Assembly (NCBI RefSeq): GCF_002798015.1
Contig: NZ_PGTZ01000006.1
Span: forward strand, 248,001 to 312,000
DNA length: 64,000 nucleotides
DNA from: Luteimicrobium subarcticum
GTDB taxonomy: Bacteria > Actinomycetota > Actinomycetes > Actinomycetales > Cellulomonadaceae
Reading direction: 5' to 3'
Positions within the stretch are counted from its first letter, which is position 1. The number at the start of each line of letters is the position of its first letter. Below, in pieces: positions 1 to 64,000 of this stretch. The notes under the pieces are model-generated. The model was not told where the DNA came from. It searched no databases and saw only the letters and a list, made by a program, of their open reading frames with translations. A program made the translations under genes and the position numbers.

Positions 1-344
1 GGGTGCGCGGCGGCGGCCGCGACGACGGCCTCCCCCTGGCCCGACCCGATCTCGAGGATCGTCCGGCCCGTCCGCACGCCCGTGCCCGCCAGAGCCGCCG
101 GGACCGTGGGGGCCGCCGGGACCGTGGGGGCCGCGGAGAACAGGGCGTCGACGTCGAGAACGAATGTCGGCTCGACCGACGTCGACGCCACCGCCCGCGG
201 CACGTCGACGAGGTACTCCGGGCGCTGCTCGTCCCAGAGCCGCTGCTGTCCGGGCGTCAGGCGACGACTGCGCCGGACGAACGACACGGGCTGCGTGCGG
301 TACGTCGACGCACCGGTCGGGGTGGTCGCTGCGGGGTCGGGCAC
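1..344 (-). CDS. trmB: tRNA (guanine-N7-)-methyltransferase, 5' part only
   Basis: This is the N-terminal 114 residues of a SAM-dependent tRNA methyltransferase that makes m7G46 in tRNA; the rest lies left of the window. Visible are the family's N-terminal SFVRRSRRLTPGQQ stretch (residues 21-34) and the SAM-binding motif ILEIGSGQGE. The GTG start at 344 is chosen because a TAGACT -10 box (351-356) sits six bases upstream, which implies a leaderless transcript. An alanine/proline-rich insert (PTVPAAPTVPAA) between the two conserved parts is encoded by an 18-bp tandem duplication. The family assignment is confident; completeness cannot be judged. Confidence 0.85.
   Translation of the reverse strand, partial: MPDPAATTPTGASTYRTQPVSFVRRSRRLTPGQQRLWDEQRPEYLVDVPRAVASTSVEPTFVLDVDALFSAAPTVPAAPTVPAALAGTGVRTGRTILEIGSGQGEAVVAAAAAH
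94..129 (-). repeat. 18-bp perfect tandem duplication inside trmB
   Basis: Bases 94-111 and 112-129 are identical (gccgccgggaccgtgggg). On the coding strand each unit encodes six residues, giving PTVPAA twice, just before the SAM-binding motif. The length is a multiple of three, so the reading frame is kept. Confidence 0.9.
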
Positions 345-420
345 CGCGCCAGTCTAGGCGGGCGTGCGCTGCGTCCGTCGGAGCTCGCGGCCGCCGCACG
401 GCGCACCCAGAGCGCGAACG

Positions 421-456
421 ACGAAGGCCCGGAACCGTCTGGTTCCGGGCCTTCGT
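421..456 (-). terminator. Hairpin terminator after tRNA-Lys
   Basis: A perfect 16-bp stem (421-436 with 441-456) closes a 4-base loop. It begins seven bases past the 3' end of the tRNA-Lys gene. There is no T-run on the minus strand, as is common for actinobacterial hairpin terminators. Confidence 0.8.
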
Positions 457-462
457 GGAGAG

Positions 463-535
<73 letters not shown>

Positions 536-612
536 AACAGGAAGAAACTTAGCAGCCGAACACGGCGAACACGAAATCGGATCCGGCCCGCGCACCGGCG
601 TCGTGGCCGACG

Positions 613-1002
613 TCACAGGTAGAGGCCGGTCCGCTCCCCGCCAGCGGGCGCCTCGGACACCCCGTGCAGGTCACGCTCGCGCAGCAGGACGTAGTCGGCA
701 CCCTCGAACGACACCTCGGCGCGCTCGTCCGGGTCGAACAGCACCCGGTCGCCGACGACGACCCGGCGCACGTTCTCGCCCGCCGCGACGACCTCGCCCC
801 ATGCGAGCTTCTTGGGCCCGACAGCAGTCGCCGGGATGACCAGGCCGGCCGCGCTCTGCCGCTCGCTCGCGTCCGTCTCGGGAAGGACGAGCAGGCGGTC
901 GTGGAGCATGCGGATCGGCGGGCGGGCGTCGCCTCGGGGCGCGGCAGACGGGGCGGTGCCGGCTCTGCCGGTGGTGCTGGAGGTGCTGGAGGTGCTGGTC
1001 AC
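613..1002 (-). CDS. Stand-alone GroES-like co-chaperonin family protein
   Basis: A 129-residue protein with a GroES fold signature: IRMLHDRLLVLPE near residue 30, AGLVIP in the mobile-loop region, GEVVAAGENV and GDRVLFDP. It has a Thr/Ser-rich N-terminal extension of about 29 residues not found in ordinary 95-100 residue GroES. No groEL lies next to it, so it is probably a second, divergent GroES-family protein and not the housekeeping co-chaperonin. The GTG start is supported by a TAGCGT -10 box (1010-1015) seven bases upstream. It is divergent from bcp. Function beyond family membership is inferred. Confidence 0.75.
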   Translation of the reverse strand: MTSTSSTSSTTGRAGTAPSAAPRGDARPPIRMLHDRLLVLPETDASERQSAAGLVIPATAVGPKKLAWGEVVAAGENVRRVVVGDRVLFDPDERAEVSFEGADYVLLRERDLHGVSEAPAGGERTGLYL

Positions 1003-1009
1003 CGCTCAC

Positions 1010-1032
1010 ACGCTACCCGCCGGCGATAGGCT
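1010..1032. promoter_or_regulatory. Back-to-back -10 boxes for the GroES-like gene and bcp
   Basis: TAGCGT on the minus strand (1010-1015) precedes the GroES-like GTG by seven bases. TAGGCT on the plus strand (1027-1032) would start the bcp transcript near 1039, about 30 bases before its ATG. The two promoters share a 66-bp gap. Confidence 0.6.
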
Positions 1033-1068
1033 CGCCGCACCCCTTCCCGTCCACCTCCTGGAGCCACC

Positions 1069-1542
1069 ATGCCCCGCCTGACCGTCGGCGACGCCGCACC
1101 AGACCTCACCCTGCCCACCGCCGACGGCGGCACCTGGTCGCTGGCCGACCACCGTGGCCGTGACGTCGTCGTGTACTTCTACCCGGCGGCGAGCACCCCC
1201 GGTTGCACCACGCAGGCCTGCGACTTCCGCGACAACCTCGCGTCGCTCGCGGCACACGGGTACGACGTCGTCGGCGTGTCCCCCGACGCGCTCCCCGCGC
1301 TGCAGGAGTTCGTGGAGGCGGAGCACCTCACGTTCCCCCTGCTGTCCGACCCGGAGCACGCCGCGCTCGAGGAGTGGGGCGCCTGGGGCGAGAAGAAGAA
1401 CTACGGCAAGACGTACGTCGGCGTGATCCGCTCCACCGTCGTGGTGGACGCGGAGGGCGTCGTGCGGCTCGCGCAGTACAACGTCAAGGCGACGGGTCAC
1501 GTCGCGAAGCTGCGCCGCGACCTGGGCATCGACGCGGTCTGA
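1069..1542 (+). CDS. bcp: Thioredoxin-dependent thiol peroxidase (Bcp/PrxQ)
   Basis: A 157-residue cytosolic atypical 2-Cys peroxiredoxin that reduces hydrogen peroxide and organic hydroperoxides with electrons from thioredoxin. The peroxidatic Cys46 is in STPGCTTQAC and the resolving Cys51 lies five residues later, the PrxQ arrangement. Length matches the family. The ATG follows a CTGGAG Shine-Dalgarno and a TAGGCT -10 box. A thioredoxin gene lies 0.2 kb downstream on the opposite strand, a plausible reductant. Confidence 0.93.
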   Translation: MPRLTVGDAAPDLTLPTADGGTWSLADHRGRDVVVYFYPAASTPGCTTQACDFRDNLASLAAHGYDVVGVSPDALPALQEFVEAEHLTFPLLSDPEHAALEEWGAWGEKKNYGKTYVGVIRSTVVVDAEGVVRLAQYNVKATGHVAKLRRDLGIDAV

Positions 1543-1571
1543 CCTGTCGCGGCGGTGCGCCCGACGACAAG

Positions 1572-1605
1572 AAGGTCCGTCAGCCGGTGGGCTGACGGAC
1601 CTTTT
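1572..1605 (+). terminator. Terminator downstream of bcp
   Basis: A perfect 14-bp stem (1572-1585 with 1590-1603) with a 4-base loop, ending in a TTTT run: a classical intrinsic terminator 30 bases after the bcp stop. Confidence 0.88.
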
Positions 1606-1651
1606 GCTGCGGCGACGAGCGTCGGAGCGCTGCGCCTAGGATGGTGCCCGC

Positions 1652-1734
1652 GCGCGAGTGGCGTAATCAGGTAGCCGCGCCGGGTTTAGGTCCCGGTGCC
1701 TTCGGGCGTAGGGGTTCGAGTCCCCTCTCGCGCA
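1652..1734 (+). tRNA. tRNA-Leu, anticodon TAG
   Basis: An 83-base class II tRNA: acceptor GCGCGAG pairs with CTCGCGC, the anticodon stem CCGGG-TTTAGGT-CCCGG presents TAG, a short variable arm follows (TGCCTTCGGGCG), and the T arm is GGGGTTCGAGTCCCC. The discriminator is A. A TAGGAT -10 box lies at 1637-1642. Confidence 0.95.
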
Positions 1735-1753
1735 CTGCTCGGCCGGCGACGTC

Positions 1754-2131
1754 TCAGCTCTCCTCGGAGCCCTCGCGCGCCTTGTCGATCTGCGCGCGGA
1801 CGTCGTCCATGTCGAGGCCGCGGACCTGGTCGATCACCTGCTGCAGCGCCGGTGCGGGCAGGGCGCCCGGCTGCGAGAACACGAGGACGCCCTCACGGAA
1901 GGCCATGAGCGTCGGGATGGACGTGATCTGGGCGGCACCGGCGAGGCCCTGCTCGGCCTCGGTGTCGACCTTGCCGAACACGATGTCGTCGTTCGTCTCG
2001 GACGACGCCTCGAACACGGGGCCGAACTGCTTGCACGGGCCGCACCACTCGGCCCACCAGTCCACGAGGACGATGTCGTTCTCGAGGACGGTCTTCTCGA
2101 AGGTGTCACCGGTGAGGGTCTGCGTGGCCAT
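1754..2131 (-). CDS. trxA: Thioredoxin
   Basis: A 125-residue thioredoxin with the active site WCGPC (Cys30, Cys33), followed by the cis-proline segment SIPTLMAF. It is a cytosolic disulfide reductase. The C-terminus carries about 15 extra charged residues (DDVRAQIDKAREGSEES) beyond the fold. The ATG at 2131 follows a GGAAGGA ribosome-binding site. It is convergent with the tRNA-Leu/bcp side and may serve the Bcp peroxidase upstream. Confidence 0.92.
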   Translation of the reverse strand: MATQTLTGDTFEKTVLENDIVLVDWWAEWCGPCKQFGPVFEASSETNDDIVFGKVDTEAEQGLAGAAQITSIPTLMAFREGVLVFSQPGALPAPALQQVIDQVRGLDMDDVRAQIDKAREGSEES

Positions 2132-2282
2132 GCTGGTCCTTCCACTGGGGTCAGGGGTTCGTGAGGTAGAGCGTCCTCGGAGCCGCCGCTATTCCCCACC
2201 CTGCCCCCACCCGACCCTCGCCGACCCCTGCGCCGCAGGGCGCTGGTGGCCGCCGACACGTGCCACGGGGTAGAAAGGACGC

Positions 2283-2858
2283 GTGACCGACACCGCCGAC
2301 CTCCCCCCGGACGACGACGACCTCTCGCGTGAGCGTCCCCGGCCGGCTGGCTGGCTCTCCCCGCGCGACATCGCGACCGCCCGCGTCCAGCTCCCCCTCG
2401 TCTACGTCGACGCCGTCCCGGTGCGCGTCGACGAGTCCGGCGACGTCGTCGCGGTGGGCCTGCTGCTGCGCATCAGCCCGACGGGCGCCATGACGCGCGC
2501 GCTCGTGAGCGGCCGCGTGATGTACCACGAGCGGATCCGGGACGCGCTGCTGCGCCACATCGAGAAGGACCTCGGCCCGGTGGCGCTGCCGCTCGTGCCG
2601 CCTTCGCCGCAACCGTTCACGGTCGCCGAGTACTTCCCCACGCCCGGCATCACGTCGTACCACGACCCGCGCCAGCACGCGGTCTCGCTCGCGTACGTCG
2701 TCCCGGTCACGGGCGACTGCCAGCCGCAGCACTCGGCGCTCGACCTGGCGTGGCTCACGCCCGAGCAGGCGTGCAGCGAGGCGGTCCAGGCCGAGATGCA
2801 CGGCGGTCAGGGCGTCCTGCTGCGCCAGGCGATGGCGCACGTCGGACGCCTCCCGTGA
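2283..2858 (+). CDS. DUF4916 / Nudix-like protein with degenerate catalytic box
   Basis: A 191-residue protein that looks like the DUF4916 Nudix-superfamily group. The Nudix box can be traced from Gly77: G-x5-E83-x7-R91, but the RE..EE catalytic positions read R91-H92 and K95-D96, so the glutamates that bind the catalytic metal are missing. It is probably not an ordinary Nudix hydrolase. The GTG start lies a few bases after a TAGAAAGGA stretch that could act as either -10 box or ribosome-binding site. The stop overlaps the next start by four bases (GTGA), so it is co-translated with the DUF3054 gene. Confidence 0.72.
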   Translation: MTDTADLPPDDDDLSRERPRPAGWLSPRDIATARVQLPLVYVDAVPVRVDESGDVVAVGLLLRISPTGAMTRALVSGRVMYHERIRDALLRHIEKDLGPVALPLVPPSPQPFTVAEYFPTPGITSYHDPRQHAVSLAYVVPVTGDCQPQHSALDLAWLTPEQACSEAVQAEMHGGQGVLLRQAMAHVGRLP

Positions 2859-3265
2859 CCGAGCGCGCCGCCGGCGCGGAGGCCCCGGGCCGAGCGCTTC
2901 CGACGGCCCGGACGGTCGCGCTCGCCGCCGCCGCGGACACCGTGTGGGTGCTCGTGTTCGCCGCGATCGGCCGCCGCTCCCACGACGAGCACGAAGGTCT
3001 CGTGCAGGTGCTCGCCACCGCGTGGCCGTTCCTCGCCGGTCTCGCCGCCGGCTGGCTCGCTGTGCGGGCGTGGCGTCGTCCGCTGCCGCTGTGGCCCACG
3101 GGCGTGTGGGTGTGGGCGGCGACGTGGGCGCTCGGGATGCTGCTGCGGCTGCTCACCGGGCAGGGCATCGCACCGTCGTTCCAGGTGGTCGCCGCGGTGT
3201 TCCTCGGCCTCGGGCTGGTCGGCTGGCGCGCCGTGGTGCACCTCGTGCGGCGCCGCCGAGCCTGA
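2855..3265 (+). CDS. DUF3054 integral membrane protein
   Basis: A 136-residue protein with about four hydrophobic segments: AVALAAAADTVWVLVFAAI-type helix near residue 20, one around WPFLAGLAAGWLAVRA, one around VWVWAATWALGMLL, and one around VVAAVFLGLGLVGW. The family matches DUF3054, of unknown function. GTG at 2855 overlaps the upstream stop by four bases. It is convergent with rdgB with a 12-bp gap. Confidence 0.78.
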   Translation: MTERAAGAEAPGRALPTARTVALAAAADTVWVLVFAAIGRRSHDEHEGLVQVLATAWPFLAGLAAGWLAVRAWRRPLPLWPTGVWVWAATWALGMLLRLLTGQGIAPSFQVVAAVFLGLGLVGWRAVVHLVRRRRA

Positions 3266-3277
3266 CGCGCCGGGCCG

Positions 3278-3919
3278 TCAGCGCGCGAGCGCCGCCGCGA
3301 GGTGCGGAGCCACGGCCCGGAACGCCTGCCCACGGTGGCTGATCGCGTTCTTCTCGTCCGCGGTGAGCTCGGCGGTCGACCGGTCGGACCCGACCGGCGC
3401 GAACACCGGGTCGTAGCCGAAGCCGCCGACGCCGTGCCGCTCCGTGAGCAGGGTCCCGCGCAGGACGCCCCGGACGACGTGCTCGGCACCGTCCGGCGTG
3501 ACGAGCGCGGCCGCGCACACGAACTCCGCTCCGCGGTGGTGCGCCGGGACGTCCGCGAGCTGGGCGAGCAGCAGGTCGAGGTTCGCGGCGTCGTCACCGT
3601 GGCGTCCCGCCCAGCGGGCCGAGAACACGCCGGGCGCTCCACCGAGCACGTCGACGGAGATACCCGAGTCGTCGGCGATCGCCGGCAGGCCCGTCGCCTC
3701 GGCGAGCGCCCGGGCCTTGATCAGGGCGTTCTCCTCGAACGTCACCCCGTCCTCGACGGGTGGCTCGACACCGAGGTCGCCCGCGCCGACGACGGCCTCC
3801 GGGTCGAGCCCGGCGAGCTCTGGCAGGCCGGCCAGGATGGCGCGCAGCTCCCCCACCTTGTGGGCGTTGTGCGTCGCGAGGACGAGCCGCGGCGCGGGCG
3901 GCGTCCCGGCGCCGGTCAC
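3278..3919 (-). CDS. rdgB: Non-canonical purine NTP pyrophosphatase (RdgB/HAM1)
   Basis: A 213-residue enzyme that hydrolyses dITP, ITP and XTP to monophosphates to keep deaminated purines out of DNA and RNA. Signatures are [12 protein letters not shown] at the N-terminus, [11 protein letters not shown], the [14 protein letters not shown] substrate loop and the C-terminal [11 protein letters not shown] at 3919 overlaps the rph stop by four bases (GTGA), so it is the distal gene of the rph-rdgB unit. Confidence 0.94.
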
Positions 3920-4731
3920 CGGTGGCCCTCGGGCTCCGCTGCGAGCGCCTCGCGCTGCAGACGTGCGAGGTCCGCGTTGCCGGCGACGGCGAGGTCGAGC
4001 AGGGCGTCGAGCTCGGCGCGGTCGAACGGCGCGTGCTCCGCCGTGCCCTGCACCTCGACGAACGCCCCCGACCCGGTCACGACGACGTTCATGTCGGTGT
4101 CGGCACGCACGTCCTCCTCGTAGGGGAGGTCCAGCATCGGCACGCCGCCGATGATCCCGACGCTGACCGCGGACACCGAGTCGCTGAGCACCTGACCGGC
4201 GCCGGTGATCGCGCCGTGGCGGCGGCCCCAGGCGATCGCGTCGGCGAGCGCGACGTACGCGCCGGTGATCGCCGCGGTGCGGGTGCCGCCGTCGGCCTGC
4301 AGGACGTCGCAGTCGAGCACGATGGTGTTCTCGCCGAGCGCCTTGACGTCGACGACGGCGCGCAGCGACCGCCCGACGAGCCGGGAGATCTCGTGCGTGC
4401 GCCCACCGACGCGGCCCTTGACGGACTCGCGGTCGCTGCGGCTGTTCGTCGCCCGCGGGAGCATCGCGTACTCGGCCGTGACCCAGCCCTCGCCCGAGCC
4501 CTTCTTCCAGCGCGGCACGCCCGGCGTGAAGGACGCCGCGCAGAGCACGCGGGTCCGTCCGAACTCGACCAGCACGCTGCCCTCGGCGGCGTCGAGCCAG
4601 CCGCGCGTGATGCGCACCGGGCGGAGCTCGTCGGGGCGGCGGCCGTCAGCGCGCACGACCGGCGGGGTCGCGGTCGTGGACTGAGCCGTGGCAGAGGACG
4701 TGGCGGAGGAAGCAGGGATGGCGTCGGTCAT
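3916..4731 (-). CDS. rph: Ribonuclease PH
   Basis: A 271-residue phosphorolytic 3'-5' exoribonuclease for tRNA 3' trimming. It has the core [14 protein letters not shown], the RSLRAVVD and [18 protein letters not shown] segments, and the [18 protein letters not shown] active-site strand. The start at ATG 4731 adds a 24-residue Ala/Thr/Ser-rich extension ahead of the usual N-terminus. It is supported by a TAGGGT -10 box at 4738-4743 exactly six bases upstream. An internal start near the VRADGR motif cannot be excluded. Confidence 0.93.
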
Positions 4732-4753
4732 GGCACCACCCTACGGGCGGGGC

Positions 4754-5560
4754 CTACAGCGCGAGGACGTCCCCGGGCCGCGCGACGGCGACCGGTCCGT
4801 CGTACACCCCGCCGGCCTCGGCGAGCGCGGTCGCGGGCTCGTTCCACGCGGGCAGGTGCGTCAGGACGAGCCGGTGCGCGCCCGCGTCACGCGCGGCCTC
4901 GCCCGCGCGACGACCGGTGAGGTGGACCCCCCGCACCGTGTCGCGACCCTCGACGAACGCGGCCTCGCACAGCAGCACGTCGGCGTCCCGCGCGGCCGCG
5001 ACCAGGCCGTCGCACGCGTCCGTGTCGCCCGAGTACGTCAGCACGGCCGTCATGCCCAGCCCACGCTCGGACGGTCCGGTGACGCGGACCGCGTAGGCCT
5101 CGACCGGGTGCTCGACCGGGAACGCCTCGAGGACGAACGGCCCGATGCGCGTGGGACGCGCGGGCTCCCACGTCCGGACCGCGAACGTCGAGTCGACGTC
5201 GGGCGCGGCGGCCCCGTCCCCGTACGCGTCGGCGAGCCGCCGCGCCGTCCCGCGCGGCCCCCACAGCGCGAGCGGCGCGAGACCGGGGTGCCGGACGGAG
5301 CCGTGCTCGGGGTGGTAGCGCCGGTACACGTACAGGCCGCACAGGTCGACGAAGTGGTCGGGGTGCAGGTGAGACACCGCGACGGCGTCGAGCGCGAACG
5401 GGTCGACGTGGCGCTGGAGCGCACCGAGCGCACCGTTGCCGAGGTCGAGGACGACCGACCAGGTGCGGCCCGAGCCGTCCTCCGCCTGGACGAGGTAGCA
5501 GGACGCCGGCCCGTCCGGCCCGGCGAACGAGCCGGCCGAACCCACCACGACCACCCGCAT
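4754..5560 (-). CDS. MBL-fold metal-dependent hydrolase (RNase Z-like)
   Basis: A 268-residue metallo-beta-lactamase-fold protein. The zinc motif SHLHPDHF places ligands at His64, His66, Asp68 and His69. Later motifs are YSGDTDAC and the C-terminal VLTHLPAW. The layout resembles the small RNase Z-like or cyclic-phosphodiesterase branch, but no tRNase Z exosite arm is seen, so the substrate is unknown. Its ATG overlaps the murI stop by one base (TGATG), so it is translated with murI; rph follows after 22 bp. Confidence 0.82.
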   Translation of the reverse strand: MRVVVVGSAGSFAGPDGPASCYLVQAEDGSGRTWSVVLDLGNGALGALQRHVDPFALDAVAVSHLHPDHFVDLCGLYVYRRYHPEHGSVRHPGLAPLALWGPRGTARRLADAYGDGAAAPDVDSTFAVRTWEPARPTRIGPFVLEAFPVEHPVEAYAVRVTGPSERGLGMTAVLTYSGDTDACDGLVAAARDADVLLCEAAFVEGRDTVRGVHLTGRRAGEAARDAGAHRLVLTHLPAWNEPATALAEAGGVYDGPVAVARPGDVLAL

Positions 5561-6363
5561 CAGACGCGCTCCACCAGGCGCACCTCCGGTCCGAGGAACC
5601 GTCGGGCGAGCTGCTCGAACGGCTCCGGGGTGCCCGTCGAGAGGAACTTGTGCTCGGGCGCACCCGCGCTGCGCGACCGCTCGAGACCGTGCGCGACGAG
5701 CATGCGGTACACGTCCTTCGCGGTCTCCTCGGCGCTCGACACGAGCGTCACGTCCTCGCCCATGACGTACGAGATGGCACCCGTGAGCAACGGGTAGTGC
5801 GTGCAGCCCAGGACGAGCGTGTCCACGCCCGCCGCGCGCACCGGATCGAGGTACTCGTGCGCGACCTCGAGGACCTCGGGCCCCGACGTGATGCCCGCCT
5901 CGATGAGCTCCACGAACCGCGGGCACGCCCGCGACACCAGCGTGACGCCCTGCGCGACCGCGAACGCGTCGTCGTAGCTGCGCGACGCGATCGTGGCACG
6001 GGTGCCGATCACGCCGACGTGGCCGGTCCGCGTCGCGGCGACCGCACGGCGGGCCGCCGGGAGGATCACCTCGACCACCGGGACGCCGTGCCGCACGGTG
6101 TAGCGCTCGCGGGCGTCCCGCAGGACCGCCGACGACGCGGTGTTGCATGCGATGACGAGCATCTTCACGCCCTCGTCGACGAGCTGGTCCATGATCGACA
6201 GGGACAGCGCGCGGACCGCGGCGAGCGGCTTGGGGCCGTAGGGGGTGTTGGCCGTGTCGCCGATGTAGAGCAGCGACTCGTTGGGGAGCTGGTCGAGGAT
6301 CGAGCGGGCCACGGTCAGGCCGCCGACCCCCGAGTCGAAGATCCCGATGGGGGCGTCGTTCAC
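5560..6363 (-). CDS. murI: Glutamate racemase
   Basis: A 267-residue cofactor-independent racemase that supplies D-glutamate for peptidoglycan. Catalytic cysteines are Cys73 in IACNTASS and Cys187 in GCTHYPLL. The N-terminal [13 protein letters not shown] is diagnostic. GTG 6363 is chosen because a TAGGCT -10 box (6371-6376) lies seven bases upstream. A longer reading frame upstream is open but has no support. It is the first gene of murI-MBL-rph-rdgB. Confidence 0.95.
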
Positions 6364-6402
6364 GGTGTCGAGCCTAGTCGCGCGCGGCCGCCCGGACATG
6401 AC

Positions 6403-6437
6403 GGCGCCCCGCCGACCACGAAGGTCGGCGGGGCGCC
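6403..6437 (-). terminator. Terminator after the small membrane protein gene
   Basis: A perfect 15-bp GC-rich stem (6403-6417 with 6423-6437) with loop ACGAA, 18 bases past the stop of the 51-residue membrane protein gene and upstream of the murI promoter. Confidence 0.8.
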
Positions 6438-6454
6438 GCGGAGGCTGTCGGGCG

Positions 6455-6610
6455 TCAGACCCGGGCGCCTCGTCCTCGGCCCAGGAGCCAGCCGACGACA
6501 CCGATGATCAGGATGATGACGCCGATCCAGAGGAAGATGTGTCCGATCGTCGTGGCGCCGAGAACCAGCAGCACGAGACCGATGATGAGCAGGATGAGCC
6601 ACAGAGCCAT
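6455..6610 (-). CDS. Small hydrophobic membrane protein (51 aa)
   Basis: This short gene encodes [18 protein letters not shown] followed by a second hydrophobic helix ([17 protein letters not shown]) and a basic tail GRGRGARV. Two transmembrane helices fill almost the whole protein. The ATG follows a clear GAGGAGAGGA ribosome-binding site. Similar two-helix proteins of 50-60 residues are common in actinobacteria and have no assigned role. A strong hairpin follows, so it is monocistronic. Confidence 0.8.
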
Positions 6611-6757
6611 GGGAGGGTCCTCTCCTCGTCGAAGCGCCCGTGACCTTCACGGGCCCCCCTTCTGACCATCACTTTTCCGCCTGCCGGGTCCGCACGCTCG
6701 TCGAACGACCCGGTCCGGATGTCCGTTTCGTACGAAGGGCGTGGCGGCGGATTCCTG

Positions 6758-7381
6758 CTACCGTGCGCGCAGCTCGCCGAGCATGGCCGTGACCAGCGAC
6801 TCCTGGAGCCACCCCAGCGTCACGAAGACCGCCCCGAGGAAACCTCGCGGGCCGCCCTCCTCTGCGGCGTCGTCGACGTCGTCACCCGCCGCGCCGCGCT
6901 CGACCGCCGCGTACAGGCGCTCCGAGTCCTCGTCCGACCGGACGTCCAGACGCTCCGCCAGCACCAGCCGGACGTCCGTCATCGCCGCCGCGATGTCGCG
7001 AGCGGCAGCGCGGTCCACGGTGAGGTCCGTCGGGACGTCCGTCGCGGGAGCCGGCGCAACCCCGCCCGCCGCGGCGCGCGCCACCGGGTCGTCCAGGAGC
7101 AGGTCGGCGAACGCGACGAGCCGGGTCACCTTCGCCCCGACGAGATCCTCCTGCGTGAGACGCCGGAACTCCTCCGACACCTCGGGCTCGTCCCGCGACG
7201 CGTCCGGGAGCAGGCGACGCAGCGCCGGGTCGTCGGGCCACCCAGCAACGGCGCCGGCGGCCGCGCCTGCAGACGACTGGAGCAGCTCCGCGGTGTCGCC
7301 CACCACGTGCGCCAGGACCAGCCGCTCCGTCGAGTCCAGCCCGGCGACGTAGCCCTCGGGGGCCACCCGGAACGCGCGCAT
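6758..7381 (-). CDS. DUF2017 protein, clpS partner
   Basis: A 207-residue soluble protein of the actinobacterial DUF2017 family, starting MRAFRVAPEGYVAGLD and rich in acidic and helical segments. No catalytic motif is visible. Its ATG overlaps the clpS stop by one base (TGATG), and pairing with clpS is a conserved actinobacterial arrangement, so a role tied to ClpS-mediated proteolysis is plausible but only inferred. Confidence 0.82.
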   Translation of the reverse strand: MRAFRVAPEGYVAGLDSTERLVLAHVVGDTAELLQSSAGAAAGAVAGWPDDPALRRLLPDASRDEPEVSEEFRRLTQEDLVGAKVTRLVAFADLLLDDPVARAAAGGVAPAPATDVPTDLTVDRAAARDIAAAMTDVRLVLAERLDVRSDEDSERLYAAVERGAAGDDVDDAAEEGGPRGFLGAVFVTLGWLQESLVTAMLGELRAR

Positions 7382-7713
7382 CAGCCGGCCTCGCGCTGCA
7401 ACGTCGCCCACAGGCCGTGGTCGTGCATGGCCTGCACGTCCACCTCCATGCGTTCGCGGCCGCCCCGCGACACCACCGCCCGCCCGTCGTGGTGCACCTG
7501 CAGCATCAGCGCCTCGGCACGGGACGGCGGGTAGCCGAAGTAGCTCTCGAACACGTACGACACGTAGCTCATGAGGTTCACCGGATCGTTCCAGACCACC
7601 GTCGACCACGCGTCCGACGACGCACGCAGGGACGTGTCCTCGGCGAGCGAGAGGTCCTCCTGGACCGCCTCCTCGGTGGCAGGACGGAGCAGCGGCGGGT
7701 CAAGGATCGGCAC
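7381..7713 (-). CDS. clpS: ATP-dependent Clp protease adaptor ClpS
   Basis: A 110-residue adaptor that delivers N-end-rule substrates to ClpAP/ClpC. The family core VVWNDPVNLMSYVSYVFE and the later HHDGRAVVSRGGRERME are visible; the first 30 residues are a variable tail. The GTG at 7713 lies six bases after a TAGCAT -10 box (7720-7725). It is divergent from pncB, with about 65 bp between the starts. Confidence 0.93.
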   Translation of the reverse strand: MPILDPPLLRPATEEAVQEDLSLAEDTSLRASSDAWSTVVWNDPVNLMSYVSYVFESYFGYPPSRAEALMLQVHHDGRAVVSRGGRERMEVDVQAMHDHGLWATLQREAG

Positions 7714-7780
7714 CCCACCATGCTAGGTCCCGGACCGGACGCGGACGGCGGCACGCCGGGCCGTGGCCTACCGTGTGGAC

Positions 7781-9148
7781 ATGATCCCCGGCCGTGACGG
7801 CGCGACCGAGCGCACCCGCTACCTGCCCTCGCAGTCCACCGCTCTCCTGACGGACAAGTACGAGCTCACGATGCTCCAGGCGGCCCTCGCCGACGGGTCG
7901 GCCGCCCGGCACTGCGTCTTCGAGGTGTTCACGCGCCGGCTCCCGGCCGGACGACGGTACGGCGTGCTTGCCGGGACCGGCAGGTTCCTCGAGGCGCTCG
8001 CCGGGTTCCGCTTCGACGACGACGTGCTGTCCTGGCTGTCGCGCGACCACGTCGTGGACGCGCGCACCGTCGACTTCCTCGCGTCGTACCGGTTCACGGG
8101 GAACGTGGCCGGGTACGCCGAGGGCGAGGTCTACTTCCCCGGCTCTCCCCTGCTCACGGTCGAGGGCACGTTCGCCGAGGCGGTCCTCCTGGAGACGCTG
8201 GCCCTGTCGATCCTCAACTACGACTCGGCCGTCGCCGGCGCGGCGTCCCGCATGACGAGCGCGGCCGTCGACCGGCCGTGCCTCGAGATGGGTTCCCGCC
8301 GCGCGCACGAGCAGGCCGCGGTCGCCGCCGCTCGCGCGGCGGTCGTCGCGGGCTTCGCCGGGACGTCCAACCTCGAGGCCGGACGCCGCTACGGCCTGCC
8401 CGCCATCGGGACGGCCGCCCACGCCTTCACGCTCCTGCACGACGACGAGGAGGCCGCGTTCGCGAGCCAGGTCGCTGCGCTCGGGCCCGGCACGACCCTG
8501 CTCGTCGACACGTACGACGTCCGGCGCGGCGTCGAACGGGCCGTCGCCGCCGCGGGCACCGGCCTCGGCGCGGTCCGCCTCGACTCGGGAGACCTCATGG
8601 GGCTCGCCGTCGAGGTGCGCCGCCAGCTCGACGGGCTCGGCGCGACCGGCACGAAGATCGTCGTGACGTCCGACCTCGACGAGCACGCCATCGCGGCGCT
8701 CGCCGCCGCACCCGTCGACACGTACGGCGTCGGGACGTCGTTGGTCACCGGCTCCGGAGCACCGACCTGTGGCATGGTCTACAAGCTCGTCGCGCGCGAA
8801 GCGGCGAGCGGTCGCCTGGAGCCCGTCGCGAAGGCGTCGACGCTCAAGACGTCCACGGGTGGCCGCAAGGTCGCCGGACGCCGCCTCGACCAGGACGGGC
8901 GCGGCCTCGAGGAGGTCGTCGCGACCGGCGCCGACCTGTCGCTGCGGTCGTGGCAGCCGCCCGAGGACGCACGACCCCTCCAGGTGCAGCACGTCATGGA
9001 CGGCGCCGTCGACACCCGGTGGGTCGGCGCGAGCGGCGTGCAGGCCGCGGTGCGACGCCACGCCGCATCCCGCGACGAGCTGCCCCGCGGCGCGCGCCGC
9101 CTGTCCGCCGGTGACCCGGCCCTGCCCACCTCGTACATCACCGTCTGA
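7781..9148 (+). CDS. pncB: Nicotinate phosphoribosyltransferase
   Basis: A 455-residue enzyme that joins nicotinate to PRPP in the Preiss-Handler route of NAD salvage. Conserved parts are LLTDKYELTML, the EMGSRRAHEQAA box, GFAGTSNLEAG, GTAAHAF and LDSGDL, followed by SDLDE and GVGTSLVTG. ATG 7781 is preferred over GTG 7763 because TACCGT (7769-7774) forms a -10 box six bases before it and would overlap the longer version. It ends five bases from the convergent helicase gene. Confidence 0.94.
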   Translation: MIPGRDGATERTRYLPSQSTALLTDKYELTMLQAALADGSAARHCVFEVFTRRLPAGRRYGVLAGTGRFLEALAGFRFDDDVLSWLSRDHVVDARTVDFLASYRFTGNVAGYAEGEVYFPGSPLLTVEGTFAEAVLLETLALSILNYDSAVAGAASRMTSAAVDRPCLEMGSRRAHEQAAVAAARAAVVAGFAGTSNLEAGRRYGLPAIGTAAHAFTLLHDDEEAAFASQVAALGPGTTLLVDTYDVRRGVERAVAAAGTGLGAVRLDSGDLMGLAVEVRRQLDGLGATGTKIVVTSDLDEHAIAALAAAPVDTYGVGTSLVTGSGAPTCGMVYKLVAREAASGRLEPVAKASTLKTSTGGRKVAGRRLDQDGRGLEEVVATGADLSLRSWQPPEDARPLQVQHVMDGAVDTRWVGASGVQAAVRRHAASRDELPRGARRLSAGDPALPTSYITV

Positions 9149-9153
9149 CCACG

Positions 9154-10995
9154 TCAGCGCTTCCCGACGAACCAGCCCCGGACGAGGTCGACCCGCGCCT
9201 CGAGCTGCGTGGACGTCGCCTGCGGAACCTCGGGGCCCCCGCAGCGCCGTCGGAGCTCGTGGTGCACCGAACCGTGCGGCTGGCCCGACCGCCGCGCCCA
9301 CGCCGACACGAGCTTCTGGAGCTCCTTGCGCAGCTCTCCGGCGCGCCGGTGCTCGGCCTCCGGGTCCGGTCCTGCAGCCCGCTGTCCGACCTGCGCCGCC
9401 TGCCGCTCGCGCAGCAGGGTCGTGACCTGGTCGGCGTCGAGCAGACCGGGCAGCCCCAAGAAGTCGAGCTCCTCGGCCGAGCCGACGTCGGCACCCGTGC
9501 CGAACTCGCCCCCGTCGAACAGGACGCGGTCGAACGTCGCCTGCGCCTCGAGCGCCTTGAACGTGCCCTCCAGCCCGTCCGGCCCGACTGCGTCGGGGCC
9601 CGAGCGGTCCTCGTTCGCCTGTGCGACGAGCGCGTCCTCCGGGGCGAACAGGTTCCCCTCCTCCTCGGCCGTCTGCGGACGGTCGAGGGCATGGTCGCGC
9701 TCCTCCTCCATCCCGTTCGCGAGCGCGAGGAGCTGCGGGACGCTCGGCAGGAAGATCGACGCCGTCTCCCCCCGGCGCCGGGCGCGCACGTAGCGCCCCA
9801 CCGCCTGGGCGAAGAACAGCGGCGTCGACGTGCTCGTCGCGTACACGCCCACGGCGAGACGCGGGACGTCGACGCCCTCCGACACCATGCGGACGGCGAC
9901 CATCCAGCGCTGCGTTCCGGCGGAGAAGTCGTCGATGCGGCTCGACGCGCCGTCGTCGTCGGACAGCACGACGGTGGGCGCCTCGCCCGTGATGCGACGC
10001 AGGTGCGCGGCGTACGCGCGCGCGTCCGACTGGTCGGACGCGATGACCAGCCCACCCGCGTCCGGGACGGCCCGCCGCACCTCGGACAGGCGCGTGTCGG
10101 CAGCCTGCAGCACCGACGGCACCCACTCCCCCTCCGGGTCGAGCGCGGTGCGCCACGCCTGCGCCGTCATGTCCTTGGTGAGCGCCTCGCCGAGACGCGC
10201 GCTCACCTCGTCGCCCGAGCGGGTGCGCCACCGCATGTTGCCCGAGTAGGACAGGAAGATCACGGGCCGCACGACGTGGTCGCGCAGCGCGCTCCCGTAC
10301 CCGTAGGTGTAGTCGGCGACGGACCGGCGGATGCCGTCCGGGCCGCGGTCGTAGCGCACGAACGGGATCGCGGACGTGTCCGACCGGAACGGCGTGCCGG
10401 TGAGCGCCAGGCGGCGGGTCGCGCCCTCGAACGCCTCACGGACCGCGTCGCCCCACGACAGGGCGTCGCCGCCGTGGTGCACCTCGTCGAGGATGACGAG
10501 CGTGGGAGCCGCCTCCGTGCGCGCACGGTGCAGCGCCGGTTTGCTCGCGACCTGCGCGTACGTCAGCGCGACGCCGTCGTAGTGCGTGCCGTGGCGACCC
10601 TGCGCGTTCTTGAAGCTCGGGTCGATCTTGATGCCCACGCGCGCGGCCGCGTCGGCCCACTGGTGCTTGAGGTGCTCGGTGGGCGCGACTACCGTGACCC
10701 GGCGCACCGTGCCGCGCTCGAGAAGCTCGGTCGCGATGCGCAGCGCGAACGTCGTCTTGCCGGCGCCGGGTGTGGCGACGGCGAGGAAGTCCCGCGGGGC
10801 GCTGCGCTGGTACAGGTCGACGGCCTCGGCCTGCCACGCGCGGAGCTTCGACGCGGTACCCCAGGGGGCACGCCGCGGGTAGGCCGGCGAGAGGTGCTCG
10901 GCGGCAGCGGTCGACGCCGCGTGCGGGCCTGCGGCGAAGAGCGACGGCTGAGAGGAGGACGGGGGGGCGGTGGGACGGGAGGATTCGCGCGCCAT
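9154..10995 (-). CDS. DEAD/DEAH-box superfamily 2 helicase
   Basis: A 613-residue SF2 helicase. Walker A is ATPGAGKT (residues 74-81), the Walker B/DEAH-type motif is LDEVHHGG, motif III is LTGTPFR, and the C-terminal half has the EGVDVPRLAVGVYAT and QAVGRYVRAR motifs. The first 45 residues and last 150 are outside the motor and highly charged. No nuclease domain is seen. ATG overlaps the DUF3039 stop by one base, so the two are co-translated. The nucleic-acid substrate is unknown. Confidence 0.88.
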   Translation of the reverse strand: MARESSRPTAPPSSSQPSLFAAGPHAASTAAAEHLSPAYPRRAPWGTASKLRAWQAEAVDLYQRSAPRDFLAVATPGAGKTTFALRIATELLERGTVRRVTVVAPTEHLKHQWADAAARVGIKIDPSFKNAQGRHGTHYDGVALTYAQVASKPALHRARTEAAPTLVILDEVHHGGDALSWGDAVREAFEGATRRLALTGTPFRSDTSAIPFVRYDRGPDGIRRSVADYTYGYGSALRDHVVRPVIFLSYSGNMRWRTRSGDEVSARLGEALTKDMTAQAWRTALDPEGEWVPSVLQAADTRLSEVRRAVPDAGGLVIASDQSDARAYAAHLRRITGEAPTVVLSDDDGASSRIDDFSAGTQRWMVAVRMVSEGVDVPRLAVGVYATSTSTPLFFAQAVGRYVRARRRGETASIFLPSVPQLLALANGMEEERDHALDRPQTAEEEGNLFAPEDALVAQANEDRSGPDAVGPDGLEGTFKALEAQATFDRVLFDGGEFGTGADVGSAEELDFLGLPGLLDADQVTTLLRERQAAQVGQRAAGPDPEAEHRRAGELRKELQKLVSAWARRSGQPHGSVHHELRRRCGGPEVPQATSTQLEARVDLVRGWFVGKR

Positions 10996-11309
10996 CACTT
11001 GCCGGAGTCGCCCTCGCCGTCCTGCGGAGCGCGCAGCCCGTCGTAGATCTCCTTGCAGGTGGGGCAGACCGGGAACTTGTTCGGGTCGCGGCCCGGCACC
11101 CAGACCTTGCCACAGAGCGCGATGACCGGGTTGCCCGTCATCGCCGACTCCATGATCTTCTCCTTGCGCACGTAGTGCGCGAAGCGCTCGTGGTCGCCCG
11201 GCTCGGTGAGCTCCTGGGTCTCCTCGCGCTCGAGGACCGCGGTGGACGAGCCGCCGTCCGGGTCGGCGTGCGGTGCCGGGGAGGACGGGCTGGAGAGCGG
11301 TTCGGTCAT
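10995..11309 (-). CDS. DUF3039 small zinc-ribbon-like protein
   Basis: A 104-residue protein with an acidic Ser/Pro-rich N-terminus and a conserved C-terminal half: HERFAHYVRKEKI, SAMTGNPVIALCGKVWVP and FPVCPTCKEIYD. Three cysteines (one in ALCGK, two in CPTC) could bind zinc. ATG 11309 sits six bases after a TAGGAT -10 box (11316-11321). It is the first gene of a two-gene unit with the helicase; coupling suggests a shared nucleic-acid role, which is inference. Confidence 0.82.
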   Translation of the reverse strand: MTEPLSSPSSPAPHADPDGGSSTAVLEREETQELTEPGDHERFAHYVRKEKIMESAMTGNPVIALCGKVWVPGRDPNKFPVCPTCKEIYDGLRAPQDGEGDSGK

Positions 11310-11337
11310 GCCTCGATCCTACGTGCCGGTGACGACA

Positions 11338-11371
11338 CGACGCCCCCGCCGCAGGTGCGGCGGGGGCGTCG
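11338..11371 (-). terminator. Terminator of the second sugar-binding protein gene
   Basis: A 15-bp perfect stem (11338-11352 with 11357-11371) with an AGGT loop, 39 bases past the stop of the binding-protein gene at 11411. Confidence 0.82.
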
Positions 11372-11410
11372 GAACGGATCGGCCAGAGGCCGACGAGGGG
11401 TGCGAGGCAC

Positions 11411-12838
11411 TCAGCCGTCCGCCTTCGTCGGCGCGTTGAGGATCTTCTCGATCTGCGCGTCGAGGTCGGCCGCGATCTTCGTGACGTCGCCACCCTTCGC
11501 GATCTTCTGGAAGGCGTCGTCGAGCACCTTCGAGTCCTCGACGTCCCTCCAGTTGGGCGCCGCAGGCGTCGACACAGCCTCGAGCGCCGACTTGGCCGCC
11601 TCGAGCGAGGTCGCGTCCTGCGGGAGGTGCACCGACGACGAGATGCGTCCCGGGATCATGGCCTGGACGGCGAGGAGGTCCTGGAACCCCTGCGACGTCA
11701 TGATCTTGAGCGCCTCGTACGCCAGCTGCTGGTGCTCCGACTTCGCCGGGATCGCGAAGTTCGACCCGCCCGCGAACGTCTTCGCCACGGTGCCGGGCGT
11801 CAGACCCGGCATCGCGAACGCCTTGACCTCCTTCGCGTGGCCGTTCGGGCAGACCGAGTCGACGTACTTCGGGTCCTTGGCGATGTCCTCGGCGTTGGTC
11901 TTCTTGAGGGTCTCCACGGACGTCTGCATGGCCGGACCGAGGCTCACGTCGCCGGGCAGGTAGCCGACCTTGCCCGCGCAGAACTGGTACCGGTTCGCCG
12001 GGACCTCTCCGAGGTCGGCGTTGGTGGTCTCGTCCGTGTTCGCGGGGGCCACCGTGTCGTTGTTGGCCTCCTGGAAGGCCTGCTGGAACTGCTTGAGGCC
12101 CCGGATGCTGTCGGCGGTCGAGAAACCCGCCTTCCACGACCCGTCGTCCTGCTGCTGGGCGATGTAGCCGCCGTTGGTGTAGACGAAGGCGATGTCGTCG
12201 TGCCAGTCGCGACCGGGCAGGAACAGGCCGGCGTAGTCGACCTTGCGGAGCGCCGTCCCGTTGTGGACGAGGTCGCCCAACGTGGCGGGGTTGGTCAGCG
12301 TGACGTCCTTCGAGTCGTACCAGACGACGCGCGCTCCGGCGTAGAACGGAGCGGCGTAGAACTTGCCGTCGTACGTCCCACTCTGCACGAGGCCCTTGAG
12401 GAGGTCGGCCCCGCCGAGGTCGTCGAACTTGCCGGTGATGTCCGTGAGGACGCCCTGTGACGAGTACGTCGGCACGTCGGTGTTCCCGAGCTCGATCACG
12501 TCGGGCACGGTGCCCTCGCCCTTGACGACGGACTTCTCGTAGTCGTCCGTGCGGGTCGGCCAGGTGGTGTTGGCGAACGTCAGGGTGTTGCCGGGGAACT
12601 GCGTCTCGAAGGTCGCCTTGAGGTAGTCCATCGCGGGCTGCTCCGCAGGCGCGGGCGAGATGAACGACACGACGATGTTCTGCCCGGTGGGGAGCTTGGC
12701 GGCGGCCTTGTCCCCCGTGTCGGCGTCGGAGCTGCCGGAGCAGCCCGCGAGGACGAGCGCCGCCGCGGTGGCGGTCGCGAACAGGGGCAGTGCCACGCGT
12801 CGGGTGCGACGCGTGCGCGTGGTGAAGGAGGAGTTCAC
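11411..12838 (-). CDS. Extracellular sugar-binding lipoprotein (ABC transporter, second binder)
   Basis: A 475-residue family-1 solute-binding lipoprotein. The signal is Arg-rich, followed by LVLAGC with the lipidated Cys33. The mature part shows the DVIELGNTDVPTYSSQG and YAAPFYAGARVVWYD segments found in sugar binders. It lies after nagB but behind a hairpin terminator and has its own GAGAGG ribosome-binding site before the GTG, so it is probably expressed separately. No permease follows it, so it may be an alternative binder for the permeases at 14.7-16.6 kb. The ligand is inferred from context (amino sugar or chito-oligosaccharide). Confidence 0.85.
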   Translation of the reverse strand: MNSSFTTRTRRTRRVALPLFATATAAALVLAGCSGSSDADTGDKAAAKLPTGQNIVVSFISPAPAEQPAMDYLKATFETQFPGNTLTFANTTWPTRTDDYEKSVVKGEGTVPDVIELGNTDVPTYSSQGVLTDITGKFDDLGGADLLKGLVQSGTYDGKFYAAPFYAGARVVWYDSKDVTLTNPATLGDLVHNGTALRKVDYAGLFLPGRDWHDDIAFVYTNGGYIAQQQDDGSWKAGFSTADSIRGLKQFQQAFQEANNDTVAPANTDETTNADLGEVPANRYQFCAGKVGYLPGDVSLGPAMQTSVETLKKTNAEDIAKDPKYVDSVCPNGHAKEVKAFAMPGLTPGTVAKTFAGGSNFAIPAKSEHQQLAYEALKIMTSQGFQDLLAVQAMIPGRISSSVHLPQDATSLEAAKSALEAVSTPAAPNWRDVEDSKVLDDAFQKIAKGGDVTKIAADLDAQIEKILNAPTKADG

Positions 12839-12871
12839 CGTGGGGTCCTCTCGGTACTGCTCGGTCGAGCG

Positions 12872-12899
12872 GTGCCGGCGCGCTCGCGCGCGCCGGCAC
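12872..12899 (-). terminator. Terminator after nagB
   Basis: An 11-12 bp stem (12872-12882 with 12889-12899) in the 88-bp gap between nagB and the following binding-protein gene. Confidence 0.7.
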
Positions 12900-12926
12900 G
12901 GTGTGCGGTGGGGTCGTCCCCTGGGA

Positions 12927-13709
12927 TCAGAGGCCCTGCCAGCCGGGCTTGGACGCGTAGGTCTGGCGGTAGTAGTCGGCGAGCTGCAGACGGCTTGCCG
13001 CGGCGTCGTCCACGAGGACGGTCGCGTGCGGGTGCAGCTGCATGACGGTAGCAGGCCAGAGGGCCGAGATGGCGCCCTCGGCGAGCTGGTGGACAGCCTC
13101 GGCCTTGCCCTTGCCCGTGGCGAGCAGGACCAGGTGCTTCGCGGACATGATCGTCGCGAGGCCCTGCGTGAGGCAGTGCCGCGGCACCTGCTCGATGTCG
13201 TCGTCGAAGAAGCGCGCGTTGTCCTCGCGGGTCTGCGCCGTGAGCGTCTTGATGCGGGTGCGCGACGCCAGCGACGAGCCCGGCTCGTTGAACGCGATGT
13301 GGCCGTCCGTGCCGATCCCGAGGATCTGCAGGTCGACACCGCCGGCGTCCACGATCGCCTGCTCGTACGCCGCACAGGCGGCGGGCAGGTCGTCGGCGAG
13401 GCCGTCGGGGCCCTGGACCGCGTCGGGCGCGAAGTCCACCCGCGACGCGATCTCCGTCTCGATGACGTTCCGGTACCGCTCGGGGTGCTCGGCGGGCAGG
13501 CCGACGTACTCGTCGAGCATGAACGCACGCGTCTGCGCGAACGAGAGGCCGTCCTGGGTGTGCCGGCGAGCCAGCTCGTCGTACACCTTGAGCGGGCTCG
13601 ATCCCGTCGCGAGACCGATCACGGCCTCCGGCTTCGAGCGGACGAGCCCCTCGATGGCATCGGCCGCGATGCGGGCGAGCTCCTCTGCGGGAGCGATGAC
13701 GATCTCCAT
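12927..13709 (-). CDS. nagB: Glucosamine-6-phosphate deaminase
   Basis: A 260-residue enzyme that turns glucosamine-6-phosphate into fructose-6-phosphate and ammonia. Diagnostic parts are GLATGSSPLKVYDEL, FMLDEYVGLP, LGIGTDGHIAFNEPGS and the SAKHLVLLATGKGKA segment. Length matches the 260-residue Gram-positive type. It is two bases behind the ROK kinase gene and so is in one operon with the uptake system. It marks the locus as amino-sugar catabolic. Confidence 0.95.
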   Translation of the reverse strand: MEIVIAPAEELARIAADAIEGLVRSKPEAVIGLATGSSPLKVYDELARRHTQDGLSFAQTRAFMLDEYVGLPAEHPERYRNVIETEIASRVDFAPDAVQGPDGLADDLPAACAAYEQAIVDAGGVDLQILGIGTDGHIAFNEPGSSLASRTRIKTLTAQTREDNARFFDDDIEQVPRHCLTQGLATIMSAKHLVLLATGKGKAEAVHQLAEGAISALWPATVMQLHPHATVLVDDAAASRLQLADYYRQTYASKPGWQGL

Positions 13710-13711
13710 GT

Positions 13712-14692
13712 TCAGTCCTTCCGAAGTCCGGCCAGGGCGGCGCCCACGGCAGCGATCGGCACGTCGTTCGGCGCGAGCGACACCCGGTCACCGATCTTCA
13801 GGCTCGCGAGGAACGCCGAGCTGCGCGCCTGCACCTCGAGGTGCTCCCGGAGGAGCTCGAGGAGCTGCGGCCCGAGACCTGTGACGCCACCACCGATCAC
13901 GACGCGCTCCACGTCGTACGAGAGCGTGATGATCCGCACGACGTCAGCGAGCGCTGCGCCGAAGTCCGCGCGGATCTCCCGCGCGAGCTCGTCACCGGCA
14001 GCAGCCGCCGCGAAGATCTCCAAGGGAGCGGGGACGTCGCCCGACGACGGCCACCGCCGCGCCAGGCCCGACCCGCTCGCGTAGAGCTCCACGCAGCCGC
14101 GCTGGCCGCAGGCGCACACCGGCCCGTCGGGCCGGATCGGGATGTGCCCGACCTCGCCCGCGGCACCGCTCGCACCCCGGCGCAGCTCACCGTTGATGAC
14201 GATACCGGCAGCCATGCCGGTGCCGAGCGCCAGGTAGGCGAGGTCGTCCGAGCCGGGGCCGAGCGCGTACGAGGCCCCGAGGGCCGCGACGTTGAGGTCG
14301 TTGTCGACGCTCACCGTGGGCCCGCAGAGCTCGTCCGTGATCCGGGCGGCGAGAGGGAAGCTCTCGCCGGGGATGCCGAGGTTCACCGCGTGGTTCACGG
14401 AGCCGGTCAGCGGGTCCACGAGACCGGGGACACCGACGCCCACCGAACCGATGGCCGTGACTCCGATGCCGGCGTCGGAGGCGAGCTGCTGCACCACGTC
14501 CGTGGCGGAACGGACGACACCGTCCCCACCGCGGACCGTCGGGAGGCGGACGGACCGCAGGACGGTTCCGTCCGCGTCGAGCAGGACACCGAGGACTTTC
14601 GTCCCACCGATGTCCAGCCCGACCGCGAACGTCGTCGTCCCCGGGTCCCCCGCCTCGGTGTCGAGTGTCTCGATCGAGGCAGAGTTGGTCAC
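13712..14692 (-). CDS. ROK-family sugar kinase (probable amino-sugar kinase)
   Basis: A 326-residue ROK kinase. The ATP motif is FAVGLDIGGTKVLGV near residue 22, the catalytic region is VSVDNDLNVAALG, and the zinc-binding CACGQRGCVELYASGSGL is intact. It lacks an N-terminal DNA-binding domain, unlike the ROK gene at 18-19 kb, so it is an enzyme. Together with nagB the likely substrate is N-acetylglucosamine or glucosamine; glucose cannot be excluded. The GTG at 14692 lies just after the permease stop. Confidence 0.88.
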   Translation of the reverse strand: MTNSASIETLDTEAGDPGTTTFAVGLDIGGTKVLGVLLDADGTVLRSVRLPTVRGGDGVVRSATDVVQQLASDAGIGVTAIGSVGVGVPGLVDPLTGSVNHAVNLGIPGESFPLAARITDELCGPTVSVDNDLNVAALGASYALGPGSDDLAYLALGTGMAAGIVINGELRRGASGAAGEVGHIPIRPDGPVCACGQRGCVELYASGSGLARRWPSSGDVPAPLEIFAAAAAGDELAREIRADFGAALADVVRIITLSYDVERVVIGGGVTGLGPQLLELLREHLEVQARSSAFLASLKIGDRVSLAPNDVPIAAVGAALAGLRKD

Positions 14693-14693
14693 G

Positions 14694-15596
14694 TCAGCCC
14701 TTCACCGCGCCGGCCGACATGCCGGAGACCAGCTTGCGCTGGATGAGCAGGAAGAAGATCACCACGGGCAGGGAGAACAGCACCGAGGCGGCCATCTGCG
14801 CCGCGTAGTTCGTCGCCTGGTTCGGCACGGAGAACGACGCGAGCCACAGCGGCAGCGTGTACATCGACTGGTCCTTCATGAACACGTACGCCGTCAGGTA
14901 GTCGTTCCACGCGGCGATGAACGCGAAGATGCTGGTCGAGATGACGCCCGGAGCGACGAGAGGGAACCAGATCTTCCACAGGATGGTCCACGTCTTGGCG
15001 CCGTCGACCTGCGCTGCCTCCTCCATCTCCTTGGGGATGGCGACGAAGAAGCCTCGCATGACCCAGATGGAGAACGGCAGCGTGGCTGCGACGTACGCCA
15101 GGATCAGACCGAGGTAGCTGCCGAGCAGGCCCAGGCGGTTGAACACGAGGAACTGCGGGATGAGCAGCGCCGCGGCGGGGAGCATCTGGACGGCGAGGAT
15201 CGCGACGAGGATCGGTCGCCGGCTCTTGAAGCGGAACCTGGACAGAGCAGCCGACGCGAAGAAGGCGAGCCCGATCGCGAGGATCAGGGTACCCAGCACC
15301 ACGATGACGGAGTTCCGCAGGTTGATGAGGAAGTCCGTCTTCGTGACCGCGGTGACGTAGTTCTGGAAGGTCGGATGCTTCGGGAGAAACTGCGGGGTGA
15401 GGTTGCTGACGTCGCCGAGCGGCTTGAACGACGTGTTCAGCATCCAGTAGACCGGGAACACCCAGATGAGCGACACGATCCCGGCGATGATGTTCGTGCC
15501 GGTGTTGTGACGGCGTCGGCGCCGGCGCGGCGCGACAGGGGGACGCTCGGCGGAGTCGACCGCGCCGAGCGGCGCGGCGGTGGAGGTGGCGGTCAC
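14694..15596 (-). CDS. Sugar ABC transporter permease (MalG type)
   Basis: A 300-residue inner-membrane permease with about six helices. The N-terminal 35 residues are basic and Arg-rich. The EAA loop reads EMEEAAQVDGAKTWTILWKI, which would contact the shared ATPase. The GTG start overlaps the preceding permease stop by four bases. It forms a heterodimer with that permease. No ATPase gene is in the operon; a multitask MsiK-like ATPase elsewhere is usual for actinobacterial sugar importers. Confidence 0.9.
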   Translation of the reverse strand: MTATSTAAPLGAVDSAERPPVAPRRRRRRHNTGTNIIAGIVSLIWVFPVYWMLNTSFKPLGDVSNLTPQFLPKHPTFQNYVTAVTKTDFLINLRNSVIVVLGTLILAIGLAFFASAALSRFRFKSRRPILVAILAVQMLPAAALLIPQFLVFNRLGLLGSYLGLILAYVAATLPFSIWVMRGFFVAIPKEMEEAAQVDGAKTWTILWKIWFPLVAPGVISTSIFAFIAAWNDYLTAYVFMKDQSMYTLPLWLASFSVPNQATNYAAQMAASVLFSLPVVIFFLLIQRKLVSGMSAGAVKG

Positions 15597-16576
15597 AGGT
15601 CCTCCCCGGAACGGAGCAGTCGGCGGATGTAGAAGCCGGTGAAGATCATCAACAGGATGGTGGTCACGACAGCGGTGGCCGATCCGAGTCCGATCTTGAA
15701 GCCGACGAACGCCTGCTTGAAGTTCCAGACGCCGAGCGTGGACGTGGTGTCGTCCGGACCACCCTGCGTGAGCAGCCAGATCTGGTTGAAGACGTTGAAG
15801 TCCCAGATGATCGACAAGATGGAGATGAGCAGCAGCGTCGGGGCCAGGAACCGGATGGTGATCGCGAAGTAGATGCGACGCTCGGAGGCACCGTCGAGGC
15901 GCGCGGCCTCGTAGTAGGCCGGGTCGACCTGGCTCTGCGCCGCGTAGAGCGTGAGTGCGATGAACGGGACGGCCTGCCACACCACGAGCAGCCAGATCAT
16001 CGTGAAGCCCAGCCAGGTGTTCTGCGCCCAGTTGGTCTGGGTCATGTCACCGAAGACGTGCAGCTGCGTCAGGAACCAGTTGAGGATTCCGTACCCGGGC
16101 TGGAACAGCCAGTTCCAGACCTGGGACGACGCGACGTTCGGCATCGCCCACGCAAAGATCAGCACGACGGTCAGCACGTAGCGCATCACCGTCGACGCAC
16201 GGACCAGCACGTTCGAGAGGAACATCCCGATGATCACGCTGCCGAGCACCATCGCCGCCGTGAAGACGACGGTCCGCGCAAGAGCGGCCCAGAAGTCGGC
16301 ATCCTGGAAGATCTCGGTGTAGTTGTCGAACCCGACGCTCTGATAGGCACCGGTGAACAGCGTGCGCTGGTTGGTGTTGGTGAAAGACGTGTAGACCAGG
16401 TAGACGATCGGGACGACCGTCAGCAGGACCATCACAAGCCCTGCAGGACTTACCAGAGCCCAGGGAGCGATCGACGCTCCGTTCTTGCGGCGAGAGCCAC
16501 GCGGCTGCCGTGGCGCGATGAGCGCCACGGCAGCCGTGCCCTCGCCTGCGGACTCGTCCGCAGTCGGGGTGTTCAT
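15593..16576 (-). CDS. Sugar ABC transporter permease (MalF type)
   Basis: A 327-residue permease with about six helices after a 35-residue polar N-terminus. The first helix is ALVSPAGLVMVLLTVVPIVY and the EAA loop is YYEAARLDGASERRIYFAI. It pairs with the downstream permease, overlapping it by four bases. The start is ATG 16576, 53 bp after the binding-protein stop. Confidence 0.9.
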   Translation of the reverse strand: MNTPTADESAGEGTAAVALIAPRQPRGSRRKNGASIAPWALVSPAGLVMVLLTVVPIVYLVYTSFTNTNQRTLFTGAYQSVGFDNYTEIFQDADFWAALARTVVFTAAMVLGSVIIGMFLSNVLVRASTVMRYVLTVVLIFAWAMPNVASSQVWNWLFQPGYGILNWFLTQLHVFGDMTQTNWAQNTWLGFTMIWLLVVWQAVPFIALTLYAAQSQVDPAYYEAARLDGASERRIYFAITIRFLAPTLLLISILSIIWDFNVFNQIWLLTQGGPDDTTSTLGVWNFKQAFVGFKIGLGSATAVVTTILLMIFTGFYIRRLLRSGEDL

Positions 16577-16629
16577 CGGGTTCTCCTACTGGGTCGCCCC
16601 GCAGGGGACCCGATCGGTGGTGCGGACGA

Positions 16630-17985
16630 TCAGCTGTTGCCGTTCAGCGTCTCGTCGAGGTGCGAGTCGAACTCCTTCGCGGCATCGGCAGGCGTCTTCT
16701 TGCCGAGCGCGACCGAGGAGAAGAACTCCTGGACCGACTGGTCACCCTCGATGGGCAGCCAGTTCGGCGCCGGCGGGGCCGCCTTGGAGTTCGCGGCGGC
16801 CGCGTAGTACGGCTTGATGAGGTCGCTGGCCGAACCCTCGGCCTCCTTGGCACCCTCGACCGTGTTCGGGATCCAGGGCTGAGCAGCGAGGATCGACTGG
16901 ATCTCCGGGCCCGCAGCGATCTTCGTCCAGACGAGCGCGAGGTCCTGGTTCTTCGACTTGGCGGCGATGCCCCAGTCGGACCCACCACCGAAGACGGGCT
17001 GCAGGCCGCTGCCCGACGAGCTCGGGATCGCGAAGGTGCCGAGGTCAGACTCCTTCACCTTGCCCTTGGAGCTGGCGACGACCGAACCCGGGTCCCAGAG
17101 CGCGCCGATGATGGTCGCGGCCTTGCCGTCCGCCATGATCTGGGTCTGGGCGGGCTCGGTCTTGCTGCCGGTGTCGATGCCCTGCGAGGCCTTGGTGGAG
17201 TACGTGTTCTGGAACGACTTCCACGTCTCGAGACCCTTCTGGGCCTCGGCCGAGGAGGTGGCGCCCGTCCACTTGCCGTCCGCCTGGGTGGCGATGTCGC
17301 CGCCCGCGTCCCAGATCCACTGCATGCCCGCGTACCAGTACTTGCCCGGCAGGTAGAACGGGGAGAAGTCCGCCGCGGTGTTCTTGGCCTTGATCTTGTC
17401 GAGGTCGGCCGTGAGGTCCGCGTAGGTCGTGGGGACGTCGGTGATGCCGGCGTCTGCCCAGATCTTCTTGTTGTAGATCGCGACGCGCACGCCGGCGAAC
17501 GACGGCACGGCGTAGACCTTGCCGTCGAGCGTCGCCGGCTCGATGAGGGACGGGAGCCACGTGCGGTCCTGCTTCAGCGCGTCCTGGTACTGCGAGAGGT
17601 CCATCAGCGCGCCGTTGTACGCGTAGTTGGAGACCCAGGTGTTGCCGAGGTCGACGATGTCCGGGGTGTCGTCCTGGCCGAGAGCCGTCGAGAGCTTGGT
17701 GCTCGCGTTGGCCCACGGAAGCACCTGGACCTTGACCTCGGCGCCGGTCTCCGTCTTGAACTCGGAGTTGATCTTCGCGAGCGTCTCGTCCTTGTAGTCG
17801 CCCTCCATGACCCACACGTTGAGCGTCTTGCCCGTGCCGTCGACCTTGTCGATGGTCTTCTGGGTCGTGGCGTCCGGCGTCTTGCCGACCTCGCCGCCGT
17901 TGTCGCTGTCGCTGGAGCAGGCCGCCAGGCTGAGTGCGGCGACGATGCCGAAGGCGCCGATCGCCATGGTGCGTGTCTTCTTCAA
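16630..17985 (-). CDS. Sugar-binding lipoprotein (ABC transporter, first binder)
   Basis: A 451-residue family-1 solute-binding lipoprotein: signal MKKTRTMAIGAFGIVAALS ending in the lipobox LAAC with Cys23. The mature part contains LNVWVMEGDY, PDIVDLGNTWVSNYAY and VYAVPSFAGVRVAIYNKKIW. I chose a TTG start at 17985: an AGGAG ribosome-binding site lies five bases upstream, and the only nearby ATG is followed two codons later by a stop (ATG CGT TGA). It is the first gene of the binder-permease-permease-kinase-nagB unit, so it is probably the main binder. Confidence 0.88.
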   Translation of the reverse strand: MKKTRTMAIGAFGIVAALSLAACSSDSDNGGEVGKTPDATTQKTIDKVDGTGKTLNVWVMEGDYKDETLAKINSEFKTETGAEVKVQVLPWANASTKLSTALGQDDTPDIVDLGNTWVSNYAYNGALMDLSQYQDALKQDRTWLPSLIEPATLDGKVYAVPSFAGVRVAIYNKKIWADAGITDVPTTYADLTADLDKIKAKNTAADFSPFYLPGKYWYAGMQWIWDAGGDIATQADGKWTGATSSAEAQKGLETWKSFQNTYSTKASQGIDTGSKTEPAQTQIMADGKAATIIGALWDPGSVVASSKGKVKESDLGTFAIPSSSGSGLQPVFGGGSDWGIAAKSKNQDLALVWTKIAAGPEIQSILAAQPWIPNTVEGAKEAEGSASDLIKPYYAAAANSKAAPPAPNWLPIEGDQSVQEFFSSVALGKKTPADAAKEFDSHLDETLNGNS

Positions 17986-18002
17986 CGCATCTCCTAGTTT
18001 CG

Positions 18003-18016
18003 TGCGCTTCCGCGCA
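18003..18016. promoter_or_regulatory. Short inverted repeat upstream of the binding-protein gene
   Basis: TGCGC-TTCC-GCGCA, a 5-bp inverted repeat about 20 bases upstream of the TTG start in the gap facing the ROK repressor gene. A repressor site here would make sense but the repeat is short and may be chance. Confidence 0.2.
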
Positions 18017-18070
18017 TTCCGGGGAACCTGCCACAGCGCAGGGCGGTGCCAGGGTTGTCCATCTGGGTGG

Positions 18071-19231
18071 TCACGCGACCCCCAGCTGGTTTGCGAGGAC
18101 GAGGACGGCGGCTCCCGCGAGCACGTCGTCCTCACCCAGGGTCGCCATCTCGAGCCGCAGCCCGCCGCCGATGGCCGGCAGCGTGCGCTGCTGGACGACG
18201 TCCAGTGCAGCGTCCCGCAGCGCGCCGCCCAGCAGGTCCGCAGGACCGCTCAGGAGGACGTCCGCGAGGTTGAGCGTGCTGATGACGGGCACCAGTGCCG
18301 CGCCGAACAGCGCTCCGACCGAGGCCAGGGCGGCCTCGGCAGCTTCAGCGTCCAGCCCGTCGACCCGTTGGCGCAGGGACGGGACGGACAGGATGGTCTC
18401 GAGGCAGCCGTGGCGGCCGCAGGCGCACAGCGCGCCATCTTGCTCGACGACCGTGATGTGGCCGATCTCGCCGGCGGCGCTCCCACGTCCACGCAGCGGG
18501 ACGCCGTCGAGCATGATGCCCGCGCCGACGCCCTCACCGATCGCGACCACCATGAGGCCGTCGCCGTCAGCGCCACCGAACGTGTACTCGCCGAGCGCCG
18601 CGATGTTCGCGTCGTTGGCGACGTGCACCGGGATGCCGAGGCGGTCGGTCAGCTGCGCACCGAGCGGCTCGTCGTACCAGCGCCGGTTCGGGGCCTGGAT
18701 CACGACGCCGGCGTCGTCGACGACACCGGGCGAGCCGATGCCGACGCCGATGACCGGCTGCCCCGCCTGCGCGATGAGCCCCCGGGCGAAGCGGGCGAGC
18801 AGGTCGACCATGTCGGCGCCCGTGCGACCCTCGATGTGGAGGCTCTCGCGGTGGACGAACTCCCCCGTGAGGGTCGAGACCGCGCCGCGCATGACCTCGC
18901 CGTCGGTGAGATCGATCGAGACGATCTCGAACGCGTCCGTGCGCATCCCGACGAGGATCGCCGGCTTGCCGACGCGCTGCCCGGGACGGATGCCCAGCTC
19001 CTCGACGAGGCCCTCAGCCATGAGTGCCGCGACCAGGTCCGAGATCGTCACCCGCGTGAGCGAGGTGGCCCGTGCGAGGTCCGCTCGGGACGTGGGGCCC
19101 TCGTGGAACAGGTACCGCAGGACGAGCGAACGGTTGTGCGCGCGAGCGTGCTCGGGGAGCACCTTCGCGTTGGATCGCAGTGCGCCCAGGCCTCGCCTGG
19201 GGGCTGCTGCGCCGCTGACCGTCGTCGTCAT
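18071..19231 (-). CDS. ROK-family transcriptional repressor
   Basis: A 386-residue regulator: winged helix at about residues 33-82 (NRSLVLRYLFHEGPTSRADL, then TRVTISDLVAALMAEGLV), then a ROK sugar-sensing domain with GVGIGSPGVVDD, VHVANDANIAALGEY and zinc motif CACGRHGCLE. It lies directly upstream of the binding-protein gene on the same strand and is the likely sugar-responsive regulator of the uptake operon. Its own upstream region (19232-19275) is AT-richer and carries TTGACG followed by TACTAA, a plausible promoter. Confidence 0.88.
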   Translation of the reverse strand: MTTTVSGAAAPRRGLGALRSNAKVLPEHARAHNRSLVLRYLFHEGPTSRADLARATSLTRVTISDLVAALMAEGLVEELGIRPGQRVGKPAILVGMRTDAFEIVSIDLTDGEVMRGAVSTLTGEFVHRESLHIEGRTGADMVDLLARFARGLIAQAGQPVIGVGIGSPGVVDDAGVVIQAPNRRWYDEPLGAQLTDRLGIPVHVANDANIAALGEYTFGGADGDGLMVVAIGEGVGAGIMLDGVPLRGRGSAAGEIGHITVVEQDGALCACGRHGCLETILSVPSLRQRVDGLDAEAAEAALASVGALFGAALVPVISTLNLADVLLSGPADLLGGALRDAALDVVQQRTLPAIGGGLRLEMATLGEDDVLAGAAVLVLANQLGVA

Positions 19232-19516
19232 GGGTGTTAGTAGACCTTCCTTACGAAGCGTCGTCAACTTTCTTCCTCCGACCGTGTCCAATCCGTGACC
19301 TGACGTTCACGCGGCCGTGCTCGTGGAGAAGTTGTCGAGCGCTCGTGAGCCCTGGTCACGCTCCGGGAACGCGTCCCGGCCCAAGGTCACGAGTCGCTCA
19401 CAGCCTCGTTCCACCAGGGACTCGACCGAGCTCGCGCGCCTATGGTTTCAGGTACCTGACCGATGACGTACCGCGCGGACCCGACCGGCCCCGCGCGAGA
19501 GCGAGAGGAGTCCCTC

Positions 19517-19858
19517 GTGAACCTCGCCCCGGCCCCCGCCCCCGCCCGCCGCGTGGGCAGGCTGCACGCCCCGGACTCCCGGCTCGTCGGCCATCTCGTG
19601 ACGCGCGTCGCGACCCACTGGGACGTGGTGGGCCCGCACCGTCGCCCCCTCTACGCCAACCCCAAGGAGCGGCTCGAGTGGCGCGTCGCGTACGTCGACC
19701 ACCGCCCGGACCTCTACTGCGACGACCCCGCTGCCGTCACCCACGCGGCGAGCCGTGAGATCGCCGGCGGCCACCTCGTCGTCGACGGAGCCGACCTGCA
19801 CGTCACCTGGCTCGACGGTCAGGAGGCCGAGGACGCCTGGCGCACCCTGCGCTGGTGA
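19517..19858 (+). CDS. Conserved hypothetical protein (113 aa)
   Basis: I do not recognise the family. The protein starts with NLAPAPAPARRVGR, then has a compact middle with RLVGHLVTRVATHWDVVGPH and a C-terminus rich in acidic and Trp residues (LHVTWLDGQEAEDAWRTLRW). No signal peptide or membrane segment. GTG 19517 is preferred to ATG 19463 because GAGAGGAG is six bases upstream of it. TATGGT at 19441-19446 is a possible -10 box, giving a leader of about 65 bases. The 285 bp on its left, up to the ROK gene, hold no gene. Confidence 0.6.
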   Translation: MNLAPAPAPARRVGRLHAPDSRLVGHLVTRVATHWDVVGPHRRPLYANPKERLEWRVAYVDHRPDLYCDDPAAVTHAASREIAGGHLVVDGADLHVTWLDGQEAEDAWRTLRW

Positions 19859-19880
19859 CCCAGAACGTGCCCGAGACAGC

Positions 19881-19914
19881 ACGAAGGCCGCCCCCTCGCG
19901 GGGGCGGCCTTCGT
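19881..19914. terminator. Bidirectional terminator between the hypothetical gene and tmRNA
   Basis: A perfect 15-bp stem (19881-19895 with 19900-19914) with a TCGC loop, placed between convergent transcripts. Confidence 0.85.
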
Positions 19915-19932
19915 GTCACACGGGGTGTGCAG

Positions 19933-20298
19933 TGGAGGTGCGGGGAATCGAACCCCGGTCCGGTGACGCAGATCCAGGACTTCTCCGGGCGCAGTCCGCT
20001 ACGGATTTTCTCGGCCCCAGCACTCACGCAGACAAGCTGCTGACAGGCCCAGTCGTCAAAGAGTCCCTGTTACGCCGACGACGGACGCAACAAGCAGTGG
20101 CCCTCTAGATGACGCCAGCTACCAGGTCGAGAGCAACCCTGGGCTGACGGACTTCGAAGCCTCGCTCAGGCGGCGAGGGCGAAGTCGGTGCGCTTGGAAT
20201 CGGCACCTATAGGTTTGCAGGCATCGTTAACGAGACAAGCCTGCGTTCTCGGCCCGCTTCTCCTGGAAGCACGACCACCGTCGAAACCGATCACCCCC
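19933..20298 (-). ncRNA. ssrA: Transfer-messenger RNA (tmRNA)
   Basis: A 366-base one-piece tmRNA. The 5' end GGGGGTGATCGGTTTCGAC and the 3' end GGTTCGATTCCCCGCACCTCCA form the alanyl acceptor and T arm. The tag reading frame (204 down to 166 of 20 kb, i.e. 20204-20166) encodes ADSKRTDFALAA followed by TGA; its ALAA end is the ClpXP/ClpAP degron. CCA is not encoded. smpB is the next gene upstream on the same strand. Confidence 0.96.
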
Positions 20299-20417
20299 AT
20301 GTGCAGTTGTCAACGCACCGACCTGCCGCGAACGGCAGGCTGGGCGACGACGCACGCCGAAGCGTGCAGGTCCAGCCTAGTCGATGAACCCCGGACGCAG
20401 CACCGCTATTCCGTGCG

Positions 20418-20888
20418 TCAGGCGATCTCCCGCTGCCGCATGGCGCGCCGCGCCTCGAGGTCGTCCTGCCGCTCGCGCAGCGTCTGGCGCTTGTCGTACT
20501 CCTTCTTGCCGCGGGCGAGCGCGATCTCGACCTTCGCGCGACCGTCGAGGAAGTACAGGGCGAGCGGCACGATCGTGTGCCCCTTCTCGCGGGTGCGCGC
20601 CTCCAGCCGGTCGATCTCGTCGCGGTGGAGCAGCAGCTTGCGCTTGCGGCGCGGCGCGTGGTTCGTCCACGTGCCCTCGGAGTACTCGGGGATGTACACG
20701 TGCTCGAGCCACGCCTCACCATGGTCCACCAGGACGAACCCGTCGACGAGGGAGGCACGCCCCTGCCGCAGCGCCTTGACCTCGGTCCCGCTCAGCACCA
20801 GGCCGGCCTCGAGCACGTCCTCGATGACGTAGTCGTGCCGGGCCTTGCGGTTGCTGGCGACCAGCTTGCGACCGGTCTCCTTCGGCAT
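20418..20888 (-). CDS. smpB: tmRNA-binding protein SmpB
   Basis: A 156-residue protein required for tmRNA trans-translation. It has [34 protein letters not shown], the [16 protein letters not shown] segment and the C-terminal basic helix [15 protein letters not shown]. The ATG at 20888 follows a CTGGAGG ribosome-binding site. It lies 119 bp upstream of ssrA on the same strand. Confidence 0.96.
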
Positions 20889-21029
20889 GGTGGCCTCCAG
20901 GGCGTACGACGGCCGGGGCGGCCGAGGGGCGGGAACGGGAACCACCCTACGCGGGACGGCCCACGGCGTCCGGCGATTTCGCGCAGAGCACGGCACCCTC
21001 GCGGAGTCGCACGAACGCGAGACCTCGCG

Positions 21030-22499
21030 TCAGAGGAAGATCATCGGGTTGACGTAGGTCGAGTTCTCCATGACCTCGAAGTGCAGGTGGCAGCCCGTGC
21101 TGAGCCCGTAGTTGCCCGCGTAGCCCACGACCTCGCCCTGGGACACGTGCTCCCCCGGGTGCACGACGTACCGGACCATGTGGTTGTACGTCGTGAACAG
21201 GCGGTAGGTCTTGTACCGCCCGTGATCGACGATCACCCGGTTCCCGTACCCGTCGACCCAGCCGGAGAACACGACGTAGCCGTCCGCCGCCGAGTGGATC
21301 GGCACACCGCAGGGCGCGTGCAGGTCGACCCCGGTGTGCTCGCGCCAGATGTGCAGGATCGGGTGCAGGCGCCAGCCGAACGGCGACGTCACGTACGAGT
21401 TGGCGACGGGCCACGCCAGCACCCCCGAGCTCTTCAGCCCGACCGCGCCGCCGCCGGAACCCGAGCCACCGCCGGAGCCCGAACCTCCGCCGGACCCGGA
21501 CCCGGAGCCGGACCCGCCGCCCGAGCCCGACTTGTGCTTGCGGGCCTCCTCCTCGGCCTTCTTCTTCGCCGCTGCGGCCCGCTTGGCGCGCTCCACCGCC
21601 TCGCGGTGCTCGATCTGCTTGACGTAGGTCGTGACCTGCTGCTTCGCCGCCGCGAGGTCCGCCTTGTTCTCGTCGAGCGACGCGAGCGCCTTGGTCTTCT
21701 CGCGCTGGATCGCGGCCTTCTTCGCCGTCTGCTGCGCGAGCAGGGCGTCGACTTCCTTCTTGCGCTCCGCCGCAGCAGCCTGTGCCGTCTGCGCCTCGGC
21801 GACCTTCGCGTCCGCCTGCTTCTTGAGCGACGCGACCTCGTCCTGCACCGCATGGAGGCGCGCCTCGCGGTTCGTCGCCACCGCCTGCGTGCGCTGGAGG
21901 GCCGCGAGGTCACGGGTCTGCGTCCGCGCGACCGTCCGCGCGATCGCGTGGTCGTCCACGTACTGCTCCGGGCTCTGCGCCCCGGTGACGACGCCCAACG
22001 ACGACAGCCCGCCCGCGCCCCGCATCGACTGCCGTGCCAGCCCCGCCACGTCCGCGCGCGCGGCTGCCACGTCCTTCGCGCCCGTGTCGACCTGCTCGCC
22101 GAGCGTCGCGACCTCCTCCTGCGCGTCGGCCAGGCGCTGTGCGAGCAGCGTCTGCTCGCGCTGGGTCGACGCCACCTTCGCGTTCGCGGCGTCGAGGTCG
22201 GCCTGCGCGACCGGGAGCTTCGCCTCGATCGTGTTGAGGTCGAGCACCGCCTTCTGCAGGGACGCGCTCGTGTCCTCGAGGTCCGCCTGCAACGTCTCGC
22301 GCTGCTCCTCGATCTTGTGCTGCTGCGCCTGCGCCGCCGCCTTCTTGTCGTCCAGGTCGTCCGCGGACGCACCGACAGACGCGACCACCGGGCTCGCCAG
22401 CAAGGCCGCGGCGAGCAGCGCCACCACCCAGCGCGCCGCCCAGCGGGCGCGCCGCGTGACCGCGCGCTGCACCGTCGGACCCTTCACCGCTCGCGTCAT
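21030..22499 (-). CDS. Secreted M23 (LytM) peptidase with coiled-coil, FtsEX-linked
   Basis: A 489-residue exported protein: signal and membrane segment near residues 20-45 (ARWVVALLAAALLASPVVAS), a long Ala/Lys/Gln/Glu coiled coil to about residue 335, a Gly/Ser linker, and a C-terminal LytM domain with HTGVDLHAP and CHLHFEV zinc motifs. The layout is that of the EnvC/RipC-like hydrolases activated by FtsEX. It sits five bases after ftsX, so physical coupling to FtsX is likely. The role in septal peptidoglycan splitting is inferred from family and context. Confidence 0.9.
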   Translation of the reverse strand: MTRAVKGPTVQRAVTRRARWAARWVVALLAAALLASPVVASVGASADDLDDKKAAAQAQQHKIEEQRETLQADLEDTSASLQKAVLDLNTIEAKLPVAQADLDAANAKVASTQREQTLLAQRLADAQEEVATLGEQVDTGAKDVAAARADVAGLARQSMRGAGGLSSLGVVTGAQSPEQYVDDHAIARTVARTQTRDLAALQRTQAVATNREARLHAVQDEVASLKKQADAKVAEAQTAQAAAAERKKEVDALLAQQTAKKAAIQREKTKALASLDENKADLAAAKQQVTTYVKQIEHREAVERAKRAAAAKKKAEEEARKHKSGSGGGSGSGSGSGGGSGSGGGSGSGGGAVGLKSSGVLAWPVANSYVTSPFGWRLHPILHIWREHTGVDLHAPCGVPIHSAADGYVVFSGWVDGYGNRVIVDHGRYKTYRLFTTYNHMVRYVVHPGEHVSQGEVVGYAGNYGLSTGCHLHFEVMENSTYVNPMIFL

Positions 22500-22504
22500 C
22501 CGCC

Positions 22505-23419
22505 TCACACCCTCGTGTACCGACGCAGGGTCACGCCGCTGGCGACCACGGCGAGCAGGATCGCGATCCCGACGAGCGCGGGCGCGAGCGTCAGGACGTC
22601 CCGCTGCGTGACGTACGGCGCCCACGTGACCGACTGCGCGAGCCAGTCGTCGACGACGTACTTCACCCCCAGCCACAGCCCGCCGACGGCGAGCCCCGCC
22701 CCGACCACCGCCGAGATCGCGCCCTCCAGCATGAACGGCAGGTGCACGAACCAGTTGCTCGCCCCCACGAGGCGCATGATCTCCGTCTCGCGGCGCCGGT
22801 TCATCGCCGACAGCCGGATGGTCGTCGTCGTCAGGAGCACCGCCGCGACGAGCATCACGACCGCGAGCCCCGCGGCCAGCGCCGACGCCCGGTTCATCGC
22901 CAGGAACAAGGAGTCGAAGACGCGTCTCTCGTCCTCGACGTACTCGACCCCCGGGCGTCCCGTCAGCACGTCCGCGACCACCTCGTACTCCGACGGGTCG
23001 GTGAGCTTGATCCGGAACGACGCCTGCATGTCGTCCGCGGTGAGCTGCGTGCCGTCGTAGCCGTCCGGGTAGCGCTGCTGGAACTCCTTGAACGCCTCGT
23101 CCTGCGACTCGAACGTGGCCTTCTGCACGAACGGCGCGACGTCGTCCGACGCGAGCAGGTCCCGGAGGTCGTCGACCTGCGCCTCCGTCGCCTTGCCCGA
23201 CGCGCAGTTCGCCACCGTCGAACCCGTCGGGCACAGGAAGACCGAGACCTCGACCTTGCCGTACCACTGGTCCTTCAGCTTGCCGACCTGCATCTGCAGC
23301 AGGCCCGCCGCACCGACGAACGTCAACGACACGAACGTCACGAGGATCACCGCGACCACCATCGTGAGGTTGCGGCGCAGCCCGAGGCCGACTTCCGACA
23401 GGACGTACTGTGCCCGCAC
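22505..23419 (-). CDS. ftsX: Cell division ABC transporter permease FtsX
   Basis: A 304-residue FtsX: N-terminal helix near residue 22-42 (LTMVVAVILVTFVSLTFVG), a large extracellular loop containing a cysteine pair (FLCPTGSTVANCASGK), then three C-terminal helices. It has no transport substrate; it transmits FtsE ATPase changes to an outer hydrolase, here probably the M23 protein just downstream. GTG start 23419, two bases after the ftsE stop. Confidence 0.95.
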   Translation of the reverse strand: MRAQYVLSEVGLGLRRNLTMVVAVILVTFVSLTFVGAAGLLQMQVGKLKDQWYGKVEVSVFLCPTGSTVANCASGKATEAQVDDLRDLLASDDVAPFVQKATFESQDEAFKEFQQRYPDGYDGTQLTADDMQASFRIKLTDPSEYEVVADVLTGRPGVEYVEDERRVFDSLFLAMNRASALAAGLAVVMLVAAVLLTTTTIRLSAMNRRRETEIMRLVGASNWFVHLPFMLEGAISAVVGAGLAVGGLWLGVKYVVDDWLAQSVTWAPYVTQRDVLTLAPALVGIAILLAVVASGVTLRRYTRV

Positions 23420-23421
23420 GC

Positions 23422-24111
23422 TCAGCGCTCCGATCCGTAGACGCCGCGCGACTCGTCGCGCACGACCTCGCCGTCCTTCAGCTCGATGACCCGCTTGCGC
23501 AGCTCGTCGACCATCTCGTCGTCGTGCGTCGCCATGACGATCGTCGTGCCGTTCCGGTTGATGCGGTCGAGCAGCCGGGTGATCCCGAGCGACGTCGTCG
23601 GGTCGAGGTTGCCCGTCGGCTCGTCCGCCAGCAGGATCTGCGGACGGTTCACCATCGCGCGGGCGATCGCGACCCGCTGCTGCTCACCCCCCGAGAGCTC
23701 CTCCGGGTGACGCTTCTCCTTGCCGTCCAGGCCGACCAGCTCGAGCACCTCCGGCACCCGGAGCCGGATCGCGTGCCGCGGCTCGCCGATCACCTGCATC
23801 GCGAACGCCACGTTCTCCTGGACCGTCTTGTTGGGCAGCAGGCGGAAGTCCTGGAACACCACCCCGATCTGCCGGCGCAGCTGCGGCACCCGCCAGCTCG
23901 ACAGGCTCGACAGGTCGCGACCCGCGACGAACACACGGCCGCCCGTCGGGCGCTCCTCCCGGAGCACCAGCTTGAGGAAGGTCGACTTTCCCGACCCCGA
24001 CTGACCCACCAGGAAGACGAACTCGCCGCGCTCGATGTCGACCGCGACGTCGTCGAGCGCAGGTCGCGCACCGCGCGTGTACACCTTGGTGACGTCCTCG
24101 AACCGGATCAT
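23422..24111 (-). CDS. ftsE: Cell division ATP-binding protein FtsE
   Basis: A 229-residue ABC ATPase: Walker [10 protein letters not shown]-loop FQDFRLLPN, signature [14 protein letters not shown], Walker [13 protein letters not shown] and switch His in MATHDDEMV. It forms the FtsEX complex at the septum. The start [11 protein letters not shown] at 24111 has a GGGGAGG ribosome-binding site. It is the first gene of ftsE-ftsX-M23. Confidence 0.95.
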
Positions 24112-24299
24112 CACCCCTCCCCGCTGGGTGCCGCGGCCACCGACGGGCCTCAAGACCGCGTCGTCGGCAGACGCCGCGGGCCGCACGGACGCACGGCGGG
24201 TTCGAGAGTAGGCACGGCCGCCGGAGGCGGGACGGGAGGCACGCCGGTGTGTCGGCTACCTGGGCGTCCGCTGTACCGCGTGGGCCAGGGCCGCGGGCT

Positions 24300-24321
24300 G
24301 GGCTGCCGTGGCGCGCAGCCC
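24300..24321 (-). terminator. Possible terminator after prfB
   Basis: A 7-bp stem (GGGCTGC 24300-24306 with GCAGCCC 24315-24321) and 8-base loop, nine bases past the prfB stop. The rest of the 218-bp gap to ftsE holds no gene I can support. Confidence 0.4.
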
Positions 24322-24329
24322 GGGCAGCA

Positions 24330-25454
24330 TCAGTCCTGGCCGCCGCCGCGACGCCAGCGGATGCCGGCCTCGATGAAGTCGTCGATGTCGCCGTCGAACA
24401 CCGCCGACGGGTTGCCGACCTCGTGCTCCGTGCGCAGGTCCTTGACCATCTGGTACGGCTGGAGGACGTACGAGCGCATCTGGTCGCCCCAGCTCGCCTT
24501 GATGTCGCCCGCGAGCTCCTTCTTCTTCGCCGCCTCCTCCTGCTGGCGGACCAGCAGCAGGCGGGACTGGAGCACGCGCAGGGCGGCCGCGCGGTTCTGG
24601 ATCTGCGACTTCTCGTTCTGCATCGACACGACGATGCCGGTCGGGATGTGCGTCATGCGGACCGCGGAGTCCGTCGTGTTGACCGACTGACCGCCCGGTC
24701 CGGACGACCGGAACACGTCGACCTTGATCTCCGACTCGGGGATCTCGACCGAGTCGGTCTGCTCGATGAGCGGGATGACCTCGACCGCCGCGAACGACGT
24801 CTGCCGGCGGCCCTGGTTGTCGAACGGCGAGATGCGGACCAGGCGGTGCGTCCCGGCCTCGACCGACAGGTTCCCGAACGCGTACGGCGCCTTGACCTCG
24901 AACGTCGCGGACTTCAGGCCCGCCTCCTCCGCGTACGACGTGTCGAGCACCGTCGTCGAGTGGCCGTGCCGCTCCGCCCAGCGCAGGTACATGCGGAGCA
25001 GCATCTCCGCGAAGTCCGCGGCGTCCACGCCACCGGCGCCCGCGCGGATCGTCACGACGGCCTCGCGCGCGTCGTACTCGCCGTTCAGGAGGGTGCGGAC
25101 CTCGAGCGCGTCGAGGTCCTTGCGGATCGCGGTGAGCTCCGACTCAGCCTCGGCCAGGGTGTCAGCCGTGTCGCTGCCGTCCTCTCCGTACTCAGACGCC
25201 ATCTCGACGAGGACCTCGAGGTCGTCGATCCGGCTCGCCATGTGGGTGACCCGGTCGAGCTCGGCCTGCGTCTGCGACAGCGCCGTCGTGACCTTCTGCG
25301 CCGACTCCGGGTCGTCCCACAGGTCCGGAGCGGCCGCCTGCTCGGACAGCTCGGCCACCTTCTTCTCGAGCGCCGTCGGGTCGCTCACCGACTCGATGGA
25401 CTCGAGGGTGGAGCGAAGCGCCTTGATCTCAGCCGCGAAGTCGATGGTTGCCAC
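24330..25454 (-). CDS. prfB: Peptide chain release factor 2
   Basis: A 374-residue RF2 that recognises UGA and UAA. It has the GGQ motif in [17 protein letters not shown] and the family's [20 protein letters not shown] segment. There is no programmed frameshift near the N-terminus, in contrast to enterobacterial prfB. GTG 25454 is chosen because TACCCT (25463-25468) forms a -10 box eight bases upstream; the in-frame TTG at 25463 overlaps that box. It heads the prfB-ftsE-ftsX block as in other actinobacteria. Confidence 0.94.
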
Positions 25455-25523
25455 GGTGCTCAAGGGTACGCGAGTCGTACGCCCACCCCGGCCCGCGGTC
25501 GTACCGCAGGGACCCGCAGGAGC

Positions 25524-26024
25524 TCAGTCGGCCCGCGCGCTCGACTGCGCCGTCACCGTGATTCCGTCCGCAAGGCCGGCCGTCAGCCACGTCAACGCCC
25601 CCGGGCGAACCCTCGTGGACAGCGCGACGTGCGCGGTCCGACCGTCGGGCGTGGACGCGTCGACCACCCGCACGTCCGTCAGCCCGCGCAGCGCCTCCGG
25701 GTGCTCCCGGACCTGGTCCCCGACCGCGTCCGCCACCCCGGTATCGGTCAGCATCACCTCCGGCGAGCCGCCCGCGCCGAGCCGGTCGTAGTACGACCCG
25801 GTGTCGAGCTCGTCCGCCGCCCCGACGGCGAGCGCGTCCGCGGCGTCGTACAGGCGCTGGCGCGCCAGATGTACTTGAGACGCCGCAGCCAGCACCAGCA
25901 CCAGCGCGAGCGCCACCGCGACCACCCCGATCGTGAGGAGCAGCACGCTGCCCCGCTCCCCCGCGCGACCGGCGCACGCACCGTCGTCTCCCCTCCGCCG
26001 GACGCTGCACGCCCACCACGCCAT
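25524..26024 (-). CDS. TadE/TadG-like pilus assembly protein (last gene of Tad cluster)
   Basis: A 166-residue protein with one N-terminal membrane helix ([20 protein letters not shown]) preceded by GERG, typical of Tad minor pseudopilins and putative Flp assembly proteins. The rest is extracellular and has no catalytic motif. ATG 26024 overlaps the upstream stop by one base. It matches the TadE-like proteins found beside helicase/secretion genes in actinobacteria. Confidence 0.75.
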
Positions 26025-26512
26025 CAACCCCACCCCGACAGGTCCGCGTACCGGTCGAACGTCCCCGTGCCGTCCGCCACGACGACGACGTGCAGCGGCA
26101 CGTGCCCCTGCAGGAAGCGCGGCGCGCCGGGCAGCGGCACGTCCACCCGCACGTGCGTCAGCACCGTCGAACCCGGTCGCCCGCAGCCGTCCGCGGGGCA
26201 GGTCACCGTGAGAGCCGACGGGCCGGCACCGGCGACGTGCTGGTCGGCGAACGCGAGCCGTGTCGCCGCGAGCGCCAGACGGGTACCGGTCCTCTCGTCG
26301 GGCGACGTCACGAACACGCGCGCCGCACCGCTCGCCGCCTGCTCCGCCGCGAACGTCGCCGCCTGGACCCGACCGACGGTGACCACCAGGTAGACGAGCG
26401 GGAGCAGCAGGAGCAGGGTCGCGCCGAGGAACTCGACCACCGCGCTCCCCTCCTCGCGGCGCCGCGCCGTGCCGTGGTCGCGTGCGGCCCGTCGCCGAGC
26501 GTCCGCCGTCAC
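26024..26512 (-). CDS. TadE-like minor pseudopilin
   Basis: A 162-residue protein with the TadE N-terminal pattern [20 protein letters not shown]: a charged leader, a Glu at the fifth mature position and a hydrophobic helix. Two cysteines (TCPADGCG) in the extracellular part could form a disulfide. The GTG start overlaps the upstream stop by four bases. Confidence 0.8.
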
Positions 26513-26901
26513 GACGGCTCCCGCACCGCGTGGCCCACGACCGTGAGCCAGCCGCCCGGCCCGAGCAGACCCACCACAGGCAAGGGCGCCCGGACCGTCA
26601 CCTCGACCACGGAGACGCCGTCGACCTGCGTGTAGCGGGCCGACACGTCGTCCGCGAAGCGGGACGAGAGATCGGCTGTCGCGAGCTCGCGCGTCCGCGC
26701 GACGGCGTCCTCCGGCGACCGGTCCGCCCGCGCACCGTAGCGCGCCCCCTCCGCCGCGCTGTCCACCAGGACCGCGCGGACGTGGCGCGCCAGTGCCACC
26801 TGCACGACCCCGAGGAACAGCGCCATGACGAGGATCGAGACGAGCACGAAGTCGACGACGGCCGCACCGTCCTCGCGACCGCCACGGCGAGGACGGCTCA
26901 C
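26509..26901 (-). CDS. TadE family pseudopilin
   Basis: A 130-residue protein with leader SRPRRGGREDGAAVVDFV followed by a hydrophobic helix (VLVSILVMALFLGVVQVALA). The usual Glu of the prepilin motif is Asp in AVVDFV. It is a minor component of the Tad/Flp apparatus. GTG 26901 overlaps the DUF4244 stop by four bases and is preferred over a longer frame. Confidence 0.8.
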   Translation of the reverse strand: MSRPRRGGREDGAAVVDFVLVSILVMALFLGVVQVALARHVRAVLVDSAAEGARYGARADRSPEDAVARTRELATADLSSRFADDVSARYTQVDGVSVVEVTVRAPLPVVGLLGPGGWLTVVGHAVREPS

Positions 26902-27152
26902 GGCCCCTTGACGCTCGAGATCGCGTCGGAGAACGTCTTCGACAGTGCCGGACCGGCGATGGCCCACAGTGCGACGACCAGTCCCGCCGTCATCAGCGTG
27001 ACGAGCACCCAGCCCGGCACGTCGCCGCGTTCCCTGTCATCCCGCGCCCGCCGCACCGCGACCGCGGCACGGACCCCGGCGCGGAGGGCGACCTCCTGCG
27101 CGCCCTCCCGCACCGCGCGGCCGACCCCTGCGACCTCGCTCCACCTCGACAT
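26898..27152 (-). CDS. DUF4244 Flp-type pilin
   Basis: An 84-residue probable major pilin. A 45-residue basic leader ends in RGDVPGWVLVTLMTAGLVVA, a hydrophobic assembly helix, followed by WAIAGPALSKTFSDAISSVK. Size and layout match actinobacterial Flp/DUF4244 pilins. ATG 27152 follows GAGAGGA. It lies 70 bp after tadC. Confidence 0.85.
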   Translation of the reverse strand: MSRWSEVAGVGRAVREGAQEVALRAGVRAAVAVRRARDDRERGDVPGWVLVTLMTAGLVVALWAIAGPALSKTFSDAISSVKGP

Positions 27153-27222
27153 GTCAGTCCTCTCAGGTTCCCGGTCGACCGACCGGCTGTTCCGGATGCG
27201 CCGCACGCGCGGCGCGGGTTCC

Positions 27223-28170
27223 TCACATCCCCACCCGGAGGGTGGCGAGGCTCGGGAAGACGGCGAACGCGACGGTCACGGGCAGGACGAGGAAGACGAC
27301 CGGGACCATCATCCCGACCTCCTTGCGTCCCCCGGCTTCGAGCAGTGCGCGACGGCCGGCCTCGCGGACGTCCTGCGCCTGCGCGCGCAGGACGTCCGCG
27401 AGCGGTGTGCCGCGCTCGACCGCGACGGCCACGCCGTCCGCGAACCGGGTGACGGGCGCCAGGCCGACGCGGTCGGCCAGCTCCTCGAGCGCGCGGCTGA
27501 GCGGCGTCCCGGAGCGCACGGCCGCGAGCGCCGCCGACAGCTCGTCGGCGAGGGCGCCGTGCGCGGTCCGGGCCACCCGGTCGAGCGCTCCGACGGGCGC
27601 CTCCCCCGCGGTGACGGCGAGCGCGAGGAGCTCCGCGACGGTCGGGAACTCGGCGAGGATGCGCTCCTCGCGGGTCCGCACCTGCCGGGACAGGTTCTGG
27701 TCGCACAGGAGGACGCCCGCGACGCCCGCGACGACGACGAGCAGCAGCGCCGGCACGACGGAGGCCCCACGGACGACGACGAGGAGGACGGCGACCGCCA
27801 GACCGAGCGCGAGCCCGACCGCACCGGCAACGAGCTGTCGCGCGCGGAACTGCTCGACGGTGTCGCGCCGGCCGGCGCGTGCGAGGCGCCTTTCCACGTC
27901 GGCGCGGGACGATCCGAAGCGCTCGAGCCCGCGCCCCACGTCGGTGGACCAGGGCGCGACGAGGCGTTCCAGCACGGCGAAGGGCGTGGTGACGGGATCT
28001 TCGTCGAGCAGCCGCGAGACCGCGGACCAGGAGCGCAGGCCGGGCGCCACACGGGCGACGAGGGTCGGACGGCGCCGTCGCAGCCGGGTCACGACGAGCA
28101 GCACGCCGAGCGCGGCCGTCCCGCCGAGGACGGCCCCGGTCGGGACGAGGTGGGTCGAGGCACCGGTCAT
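27223..28170 (-). CDS. tadC: Tad secretion inner-membrane protein TadC
   Basis: A 315-residue platform protein of the type II secretion GspF superfamily. It has an N-terminal helix, paired helices near residues 113-155, and the GspF-like cytoplasmic region EFPTVAELLALAVTAGEAP and GTPLSRALEELADRVG, then a C-terminal membrane pair. ATG overlaps the tadB stop by four bases. It anchors the TadA motor together with TadB. Confidence 0.87.
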   Translation of the reverse strand: MTGASTHLVPTGAVLGGTAALGVLLVVTRLRRRRPTLVARVAPGLRSWSAVSRLLDEDPVTTPFAVLERLVAPWSTDVGRGLERFGSSRADVERRLARAGRRDTVEQFRARQLVAGAVGLALGLAVAVLLVVVRGASVVPALLLVVVAGVAGVLLCDQNLSRQVRTREERILAEFPTVAELLALAVTAGEAPVGALDRVARTAHGALADELSAALAAVRSGTPLSRALEELADRVGLAPVTRFADGVAVAVERGTPLADVLRAQAQDVREAGRRALLEAGGRKEVGMMVPVVFLVLPVTVAFAVFPSLATLRVGM

Positions 28171-29024
28171 CGCAGCACCCGGTTCTCCTCGGGCAGCCGC
28201 CCGATGCGGATCATGGTGCGGTACGCGACGACGCAGCTCGCGGCACCGGTGAGCAGGACGGCGGCACCGGTGACGGAGTCATAGGCGCGCGCCGTCTCCG
28301 GGCGGGTCGCGAGCAGGCCGAGGACGACCCACGGTCCGGCGACGGCGAGGCGTGCCGCGTTGACCGTCCAGGACTGGCGTGCCTCGATCTCGCCGCGGGT
28401 GCGTGCGTCCTCCCGGAGGAACCGGCTCAGGGTCCGCAGGAGCCGTCCGAGGTCCGTCCCGCCGACCTCGCGGGTCATGCGCAGCGCCTCGACGATGCGG
28501 TCGCCGACGGGGTCGGCCAGCCGCTCCTTGAGCAGGTCGAGCGATTCGCCGAACCGTCCCGACGCGCGGAAGTCGCGGGCGAAGGCGAGGAACTGGGGCC
28601 GCAGCTCGACGGGCCCGCGGTCGCCGAGCTGGACGAGCGCCTCGGGCAGCGACAGGCCGGCGCGGACGGCGGACGCGAGGTGGTCGACGACCTCGGGCCA
28701 CACGTGCCGCAGCGCGGCGCGACGACGCCGGGCCCTCGACCGGACGAGCGACCACGGCAGGCCTGCGGCGAGCAGCGCGAAGGCGAGGGCGATGGTGGGA
28801 GAACGCGTCAGGGCGGCGGCCAGCACCAGGACGACGACCGCGAGCGCGACGCTCGCACCGACCAACCCCGACGGGCGAACCGTTCCGGCGCCTGCCTGCA
28901 CGAGGAGGTCCTGCGTGCGGGCGGACCAGCCGGTGCGACGGGCGCGCTGCTGCGTGGGAGGCCAGCAGGCCGCCCACACGGAGGCCAGGCCGGCACCCAG
29001 GAGCAGTCCGATCACGACGCCCAT
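28167..29024 (-). CDS. tadB: Tad secretion inner-membrane protein TadB
   Basis: A 285-residue GspF-like protein with an N-terminal helix, a central pair near residues 55-90 and a C-terminal pair. The cytoplasmic motif is WPEVVDHLASAVRAGLSLPE and the second copy EALRMTREVGGTDLGRLLRT. It sits one base after tadA and overlaps tadC. Confidence 0.88.
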   Translation of the reverse strand: MGVVIGLLLGAGLASVWAACWPPTQQRARRTGWSARTQDLLVQAGAGTVRPSGLVGASVALAVVVLVLAAALTRSPTIALAFALLAAGLPWSLVRSRARRRRAALRHVWPEVVDHLASAVRAGLSLPEALVQLGDRGPVELRPQFLAFARDFRASGRFGESLDLLKERLADPVGDRIVEALRMTREVGGTDLGRLLRTLSRFLREDARTRGEIEARQSWTVNAARLAVAGPWVVLGLLATRPETARAYDSVTGAAVLLTGAASCVVAYRTMIRIGRLPEENRVLR

Positions 29025-29025
29025 C

Positions 29026-30294
29026 TCAGACGTGCACCCCGACCGGTCGCGCGGTCGGCGGACGGCTCAGGAGCGTGGCGACGTCGATGCCGGCCCGGGC
29101 GAACCGCTCCGGGGCGGGGACCTCGGCGTCGCCCCGGACGAGCTCGCCGCCGGTCGGACCGGCGCCGACACGACGGAACAGGCTGGCGGTCTCGATGACG
29201 CCGTTCTCCACGCGGCCGGGCACGGCGAGCACCTCGCGCACGTGACGTCGACCGGACGGCGCGACGTCGAGGTGGACGACGAGGTCGACGCACGACGCGA
29301 CCGTGGGAACGACGAACCGGTCGCTGACGTTCTCGCCCGCGAGGAGGGGCAGCGCGGTGAGCTTGCGCACGGCGTCGCGCGCCGAGCTGGCGTGCAGCGT
29401 GCACAGTCCGGGCAGGCCGGCGTTGAGGGCGACGAGGAGGTCGAAGGCCTCGGCCTCGCGCACCTCGCCGATGACGATCCGGTCGGGGCGCATGCGCAGC
29501 GCCTCCTTGACGAGCCGGCGCAGGGTGATCTCGCCCGTCCCCTCGAGGCTCGCCTGCCGGCACTGCATCGCGACGACGTCGCGAGCACCGACGCGCAGCT
29601 CGAACACCTCCTCGCAGGTGACGACGCGTTGCGTGACGGGCACGGAGCCCAGCAGCGCGTTGAGCATCGTGGTCTTGCCCGCCTGCGTCGCACCCGAGAC
29701 GAGGATGTTGAGCCCGGCGCGCACGCTCGCGTCGAGGAACAGTGCGGCGTGCGGTGTGAGGCTGCCGAGGGCGACGAGCTCGCCGAGGTGCCCGGCGCGC
29801 AGCGTGTGCTTGCGGATGTTCACGGCGGGGTGCTCGCGCGTCACGTCCGGGAGGACGACGTGGAGCCGTTCGCCGCCGGGCAGGCAGGCATCGACGAACG
29901 GTGACGAGATGTCGAGCCGTCGGCCGGTCGGTGCGAGCATGCGGTCGACCAGCGCCCGCAGCTCACCGGGGTCGAGGATGGTGGTCGTGAGCTCGGGCTC
30001 TCCGCGCCGCGCCACGAACACCTGGGCGGGGCCGTTGACCCAGACCTCCTCGACGTCGGGGTCGTCGAGGTAGGGCTGGAGGGGGCCGAAGCCGGCGACG
30101 GCGTCGAGCACGTGCTGCGCGACGGCCGCCGGGTCCGTGAGGGTGGGCACGAGACCGCGGACGGCGCGCGCGTCGTAGTCGACGAGCACCTCGTCGACCA
30201 GGCGTCGCGCACCGGCGGCGTCACGTGCCGGATCGAGCCCGCGACGGCGCACGAGCTCGCGCACCTCGCCCTCGACGATCTCCCCTGCGTCCAC
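29026..30294 (-). CDS. tadA: Tad pilus/secretion ATPase TadA (CpaF)
   Basis: A 422-residue hexameric motor ATPase of the CpaF/TadA family: NGPAQVFVARRG and the N-terminal GFGPLQPYLDDPDVEEVWV part, Walker A SGATQAGKTTML, Asp box, and Walker B MRPDRIVIGEVREAEAFDLL. It drives pilus assembly from the cytoplasmic face. I chose GTG 30294 (VDAGEIVEGEV) because GAGGGG lies six bases upstream; a frame starting 66 bases earlier at GTG 30360 is open but lacks a ribosome-binding site. No TadZ/CpaE-like gene is next to it. Confidence 0.9.
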   Translation of the reverse strand: MDAGEIVEGEVRELVRRRGLDPARDAAGARRLVDEVLVDYDARAVRGLVPTLTDPAAVAQHVLDAVAGFGPLQPYLDDPDVEEVWVNGPAQVFVARRGEPELTTTILDPGELRALVDRMLAPTGRRLDISSPFVDACLPGGERLHVVLPDVTREHPAVNIRKHTLRAGHLGELVALGSLTPHAALFLDASVRAGLNILVSGATQAGKTTMLNALLGSVPVTQRVVTCEEVFELRVGARDVVAMQCRQASLEGTGEITLRRLVKEALRMRPDRIVIGEVREAEAFDLLVALNAGLPGLCTLHASSARDAVRKLTALPLLAGENVSDRFVVPTVASCVDLVVHLDVAPSGRRHVREVLAVPGRVENGVIETASLFRRVGAGPTGGELVRGDAEVPAPERFARAGIDVATLLSRPPTARPVGVHV

Positions 30295-30451
30295 ATCCGC
30301 CCCCTCGCGGTCCCGCTCGTCGCGGTGCCCTCGGCCGCCACCGTAGGGCTTTTCCGTCACGGCCGTCAGCGGCCTGTGGACAACCCGTCGGACTCCCGTT
30401 CACCGCGTGCCGGACGGACTCTCGTCGCGGCACGCGGTGAACGGCGTCCGG

Positions 30452-30775
30452 TCAGGGGCGGCGCTTGCAGGACGCCGTCGCGGTGGCGTTGTCGGAGATC
30501 ACCTTGAACGTCGCCTTGGAGCCGTTCGCGCTGACGTTGACAGCCCAGTACGTCGTGTTGCCGTTGGTCGCCGAGTAGGCCTTCACGCCGTTGACGTAGA
30601 CCGAGATCTGCCCGCGGCCGCTCGCGCTGACGTAGGCGACCGGTGCGTCCGCGGGGCAGCTGATCGACGCGGTCACCGTGCGGATGGTGGCCTGCGCCGC
30701 CGTGACCGGCACGACGACGGACGCGACGAGGACGCCGAGACCGATGAGACCAGCAGAGAGCTTCCTGACCATCAT
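30452..30775 (-). CDS. Small secreted protein of unknown family
   Basis: A 107-residue protein with a clean signal peptide (MVRKLSAGLIGLGVLVASVV, cut near AQA) and a mature domain of about 75 residues rich in Ser, Thr, Val and Asn, with two cysteines (ISCPAD and ASCKRRP) that could join its ends. The pattern suggests a small beta-sandwich, but I recognise no family. Two adjacent ATGs (30775, 30772) follow GGGGGA. The upstream region (30800-30845) is unusually AT-rich and includes TATGTT. Confidence 0.7.
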   Translation of the reverse strand: MMVRKLSAGLIGLGVLVASVVVPVTAAQATIRTVTASISCPADAPVAYVSASGRGQISVYVNGVKAYSATNGNTTYWAVNVSANGSKATFKVISDNATATASCKRRP

Positions 30776-30899
30776 GTTCCCCCAGGTGGTAGATACCCGG
30801 CATCGTCGCCGGACCGGGGATAACATAGCGAACCTTACATATCGGGACAAGGCCTGAAACCGGTGCATGAACCACGCGGCCGCGCCGGCCACGCGACGG

Positions 30900-32036
30900 T
30901 CAGGCGTCGACACGCGCCAGGATCTGGTGCACCACGGACAGCACGTCCCCCGCGGGGATCGCGTAGCCGGTGACGACGCGCGTGCCCGAGGACGCCGCCG
31001 TCGTGATGCCGACGACCTCGTCCTCGTCGTCCAGGAGCGCTCCGCCCGAGTCCCCCGCGACGACGTCGGCGTCGACCACGATGAGCCCCGAGAGCGACTC
31101 GCTCGTCTCGCCCTGCGACGCGCTCGTCGTGATCGAGGCGTCGAGCTGCGTGACGTCGCCCGACGCCGCGACGAGGACGCTGCGCCCGCCGGCGTTCCCC
31201 ACGGCGGTGACGTCGTCGCCGACCGCAGGATCGTCGTCGTCGTCCCAGGTGGCCGTCGCCAGCCCGGACGCACCCTCGAGCTGGAGCACCGCGATGTCCG
31301 AGGTCGTGCTCTCGCCCACCACCTCGGCCCGGTACGACTCGCCGGTCGACGGGAGGGTCACCACCACCTGGGTGGCGCCCTCGACGACGTGCGCGTTGGT
31401 CACGACCTCGCCCGACGACGTGAGCACCACGCCTGTCCCGGCGGCCTCGCCCTCGTCCGTGGCGACCTGGACCACGACGACGCCCGTCGACTGGGCGTCC
31501 GTGGCGGCGGCGACCGACTCGTACGAGGTCGTCGAGCCCGAGGTGCCCGACCCCGACCCGGAGGTCCCGTCCTGGTCCGTGCTTCCCTGGGGGCCGCCGA
31601 AGCCGTCCGCGGGTCCGCCGGCGGAACCGTCCGACGACCCGCCAGGCGCGCCGCCGCCGCCTTCGGTCGTGCCGCCGGACGTCCCCGGCCCGGTGTCCTG
31701 GCCCGGCACTCCCGAGCTCTCGCCGCCGAACGCTCCCTGCTGCCCGCCGGACGACCCCTGGGCGACCTCGCTCGACCCCGAGCCGCCGTCGGCCAGCGCG
31801 ACCGCGCCGGCCCCCAGACCACCGCCGACCACCAGTGCGGCGGCGACCGAGCCGACGAGGACACGTCGTGCCCGGACCGCGGGCACGACGTTGTGGGTCG
31901 CGTGCCCGGCCGGGACCTCGTCGTCGCCGAGGTGGTGGAGCGGGTGTCCGGGTCCGCCGTGCTCGGTCGCGCCGGACGAGGTCGGCGAGGTCGGCGGCGT
32001 CGAGGCGTCGGGTCGCGGCGTGTGCTGGTCGTCCAT
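30900..32036 (-). CDS. Membrane-anchored HtrA-like serine protease without PDZ domain
   Basis: A 378-residue S1C-type protease. The N-terminal 55 residues are cytoplasmic, one helix spans residues 58-82 (RRVLVGSVAAALVVGGGLGA), then about 90 residues of Gly/Ser/Gln linker and a trypsin-like domain. The triad is His216 (TNAHVVEG), Asp247 (SDIAVLQL) and Ser330 (AGDSGGALL). The protein ends at the protease domain, so the PDZ domain of DegP/PepD is absent. ATG follows GGAGGACACC. Substrates are unknown; an envelope protein-quality role is inferred. Confidence 0.87.
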   Translation of the reverse strand: MDDQHTPRPDASTPPTSPTSSGATEHGGPGHPLHHLGDDEVPAGHATHNVVPAVRARRVLVGSVAAALVVGGGLGAGAVALADGGSGSSEVAQGSSGGQQGAFGGESSGVPGQDTGPGTSGGTTEGGGGAPGGSSDGSAGGPADGFGGPQGSTDQDGTSGSGSGTSGSTTSYESVAAATDAQSTGVVVVQVATDEGEAAGTGVVLTSSGEVVTNAHVVEGATQVVVTLPSTGESYRAEVVGESTTSDIAVLQLEGASGLATATWDDDDDPAVGDDVTAVGNAGGRSVLVAASGDVTQLDASITTSASQGETSESLSGLIVVDADVVAGDSGGALLDDEDEVVGITTAASSGTRVVTGYAIPAGDVLSVVHQILARVDA

Positions 32037-32126
32037 GGTGTCCTCCGAGGTTCGTCGAGGTCACCCATGCCACCCCGCGGCGTTGTGCGGACCGTCAGCC
32101 GACCCCAGGCCTGCACTGAGAAACAC

Positions 32127-32164
32127 CTGACAACTTCCGGGGAAGGTATGATCGAATCGATTCG
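32127..32164 (+). promoter_or_regulatory. Promoter and 12-bp palindromic operator of the MFS gene
   Basis: CTGACA at 32127-32132 and TATGAT at 32147-32152 look like a promoter with a short 14-bp spacer. CGAATCGATTCG at 32153-32164 is a perfect palindrome covering the expected start of transcription. A near-identical palindrome sits at the other MFS promoter (40235-40250). The leader to the GTG at 32239 would be about 80 bases. Confidence 0.6.
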
Positions 32165-32238
32165 GACCGTGCCTCTCGCCGGCCGGACCCCCGCGCGAGC
32201 GGCCGCTCGGCCCCGCACCCCCCACCCCCGGAGTCCCC

Positions 32239-33546
32239 GTGGCCACGCCCGCACTCGAGACCGTCGTGCCCCCGCACGTCCGCCGCACGCGCCTCAGCCT
32301 GCTCGGCGTCTTCGCGCTCTTCGGGCTCGCCTCGGCCGCGTGGCTCTCGCGTCTGCCCACCGTGCGGACCCAGCTCGGCGTCTCGGACGCACAGCTCGGC
32401 GCGATCCTCACCACCGGCGCCGTCGGCGCCCTCTGCGCGGTGATCGTCTCGGGCGCCGTCGTCGCGCGCTTCGGCAGCCGCACGACCCTCGTGTTCAGCA
32501 GCTGGGTGTTCGTCGTCGCCACCGCGACGCTCGGCCTCGCGCTCGCGACCCGCTCCGTCCCGCTGCTCGTCGTGGGGCTGTTCGTCAACGGCGTCACCGG
32601 CGCCCTGACGAACGTGCCGATCAACACCAACGCGGCCGCCGTCGAGAGGGCCATGGGCCGGTCGGTGATGTCGCAGTTCCACGCCACGTTCTCCGTGGGA
32701 GCCGTCGCCGGCTCGGCGCTGGGGGCACTGTGCGCCCACCTCGAGGTCGGGCTCCCCGTCCAGCTCTTTGTCACGGCGGCCTTCGTCGGAGCGGCCCGGC
32801 TCGCGCTCGTCCCCTCCGCGACCGCACTGACGCGCGGCGACCAGGTGGACGGCACGAAAGAGCCACAGGTCGACCCCCGCATCGACGCGGCGCTCGCAGA
32901 CCCGGGCGCGGCGGAGACCCTCGACCCGCCGCCGGCACGCCGCCGGGGCGGAGCCGTCCGGGCCGCCGCGGCGGCATGGCGCGAGCCCCGGACCGTCCTG
33001 ATCGGCCTCGTCGTGCTCGCCGCATCGCTCTCCGAGGGGACCGCGAGCAACTGGCTGCCCATCGCGGTCGGCGACGGGTTCGGTCAGGCCGACGCCACCG
33101 CGGCCCTCGTCCTGACGACGTTCACGGCCTCGATGACGCTCGTCCGCGCGCTAGGACCCCAGATCGTCGACCGGCTCGGCCGCACGCGCACGCTCGTGGT
33201 GTCGGGCACCGTCGCGACCGTCGGCCTGCTCGCCTTCGGGCTCGCCCCGTCCTTCGCGCTCGCCTGGGTCGGCGTCCTGCTGTGGGGCTTCGGCGCCGCG
33301 CTCGCCAACCCCGTCGCGCTCACCGCGGCGGCCGACGAGCCGCAGCACGCACCGGTCCGGGTGTCCGTCGTGACGACGTTCGGCTCCGTCGCCCAGCTGT
33401 CGGCCCCGCCCGTGCTGGGGCTCCTCGTCGACGGCATCGGGGCGCGGCACACGCTCACGCTCATCGTGGTCGCGATGGTCGTCTCGGTCGCCGCGTCGCC
33501 CGCCGTGCGGCCGATCGGGGCGGCCGCCCTGCGCACGCGACGCTGA
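32239..33546 (+). CDS. MFS transporter
   Basis: A 435-residue major facilitator protein with about 12 helices in two halves separated by a long polar loop near residues 195-235 (Asp/Pro/Ala/Arg-rich). The first loop has the MFS A-like VVARFGSRTT. It begins GTG with a GGAG site eight bases upstream. The fold resembles the YbjJ/drug-exporter type; the substrate is unknown. The palindrome at its promoter suggests repression by a LacI- or TetR-like protein encoded elsewhere. Confidence 0.85.
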   Translation: MATPALETVVPPHVRRTRLSLLGVFALFGLASAAWLSRLPTVRTQLGVSDAQLGAILTTGAVGALCAVIVSGAVVARFGSRTTLVFSSWVFVVATATLGLALATRSVPLLVVGLFVNGVTGALTNVPINTNAAAVERAMGRSVMSQFHATFSVGAVAGSALGALCAHLEVGLPVQLFVTAAFVGAARLALVPSATALTRGDQVDGTKEPQVDPRIDAALADPGAAETLDPPPARRRGGAVRAAAAAWREPRTVLIGLVVLAASLSEGTASNWLPIAVGDGFGQADATAALVLTTFTASMTLVRALGPQIVDRLGRTRTLVVSGTVATVGLLAFGLAPSFALAWVGVLLWGFGAALANPVALTAAADEPQHAPVRVSVVTTFGSVAQLSAPPVLGLLVDGIGARHTLTLIVVAMVVSVAASPAVRPIGAAALRTRR

Positions 33547-33621
33547 GGTGCGCGTCGCACACAGGTGCGGGGGCTGGCTCGCAGCGGTTCGTCCCGACAG
33601 GCGGACAGTACGCTCGGGCCC

Positions 33622-34863
33622 GTGCCCGCCCTCCCTCCCGGCCGCTGGCGCGACGCGGCCCGCGCGACCGGCCTGCTCGCCCCCGACGGCACGGTCGCCG
33701 CGACCGTGTTCGCCGAGATGAGCGCGCTCGCCGCGCGCACCGGCGCGATCAACCTCGGGCAGGGCTTCCCGGACGTCGACGGCCCGTCGTGGGTCCGCCG
33801 GGCGGCCGTCGACGCGATCGCCCCGGACGCCGAGTCGGGCGCCAACCAGTACCCGCCCGGCCCGGGCGTCCCCACCCTGCTGGACGCGGTCGCCGCCCAC
33901 CAGGACCGGCACTACGGGATCCGACTCGACCCCGCCACACAGGTCCTCGTGACGACGGGCGCGACCGAGGCGCTCGCCGCGACGGTCCTCGCGCTCGCGG
34001 GACCGGGCGACGACGTCGTCACGCTCGAGCCGTTCTACGACGCGTACGCCGCGTGCATCGCGCTGGCCGGCGCGCGACACCTCACCGTCCCGCTCGTCCG
34101 CGACCCCGCGCGACCGGGCGCTCCCCTCCGGCTCGACCTCGACGCGCTGCGCGCCGCCGTCACGGACCGCACCCGGATCGTCCTCGTGAACACCCCGCAC
34201 AACCCGACCGGGACGGTGCTGACGCGCCCCGAGCTCGAGGCGGTGGCCGACGCGGCGCGCCGCCACGACGCGATCGTCCTGACCGACGAGGTCTACGAGC
34301 ACCTCGTGTTCGACGACGCCGTGCACGTGCCTGTCGCGACGCTGCCCGGCATGGCCGAGCGGACGCTCACGGTGTCGTCGGTCGGCAAGAGCTGGTCGCT
34401 GACGGGGTGGAAGGTCGGCTGGGTGACCGGCCCCGCCGAGCTGCTGACCGCCGTACGGACGGTCAAGCAGTTCCTCACCTACGTGTCGGGCGCACCGTTC
34501 CAGCCCGCGGTCGCACGGGCGCTCGGCGACGACACGTTCCCACGGGAGCTCGCCGCCTCGCTCGCGGCGCGCCGCGACCTGCTGTGCGAGGGCCTCGACG
34601 CCGCGGGCTTCGCAGTGTCGCGGCCGCGGGGCACGTACTTCGTGGTCGCGGACGGCTCCCCGCTCGGCTTCGACGACGGGGCCGACCTGTGCCGGCGGCT
34701 GCCCGCGCTCGCAGGCGTGGTCGGCGTGCCGATGTCGGCGTTCTGCACGCCGGGCTCCCCGACGGCCGTCGCCCTGAGGTCCTCGGTCCGGTTCACGTTC
34801 GTGAAGAAGGAGCCGGTGCTGCGCGAGGCGGTCCGCCGCCTCGCCGCGCTCCGGCGCGCCTGA
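33622..34863 (+). CDS. PLP-dependent class I/II aminotransferase
   Basis: A 413-residue fold-type I aminotransferase resembling the YbdL/kynurenine-type group. Features are NLGQGFPDVDGP, NQYPPGPGVPTLLDAV, TTGATEALAATVLAL, the PLP-phosphate Asp/Tyr region NTPHNPTG and TDEVYEHLVF, and the Schiff-base Lys in SSVGKSWSLTGWKVGW. The likely substrate is methionine or an aromatic amino acid; the sequence alone does not decide. GTG 33622 is seven bases after TACGCT (33609-33614). Confidence 0.88.
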   Translation: MPALPPGRWRDAARATGLLAPDGTVAATVFAEMSALAARTGAINLGQGFPDVDGPSWVRRAAVDAIAPDAESGANQYPPGPGVPTLLDAVAAHQDRHYGIRLDPATQVLVTTGATEALAATVLALAGPGDDVVTLEPFYDAYAACIALAGARHLTVPLVRDPARPGAPLRLDLDALRAAVTDRTRIVLVNTPHNPTGTVLTRPELEAVADAARRHDAIVLTDEVYEHLVFDDAVHVPVATLPGMAERTLTVSSVGKSWSLTGWKVGWVTGPAELLTAVRTVKQFLTYVSGAPFQPAVARALGDDTFPRELAASLAARRDLLCEGLDAAGFAVSRPRGTYFVVADGSPLGFDDGADLCRRLPALAGVVGVPMSAFCTPGSPTAVALRSSVRFTFVKKEPVLREAVRRLAALRRA

Positions 34864-34871
34864 GGGCGCGC

Positions 34872-34896
34872 CGCTGACGGGACGCGCCCGTCAGCG
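34872..34896. terminator. Bidirectional terminator between convergent genes
   Basis: A 10-bp stem (CGCTGACGGG 34872-34881 with CCCGTCAGCG 34887-34896) with a 5-base loop. It overlaps the stop of the LysE-type gene and follows the aminotransferase stop by 8 bases. Confidence 0.75.
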
Positions 34897-35523
34897 CAGG
34901 ACGAGCGAGACGGCCACAAGGACCATGACGACCGCGACGACGCCGTCGAGCACGCGCCACGCGACGGGCCGTGCGAACAGCGGCGCCAGCAGCCGGGCGC
35001 CGTACCCGAGCCCGACGAACCACACGACGCTCGCGCACCCCGCCCCGGCGGCGAACGCCCAGCGCTGGCCGCCGTGCCCTGCGGCGACCGAGCCCAGCAA
35101 GAGCACCGTGTCCAGGTACACGTGGGGGTTGAGCCACGTGAGCGCGAGCGTCGTGACGACGGTCGCGCCGAGCGCGGCGGGCGGTCGGGCGCCGGCGGGG
35201 TGCAGCGTGCCCTCGGCGCCACGCGGCAGGGCGCGCCACGCGGCGCGGGCGGCGTAGGCGAGCAGGACGGCCGCGCCGCCCCACCGCACGACGGTGAGGA
35301 CGGCGTCGGACCGCGCGACGACGGCGCCGAGCCCCGCGGTCCCCGCCGCGATGAGGACGAGGTCGCTGCCGGCGCACAGCGCGACGACGGTCCCGACGTG
35401 CTCGCGCCTCAGCCCCTGCCGCAGCACGAAGGCGTTCTGCGCGCCGATCGCGACGATGAGCGAGAAGCCGAACAGCGCGCCGGCGACGGCGGTGGCGGCG
35501 GTGGCGGGGTCGGAGGCGGGCAC
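34891..35523 (-). CDS. LysE/ArgO-type basic amino acid exporter
   Basis: A 210-residue membrane protein with about five to six helices. It has the LysE family opening GFSLIVAIGAQNAFVLRQGL and ALTWLNPHVYLDT near residue 130. It exports lysine and/or arginine. It is divergent from a LysR-type ArgP/LysG regulator, the classical arrangement. The GTG start at 35523 is six bases after TAGGTT (35530-35535). Confidence 0.92.
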   Translation of the reverse strand: MPASDPATAATAVAGALFGFSLIVAIGAQNAFVLRQGLRREHVGTVVALCAGSDLVLIAAGTAGLGAVVARSDAVLTVVRWGGAAVLLAYAARAAWRALPRGAEGTLHPAGARPPAALGATVVTTLALTWLNPHVYLDTVLLLGSVAAGHGGQRWAFAAGAGCASVVWFVGLGYGARLLAPLFARPVAWRVLDGVVAVVMVLVAVSLVLR

Positions 35524-35613
35524 GTCTCGAACCTAGGCCGGTCTGGCCGCGCGAAGGCGTCGCATCGGTCTTCAGCAGGACGACATCTCCTGCGGGATCC
35601 TTAGCATGGCTTC
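35524..35613. promoter_or_regulatory. Divergent control region of lysE-type and argP-type genes
   Basis: TAGGTT (35530-35535, minus) and TAGCAT (35602-35607, plus) are the -10 boxes of the two leaderless genes. Between them lies GCAGGA-N7-TCCTGC (35575-35593), an inverted repeat with the spacing of a LysR-type regulator site, next to the regulator's own promoter. Confidence 0.6.
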
Positions 35614-36555
35614 ATGGAGTGGGATCTCGCCCAGCTGCGGGCGCTCGACGCCGTGGTCACGCACGGCACGTTCGAGGCGGCGGCGCGCGCCCTGCACGTG
35701 ACGCCCTCGGCCGTGAGCCAGCGGATCAAGACGCTCGAGGGAGCGGCCGGTCGCGTCCTGGTGCGGCGGTCTCGGCCCGTGACCGTGACCGACGACGGGC
35801 GGACCGTGCTCCGCGTCGCGCGCCAGGTCGCGCTCGTGGTCGCGGAGGCGGACCGCACCCTCGGGAGCGAACCGGACCCGGACGGAGACGTCGCGCCCTC
35901 CCCCGCCCCGGTGGTCGTCGCGGTGGCCGTCAACGCCGACTCGCTCGCGACATGGGTGCTGCCCGCGCTCGCCGGGCTCGGCGACGGCGTGTGCCTCGAC
36001 CTGCGCCGCGAGGACCAGGACCACTCGCTCGACCTGCTGCGCGACGGCGACGTCATGGCGGCCGTCACGAGCGAGCCCTCCCCCGTCCAGGGCTGCACGG
36101 TCACGCGGCTCGGCGCGATGCGCTACCTGCCGATGGCGTCACCCGCGTTCGCGCGCCGATGGTTCGGGTCGCGGACCGCGCCGACGGTCGTCCGCGAGCG
36201 CCTCGCGGTCGCCCCCGTCGTCGTCTTCGACCGCAAGGACGACCTGCAGGACGCCTACCTGCGCGGGGTCGCCGCCACCGGTCGACGCGGCGAGCGGGAC
36301 GCGGTGCTCGACCCGCCACGCCACCACGTCCCGGGGTCCACCGCCTACGCGGAGGCCGTCCGGCGCGGCATGGGCTGGGGCATGCTGCCCGAGCAGCAGG
36401 CGGCCGACCTGCTCGCGCGCGGCGACCTCGTCGTCCTCGACCCGGCCGCGGCGCACGACGTGACGCTGTTCTGGCAGCAGTGGCGGATCCGCTCCGACGC
36501 GCTGGACCGGGTCGCGGCGGCGGTGGCCGCCGCGGCCCGGTCCGCGTTGCGCTGA
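35614..36555 (+). CDS. LysR-family regulator ArgP/LysG type
   Basis: A 313-residue LysR regulator. The N-terminal helix-turn-helix is QLRALDAVVTHGTFEAAARA and LHVTPSAVSQRIKTLE; the ArgP-specific AGRVLVRRSRPVTVTDDG follows, then an effector domain starting VVVAVAVNADSLATW. It should activate the divergent exporter when lysine or arginine rises. ATG 35614 sits six bases after TAGCAT. Confidence 0.92.
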   Translation: MEWDLAQLRALDAVVTHGTFEAAARALHVTPSAVSQRIKTLEGAAGRVLVRRSRPVTVTDDGRTVLRVARQVALVVAEADRTLGSEPDPDGDVAPSPAPVVVAVAVNADSLATWVLPALAGLGDGVCLDLRREDQDHSLDLLRDGDVMAAVTSEPSPVQGCTVTRLGAMRYLPMASPAFARRWFGSRTAPTVVRERLAVAPVVVFDRKDDLQDAYLRGVAATGRRGERDAVLDPPRHHVPGSTAYAEAVRRGMGWGMLPEQQAADLLARGDLVVLDPAAAHDVTLFWQQWRIRSDALDRVAAAVAAAARSALR

Positions 36556-36562
36556 TCCCTCA

Positions 36563-36581
36563 GCGCCGCCGGCCGCGGCGC
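36563..36581. terminator. Short GC hairpin between convergent genes
   Basis: A 7-bp stem (GCGCCGC 36563-36569 with GCGGCGC 36575-36581) and 5-base loop in the 27-bp gap between the ArgP-type gene and the GDPD gene. Weak but well placed. Confidence 0.4.
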
Positions 36582-36582
36582 G

Positions 36583-38886
36583 TCACGACCGCGCGGCCGC
36601 CCGGATCGCGGCGGTGCCGCGGTCCGCGGCGTCCGTGAAGAACCCGTCCATGCCGGCGGCGAGGAACGCGTCGACCTCGGCCGTCATGTCGCCGTACGCG
36701 TTCGGGTCGGCGCTCGACCGCAGGTCGGTCGGCAGGAACGTGTTCTCGGGCCGGAACGTCCACCCGTGCACGACGAGCCCGGCGCGGTGCGCGTCCCGGA
36801 TCACGGTCGTCGGCGTCCCGAGGGTGCCGGCCGCCGTGCGCGGGATCATCACGTCTTTGCACACGCCCACGCCGTCCGCGTACCGGGCGACGTCGCGCAG
36901 GCCGCTCGCGGTGACGAGGTCGGCGTACGTTCGAGGGTCGCCCGCCGCGCGCAGGTCGTACGGCGCGCCCGAGCAGTCGACGAGCTGGACGAGCGGGAGG
37001 CGCGTCATCCGGTGCAGGGCCCGGAGGTTGCCCACCTCGAAGCTCTGGATGAACACCGGCGAGCCGGGCCGGTCGAACCCGTTGCGGTGCAGCTCGGCGA
37101 GGAGCGGCTTCTCGAGCGGCAGCCCGACCGAGGCGAAGTACGACGGGTGCTTGGTCTCCGGGTAGACGCCCACGGCCTTCCCGTCGCACGTGCGCGAGTG
37201 GCGGGCCAGGTCGAGGACCTCGTCGAGCGTGGGGACCTGGTAGAGACCGTCGAGCGCCGTGTTGGCCGGACGGGTCGCCGGGATGCGCTCCTTGGCCCGC
37301 AGCGTCTTCAGTTCGGCGAGCGTGAAGTCCTCGGTGAACCAGCCGGTGACCGCCTTGCCGTCGATCGTCTTCGTCGTCCGGCGGTCCGCGAACTCGGGGT
37401 GGCTCGCGACGTCCGTCGTGCCGCCGATCTCGTTCTCGTGCCGGGCGACGAGCACGCCGTCCTTCGTGGAGACGACGTCGGGCTCGATGTAGTCGGCGCA
37501 CAGGCGGATCGCCGTCGCGTACGACGCGAGCGTGTGCTCGGGCTCGTAGGCGGGCGCGCCGCGGTGGCCGATCAGGGTCACGTCGTCGGTCGCGACACGC
37601 GTGGGCCGGATCTCGACGACGTCCATCTCGGTGTCGTCCGGCGTGCCCGGGACGCGCGCGTCGTTGCCCGGGTAGTTGTTGTCGTTCGCGATGAGGTAGC
37701 GGTCGTGGCCGAGCGGGACGATCGTCTCGAACGACTGCACGGGCAGCGAGAACGGGTCGCCCGTGCCGTACCCGTCGCCGGCGCCGATGCCGCCCGGGTT
37801 GGCGATGTCGAGCGCGTCGAACAGGAGGGTCTTCGTGGCGTAGCCCTCGGCGTCGGTACGGTCGAGGTCGACCGTGTAGACGCGCTTGATGACGGCCTTG
37901 GCGCCCTGGAAGTCGTCGCGCTCCGCGATCACGAGACGGTGGCGTCCGACGGTGTGGGCGTCGGCGACCATGTCGCCGTCCATGTCGGTCTGGTACGCCC
38001 AGCGCTGCCCGGTGTACCGGTGCTTGCGGGTGTCGTACTCGTAGACCCACCGGCGCCGGGCCTGCGTGTCGTCGAGCAGCGCGCGCTCGACGACCGGGTA
38101 GAGGTAGCGGCCGTCCGCCGACGCCGCGAGCGCCTCGAACCCGCCGGACGACGGCACGTTCGGCTTCTCCCCCGCCGCGAGCGTCGGGTTGCTCGGCGAC
38201 TTGCCGTCGGGGAACGCGACGGGCGCCTCGAGCACGCGGCCCGTGCGGTCGGCGTGCACGAGGAACGGACCGAACTCGTCACCGATCCACAGGCTGCCGT
38301 CCTGCGCGCGGACGACGGACTCGATGTCGAGGTCGGCGCCGGTGAGCAGCCGGTCGCGGGTGTCCTCGTGGACGATCGGGAACGGGAAGCGGTGGTCGGG
38401 ATCGCGCAGCGAGATGTAGCCCTCGACCTCGATCTCGCCCGAGCCGGTCAGCGCGCCGTGGCGGGAGGTCTGCCAGTGCGGGTCGACGTGGTAGAGGCGC
38501 AGGAGGTAGTCGGCGGAGTTGGCCTTCGATCCGAAGCCGTTGTCGGGCTGGGCCCAGAAGGTGCCGTCGCCCGCGTCGAGGACGGCGGAGAACCCGGGGA
38601 TCACCTGTCCCGCGAAGGGGCCGGTGCGGCCGTTCGCGGGGGTGGCGAGGGCCCCGGACGCCGGTCCGGGCGCGAGGTAGTCGGCCGAGAGGGTGGCGCG
38701 GGCGACGAGGGTCGCGCGGTCGACGGTCCGGGTCGTCTGGTGCGACGACGCGTCGTGCAAGGGGGCACCGTGCGCGGCGGCGCCGTGGTCCGCGCCGGAA
38801 GCAGCCGCGGTGAGCGTGGTGAGGGGCGCGAGGAGCGTGGCGGCGAGAGCAGTCGCCACGACGGGTGCGATCTGTCGTCTTCTCAT
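36583..38886 (-). CDS. Secreted phytase-like esterase / glycerophosphodiester phosphodiesterase fusion
   Basis: A 767-residue exported protein. After a signal peptide (PVVATALAATLLAPLTTLTA) the first ~400 residues form a beta-propeller-like 'esterase-like activity of phytase' region: GFSAVLDAGDGTFWAQPDNGFG, DGSLWIGDEFGPF, PVVERALLDD. From about residue 420 a GDPD barrel follows: LIGHRGAPAYEPEHTLASY, YIEPDVVSTKDGVLVARHE, and VGVYPETKHPSYF. It would release glycerol-3-phosphate from glycerophosphodiesters outside the cell; the role of the first domain is unknown. The ATG lacks a strong ribosome-binding site. Confidence 0.85.
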   Translation of the reverse strand: MRRRQIAPVVATALAATLLAPLTTLTAAASGADHGAAAHGAPLHDASSHQTTRTVDRATLVARATLSADYLAPGPASGALATPANGRTGPFAGQVIPGFSAVLDAGDGTFWAQPDNGFGSKANSADYLLRLYHVDPHWQTSRHGALTGSGEIEVEGYISLRDPDHRFPFPIVHEDTRDRLLTGADLDIESVVRAQDGSLWIGDEFGPFLVHADRTGRVLEAPVAFPDGKSPSNPTLAAGEKPNVPSSGGFEALAASADGRYLYPVVERALLDDTQARRRWVYEYDTRKHRYTGQRWAYQTDMDGDMVADAHTVGRHRLVIAERDDFQGAKAVIKRVYTVDLDRTDAEGYATKTLLFDALDIANPGGIGAGDGYGTGDPFSLPVQSFETIVPLGHDRYLIANDNNYPGNDARVPGTPDDTEMDVVEIRPTRVATDDVTLIGHRGAPAYEPEHTLASYATAIRLCADYIEPDVVSTKDGVLVARHENEIGGTTDVASHPEFADRRTTKTIDGKAVTGWFTEDFTLAELKTLRAKERIPATRPANTALDGLYQVPTLDEVLDLARHSRTCDGKAVGVYPETKHPSYFASVGLPLEKPLLAELHRNGFDRPGSPVFIQSFEVGNLRALHRMTRLPLVQLVDCSGAPYDLRAAGDPRTYADLVTASGLRDVARYADGVGVCKDVMIPRTAAGTLGTPTTVIRDAHRAGLVVHGWTFRPENTFLPTDLRSSADPNAYGDMTAEVDAFLAAGMDGFFTDAADRGTAAIRAAARS

Positions 38887-38962
38887 GGTTCCGACCGAAC
38901 CGCGAGGACCTGGAATCGCGGTGCCGTCCCGGCGCACGCCGCACGACGTCACCGTGAACTCT

Positions 38963-38986
38963 GGGGCGCCGCACAGGCGGCGCCCC
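38963..38986 (-). terminator. Terminator of the Bcr/CflA-type exporter gene
   Basis: A perfect 10-bp stem (GGGGCGCCGC with GCGGCGCCCC) and ACAG loop, seven bases past the MFS stop and upstream of the GDPD gene. Confidence 0.78.
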
Positions 38987-38992
38987 GCGTGC

Positions 38993-40222
38993 TCAGAGCC
39001 GGAAGCCGCCGCCGCGCCGGAAGGCGGGGGTCGCGACCGCCAGGACGATCAGGGCGAGGGCGATCGACCCGGCCATGACGGAGCTCATGGCGAGCGCGGT
39101 CGCGCCGAAGACCCCGACGAGCGGGCTGATGACGCCCGCGATCCCGGTCTGCAGCGCGCCGATCACCGCGGACGCCGTCCCGGCCATCTCGCCGTGCCGG
39201 GTGAGGGCGAGCGCGGACGCGTTGGACGGCACCATGCCCTGGAACGCGAGCACGAGCCACAGCCCGACGAGCACCCCGAGGATCCCGCCCGCGCCGGTCG
39301 CGGTGAGCACGACGAGCCCGGCCGCGAAGCACATCTGGACGACCAGCGCCGTGCGCAGCAGGCGGATCGGCGCGACCCGGTGGACGAGCGCCGCGTTGAC
39401 CTGCGCGGAGGCGACCAGGGCGACGCCGTTGATCGCGAACAGGAGGGAGAACTGCGCCGACGACAGCCCGAAGCCCTCCTTGAAGACGAACGGCGAGCCG
39501 GAGACGTAGCTCAGGACGACGGCCATCCCGAACCCGGGCAGGGAGGCGAGGGCGAGGAACCGCGTGTCCCGCACGAGGGTGCGGTAGCCGCGCAGGGCTG
39601 TGCCGATCCCGCCGGCGGTGCGCCGCTCGGGTGCGAGCGTCTCGGGCAGGACGCGCCAGACGACGACGGCGAGCACGACGCCCATGCCCGCCAGGACGAC
39701 GAACGTGCCGCGCCAGCCGCCGAACCCTTCGACGAGCGAGCCGATGGTCGGGGCGAGCAGCGGCGAGAGGCCGATCACCAGCATGAGCCGCGAGAGCATG
39801 CGGGCGGCGTCGGCACCGGCGAAACGGTCGCGGATGATCGCCATGCTCGTGACCGCGCACGCCGCGTTGAACATGCCCTGGACGGTGCGCAGGCCGACGA
39901 GGACGCCGATGGTCGGCGCCACGACGCAGAGCAGCGAGGTGACCACGTGCCCGGCGAGACCGACGAGCAGCGGGGGGCGGCGGCCGAACCGGTCGGACAG
40001 GGGCCCGATGACGAGCGTGCCGAGTGCGGAGCCGATGAGCATGGCGGACATCGTGAGCTGCGCGCCGGCGTCGGTCGTGTGCAGGTCGTGCCCGACGTCG
40101 GGGAGCGTCGGGAGGTACATGTCGGTCGTGAAGGCCGGGAGGGCGGCGAGCGCGCCGAGCAGTAGGATCCAGGCGACGTTCGACCGGGGGCCGCGAGCGG
40201 CGGCGGGATGAGGGTCGGTCAC
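38993..40222 (-). CDS. Bcr/CflA-family multidrug MFS exporter
   Basis: A 409-residue, 12-helix MFS protein of the Bcr/CflA type: TTDMYLPTLPDVGHDL in helix 1, the A motif GPLSDRFGRRPPLL, and the GLSPLLAPTIGSLV segment. It probably expels drugs or small toxic molecules. The GTG at 40222 is six bases from TACGAT on the minus strand (40229-40234), and a 16-bp palindrome-like operator abuts that box. Confidence 0.9.
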   Translation of the reverse strand: MTDPHPAAARGPRSNVAWILLLGALAALPAFTTDMYLPTLPDVGHDLHTTDAGAQLTMSAMLIGSALGTLVIGPLSDRFGRRPPLLVGLAGHVVTSLLCVVAPTIGVLVGLRTVQGMFNAACAVTSMAIIRDRFAGADAARMLSRLMLVIGLSPLLAPTIGSLVEGFGGWRGTFVVLAGMGVVLAVVVWRVLPETLAPERRTAGGIGTALRGYRTLVRDTRFLALASLPGFGMAVVLSYVSGSPFVFKEGFGLSSAQFSLLFAINGVALVASAQVNAALVHRVAPIRLLRTALVVQMCFAAGLVVLTATGAGGILGVLVGLWLVLAFQGMVPSNASALALTRHGEMAGTASAVIGALQTGIAGVISPLVGVFGATALAMSSVMAGSIALALIVLAVATPAFRRGGGFRL

Positions 40223-40228
40223 CCGGTC

Positions 40229-40250
40229 ATCGTACTCGAAACGATTCGAG
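40229..40250 (-). promoter_or_regulatory. -10 box and operator of the Bcr/CflA-type exporter
   Basis: TACGAT on the minus strand (40229-40234) lies six bases before the GTG. CTCGAAACGATTCGAG (40235-40250) is an inverted repeat with one mismatched pair, covering the -35/spacer region. Its core CGAA-CGATTCG matches the operator at 32153-32164. Confidence 0.65.
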
Positions 40251-40294
40251 AGGGCCTCGGGAAATTGTCGGCGGCCCGCGGCAGGATGGCACCC

Positions 40295-41086
40295 ATGTGC
40301 GGCCGCTACGCCTCCTTCCGTGAGACCCAGGACCTCGCCGACGCGTTCGCGATCGACGCGGCGCTCGTCGACGACCGCGCGCGCGAGCTCGCACCGTCCT
40401 GGAACGTCGCCCCGACCGACGACGTCCGCATCGTCGTCGAGCGCGGGCGCAAGCAGGACGACGGCACGACCGGACCCGTCGAACGCAGCCTGCGCGTCGC
40501 CCGCTGGGGCCTCGTCCCGAGCTGGGCCAAAGACCCGTCGGTGGGCAACCGCATGATCAACGCGCGCGCTGAGTCGCTGCTCGACAAGCCCGCCTTCACC
40601 AAGCCGTTCGCCGCCCGGCGCTGCCTCGTGCCCGCCGAGGGCTACTACGAGTGGCGCGTCGTCGAGCCCGGCACGCCCGCGACGGCCGGACGCAAGGCCA
40701 CCCGCCCCCGCAAGCAGCCGTACTGGATCACCCCGGCGGACGGCGACGTCGCCGCGCTCGCCGGGCTCTACGAGTTCTGGCGCGACCCCTCCCGCGGCGC
40801 CGACGACCCGCTGCGCTGGCTCGTCAGCGCCGCCGTCGTCACACGCGCGGCCTCCGACGACCTCGCCCCGATCCACGACCGCATGCCGCTCGTCCTGCCC
40901 CGGTCGGCCTGGGACGCGTGGCTCGACCCGACCGTCGGCAAGGACGAGGCCGCCGCCCTGCTCGACGTCGCACCCGAGACGATGGTCACGCGCACCGTGT
41001 CGCCGCTCGTGAGCAGCGTGCGGAACAATGGACCGCAGCTCCTCGACCCGACCGACCCCGGAGAACCACCGTGTGCTACCCCGTGA
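40295..41086 (+). CDS. SOS response-associated peptidase (SRAP, YedK/HMCES)
   Basis: A 263-residue SRAP protein that crosslinks to abasic sites in single-stranded DNA through its N-terminal cysteine. ATG 40295 is chosen since the following codon gives Cys2 (MCGRYASF), which must become the N-terminus. Other conserved active-site parts are MINARAESL, PAEGYYEW (Glu) and IHDRMPLVL (His). It carries an extra loop (PGTPATAGRKATRPRK) in the middle. Its stop overlaps the next small gene by 16 bases. Confidence 0.92.
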   Translation: MCGRYASFRETQDLADAFAIDAALVDDRARELAPSWNVAPTDDVRIVVERGRKQDDGTTGPVERSLRVARWGLVPSWAKDPSVGNRMINARAESLLDKPAFTKPFAARRCLVPAEGYYEWRVVEPGTPATAGRKATRPRKQPYWITPADGDVAALAGLYEFWRDPSRGADDPLRWLVSAAVVTRAASDDLAPIHDRMPLVLPRSAWDAWLDPTVGKDEAAALLDVAPETMVTRTVSPLVSSVRNNGPQLLDPTDPGEPPCATP

Positions 41087-41211
41087 CCTGCGCGACCTGC
41101 GGCAAGACGACGTGGGACGGTTGCGGCCAGCACGTCGAGGACGTCCGGCGCGTCGTACCGGCCGCCGAGTGGTGCCCGGGGCACGACGCCGGCGGAACCG
41201 CTCAGCCCTGA
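41071..41211 (+). CDS. Small cysteine-rich protein (46 aa)
   Basis: GTG 41071 with GGAG eight bases upstream encodes MCYPVTCATCGKTTWDGCGQ and continues HVEDVRRVVPAAEWCPGH to residue 46. Five to six cysteines (CxxC plus WDGC and WCPGH) suggest a zinc ribbon-like fold. Proteins of this short MC..VTC..CGK type occur in many bacteria and have no known function. The gene overlaps the end of the SRAP gene, so it is translationally coupled. Confidence 0.7.
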   Translation: MCYPVTCATCGKTTWDGCGQHVEDVRRVVPAAEWCPGHDAGGTAQP

Positions 41212-42203
41212 TACGCCCGCTGCAGCCGGACCGGCTCGACCACGCCGAGGCCCTGAACCTCCCGGGGCGACTCCGCCGTGAGCGCCAGCCCCGGCTCACC
41301 GGCGAGCAGCGCCGCCGTCGCGCGGTCCATGAGCACCGACCCGGGCTCGGCGATGTCGACGAGCCGTGCGGCAAGGTTCACGCTCGGCCCGAACACGTCG
41401 CCGAACCGTGACAGCACGCGGCCCCACACGAGGCTGACCCGCACGGGGACCCCGGCGGCACCCGGCTCGTCCGGGGACTCGCGCAGCCGCAGCGCCACCT
41501 CGGCACCCGTCGCGACGGTGTCGGCGACGAACAGGACCGCGTCGCCGATCGTCTTGACGACCCGCCCGCCGGCGGAGGCGATCCGGTCCCGCGCCCCCGC
41601 CTCGAAGCTCTGCACGAACTGCGACAGCTCGACCGAGTCGTAGCCGGCCGTGCGTTTCGTGAAGTCGACGATGTCCGCGAACCCCACGGCCCGGGCGAGC
41701 TCCAGGTCGTCCACCGGCGTGCCGTCGTCGCGCATCGCCGAGAACTCGACCTCGTACCGGGTCGCGTACGTCGCGAGGTGCCGCCGCCAGGCGTGCCGGA
41801 GCTGCTCCTCGAGCAGCGGCGCGATGCGGGGCAGGGCGTCGAGCAGCTTGAGCCGGGCGGTGACCGGGTCCACGCCGTGGTGCTCGACCAGGTCGCCGAC
41901 GAGCGCCTCCGCCTGCCACAGCACCAGGCGCTCCATCGTGTGCCCTGTCGAGCGCACCAGCGTCGTCATCGTGGACTCGTCGAGACCCGTCGCCTGCGCG
42001 AACGCGAGGATCTGCGACAGCGCCGCCACGTCGTCCTCGGTGAAGATGCGCTCCGCGCCCTCCACCACGGGCAGGCCGAGCGCGAGCCAGTAGGCGCGCA
42101 CCGTGTCCTCGTCCGTGCCGACCCGGGCGGCGAGCTCCGTCAGGGTCAGGTCGTCGCCCGGGCCGCCGGCCCGGGACGGGACCCCCTGTGCGTCCTGCGT
42201 CAC
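41202..42203 (-). CDS. Class III adenylate/guanylate cyclase
   Basis: A 333-residue cyclase. The N-terminal ~165 residues form a helical regulatory domain that begins like a MerR/winged-helix regulator ([20 protein letters not shown]). The catalytic domain has [10 protein letters not shown] (first metal Asp), [14 protein letters not shown] (second Asp) and the [13 protein letters not shown] turn with the transition-state Asn/Arg. The GTG start lies six bases after TAGTCT (42210-42215). It makes cAMP (or cGMP) from the cytosol; the trigger is unknown. It overlaps the convergent small gene by 10 bases. Confidence 0.88.
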
Positions 42204-42228
42204 GCGCCCAGACTAGCCACGACAGGGG

Positions 42229-43113
42229 TCACGCGGTCCGGTTCTCGGCGCGGACGTGCCGGACGTCGCCCGTGACGACGGGCACGTCGACCCCGTCGGC
42301 ACCGCGCACGACGAGCTCGCCGTCCGGCCCGAGACCCGTCACCGTGCCGACGAGCACCGAGCCGTCCACGCGGTCCACCGCGACCCGGACCCCGAGCGTC
42401 GCGCACACGTCCGCGACCTCGTCGGCCAGCGTGCCGCCCGTCGCGCCCCTGGCCGCCCGCGCGTCGCCACCGGCCGCGCGCCAGGTGTCGAGCACCCCGA
42501 GCACCTCGCGGACCTGCGCGTCGAGCAGCGCGCCCCGGTCGGTCGTGGCCGCGCCCGCGAGCGCCAGCGACGTCGCGCTCGGCACGGGCAGCTCGTCGGC
42601 CCCCTGGCTGACGTTGATCCCGACGCCGAGCACGGCCCGGCCGTCCGGCAGCCCCTCGCAGAGGATCCCGGCGACCTTCCGGTGCGGGCCCCACCCGTCG
42701 ACGGCGTCGGCCGCGGGGAGCAGGACGTCGTTGGGCCACTTGAGGACGGCGTCCAGGCCCGTCGTCGCCCGGAGCGCCCGGACGACCCCGAGCCCGACGA
42801 GCAGCGGCAACCACGGGACGCGGTGCGGCGGGACGCCGGGGTCGACGAGCAGGGACGACGTGAGCGCAGCGCGCGGCGGGGTGTGCCAGACGCGGCCCGC
42901 GCGGCCGCGGCCGGCGTCCTGGTGGTCGGCGACGAGCAACGCAGGAGCCTGCCAGGCGGACGGCTCGGCGGCCACCGCGGCGACGAGGTCGGTGTTCGTC
43001 GACCCGCTGCGCGCCACCACGTCGAGCCGCGCGAGCGGTCCCGCCGGGGCGACGAGCGTCGCAGCGAGGAGCTCGGGGTCGAGCGGTGCACGGGCCGCCG
43101 GAGTCGTCAGCAT
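42229..43113 (-). CDS. birA: Biotin-[acetyl-CoA-carboxylase] ligase
   Basis: A 294-residue group I biotin ligase without an N-terminal DNA-binding domain. It has SGSTNTDLV, the biotinyl-AMP loop [21 protein letters not shown], and a C-terminal SH3-like domain with [15 protein letters not shown]. It attaches biotin to the carrier domain of the AccC-type subunit at 50-52 kb. The ATG lies six bases after CACAAT (43120-43125), a weak -10 box. Divergent from accD. Confidence 0.94.
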
Positions 43114-43234
43114 GCGCCCATTGTGCCCGCGTGCGAGCCGGGCTCGGCGTTGTGCGACTCCTCCAACGGCGGGCGGCGCGTGCAGGCCGCACCTGCCATC
43201 GAGTTGGCGGCAACCACCAACTAGGCTCGGGGAC

Positions 43235-44869
43235 GTGACCGAGGCCATCCCGTCGATTCAGTCGTCGTCCCCGTCCGCCGATGCACCAGCTCGTCCCGTG
43301 GGCACCGCCGGAAAGCTTGCCGACCTCGCCGCCCGCGGCGCACAGGTCCGTGAGGCTGCCGAGGAGACCGCGCGCGCCAAGCAGCACCCCCGGGGCAAGA
43401 AGACCGCCCGCGAGCGCATCGACGCCCTGCTCGACGAGGGCAGCTTCGTCGAGCTGGACGCCTTCGCGACCCACCGGTCGAGCAACTTCGGGCTCGACAA
43501 GAAGAAGGTCCCCGGCGACGGCGTCGTCACGGGCTACGGGACGATCGACGGCCGCCAGGTCTGCGTCTACAGCCAGGACTTCACGGTGTTCGGCGGCTCG
43601 CTCGGCGAGGTGCACGGGCAGAAGATCACGAAGGTGCAGGACTTCGCGCTGCGCACGGGCGTGCCGCTGATCGGCATCTCGGACGGCGGCGGCGCGCGCA
43701 TCCAGGAGGGTGTCGCGGCGCTGACGCAGTTCGCGGAGATCTTCCGCCGCAACGTGGCGGCGTCGGGCGTCATCCCGCAGATCTCGCTCATCCTCGGCCC
43801 GAGCGCGGGCGGCGCGGTGTACTCCCCCGCGTTGACCGACTTCATCGTGATGGCCGACAAGACGTCGAACATGTTCATCACGGGCCCGGACGTCATCCGC
43901 GCGGTGACGGGCGAGGACGTCGGCTTCGAGGAGCTGGGCGGCGGCCAGACCCACAACGAGCGCTCGGGCGTCGCGCACTACCTGGGCGCCGACGAGGACG
44001 ACGCGATCGACTACGTCCGCCACCTCGTGTCGTTCCTCCCGCAGAACAACCTGTCGGACGCGCCGCAGTACGTCCCCGAGGACGTCGACCTCGAGGTCAC
44101 CGCGGACGACCTGGTGCTCGACACGCTGGTCCCGGACTCCGACTCCCAGCCCTACGACATGCGCGCCGTCCTCGAGACCGTCCTGGACGACGGCGACTTC
44201 CTCGAGGTGCAGCCGCTGTTCGCGAAGAACGTCATCGTGGGCTTCGGGCACGTCGAGGGGCAGAGCGTCGGCGTCGTCGCGAACCAGCCGCAGGCGATGG
44301 CCGGGACCCTCGACATCAACGCGGCCGAGAAGGCCGCGCGCTTCGTGCGCACGTGCGACGCGTTCAACATCCCGGTGCTGACGTTCGTCGACGTCCCCGG
44401 CTTCCTGCCCGGCACGGACCAGGAGTGGAACGGCATCATCCGCCGCGGCGCGAAGCTCATCTACGCGTACGGCGAGGCGACGGTCCCGCTCGTCACCGTC
44501 ATCACCCGCAAGGCGTACGGGGGCGCGTACATCGTCATGGCGTCCAAGCAGCTCGGCGCCGACGTCAACCTCGCGTGGCCGACCGCCCAGATCGCCGTCA
44601 TGGGTGCGTCGGGCGCGGTCAACATCCTGCAGCGCGGCGCGCTGCGGTCGGCCGCGGAGGCCGGCCAGGACGTCGAGGCCGAGCGCCTGCGGCTCGTGCA
44701 GGAGTACGAGGACGCGATCGTCAACCCCTGGGACGCCGCCGCGCGCGGGTACGTGGACGCCGTGATCGCGCCGTCCGAGACGCGCGTGCAGATCGTGCGG
44801 GCGCTGCGGGCGCTGCGCACCAAGCGCGCGAGCCTGCCCCCCAAGAAGCACGGGAACATCCCGCTGTGA
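43235..44869 (+). CDS. accD: Acyl-CoA carboxylase carboxyltransferase (beta) subunit
   Basis: A 544-residue carboxyltransferase for acetyl-/propionyl-CoA: N-terminal half with [31 protein letters not shown] and [16 protein letters not shown]-terminal half with [14 protein letters not shown] and [14 protein letters not shown]. It works with the biotinylated AccC-type subunit and epsilon subunit in malonyl-/methylmalonyl-CoA synthesis. GTG 43235 is seven bases after TAGGCT (43222-43227). Confidence 0.95.
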
Positions 44870-44888
44870 CGCGTGCAAGGATCGTGCG

Positions 44889-45422
44889 ATGAGCGACCAC
44901 GACGACACCACCCACGGCCCCGTCCCCCTGCGCGACGTCGACCGCGCGCCGTTGCACGCCGCCGTCGACGCCCTCGCGGCCGCGCTGCACGAGTACGTCG
45001 ACACGGCGGTGGGCGTGCGGGCCGAGTTCGGCGCGTCCGAGGCGGACGAGGACCCGCGCATCCTCGCGCTCGAGTCCCGGATCGCGGGCCGCAACGCCGA
45101 CGTGTTCGACGCCCTGCACACCTCGCTCGGCATGCACCCGGACCTCAACACGCTCACGTGGGGCGACGCCGACGCGCACGACCACGACCACGACGGCGCC
45201 GACGAGCCCCTCGAGGCCGAGGTGTTCTACCTCGGTTTCGTGGTGACCCCGCCGACGCGCGCCAGCGACACCACGATGGGCGGCGTCATCGGCCTCCTGG
45301 ACGAGGCGGGCGAGGCGACCGTGCAGCGGCTCGGCGAGGCCGGGTTCGAGGTCGTCGAGTGGGCGGCGTCGCGCGGCGAGCCCGACCTGTTCGACGACGA
45401 CGACGACGAGGACGACGCGTGA
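44889..45422 (+). CDS. Conserved hypothetical protein with acidic tail, between accD and accE
   Basis: A 177-residue soluble protein of unrecognised family. A helical middle (DRAPLHAAVDALAAALHEYV) is followed by a His/Asp-rich insert (DADAHDHDHDGADEPLE) and a C-terminal run DLFDDDDDEDDA. It lies 19 bp after accD and overlaps accE by four bases, so it is translated as part of the carboxylase operon. The His/Asp stretches could bind metal; that is speculation. Confidence 0.7.
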   Translation: MSDHDDTTHGPVPLRDVDRAPLHAAVDALAAALHEYVDTAVGVRAEFGASEADEDPRILALESRIAGRNADVFDALHTSLGMHPDLNTLTWGDADAHDHDHDGADEPLEAEVFYLGFVVTPPTRASDTTMGGVIGLLDEAGEATVQRLGEAGFEVVEWAASRGEPDLFDDDDDEDDA

Positions 45423-45694
45423 CGCCCGCGGACCGGGGCGCGGCGGACGACGCCCGTGCGGCTCTCCCGCAGGTCCGGGTGGTGCGCGGCGAGCCGGACG
45501 AGCTCGAGATCGCCGCGCTCGTCGCGGGCCTGGCGGCGGCGTCGTCCGGCACCGTGCCGGACGACGTGGCACCCGTGGAGGAGTGGACGAACCGGACCCG
45601 CGTGATGCGCGGGAACGGGGGCACGGCGAAGAGCTTCGGTGCCCGTGCGGGACGTCACAACGCGGACTCGTGGCGCTGGAGCCTGCGCTCCTGA
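45419..45694 (+). CDS. accE: Acyl-CoA carboxylase epsilon subunit
   Basis: A 91-residue epsilon subunit of actinobacterial acyl-CoA carboxylases. It has VVRGEPDELEIAALVAGLAA in the middle and the typical end ADSWRWSLRS, which packs against the AccD/AccA core. GTG 45419 overlaps the upstream stop by four bases. Confidence 0.88.
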   Translation: MTPADRGAADDARAALPQVRVVRGEPDELEIAALVAGLAAASSGTVPDDVAPVEEWTNRTRVMRGNGGTAKSFGARAGRHNADSWRWSLRS

Positions 45695-45749
45695 GCCCCC
45701 GCCGCCGAGCGGCGGCGACGACACCGTACCGGCCGGTAGGGTGCGGGGC

Positions 45750-47471
45750 GTGGCAGATCAGCAGCGCACCCCCTCGTCCGTCGACGCCGTCGCCGACTCG
45801 TACGTCGACACGCTCGCCCGCCTGGACCCGTTGTTCGCGACCGAGGCCGGGATCCCGGGGCACGACCACGAGCTGCCGGACCTCTCCCCCGCGGGTCACG
45901 AGGCGTACGCGGCCGCCGCCCGCGAGGTGCTCCGCGCGCTCGACGACGCGGAGGCACGGGCCGGCGACGACCTCGACGCCACCGACCGGGTCACGCTCGC
46001 CGCGATGCGCGAGCGTGTCGGGCTCGACGTCGAGTCGTTCGACGCCGGGGACCACCTCAGCGACGTCAACAACATCGCGAGCCCCGCGCAGGGGTTGCGC
46101 GACGTGATCGACCTCATGCCCACGGCCACGGTGGCCGACTGGGAGAACGTGGCCGCGCGACTCACCGCGCTGCCCGCCGCGCTCGACGGGTACGTCGAGA
46201 CGCTGCGCGAGGGCGTCGCCCGCGGCCAGGTCGCGGCACGCCGGCAGGTCGTCGAGGTGGCACGCCAGGCGCGCGAGCTGGCCCACGCGGACGAGTCGTT
46301 CTTCACGTCGCTCGTCCGGGGGCCCGAGGTCGACGCGGTGCTCGACGGGTCGTCGGCGTGCTCGCTGGTGCGCCGCGACCTGGAGCACGGCGCGAGCGAC
46401 GCGCGGGCCGCCTACGGGCGGCTCGCGGCGTTCCTCACGGACGAGCTCGCGGCGCACGCCCCCGAGCGCGACGCGGTGGGTCGCGAACGGTACGCGCGGG
46501 CGTCGCGCCAGTTCCTCGGCGCGACGATCGACCTCGACGAGGCGTACGCGTGGGGCCTGGACAACCTGGCGCGCGTCGTCGCCGAGCAGGAGGCCACGGC
46601 CCGTCGGATCGCGGGCCCGGGCGCGACCGTCGAGGACGCCGTGGCGGCGCTCGACGCCGACCCGGCCCGCGTCCTCGACGGCACGGACGCCCTGCGCGCC
46701 TGGATGCAGGAGACGTCCGACGGTGCGATCGCGGCGCTCGACGGCCGCCACTTCGACATCCCGGGGCCGCTCCGCACCCTGGAGTGCCGGATCGCGCCCA
46801 CCCAGTCGGGCGGCATCTACTACACGGGCCCGAGCGACGACATGTCCCGGCCCGGACGCATGTGGTGGTCGGTGCCTCCGGGCGTCACGCAGTTCTCCAC
46901 CTGGCGCGAGAAGACGACCGTCTTCCACGAAGGCGTCCCCGGCCACCACCTCCAGGTCGGCCAGGCCGTGTTCAACCGCGCCGCGCTGAACCGCTGGCGT
47001 CGGCTCGCCTGCTGGGTGTCGGGCCACGGCGAGGGCTGGGCCCTGTACGCGGAGCGGCTCATGGCGGACCTCGGCTTCCTCGAGGACGACGGCGACCGCT
47101 TCGGCATGCTCGACTCGCAGCGGCTGCGCGCCGCGCGCGTCGTCTTCGACCTGGGCGTCCACCTCGAGCTGCCGGCCCCCGAGGAGTGGGGCGGCGGCAC
47201 GTGGGACGCCGACAAGGCGTGGGCCTTCCTGCGCGCCAACGTCAACATGGACGAGGGCTTCCAGCGGTTCGAGTGGATGCGCTACCTCGGGTGGCCGGGG
47301 CAGGCGCCGTCCTACGCGCTCGGGCAGCGCCTGTGGGAGGAGGCCCGCGACTCCTCGCTCGCCGCCGACGGCGCGGCGGGCCGCGAGCCGGACCTGCGGG
47401 GCTTCCACGCCCGCGCCCTGGCCCTCGGCTCGGTGGGCCTCGACGTGCTCCGCGACGCGCTGTCGTCCTAG
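45750..47471 (+). CDS. DUF885 zinc metallopeptidase-like protein
   Basis: A 573-residue mostly helical protein with the zinc motif HEGVPGHH at residues 393-400 and an ARVVFDLGVHLE segment further on, the DUF885 signature. No signal peptide, so it is cytosolic. Peptidase activity is inferred from the HExxxH-like site. GTG 45750 is seven bases after TAGGGT (45737-45742), so it has its own promoter and is not just the tail of the acc operon. Confidence 0.87.
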   Translation: MADQQRTPSSVDAVADSYVDTLARLDPLFATEAGIPGHDHELPDLSPAGHEAYAAAAREVLRALDDAEARAGDDLDATDRVTLAAMRERVGLDVESFDAGDHLSDVNNIASPAQGLRDVIDLMPTATVADWENVAARLTALPAALDGYVETLREGVARGQVAARRQVVEVARQARELAHADESFFTSLVRGPEVDAVLDGSSACSLVRRDLEHGASDARAAYGRLAAFLTDELAAHAPERDAVGRERYARASRQFLGATIDLDEAYAWGLDNLARVVAEQEATARRIAGPGATVEDAVAALDADPARVLDGTDALRAWMQETSDGAIAALDGRHFDIPGPLRTLECRIAPTQSGGIYYTGPSDDMSRPGRMWWSVPPGVTQFSTWREKTTVFHEGVPGHHLQVGQAVFNRAALNRWRRLACWVSGHGEGWALYAERLMADLGFLEDDGDRFGMLDSQRLRAARVVFDLGVHLELPAPEEWGGGTWDADKAWAFLRANVNMDEGFQRFEWMRYLGWPGQAPSYALGQRLWEEARDSSLAADGAAGREPDLRGFHARALALGSVGLDVLRDALSS

Positions 47472-47704
47472 GCGCGGGGACCGCGGTCTGCCGGGCCGCC
47501 CAGAAGTTACCTCCCGGACACACGTCGAGCGAGACGCGGGGGCCCGGGCGCGCTTACGGTGGGCGCAGAACGACGCACCGCGCCGTCGGACGCCGCCCCC
47601 ACGGTCGGCTGACGACGGACCGCCACCGGCCCCGGAGACGGGGCCCGTCGCGGAAGCCATCGCCGCCTTTCGCCCATGACGCGAGAGACCGCGAGGAGCC
47701 TGCC

Positions 47705-48991
47705 GTGACCCTGAACGCTCCCATCCCGCCTGCCGTGCCGACTGCGACGACCGGTCCACCACGGGCCCGGTTCGAGCTCGACGCCGTGCGCGCGCTCGGC
47801 GCCCTGGCCGTCGTGATGTACCACGGGTACCAGCACGACGGGCAGCCCCTGTGGGGCACCGCCTGGCACTCCCTCATCTCGAACACCGTGTTCGTCGAGA
47901 TCTTCTTCGTGGTCTCGGGCTTCCTGCTGTGGCTTCCGCTCGTGCGCACGGCCCGGCTCGAACGCTCCCCGACACCCGGCGCCACGATGCTGCGGCGTCG
48001 CGCGACGAGCCTGCTGCCCCTGTACGTCGGGGTGATCGTCATCGTGTGGCTGATCAACAACCCCCAGTGGCCCGGCTGGTGGCAAGACCTCGCGCTCCAC
48101 CTCACGATGACGAACGTCTACTCCGACCAGTTCATCTTCTGGACCGACGGCCCGGCGTGGAGCCTCGCGGTCGAGTTCCACTTCTACGTCGCGGTCGCGA
48201 TCCTCACGTTCTGGATCAACGCGACGGTGCGGCGCGACGCCGCGGAGGCCGTGCGGGAGGGCGCCGGCACGGCCACCGGGAGGCGGCGGGCACGCAGCGC
48301 TCGCCGGCTCGTCGTGCTCGTCCCGGTCGTGCTGCTCGCCGTGTCGGTCGCCTACCGGCTGTGGGCGGCGCTCGTGCAGGACTACCCGTCGACGTCGTAC
48401 GCGGTGTGGTTCAACCCGCTCGCGCAGGGCCACGACTTCGCGCTCGGCATGCTGCTCGCCGTGCTCGTCGGGTGGCGGGTGCGGCTCGGCCGCTGGGCGC
48501 GCGCCGGGGTGATCGTGGTCGCGGCCGGCGGCCTCGCCGCGCTCGTCCAGCTCGACACGACCGCGTCGCCGCAGACGGTCAAGCTCGCGCAGGCGGGCGT
48601 GAGCCTGTGCGCCGCCGCGCTCATCGGCACGATCGTCCTGAGCTCCGACCCGGCGCCCGCGTGGCTCACCTGGCGCCCGCTCGTCTGGGTCGGCGGGGTC
48701 AGCTACGGCCTCTACCTGTTCCACGAGCCCGTGATGCGGGCGCTCGGCGCGCTGCACGTCCTGCCCGAGCAGCCCACGCGATGGTGGCTCGTCGGCGCGT
48801 TCGTCGTCGCCGCGACCCTGCCGCTCGCGTGGCTCGCGAACGTCCTCGTGCGGACGCGGCTGTCGCCCCGCATCGACGCCGCGATCGTCCGGCACCGCGA
48901 ACGGGTCGCCGCCGCCCGGTCGGACGGCCAGGCGCCGCCCGCGATCGTCGCCGCGCCGTCGTACGAGACGCACTTCGGCTGGACGGAGTAG
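47705..48991 (+). CDS. Membrane acyltransferase 3 family protein
   Basis: A 428-residue protein with about ten helices. The AT3 opening RFELDAVRALGALAVVMYHG with its His and FVVSGFLLWLPLVR are clear. It likely transfers acetyl or other acyl groups to an envelope glycan. GTG 47705 has GAGGAG eight bases upstream; the 233-bp gap on its left holds TTACGGT near 47555 as a possible -10 box and no gene. Confidence 0.88.
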   Translation: MTLNAPIPPAVPTATTGPPRARFELDAVRALGALAVVMYHGYQHDGQPLWGTAWHSLISNTVFVEIFFVVSGFLLWLPLVRTARLERSPTPGATMLRRRATSLLPLYVGVIVIVWLINNPQWPGWWQDLALHLTMTNVYSDQFIFWTDGPAWSLAVEFHFYVAVAILTFWINATVRRDAAEAVREGAGTATGRRRARSARRLVVLVPVVLLAVSVAYRLWAALVQDYPSTSYAVWFNPLAQGHDFALGMLLAVLVGWRVRLGRWARAGVIVVAAGGLAALVQLDTTASPQTVKLAQAGVSLCAAALIGTIVLSSDPAPAWLTWRPLVWVGGVSYGLYLFHEPVMRALGALHVLPEQPTRWWLVGAFVVAATLPLAWLANVLVRTRLSPRIDAAIVRHRERVAAARSDGQAPPAIVAAPSYETHFGWTE

Positions 48992-49042
48992 GCGTGCCGG
49001 CGGCTCGGCCGGCCCGGAGCGCGCTGCCCTAGTGTGAGGGAC

Positions 49043-50152
49043 ATGCCCGACGCCGCCGCGCCCGTCCGCCTGCCCGTCCCCCTCGTCCTCGCCTCCGCCT
49101 CGCCGGCGCGCCTCGCGACCCTGCGTGCCGCGGGCGTCGAGCCGCGGGTCGTGGTCTCCGACGTCGACGAGGACGCCGTGCTCGACGCGGCCCGCCGCAG
49201 CCGGACGGTGACGCCCGCCGACGCCGTCCTCCTGCTCGCCCGCGCCAAGGCCGAGGACGTGGCGTCCCGCGTCGCGGCGGCGCGCGAGACCGACGGCGGC
49301 GCGCTCGTCCTCGGGTGCGACTCGATGCTCGAGCTCGACGGCGAGGTGCTCGGCAAGCCCGGCACCCCCGACGTCGCGCGGGAGCGCTGGCACGCGATGC
49401 GCGGCCGGTCCGCCGTCCTGCACACCGGGCACTGGCTCGTCGACGCCCGGACGGGGGCGCTCGCCGCGTCCGGGACGACCGCCTCGACGACCGTGACGTT
49501 CGCCGACGTCGCCGACGACGAGATCGACGCCTACGTCGCGACCGGGGAGCCTCTCGTCGTCGCGGGCGCGTTCACCATCGACGGGCTCGGCGGCGCGTTC
49601 GTCGAGCGGGTGGACGGCGACCACCACAACGTCGTCGGGGTGAGCCTCCCGCTGGTGCGCCGCCTGCTCGCCGGGCGCGGGGTGGCGTGGCCGAGCCTGT
49701 GGTCGACCCCGACCCCGACCGCGCCCGCGACCGCGACCGCGTCCGACGTCGAGGAGCGCAGCATGACGAGCCGGCACGTGAGCACGGTCGTCGGTCGTCC
49801 CGCCGCCGAGGTCTACGCCTTCGCGTCGGACCTCGACAACCTGCCGCGGTGGGCTGCCGGGCTCGCGACCGGGCTGCTGCGCCGCGACGGCCGCACCCTC
49901 GTCCTCGACTCCGCGCTCGGCGAGATCACCGTGACGTTCGCCGACGTCAACGAGCACGGCGTGCTCGACCACGACGTCACCCTGCCGTCGGGCGAGGTGG
50001 TCCAGAACCCGTTCCGCGTGCTGGCGCACCCGGACGGCACCGAGCTCGTGTTCACGGTCCGTCAGCTCGACCTCACCGACGACGAGCTCGACCGCGACGC
50101 CGCCGCCGTGGCCGCGGACCTCGCGACCCTCAAAGGCCTGCTCGAAGCCTGA
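49043..50152 (+). CDS. maf: Maf nucleotide pyrophosphatase fused to SRPBCC domain
   Basis: One 369-residue frame holds two domains. Residues 1-215 are Maf: LASASPARLATLRAAGV, LGCDSMLELDGEVLGKP and AGAFTIDGLGGAFVERV. A Thr/Ala/Pro linker (TPTPTAPATATAS) leads to residues 241-369, an SRPBCC fold (VGRPAAEVYAFASDLDNLPR). At the junction GAGGAG (49751-49756) is followed by ATG 49763 in the same frame, so the second domain may also be made separately. ATG 49043 is seven bases after TAGTGT. Confidence 0.87.
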   Translation: MPDAAAPVRLPVPLVLASASPARLATLRAAGVEPRVVVSDVDEDAVLDAARRSRTVTPADAVLLLARAKAEDVASRVAAARETDGGALVLGCDSMLELDGEVLGKPGTPDVARERWHAMRGRSAVLHTGHWLVDARTGALAASGTTASTTVTFADVADDEIDAYVATGEPLVVAGAFTIDGLGGAFVERVDGDHHNVVGVSLPLVRRLLAGRGVAWPSLWSTPTPTAPATATASDVEERSMTSRHVSTVVGRPAAEVYAFASDLDNLPRWAAGLATGLLRRDGRTLVLDSALGEITVTFADVNEHGVLDHDVTLPSGEVVQNPFRVLAHPDGTELVFTVRQLDLTDDELDRDAAAVAADLATLKGLLEA

Positions 50153-50188
50153 CCCGGTGTCCGTCCGGCTCCCGGGACCGAGCGTGCT

Positions 50189-50207
50189 GTTGTCGCCGTC
50201 GGACAAC
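50189..50207. repeat. Inverted repeat in the promoter gap of the biotin carboxylase gene
   Basis: GTTGTC-N7-GACAAC in the 200-bp gap between the Maf fusion and the carboxylase. It could be an operator or a small hairpin at the end of the upstream transcript. Nothing else in the gap is a gene. Confidence 0.4.
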
Positions 50208-50353
50208 TGGGTGGTCCTCTGGGGCGCCTCTGGTCCCGCGTCGATGGTGGATCCCTACAACCGCCTCCGACAGCACTTGGCCACTCCCCCAATCTTGGTG
50301 GGACGACCCGGACGGAGGACCGGTCGGGCGAGGGCGGCGCGTTACGGTAAGCC

Positions 50354-52216
50354 GTGCCCACCGAGCAGACCCCCTCCAGCGTCGCGCCGTCCGACGCTCC
50401 CGCCGCCGCCCGGACCGCCGACGTCGTCGTCCGGCCGCTGCGGAAGGTGCTGATCGCGAACCGTGGCGAGATCGCCGTCCGCGTCGTGCGTGCGTGCCGT
50501 GACGCCGGCATCGCGTCGGTCGCCGTGTACGCGGACCAGGACCGCGAGGCCCTGCACGTGCGGCTCGCCGACGAGGCGTTCGCGCTCGGCGGCGCCCGTG
50601 CGCAGGAGACGTACCTCGACCAGGCGAAGCTGCTCGACGTCGCGCGCCGCGCGGGTGCCGACTCCGTCCACCCCGGCTACGGCTTCCTGTCGGAGAACGC
50701 CGAGTTCGCGGCCGCGGTGCTCGACGCGGGTCTCGTGTGGATCGGCCCCGGGCCGGACGCGATCTCCTCGCTCGGCGACAAGGTGAGCGCCCGCCACATC
50801 GCCGCCCGCGCCGGCGCACCGCTCGTCCCCGGCACGCCCGACCCGGTGCAGGACGCCTCGGAGGTCCAGGCCTTCGCTGCCGAGCACGGGCTGCCCATCG
50901 CCATCAAGGCGGCGTTCGGCGGCGGTGGCCGTGGCCTCAAGGTCGCCCGCGTGGCCGAGGAGATCGAAGAGCTGTACGACTCTGCCGTCCGTGAGGCCGT
51001 GGCGGCGTTCGGGCGCGGCGAGTGCTTCGTCGAGCGGTACCTCGACCGCCCGCGCCACGTCGAGACCCAGTGCCTCGCCGACGCGTACGGCACCGTCGTC
51101 GTCGTCTCGACCCGTGACTGCTCGCTGCAGCGCCGCCACCAGAAGCTCGTCGAGGAGGCGCCCGCGCCGTTCCTCACGCCCGCGCAGGAGGCCGAGCTCG
51201 ACCGGGCCTCGAAGGCGATCCTCTCCGAAGCCGGGTACGTCGGGGCGGGCACGTGCGAGTTCCTCGTCGGCGCCGACGGCACCCTGTCGTTCCTCGAGGT
51301 GAACACGCGCCTCCAGGTCGAGCACCCGGTCTCCGAGGAGGTCACGGGCATCGACCTCGTGCGCGAGCAGCTGCGCATCGCCGCGGGCGAACCCCTCGGG
51401 TACACCGAGACGGTCACGCGCGGTCACTCGATCGAGTTCCGCCTCAACGGCGAGGACCCGGCCGCGAACTTCCTGCCCGCCCCCGGCACGGTCACGAAGC
51501 TGCGCTTCCCGTCCGGCCCGGGCGTGCGCGTCGACTCCGGGATCGTCGAGGGCGACACCGTCTCCGGCGCGTTCGACTCGATGATCGCCAAGCTCGTCGT
51601 CACGGGCGCGGACCGCAAGCAGGCGGTCGAGCGAGCGCGACGCGCGCTCGCCGAGCTCGAGATCGAGGGCATCCCGACCGTCGTGCCGTTCCACCGCGCC
51701 GTGCTCGAGGCCGAGGAGTTCGTGCCGTCCGGCGACGAGCCGTTCACGGTGCACACCCGCTGGATCGAGACCGGGTTCGCCGACCGCCTCGCTCAGCTCG
51801 CCCCCGCCAAGGCACCCACCGACGTCGAGTCCGCCGAGAACGAGCCGCTCACCGAGCGCGTCGTCGTCGAGGTCGGTGGCAAGCGGCTCGAGGTCGTCAT
51901 CCCCGCCGGGCTCGGCATGGTGGGCTCGCGCGCCCGCACCGCCAACGCCGCGCGGCGCCCGACGCGTCGAGGCGGCGCGAAGGCCGGACCGGCCGCGAGC
52001 GGCACGTCGCTCACGTCGCCCATGCAGGGCACGATCGTCAAGGTCGCCGTCGAGGACGGCGCGACCGTCGAGGCGGGCGACCTCGTCGTCGTGCTCGAGG
52101 CCATGAAGATGGAGCAGCCGCTCGTCGCGCACCGCGCCGGCACGGTCCGCTCGCTCGCCGCGGGCATCGGCGCGTCCGTGAGCTCCGGCACGGTCATCTG
52201 CGAGATCGTCGACTGA
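50354..52216 (+). CDS. Acyl-CoA carboxylase alpha subunit (biotin carboxylase + biotin carrier)
   Basis: A 620-residue AccA3-type subunit. Residues ~35-480 are biotin carboxylase: [30 protein letters not shown], the ATP loop [13 protein letters not shown] and [15 protein letters not shown]. The C-terminal carrier domain has EAMKM with the biotinylated Lys585. BirA at 42 kb would modify it. GTG 50354 follows TACGGT (50343-50348). Confidence 0.95.
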
Positions 52217-52219
52217 TCA

Positions 52220-52270
52220 CGTTCACTCTGCAGAAAGTAGCCTCTGGGCCTATTCTCTGCAGGGTGAACG
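52220..52270. promoter_or_regulatory. 15-bp inverted repeat operator spanning the abiEi promoter and start
   Basis: CGTTCACTCTGCAGA (52220-52234) and TCTGCAGGGTGAACG (52256-52270) are inverted repeats with one mismatch, separated by 21 bases. The -10 box TATTCT (52251-52256) and the GTG start (52264-52266) lie between and inside the arms. The layout fits autorepression by AbiEi-type antitoxins, which bind inverted repeats in their own promoter. Confidence 0.75.
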
Positions 52271-52890
52271 AACGCCTCGACGTGCGCACGCTCGTCGCAC
52301 GCGCACCCCTGCGGACGGTGCGGACGCGCGACCTCGCAGCGGTGTACGCCCACCCGGCGCAGGAGGTCCCCGCACTCGTCCGGCGTGGGGTGCTCCACCG
52401 GCTCGCCCACGGTCTCTACTGCGCCGTCCCGCCCGAAGCCGACCCCGCCACGTGGCGCCCCGACCTGGAGGCAGCGGCCGCGGGGGTCGCGACCGCCCAC
52501 TTCGGCGACGGCGTCCCCGTCCTCACCGGGACGAGCGCCGCGCGGGTGCACCACGCGATCCCCCGCGCGATCCACGTCGCCGCCGTCGCCGTCCCGACGC
52601 CGAGACGCCCGCTGCGCCTCGCCGACCGGGACGCCACCGTCCGTTTCGTCGTGCGCGACGTCGCACGCCTCGACGCGGTGCGGATGCCCACCGAGCTCGG
52701 ACCGGCGCTCGTCACGACGCCCGAGCAGACCGTCCTGGACCTGGCGCGCGCCGACCCGGCGGGACACGGCGACACGAGCGAGGCGGTGCGGGCGCTCCTT
52801 CCGCTCTGCGACGACGACACGCTGGCGCAGATCGCGACAGCACAACGCATGCGAGCGACCCTCGCCAGGGTCCGCGGGGCTGCGTCGTGA
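52264..52890 (+). CDS. AbiEi-type antitoxin of a type IV toxin-antitoxin pair
   Basis: A 208-residue protein with an N-terminal winged helix of the AbiEi antitoxin kind (RTRDLAAVYAHPAQEVPALV and RRGVLHRLAHGLYCA) and a C-terminal part with LTGTSAARVHHAIPRAI and TTPEQTVLDLAR. Such antitoxins repress their own operon and counter the toxin without binding it. GTG 52264 sits seven bases after TATTCT, within the right arm of the inverted repeat. The stop overlaps the toxin start by four bases. Confidence 0.85.
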   Translation: MNERLDVRTLVARAPLRTVRTRDLAAVYAHPAQEVPALVRRGVLHRLAHGLYCAVPPEADPATWRPDLEAAAAGVATAHFGDGVPVLTGTSAARVHHAIPRAIHVAAVAVPTPRRPLRLADRDATVRFVVRDVARLDAVRMPTELGPALVTTPEQTVLDLARADPAGHGDTSEAVRALLPLCDDDTLAQIATAQRMRATLARVRGAAS

Positions 52891-54206
52891 GCGACGTCGA
52901 GGCAGAGCTGCGGGACGTCGCCCGCCGGTTCGGCGTCGGGATCCAGCAGGTCCGCAGGGACCGCCTCGTGTCGTTCGTGCTGGCCGGGATCGCGGCGTCC
53001 GCCCCCGAAGACGTCGTCTTCGTCGGAGGCACCGCGCTCTCGCGCACGGTGCTGACGGACCAGCGGCTCAGCGAAGACGTCGACCTCGTCGCGCTCACGT
53101 CGCGTTCCGACGTCGCGGCACGGCTCGAGCGCGGGATACGCGCCGCGCTCGCCCGGAGCCACGGCCACCCCGAGTGGACACCCGCGTTGACGGCGACGTC
53201 CGGAAGCCAGCCGGCCGTCCTGCGGACACCTGACGGCCTCGCCGTCCAGGTCCAGCTCATCGACGACCCGGGCTACGCGTGGTCCACCGAGACGGTGGCG
53301 ATCGAGCAGCGATACTCCGACGCGCCCGTCGCGCACCTGCGCGTCCCGACACCGCGCGCGGCGGCCGCCGCGAAGCTCACCGCGTGGATCGACCGGCACG
53401 CGCCCCGCGACCTCTTCGACCTGTGGGCGCTCACCGAACGAGGGGCCGTGGACGCCCGGGCCGTCGACGAGTTCGTCGTGCACGGGCCGTTCGGTCGCCC
53501 GCCCTCGCCGTGGGTCTTCGACCGCGGACCCGACGAGGCGACGTGGCGCGGTGCGCTCGGCCACCAGACGCGGCTCCGCGTGACCGCGGAGCAGGCACTC
53601 TCCACCGTGCGTGACGCGTGGGCCGCGGCGGTCGCCGCCAGCGCGTCGACGTCACGCCGCACGCGACCGCCGACCGGGCTGCACCGGCACCCCGGCGACG
53701 GCTGGGTCGTGTGCGGCGACCACCGGCACTGGGGGCTGCACGGCGCCGCCGGCCTGTTCCTGGTCCGCCGGGACGACACCGGCGCGGTGACCCACGTCGC
53801 GCTCCAGCACCGCGCCGTCTGGTCCGACCAGGGCGGCACGTGGGGCGTGCCGGGCGGCGCGCTCGCCCCTGGCGAGTCCGCTGTCGACGGCGCGCTGCGC
53901 GAGGCCGAGGAGGAGGCCGGCATCCCGCCGGGCGCCGTCCGCGTCCTTGCGACGCACGTCCTCGACCACGGCCCCTGGGCGTACACGACCGTCGTCGCGG
54001 ACGTCGCGCCAGGCGCGCCCGTCGAGCCCCGCGCCACCGACCCCGAGAGCCTCGAGGTCCGGTGGGCCACCCTGCCAGAGCTCGGGGTGCCCGCAGGCGA
54101 GGAGACCGCCGCGACGCTCCCCCTGCTCCCGGCGTTCGCGCGTGCCCTGCCTGCGCTGCTCGACCTCGCTCAGTCAGCGTGCCCGCGCGCCGACGACCAG
54201 CCGTAG
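52887..54206 (+). CDS. AbiEii-type nucleotidyltransferase toxin fused to a Nudix hydrolase
   Basis: A 439-residue single frame. Residues 1-245 are an AbiEii/AbiGii nucleotidyltransferase: GGTALSR (47-53), SEDVDLV (62-68) with the two metal Asp, and K163...RHAPRDLFDLWAL (170-182). After a Ser/Ala/Arg linker (251-262) comes a Nudix domain at about 264-430 with the box G324-x5-E330-x7-R338-E339-x-x-E342-E343-x-G345, a perfect consensus. No stop or frameshift separates them. The NTase would use GTP or NTP; the Nudix would hydrolyse a nucleotide-linked product. It overlaps the convergent phosphatase gene by 37 bases. Confidence 0.88.
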   Translation: MSDVEAELRDVARRFGVGIQQVRRDRLVSFVLAGIAASAPEDVVFVGGTALSRTVLTDQRLSEDVDLVALTSRSDVAARLERGIRAALARSHGHPEWTPALTATSGSQPAVLRTPDGLAVQVQLIDDPGYAWSTETVAIEQRYSDAPVAHLRVPTPRAAAAAKLTAWIDRHAPRDLFDLWALTERGAVDARAVDEFVVHGPFGRPPSPWVFDRGPDEATWRGALGHQTRLRVTAEQALSTVRDAWAAAVAASASTSRRTRPPTGLHRHPGDGWVVCGDHRHWGLHGAAGLFLVRRDDTGAVTHVALQHRAVWSDQGGTWGVPGGALAPGESAVDGALREAEEEAGIPPGAVRVLATHVLDHGPWAYTTVVADVAPGAPVEPRATDPESLEVRWATLPELGVPAGEETAATLPLLPAFARALPALLDLAQSACPRADDQP

Positions 54207-55573
54207 CAGCGCTCGAGCTCGTCGAGGTCGTAGAACGTGCTGCCAGGCGCGACCGGCCGGCACGACGCCTTGAACGGCGTCTCCTTCTCGTCGTAGAACA
54301 TCCGCACGAGGTATGAGCTGCCGTGCGCGTAGAGGTCCCACTGGACGTTCGCAGCCATGGGCGCGACGCGGGCGCCGCGGAACGGGTTGTCCAGGTACGT
54401 CATCTCGCGACCGACGGCCTGCTGGACCGTGCTGCCGGGCAGTCCGAGGAGCGCGGCGAGCGGCATGATCTCCTCCGCGTGCGTGAACCGCGCCTGCTCG
54501 ACGAGGTCGGAGGTGCCGTCCCGCTTCGCCTCGAGGGTCGCGAACATGTCGTCGAGCAGCACGTCCGCCATGCCGTACGTGACGTCGTCGCCCCGGAACC
54601 CGGGACCGCTCTCGTAGAACGACGTCACGTCGTCGAGGTAGCCGAACCAGGCCGCCTGCGGGCGGGTGAGGTACGGGTCGAGGTCCCAGCCCGAACCGGC
54701 GGGCAGGTCGTGCGCCGCCTGGTCGACCGCGTAGAGCGCCTGCGCGGCGGCGACCTCGTCGTCGAACGCGGACACGTCGCCGGCGGCGAGCCGGTCCACG
54801 AACGCCCGCGTGAACGACCGCTCCAGAGCCGCCCCGGCGACGGCGTGCGTCACGCCCGTGTCGACCGGCGCGGCGACGGCGTCCGCGAGCCGGGCGTCGC
54901 CGTCCAGGTACGCGTTGTACGCCACGTCGGTCTTGTGGAAGTACAGGTGCGCGTTGTCGACGCGCGACGCGCCGACGAGCGGCGCGATCCCCGGCACGGT
55001 CTGCTCGAGCCCGGCGACGTACGCCGCGGCGCTGTCCTGCGTGCGCCGCTGGCTCGACGTCGACACGTCGATCCGCGGCGCCGCGCTCGTCGTGCCGGCG
55101 GCACCGCCCACCGCCGACGAGAAGAGGCTCGGCAGCCGCTGGGCGGTGCGGCGCGCGATGCCGGCGAGCTCGTCGGCGCCGCGCGACGACAGCTGCCCGT
55201 ACCCGATCGTGGCGCTGTCGTCGAGGACGCCCCGGACCTGCGCGGCAAGGCCCTGGCCGCGCGCGGTGAGGCCCCCCGCCGCGGACGCCTCGTCCCACAG
55301 TGCGAGGAGCGCGTCGCCGTCGTCGGAGTCGGACAAGGCGCGCGACCCGTGCCGCGTGACGATCTGGGTCAGCACGGGGCGGTAGCCCGCCGGGGCCTTC
55401 GAGTACCTGCGCGGGTCCTGCTGCGGCGCGTAGGGCGTCTTCGTCGTGAACGCGTCGGCGAGGCTCACGGGCGGCAGCGCCGGGGCGCCGGCCTGCGCCG
55501 ACGCGGCGAGCGGGACGACGAGGACAGCGCTCACCAGGAGCGCGGTCCCGGCGAGCAGAGGACGGACAGGCAT
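54170..55573 (-). CDS. Secreted histidine acid phosphatase (MINPP/phytase-like)
   Basis: A 467-residue exported clade-2 histidine phosphatase. The signal peptide is LLAGTALLVSAVLVVPLAAS. The catalytic motif is TRHGSRALS (His nucleophile) and the proton-donor motif HAEEIMP, as in MINPP-type enzymes. Likely substrates are inositol phosphates or other phosphomonoesters. It would release phosphate outside the cell, like the GDPD fusion at 36-38 kb. Confidence 0.87.
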   Translation of the reverse strand: MPVRPLLAGTALLVSAVLVVPLAASAQAGAPALPPVSLADAFTTKTPYAPQQDPRRYSKAPAGYRPVLTQIVTRHGSRALSDSDDGDALLALWDEASAAGGLTARGQGLAAQVRGVLDDSATIGYGQLSSRGADELAGIARRTAQRLPSLFSSAVGGAAGTTSAAPRIDVSTSSQRRTQDSAAAYVAGLEQTVPGIAPLVGASRVDNAHLYFHKTDVAYNAYLDGDARLADAVAAPVDTGVTHAVAGAALERSFTRAFVDRLAAGDVSAFDDEVAAAQALYAVDQAAHDLPAGSGWDLDPYLTRPQAAWFGYLDDVTSFYESGPGFRGDDVTYGMADVLLDDMFATLEAKRDGTSDLVEQARFTHAEEIMPLAALLGLPGSTVQQAVGREMTYLDNPFRGARVAPMAANVQWDLYAHGSSYLVRMFYDEKETPFKASCRPVAPGSTFYDLDELERCYGWSSARGHAD

Positions 55574-55642
55574 GACGGGTCCCTTCGCGGCGTGGGTGAC
55601 GCCACGCAGCACACAGGACCGCGATGAACGGACGACGTCACC

Positions 55643-55677
55643 CGGGCGCCGGTCGCGTGAACCCCGCCCGGCGCCCG
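55643..55677 (-). terminator. Hairpin after the hypothetical gene at 55691
   Basis: A 10-bp stem (CGGGCGCCGG 55643-55652 with CCGGCGCCCG 55668-55677) with a 15-base loop, 14 bases past the stop of the gene on its right. Confidence 0.6.
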
Positions 55678-55690
55678 GCCGCCGGACGGC

Positions 55691-56185
55691 TCAGTCCAGG
55701 ACGCGGAACGTCGGAGCGACGGCGAGGTCGAGCGAGATCCGGCCCGCGCCGAGGTCGATGCCGGTGACCGTCGCACCAGCGACGTACCGGTCGGCGACCT
55801 CCTGCACCTGCACCTTCGCGAGCGGGTCTCCCGACCCGGTGACGATCGTCACGGCGTCCTCAGGCAGACCCTGCGACCGCAGGAACGACCGCAGCGGACC
55901 GTCGACGAACCCGAGGAGCTTCTGGATCGGCAGGCCGGCCGCCGTCGCGGTGACGCGCAGGCCGAGGACACCGTCGTCGAACGACTCGTAGCGGGCCGCG
56001 ACGTGGACCTGCGGCGTGAGGACCGCGGCGAACCGCAGCGCGCCGGGCGGGTTCGGGATCGCGCGCAGGTCGACCGTCACGTACACGGTGTCGTCCTCGC
56101 ACGTGAGGGACGGGACGACGGGGGGCAGCGGCTCGCCGCGCAGGGCGAGCGCACGGGCTTCCTCGAACGACAGGTCGACGTGCAC
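55691..56185 (-). CDS. Conserved hypothetical protein (164 aa)
   Basis: A 164-residue soluble protein of unrecognised family. It has alternating hydrophobic strands (VYVTVDLRAIPNPPG, VLTPQVHVAARYESF, VLGLRVTATAAG) that suggest a lipid- or ligand-binding beta fold like the DUF2993-type, but this is weak. No signal peptide. GTG 56185 follows AAGGAG at six bases. Confidence 0.6.
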   Translation of the reverse strand: MHVDLSFEEARALALRGEPLPPVVPSLTCEDDTVYVTVDLRAIPNPPGALRFAAVLTPQVHVAARYESFDDGVLGLRVTATAAGLPIQKLLGFVDGPLRSFLRSQGLPEDAVTIVTGSGDPLAKVQVQEVADRYVAGATVTGIDLGAGRISLDLAVAPTFRVLD

Positions 56186-56328
56186 GCGGTTCTCCTTCGG
56201 TCGGGGGCGGACGCCCCATCATGGCCCACCTCCGCCGCCGAGACCCGACCGCCCGCCGGAATGTCCGCGGCCCGCACGCGTTGGCCCAGGTGGGGTGCGG
56301 CACGTGCCGGCCCGCGAGAGGAGCGACG

Positions 56329-57000
56329 GTGAAGATCAGCGTGTGGGGCGGGACGGGGTACTCGGGCGGGCACGTGGCACGGGTCGCGGCGGAGCGGGGC
56401 CACGAGGTGACGGCGTTCGCGCGGACCGCGCCGTCGGACGCGCCGTCCGACGCCCCGGCGCACGCCACCGGCGGCGTCGCATACGAGGTGGGGACCGTGC
56501 TCGACGCGGCGGACCGCGCCCGGTCGCTCGACGGGGCGGACGCCGTCGTCGTCGCCCTCTCGCCGCGCGGCGACATGGCGGACCGGATGCGCGAGGCCGT
56601 GACGGCGCTCGCCGAGGACGCGCGCCGGGTCGGCGTACGGTTCGGCATCGTGGGCGGCGCCGGGTCGCTGCTCGTCGCCGAGGACGGCCCCCGGTTCGTC
56701 GACACCGAAGCGTTCGCCCCCGAAGAGGCGAAGCCGGAGGCGCTGACGGTCGGTGCCGTGCTCGACGACCTGCGGGCCACCCCGGACGACCTCGACTGGT
56801 TCATGGTGAGCCCCTCGCCCGTCTACGGCGCGTGGGCTCCTGGCGAGGCCACGGGCTCCTACCGGCTCGGTGGCGACGTGCTGCTCCCGGGGACGGACGG
56901 CGGCCCGGCGGCCCTGTCCGGCGCGGACCTGGGCGCCGTGGTGGTGGACGAGCTCGAGCGTCCCGCGCACCGCCGCGCCCGCTTCACCGCCGCGTCCTGA
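56329..57000 (+). CDS. NAD(P)-binding NmrA/SDR-type protein
   Basis: A 223-residue Rossmann protein with the dinucleotide motif VWGGTGYSGGHVA at the N-terminus and ADAVVVALSPRG after the next strand. It matches atypical SDRs of the NmrA group; no catalytic Tyr-x3-Lys is seen. Function unknown. GTG 56329 follows GAGAGGAG at five bases. Confidence 0.8.
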   Translation: MKISVWGGTGYSGGHVARVAAERGHEVTAFARTAPSDAPSDAPAHATGGVAYEVGTVLDAADRARSLDGADAVVVALSPRGDMADRMREAVTALAEDARRVGVRFGIVGGAGSLLVAEDGPRFVDTEAFAPEEAKPEALTVGAVLDDLRATPDDLDWFMVSPSPVYGAWAPGEATGSYRLGGDVLLPGTDGGPAALSGADLGAVVVDELERPAHRRARFTAAS

Positions 57001-57007
57001 CGGCGGA

Positions 57008-57040
57008 CGACCGACCGCGGTGCGGGCGCGCGGTCGGTCG
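57008..57040. terminator. Bidirectional terminator between convergent genes
   Basis: A perfect 12-bp stem (57008-57019 with 57029-57040) with a 9-base loop in the 41-bp gap between the Rossmann protein and LpdA genes. Confidence 0.75.
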
Positions 57041-57041
57041 G

Positions 57042-58496
57042 TCAGTCGAGCGGCTGGTGCAGCATCCGCGCGACCTCGGCGATCGACCCGGACAGCGACG
57101 GGTACACCGTGAACGCCTCGGCCACGTCGTCGACGGTGAGCCGGTGCGCCACGGCCAGCGTCACGGGGAAGATCAGCTCGCTCGCCCGAGGCGACACGAT
57201 CACGCCGCCGAGCACGACGTGCGCCTCGGGGTGCGCGAACAGCTTCACGAAGCCGTCGCGCATCCCGAGCATCTTGGCGCGCGGGTTGCGGGCGAGCGGG
57301 AGGGTCGCGGTGACGTACTTCGAGCCGGACGCCCGGAGCGCGGCCTCGGACTTCCCGACGGTCGCGATCTCGGGCGCCGTGAAGATGTTCGCGGCGACCG
57401 TCTGCAGGTTCAGGGGGTGCACCGCGTCGCCCAGCACGTGGTGCACGGCGATCCGGCCCTGCATCGCGGCCACGGACGCCAGCGGCAGCACACCGGTGCA
57501 GTCGCCTGCCGCGTACACGCCGCGGGCGCTCGTCCGGGACACCTTGTCGACGACGACGTGCCCGGACGGCGTGAGCGCGACGCCCGCCTCCTCGAGCCCG
57601 ATGCCCGCGGTGGCCGGGACCGCGCCGACGGCCACGAGCACGTGCGACCCCTCGACGACGCGCCCGTCGGCGAGCGTGACGCGCACGCCGTCGGCGGTCC
57701 GCTCCGCGGCCTCGGCGCGCGAGCGTGACAGCACCTCCATGCCGCGCGCGGTGAAGACGTTCTCGAGCAGCTCGGCCGCGTCGGCGTCCTCGCCCGGGAG
57801 CACCCGGTCACGGCTCGACACGAGCGTGACCTCGGCGCCCAGCGCCCGGTACGCGCCCGCGAACTCGGCCCCGGTCACGCCCGAGCCCACGACGACGAGC
57901 TTCTCCGGGAGCGTCTGCAGGTTGTAGAGCTGCTTCCAGGTGAGGATCCGCTCCCCGTCGGGCACGGCGGTCGGCAGCTCGCGCGGCGTCGCACCGACGG
58001 CGACGAGCACGGCGTCGGCGTCGAAGGTCTGCTCGCGCTCCCCGGCGCCGGGCCCGGCCGGGACGACCACGCGCCGCGGCCCGTCGAGCCGGCCGGCACC
58101 GAGGACGACGCGCACACCCTCGCGCTCGAGGCGCGCCCGGATGTCGGCGGACTGCGCGGCCGCGAGCGCCAGCACGCGCTGGTTCACGGCGGCGAGGTCG
58201 ACGCTCGCGGCGGGGGCGTCCGAGCCCGGGGTGCCGCCGAGGCGGATCCCGAGGGCGGGGGCGCGCTCGGTGGACGACATCCACTCGGCGGCCGCGATGA
58301 GGGTCTTGGACGGCACGACGTCGGTGAGGACGGCGGCACCGCCGAGGCCCTCCTGCTCGACGACGGTGACGTCGGCGCCGAGGCGACGGGCGACGAGTGC
58401 GGCCTCGTAGCCGCCGGGTCCGCCACCGAGGACGACGATGCGGGTGGCCTGCAGGTCGGGGTGCGACGCGGGACCGTTCGGGGAGGGGTTGCTCAC
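57042..58496 (-). CDS. lpdA: NAD(P)H-quinone dehydrogenase LpdA type
   Basis: A 484-residue flavoprotein of the dihydrolipoamide dehydrogenase fold. FAD motif VVLGGGPGGYEAALVA, NAD motif VVVGSGVTGAEFAGAY, and GVYAAGDCTGVLPLA are present. The redox disulfide CxxxxC is missing: the segment reads GGAAVLTDVVPSKTL, as in the mycobacterial LpdA-type quinone dehydrogenases. Start GTG 58496 is seven bases after GACAAT (58504-58509). It is divergent from PNP. Confidence 0.87.
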   Translation of the reverse strand: MSNPSPNGPASHPDLQATRIVVLGGGPGGYEAALVARRLGADVTVVEQEGLGGAAVLTDVVPSKTLIAAAEWMSSTERAPALGIRLGGTPGSDAPAASVDLAAVNQRVLALAAAQSADIRARLEREGVRVVLGAGRLDGPRRVVVPAGPGAGEREQTFDADAVLVAVGATPRELPTAVPDGERILTWKQLYNLQTLPEKLVVVGSGVTGAEFAGAYRALGAEVTLVSSRDRVLPGEDADAAELLENVFTARGMEVLSRSRAEAAERTADGVRVTLADGRVVEGSHVLVAVGAVPATAGIGLEEAGVALTPSGHVVVDKVSRTSARGVYAAGDCTGVLPLASVAAMQGRIAVHHVLGDAVHPLNLQTVAANIFTAPEIATVGKSEAALRASGSKYVTATLPLARNPRAKMLGMRDGFVKLFAHPEAHVVLGGVIVSPRASELIFPVTLAVAHRLTVDDVAEAFTVYPSLSGSIAEVARMLHQPLD

Positions 58497-58503
58497 GCTC
58501 CAC

Positions 58504-58534
58504 ATTGTCCCTGACCGCGGGCTAGCCTCGGAGC
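58504..58534. promoter_or_regulatory. Divergent promoters of lpdA and PNP
   Basis: GACAAT on the minus strand (58504-58509) serves lpdA; TAGCCT on the plus strand (58523-58528) is six bases before the PNP ATG. Only 13 bases separate the two -10 boxes, so their occupancy must compete. Confidence 0.6.
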
Positions 58535-59395
58535 ATGAGCCACCCCTCCGCCCCCGCTGACCTCCTCGACGACCCCGCCACCGACCCGTTCGACGTCGCG
58601 GCGGACGCCGCCCGCTTCATCGCCGAGCGGTCGGGTGTCGAGCGGCACGACGTCGCCCTGGTGCTCGGCTCCGGTTGGGGTGGTGCGGCGGACCTGCTCG
58701 GAGAGACGGTGGCCGAGATCCCGAGCCACGAGATCCCGGGTTTCCACGCGCCGGCGGTCGCGGGCCACGTCGCGACGACGCGGTCGATCCGCATCGCCGA
58801 CGCGTCCGGGGACGGCACCGCCCCGCGGCACGCGCTCGTCCTCGGCTCGCGCACGCACCTGTACGAGGGCAAGGGCGTGCGCCGCGTCGTGCACGGGGTG
58901 CGGACGGCGGCCGCGACGGGCGCGCGCGTGACCGTCCTGACGAACGGGTGCGGGGGCCTGAACCTCGACTGGCGGGCCGGCACACCCGTCCTCATCAGCG
59001 ACCACATCAACCTCACCGCGACGAGCCCGCTCGAGGGGGCGACGTTCGTCGACCTCACGGACCTCTACTCCCAGCGGCTGCGGGACGTCGCGCGGACGGT
59101 GGAGCCGGCGCTGGCCGAGGGCGTGTACGCGCAGTTCCGCGGCCCGCACTACGAGACGCCCGCCGAGGTGCGGATGGCGGGTCGCATGGGCGCGGACCTC
59201 GTCGGCATGTCGACGACGCTCGAGGCGATCGCCGCCCGGCAGGCAGGCATGGAGGTGCTGGGGCTGTCGCTCGTGACGAACCTCGCCGCCGGGATCAGCC
59301 CGGAGCCACTGTCGCACCAGGAGGTCATCGAGGCGGGACGGGCGGCCGGGCCGCGCATCTCCGCGCTGCTGGCGGCGGTCGTCCCGCTGCTGTGA
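58535..59395 (+). CDS. Purine nucleoside phosphorylase
   Basis: A 286-residue trimeric-type PNP that splits purine nucleosides with phosphate into base and ribose-1-phosphate. It has VLGSGWGGAADLL, the GFHAPAVAGHV segment, HLYEGKGVRR, and QFRGPHYETPAEVRM with GMSTTLEA. It heads the PNP-PMM pair. Confidence 0.93.
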   Translation: MSHPSAPADLLDDPATDPFDVAADAARFIAERSGVERHDVALVLGSGWGGAADLLGETVAEIPSHEIPGFHAPAVAGHVATTRSIRIADASGDGTAPRHALVLGSRTHLYEGKGVRRVVHGVRTAAATGARVTVLTNGCGGLNLDWRAGTPVLISDHINLTATSPLEGATFVDLTDLYSQRLRDVARTVEPALAEGVYAQFRGPHYETPAEVRMAGRMGADLVGMSTTLEAIAARQAGMEVLGLSLVTNLAAGISPEPLSHQEVIEAGRAAGPRISALLAAVVPLL

Positions 59396-59531
59396 CCGAG
59401 CCCGGCCTGTGGCGCCCGGCCTGCGGGCGGGCGCCCGCCACGGGACGATCGTCACAGGACGACGACAGCACAGGACGACCCACGACGAGACGGCCGCGAC
59501 GACGCCGCTGGACCGGACCCGAGGAGCAGAG

Positions 59532-61415
59532 ATGACGCAGCCCGCCGCCACCGAGGCCGACGACCCGCGCTTCGAGACGCCGTCGGCGACGACACGACCG
59601 CCGGAAGGGCCGTCGCCCGAGCTCGCGGACGCGGTGCGTGCCTGGATCGCGGACGACCCCGACGAGGCGTCGCGCGACGAGCTCACCGCGCTGCTGACGG
59701 TGGCGTCCGCGGCGCCGGACGGCGACAGGCAGGTACCGGCGGCCGGGGTCGCGGCGATCACGTCCGACGCGGCGCTCGCCGAGCTGCAGGACCGGTTCGC
59801 GGGGCACCTGCAGTTCGGCACCGCCGGGCTGCGCGGTGCGATGGCGGCCGGTCCGAACCGCATGAACCGGGCGGTCGTGATCCGGGCCGCCGCCGGCCTG
59901 GCCGCGTACCTGCGCGACGTGCTGCCGGACGCGACCCCGCGGATCGTCGTGGGGTACGACGCGCGGCACCGGTCACGTCACTTCGCGCTCGACACGGTCG
60001 GCGTCATGACGGCCGCGGGGGTCGAGGCGCTGCTCCTGCCGTCGGCCCTGCCGACGCCCGTGCTCGCGTTCGCCGTCCGGCACCTCGACGCGGACGCGGG
60101 CGTCATGGTCACCGCGAGCCACAACCCCGCCGCCGACAACGGGTACAAGGTGTACCTGGGAGGGCGGGTCGTGACCGACGGCGGCCAGGGTGCGCAGATC
60201 GTGCCGCCCTTCGACGCGGACATCGCGTCCCGGATCGACGCCGTGGGGTCCATCGCGGGCGTGGACGTCGCGACGTCGGGGTGGCGCGTCCTCGGCGACG
60301 ACGTGCTCGAGGCGTACGTGTCTGCGGTCGTGGCACGCTCGGACGGCGCGCCGACGCGGGACCTGCGCGTCGTGACGACGGCCATGCACGGCGTCGGCGG
60401 CGCGGTGCTGGCGGACGTCCTCGACCGGGCGGGCTTCCGCACGGTCGCGGTCGTCGACGAGCAGGCGGCGCCCGACCCCGACTTCCCGACGGTCGCGTTC
60501 CCCAACCCGGAGGAGCCCGGCGCCATCGAGCTCGCCCTCGGCGTCGCGCAGGACTGGGACGCCGACGTCGTCATCGCGAACGACCCCGACGCCGACCGGT
60601 GCGCGGTCGCCGTGTGGGACCACCGGTACGGCACGTACCGCGACAAGGAGACCGCGACCAGCCAGGGCTGGCGCATGCTGCACGGCGACGAGGTCGGGGC
60701 GCTGCTCGGTGCGGACGCCGCCGGGCGCGTGTCGGCGCAGGCCGTCGACGGTGCGCAGCCCGCGACGTTCGCCAGCTCCGTCGTGTCGTCCCGCGTGCTG
60801 GGCCGCATCGCGTCCGCGCACGGGCTGCGGCACGTCACGACCCTCACGGGCTTCAAGTGGATCTCACGCGTGGAGGGGCTCGCGTTCGGGTACGAGGAGG
60901 CGCTCGGCTACTGCGTCGCCCCCGCGAATGTGCGCGACAAGGACGGCATCAGCGCCGCGCTCGCCGTCGTCGAGCTCGCGCAGCGGCTCAAGAACGCCGG
61001 CCGCACGCTCGTCGACGCGCTCGACGACGTCGCCCGTGCGCACGGCCTGTTCCTCACGGACCAGGTGTCCGCCCGCTACACCGACCTGTCGGAGATCGGT
61101 CACACCATGGAGCGCCTGCGGACCTCTCCCCCGGCCCGGCTCGGCGGCGCCGCCGTCGTGGGGTCGTTCGACCTGTCGGAGGGTTGGAACGGCCTCCCGC
61201 CGACCGACGGCATCGGGTTCCTCACCGCCGACGACTCGCGCGTCATCGTCCGACCCAGCGGCACCGAGCCCAAGGTCAAGGCGTACCTCGAGGTCGTCGT
61301 CCCGGTGAGCCCGCAGGCGTCCGACGACCAGGTCGGCGACCGACGTGCCACCGCGCGCAAGCGTCTCGACCACGTCGCCGCGGACGTCCGCGAGGTGCTC
61401 GGCATCGCGGGGTGA
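59532..61415 (+). CDS. pmmB: Phosphomannomutase/phosphoglucomutase superfamily protein
   Basis: A 627-residue alpha-D-phosphohexomutase, longer than the usual 450-560. The catalytic Ser196 is in TASHNPAADNGYK, the metal loop is NDPDADRCAV, the sugar loop is GYEEALGYCV and the phosphate loop is RPSGTEPKVK. Being next to PNP, it may also interconvert ribose phosphates, which is inference. ATG 59532 follows GAGGAG. Confidence 0.9.
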   Translation: MTQPAATEADDPRFETPSATTRPPEGPSPELADAVRAWIADDPDEASRDELTALLTVASAAPDGDRQVPAAGVAAITSDAALAELQDRFAGHLQFGTAGLRGAMAAGPNRMNRAVVIRAAAGLAAYLRDVLPDATPRIVVGYDARHRSRHFALDTVGVMTAAGVEALLLPSALPTPVLAFAVRHLDADAGVMVTASHNPAADNGYKVYLGGRVVTDGGQGAQIVPPFDADIASRIDAVGSIAGVDVATSGWRVLGDDVLEAYVSAVVARSDGAPTRDLRVVTTAMHGVGGAVLADVLDRAGFRTVAVVDEQAAPDPDFPTVAFPNPEEPGAIELALGVAQDWDADVVIANDPDADRCAVAVWDHRYGTYRDKETATSQGWRMLHGDEVGALLGADAAGRVSAQAVDGAQPATFASSVVSSRVLGRIASAHGLRHVTTLTGFKWISRVEGLAFGYEEALGYCVAPANVRDKDGISAALAVVELAQRLKNAGRTLVDALDDVARAHGLFLTDQVSARYTDLSEIGHTMERLRTSPPARLGGAAVVGSFDLSEGWNGLPPTDGIGFLTADDSRVIVRPSGTEPKVKAYLEVVVPVSPQASDDQVGDRRATARKRLDHVAADVREVLGIAG

Positions 61416-61518
61416 GCAGCGGCGCTCGCCTTCGTCTGCTCGTCCTCGTCACCGTGGGCGTCTACGTCACCGGGCGTGGTGCCGACGCAGCGTGGCGTCC
61501 CGGCGTCGGTGACCGAAC

Positions 61519-61550
61519 TCACGGTCGGACCTATCCGTCACGGTCGACCT
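61519..61550. repeat. Direct repeat in the promoter gap of the DUF2510 gene
   Basis: TCACGGTCGGACCT at 61519-61532 and TCACGGTCGACCT at 61538-61550 repeat at 19-base spacing, differing by one base. The 286-bp gap (61416-61701) holds no gene; TATCTT (61591-61596) is a possible -10 box downstream of the repeats. Confidence 0.45.
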
Positions 61551-61701
61551 GACCGACAAATCACCATGGTGCGAACCGTTGTCCGTTCGTTATCTTTGAG
61601 GGAGCCAAGGACCTCCGCAGGACGGCGTCGAGCATCGCTCCGCACCACACCGCGTCGAGGGCGGCGGCAGCTCCACATTTCCCCTCCGCGAAGGAACGAC
61701 G

Positions 61702-62448
61702 ATGACGCACGCACAGGCAGGCTGGTACACCGACACGACCGACCCCACCCGGCTCCGCTGGTTCGACGGGAGCTCGTGGACCGAGCACACCACGCCTCTC
61801 CCCCCGGCCGGCGCCCCGGCACCGGCAGCCCCTGTCGCCGGGACGAGCGCACCGACCACTGCACCGTATGCCGCAGGCTCTGGAGCCTCCAAGAAGCCGT
61901 CCTGGTTCCGTCGTCACAAGATCATGACGACGACCGGCGCCGCCGCCGTCGTCCTCGTCGGCGGAATCAGCATCGCATCGGCGGGTGGCAGCGCTGCCGA
62001 CGCCGACGGTGCGTCGACGTCCGGGCACCACGCCGCGGCGTCGACAGAGACGCCAGGGGTCGGCGACAAGGTGCGTGACGGCAAGTTCGAGTTCACCGTG
62101 ACGAAGGTCGAGACCGGCGTCAAGAAGGTCGGGACCAAGTACCTCAACGAGAAGGCCCAGGGCGAGTTCGTCCTCGTGCACATGAAGGTCGAGAACATCG
62201 GCGACGAGGCGCAGACCCTCGACGACACCGCCCAGGAGCTCACCGACTCGAAGGGACGGACGTTCGACGCCGACTCCACCGCCGACATCTACCTCGACGA
62301 CGCCAACTCGTTCTACGAGGACATCAACCCCGGCAACTCCGTGAAGGGTGTCGTCGTCTACGACGTCCCGAAGGGTACGGACCTGTCGACCATCACGCTG
62401 CACGACTCGGTCTTCTCCGGCGGGGTCGACGTCTCCCTCGAGGACTGA
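61702..62448 (+). CDS. DUF2510 / DUF4352 membrane-anchored protein
   Basis: A 248-residue protein: N-terminal DUF2510 (AGWYTDTTDPTRLRWFDG and WTEHT) in the cytoplasm, an Ala/Pro linker, one membrane helix near residues 75-95 (TTGAAAVVLVGGISIASAGG), and an extracellular DUF4352-like beta domain (FVLVHMKVENIGDEAQTL). A probable surface or chaperone-like telokin fold. ATG 61702 follows GAAGGA. Confidence 0.83.
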   Translation: MTHAQAGWYTDTTDPTRLRWFDGSSWTEHTTPLPPAGAPAPAAPVAGTSAPTTAPYAAGSGASKKPSWFRRHKIMTTTGAAAVVLVGGISIASAGGSAADADGASTSGHHAAASTETPGVGDKVRDGKFEFTVTKVETGVKKVGTKYLNEKAQGEFVLVHMKVENIGDEAQTLDDTAQELTDSKGRTFDADSTADIYLDDANSFYEDINPGNSVKGVVVYDVPKGTDLSTITLHDSVFSGGVDVSLED

Positions 62449-62476
62449 CAGCACAGCCCACCGCTCTGACGGACGA

Positions 62477-62504
62477 ACGCCCGCCTCCCACGGGAGACGG
62501 GCGT
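62477..62504. terminator. Bidirectional terminator
   Basis: A 12-13 bp stem (62477-62489 with 62492-62504, one G-U pair on the minus strand) between the DUF2510 gene and the convergent siderophore-interacting protein gene. Confidence 0.75.
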
Positions 62505-62512
62505 CGTCGTGC

Positions 62513-63376
62513 TCAGGCCACCCGGGCGTCGTCCGCCTCGACGGCCTCGTTCCACTCCCGCTTCTCGGCGCGCCAGCCCTCGTCGGTGCGTCCGGCACGC
62601 CAGTAGCCGGACACGGAGACGAGCGCCTCGCGCGCGTAGCCGCGCTCCTCGCGCAGGTGTCGACGCAGCGCCCGGACCATCGTCGCCTCGCCGTGGAGGA
62701 ACACGTCAGGGGCGTCGCCCGGCAGGGTCGCGTCGGCGAGCCAGCCGGCGAGCGCGCTTCCCACGGGACCGTGCCCGCGGTGCACCCAGTGCACGGTGAC
62801 GTCGGTGCCGTCGGGCACGTGGAGGTCGATCTCGTCGCGCGGCCCGGCCACCTCGCAGAGGACGTGCGCGCGGGCGCCCGGCGGCAGGACGGCGACGGCC
62901 GCCGCGAGTGCGGGGAGCGCCGAGTCGTCGCCGATCAGCAGGTGCCACGACGCGCCCGCGGACGGCGCGTACCCGCCGCCGGGACCGCGGAAGGCGACGG
63001 TGTCGCCCGGCTGGGCGGCCACGGCCCAGGGCGCGGCGACCCCGGCGTCCGGGCCGTCGTCGTGGACGACGAAGTCGAGCGCCATCTCGCCGGTCGACGC
63101 GTCGAACACGGCGATCGTGTAGGTGCGCAGGAGCGGGCGCGGGGCCTCGCCGTCGGGCCCGAGGACCGCGTCAGGGTCGGGGAACACGAGCTTCACGTAC
63201 CGGTCGCTGTACGGGCCGGGGTCGAGCGCCACGACGTCCGGGCCCCCGACCCACACGCGGACCAGGTGGTCCGTGAGCCGTTCCGTCCGGGTGACGGTCG
63301 CGTGCTGCGGCGGTCCGCCGCGACCACCCCGTCCGCCGGGACCGCCCGGACCGCCACCGGTCGTCGGGGCGCTCAC
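62513..63376 (-). CDS. Siderophore-interacting protein (flavin reductase)
   Basis: A 287-residue SIP/ViuB-family flavoprotein that reduces ferric siderophores in the cytosol. After a Gly-rich N-terminus ([19 protein letters not shown]) come the FAD motif [27 protein letters not shown], and the NAD(P)-binding [22 protein letters not shown] 63376 overlaps the deoC stop by four bases. Confidence 0.9.
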
Positions 63377-64000
63377 AGGGCGTCGAAGCCGTCGAGCACC
63401 GCGGCGGTGCCGGACAGGCCGAGTCGCGTGGCGCCGTGGTCGATCATGGCGAGCGCGTCCGCGAGCGTGCGGATGCCGCCCGACGCCTTGACGCCGAGGC
63501 GTCCGCCGACGGTCTCCGACATGATCGAGACGGCCCGGGTGGACGCACCGCCGGCCGGGTGGAACCCGGTCGACGTCTTCACGAAGTCGGCGCCCGCCTG
63601 CTCGGCGGCGCGGCACGCCTCGACGATCTCGTGGTCGGTCAGCGCGGCCGACTCGATGATGACCTTGAGGACCTTGTCGGACGGCACGGACGCCCGCACC
63701 GCGGCGATGTCGAGCTCGACGACCTCCCACGCTCCCGCCTTCGCGGCGCCCACGTCGATGACCATGTCGACCTCGTCGGCGCCCTGAGCCACGGACAGCG
63801 CGGCCTCCGCGGCCTTGACCTGGCTGTGGTGCTTGCCGGAGGGGAACCCGCAGACGGTCGCGACGGCGAGGCCGTGCGCTTCGAGCGGGAGGAACGACGG
63901 CGAGACACAGACGGAGAACACCCCGAGCCGAGCACCCTCGGCGACGAGCGCGTCGACCTGCTCGCGCGTCGCTTCGGGCTTGAGGAGGGTGTGGTCGACG
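63373..64000 (-). CDS. deoC: Deoxyribose-phosphate aldolase, 3' part
   Basis: The C-terminal ~208 residues of DeoC, which cleaves 2-deoxyribose-5-phosphate into glyceraldehyde-3-phosphate and acetaldehyde; the start lies right of the window. Visible are [37 protein letters not shown] and the Schiff-base loop [13 protein letters not shown], then KASGGIRT. It is upstream of and overlaps the siderophore-interacting gene. Confidence 0.93.

Follow-up and report, generated by a model that had tools for sequence, protein, structure and literature searches.

How two genes that stand apart in related bacteria came to share one reading frame, and whether the second of them still also gives a protein of its own, are the questions raised by positions 49043–50152 (forward strand) of the window, that is, the whole stretch of 64,000 nucleotides of Luteimicrobium subarcticum DNA analysed here. 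These positions form a single open frame of 369 codons, running from ATG 49043 to TGA 50150–50152 with no internal stop, and its product of 369 amino acids (38.5 kDa) would consist of a Maf domain, a linker, and an SRPBCC domain. At the junction of the domains, a Shine–Dalgarno (SD)-like motif, GAGGAG (49751–49756, forward strand), is followed by CGCAGC (49757–49762) and by an in-frame ATG (49763–49765). A preliminary description of the locus had reported that Maf runs without a stop into SRPBCC, with which both the frame and the Pfam domains agree, and that GAGGAG, six bases, and an in-frame ATG at 49763 mark the junction, which proved right to the base. The likeliest account of the locus is a gene fusion that is specific to this lineage and possibly neutral. 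Taken as a whole, the explanation that a free SRPBCC gene moved behind maf and that loss of the maf stop then led to a read-through fusion appears probable to us, and it is based on the frame, the domains, the alignment of the SRPBCC start, the conserved flanks, and the stop codons of the relatives.

In terms of family membership, the N-terminal part can be assigned to Maf by profile, with a full-length model scoring above its curated cut-off. In Pfam, PF02545 (Maf) covered residues 13–210 (49079–49672, forward strand) with an E value of 1.3e-49 and 168.9 bits (cut-off 27), from position 1 to position 185 of the 187 positions of the model, and the NCBIfam model TIGR00172 was matched at 148.7 bits (cut-off 117.15). 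This was the only Maf family match in the whole genome. The Maf signature S-R-E-K-D-K, as defined in passages of PMC3899018, was complete within the domain (S20, R23, E43, K69, D93, and K105, placed via an alignment to 1ex2), and the six residues were invariant across 23 aligned sequences. The domain therefore resembles other actinobacterial Maf proteins (PF02545, TIGR00172) in its completeness, in its 61–72% identity to 22 relatives, in its full set of signature residues, and in its position upstream of a biotin carboxylase-like gene (named by reading its sequence, not by family search), but differs from them in that the terminal stop of the relatives is missing and a second domain is attached.

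The C-terminal part can be assigned to the SRPBCC/Polyketide_cyc2 family on the strength of a profile match and a predicted helix-grip fold. PF10604 (Polyketide_cyc2, SRPBCC) matched residues 245–339 of the whole protein with an E value of 3.4e-6 and 27.8 bits against a cut-off of 27.4, and when only the part from ATG 49763 was searched (49763–50152, forward strand; 129 amino acids, 13.8 kDa), the E value was 5.7e-7 and the score 30.4 bits against the same cut-off. The structure predicted for the SRPBCC part alone, from 26 sequences, had a mean pLDDT of 91.1, and Foldseek matched it to PDB 2qpv (Atu1531) with an E value of 3.1e-15 and a TM-score of 0.93 over the query. The SRPBCC structure was taken from this separate model and not from the model of the whole protein, which had low confidence in the SRPBCC half and whose alignment contained no SRPBCC homologues. 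A joint alignment of Maf and SRPBCC homologues was set aside because, judging from its consensus, SRPBCC rows had been placed over the Maf half. The two sequences shared 50% identity over 131 alignment columns; Atu1531, whose entry title calls it "uncharacterized", is free-standing, whereas the SRPBCC domain here is joined to Maf.

The genes of relatives showed the two halves only apart from each other. At every one of the 62 Maf loci from other genomes, the Maf frame closed with its own stop codon, 21–48 residues (gaps not counted) beyond the position of residue 199, and no SRPBCC match was found near these loci within approximately 1.5 kb on each side. Likewise, there was no Maf match in the DNA around the 58 SRPBCC loci of other genomes. 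Both genes occurred together in three of 123 loci, all three of which were the window itself (the total comprises 65 Maf and 61 SRPBCC loci, with the three window loci counted in both sets), and no locus from another genome, among the 62 Maf and 58 SRPBCC loci, had maf and an SRPBCC gene side by side. The two other genomes of the genus that were compared encode a Maf protein with a stop codon and carry their SRPBCC homologues elsewhere (54% and 50% identity). When the fused protein was compared with 39 relatives, no second open frame spanning both domains was found, and against 221 genomes of the family and 394 genomes of the class, no second two-domain frame appeared among the matches listed, from which weak or split cases could escape. 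A conserved fusion, shared in its architecture by two or more species, was not seen in these comparisons. An ancient or widespread fusion is likewise unsupported, there being no other case among the genomes and loci searched (among the matches listed for the sets of 221 and 394). Among the matches listed in a search of the literature on Maf with SRPBCC, there was no mention of "SRPBCC".

The DNA downstream of the frame indicates where the SRPBCC gene came to lie. In 47 of the 62 Maf loci, the next gene downstream, no more than 500 bases away, was the biotin carboxylase-like gene, and the gap between maf and this gene could be measured in 48 cases, the window included. An inverted repeat, TTGT[CG]-N7-[GC]ACAA, was present in 19 of these 48 gaps, and an element of 33–36 nt, TGG...TCCTACAA...TTGG, in 28; the mean was 0.0 in 50 shuffled gap sets for the former and also 0.0 in the shuffles for the latter, where the shuffles preserved nothing but base composition, several of the genomes are closely related, and the pattern of the longer element was fitted after the sequences had been viewed. 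In the window, the inverted repeat (GTTGTC-N7-GACAAC; 50189–50207, forward strand), of a kind found after the maf stop in many relatives, follows the SRPBCC stop, and the conserved element (TGGTGGATCCCTACAAC...TTGG; 50245–50280, forward strand) lies upstream of the biotin carboxylase-like gene. Because both elements are 3′ of the SRPBCC stop here and directly after maf in the relatives that carry them, the SRPBCC gene separates the end of maf from these elements. The longer element may act as a regulatory site for the carboxylase gene.

The junction ATG also appears to carry a trace of the former independence of the second domain. The four closest SRPBCC homologues (G005, 67%; G014, 65%; G076, 63%; and G451, 62%) all begin at the codon that aligns with ATG 49763. 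Among the 58 SRPBCC loci of other genomes, the start codon was aligned exactly to ATG 49763 in 12, and a candidate start lay between ten codons before and four codons after it in 49, with none in the remaining nine; ahead of the candidate start, an SD match of at least 5 was found in nine of the 58 loci and the TANNNT leaderless pattern in ten. Judging from these alignments, ATG 49763 coincides beyond chance with the point at which the closest free-standing homologues start, and since those homologues begin at the same codon, ATG 49763 is most simply taken as the original start codon of the SRPBCC gene. In the phylogenetic tree, the SRPBCC gene grouped with homologues from its own family and order (12 rows in all), whereas the homologue of the congener G001 fell outside this group. 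With support values of 93/77, the grouping is not firm enough to establish a transfer, and both a transfer and an old paralogue would be compatible with the tree.

These observations suggest the following course of events. A free-standing SRPBCC gene with its own start codon would have arrived in the short intergenic space separating maf from the biotin carboxylase-like gene, and the maf frame would have been in phase with the newcomer by chance. The maf stop would then have been lost in or near a low-complexity stretch of hexamer repeats. The linker between the domains is composed of Thr, Pro, and Ala, its region (49709–49762, forward strand) had very low pLDDT in the full-length model, and most of it is a hexanucleotide tandem repeat (7.0 copies of CGACCG with 88% matches; 49704–49745, forward strand), the copy number of which never shifts the frame because the unit is a hexamer. 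In one congener, the Maf protein ends in a Thr-rich tail, WAEPTETTVTTETR, followed by TGA, which makes it plausible that an ancestral tail of this kind existed and that its stop was subsequently lost. Between the domains, no match to a promoter or terminator consensus was found, and a search of Rfam gave no match in 48800–50700 at E values up to 1.

Transcription would probably start at a leaderless maf promoter. The sequence TAGTGT (49030–49035, forward strand), a −10-like TANNNT sequence separated from ATG 49043 by 7 nt, is the predicted signal of a leaderless start of maf. TANNNT was located 5–8 nt ahead of the candidate start in 48 of the 62 Maf loci of other genomes, a count with no shuffled control, and maf is thus probably leaderless in the group. 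Signals so near the start are taken in parts of PMC3160421 as the mark of leaderless genes, a common type in Actinobacteria, and a −10 motif also appears in an excerpt of PMC3898074. The main product of such a transcript would probably be the Maf–linker–SRPBCC protein of 369 amino acids, with two independently folded domains and a flexible linker, and the old SRPBCC start (AGGAG, 6 nt, and ATG 49763) may still give some free domain of 129 amino acids. The effect on function would be near-neutral, with a predicted Maf nucleotide pyrophosphatase and a predicted SRPBCC binder of small ligands tethered to each other.

The preliminary description had left two options for the junction, an ancestral second gene that is now read through, and one gene that gives a long and a short product. 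The former is well supported by the starts of the homologues, the stops in all 62 Maf loci, and the flanking elements, whereas the latter may be called possible and nothing beyond that; from the sequence features described below, we put the chance that a short SRPBCC product is made at about one half. It is a larger claim that the two products exist by design, with the long Maf–SRPBCC protein and the short SRPBCC protein from ATG 49763 made in a regulated ratio in the manner of AerR. We consider this unlikely, even if the AGGAG is well spaced, the ATG is at the start codon of the closest homologues, and no further match to the SRPBCC part was found in the same genome at E ≤ 0.001, so that a need for the free domain could be met only here. 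AerR is a precedent, for which an excerpt of PMC6199135 describes long and short forms, 41 residues apart and with a CTG start, that were shown by blots and mutants. The likeness lies in an in-frame internal start with a ribosome-binding site upstream; in contrast to AerR, as far as that excerpt describes it, the short form here would lose a whole domain, its start is ATG rather than CTG, and the two forms are predicted from the sequence.

The features of the start region itself weaken the proposal of two designed products. The SD-like motif, identified by reading the sequence, was compared with background counts: an SD consensus match of at least 5 at a workable spacing preceded eight of 86 internal ATGs in the second half of those ORFs of the window that were treated as genes and nine of 113 in their last 70%, or seven of 85 and eight of 112 (i.e., 7–8%) when the motif of the junction was left out, in a background whose ORFs were picked by codon-position GC, and some possibly wrongly, and in which two hits share one motif. 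The motif was therefore rejected as stand-alone evidence because it is within the background of internal ATGs. Furthermore, the region of 71 nt around ATG 49763 folds at −33.5 kcal/mol, which is more stable than the surroundings of approximately 90% of the window's 722 ATGs, both strands counted, and a stable local RNA fold speaks against efficient internal initiation; the fold of 65 nt at this ATG had a z score of −0.96, which is not unusual for its composition. There was no TANNNT leaderless promoter directly ahead of ATG 49763, and the arrangement was not found in other genomes among the matches listed. Quite unlikely in turn is an extended form of the fusion explanation, according to which a very young fusion would yield both Maf–SRPBCC and free SRPBCC from one leaderless mRNA, and the tethered domain would alter the activity or the location of Maf.

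An error in the sequence or its assembly would leave two separate genes, with Maf ending at TGA 49764–49766 (forward strand), the SRPBCC gene translationally coupled to it, and the frames joined by a one-base error in the repeat. This TGA overlaps ATG 49763 as ATGA and is the earliest stop of the +1 frame past the Maf domain, though any ATGA holds such a stop; the join also contains a G+C-rich repeat of seven units and is known from one genome. Against this stands the composition of the codons. In the fused frame, which is that of Maf, the third positions were 100% G+C in the linker, alongside 99% in the Maf part and 95% in the SRPBCC part, whereas the linker read in the +1 frame had 67% and a tail of Arg-Pro repeats, a comparison that involves few independent codons owing to the repeat. 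An error of this kind seems improbable to us, although a one-base error in the repeat is the chief technical doubt about the join, and we retain the read-through fusion as the preferred explanation.

Read-through into an SRPBCC gene was also found with another partner. An open upstream frame of at least 80 codons was present at 23 other SRPBCC loci, of which 22 were rejected as fusions because their codon-position G+C, judged by eye, was not coding-like. At the remaining locus (Kineococcus xinjiangensis L053:3729-5393), the upstream frame was coding-like, and Pfam identified a LacI-type regulator (PF00356, PF13377) in one open frame with the SRPBCC gene. As at the locus in the window, the upstream gene there continues, with the frame kept, into a gene of this SRPBCC family at its start ATG, but its upstream partner is unrelated (LacI versus Maf), and that join also comes from one assembly. 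The two unrelated upstream partners suggest that read-through into the SRPBCC gene is opportunistic and not a Maf-specific partnership, and that stop-poor, G+C-rich DNA makes it easier. It is very unlikely that the protein is a selected bifunctional enzyme whose SRPBCC domain senses a ligand or delivers it to Maf: although the alignments show conserved residues kept in both the Maf and the SRPBCC domain, and Maf is known fused to other domains (e.g., ASMTL, in passages of PMC3899018), the join occurs in a single genome, the unrelated LacI regulator also runs into this SRPBCC family, and the surroundings of the other 58 SRPBCC loci contain no Maf match. In ASMTL, as described in those passages, a Maf domain is fused to a methyltransferase domain, and thus, as here, is covalently joined to an unrelated domain behind it; however, ASMTL has that other partner and is found in many eukaryotic Maf proteins, whereas the present fusion is from a single bacterial genome.

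If the SRPBCC gene did arrive behind maf and was then read through, the locus would be a snapshot of two bacterial genes becoming one, in which the free state persists in the relatives, the start codon is still recognisable, and the linker is for the most part a short tandem repeat. Should the internal start still be used, it would be an intermediate in which the fusion keeps the free protein for the cell. The biology of the Maf and SRPBCC parts is otherwise ordinary.

In the Maf part, the alignment to 1ex2 also showed that the R-T-Q residues of the YhdE subfamily are absent and are replaced by A22, S94, and D180 (codons 49106–49108, 49322–49324, and 49580–49582). According to passages of PMC3899018, YhdE-type Maf proteins have R-T-Q at these three positions and YceF-type proteins have W-Q-E. 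A22, S94, and D180 were invariant in all 23 aligned Maf sequences, and the A-S-D Maf proteins possibly form a third substrate class.
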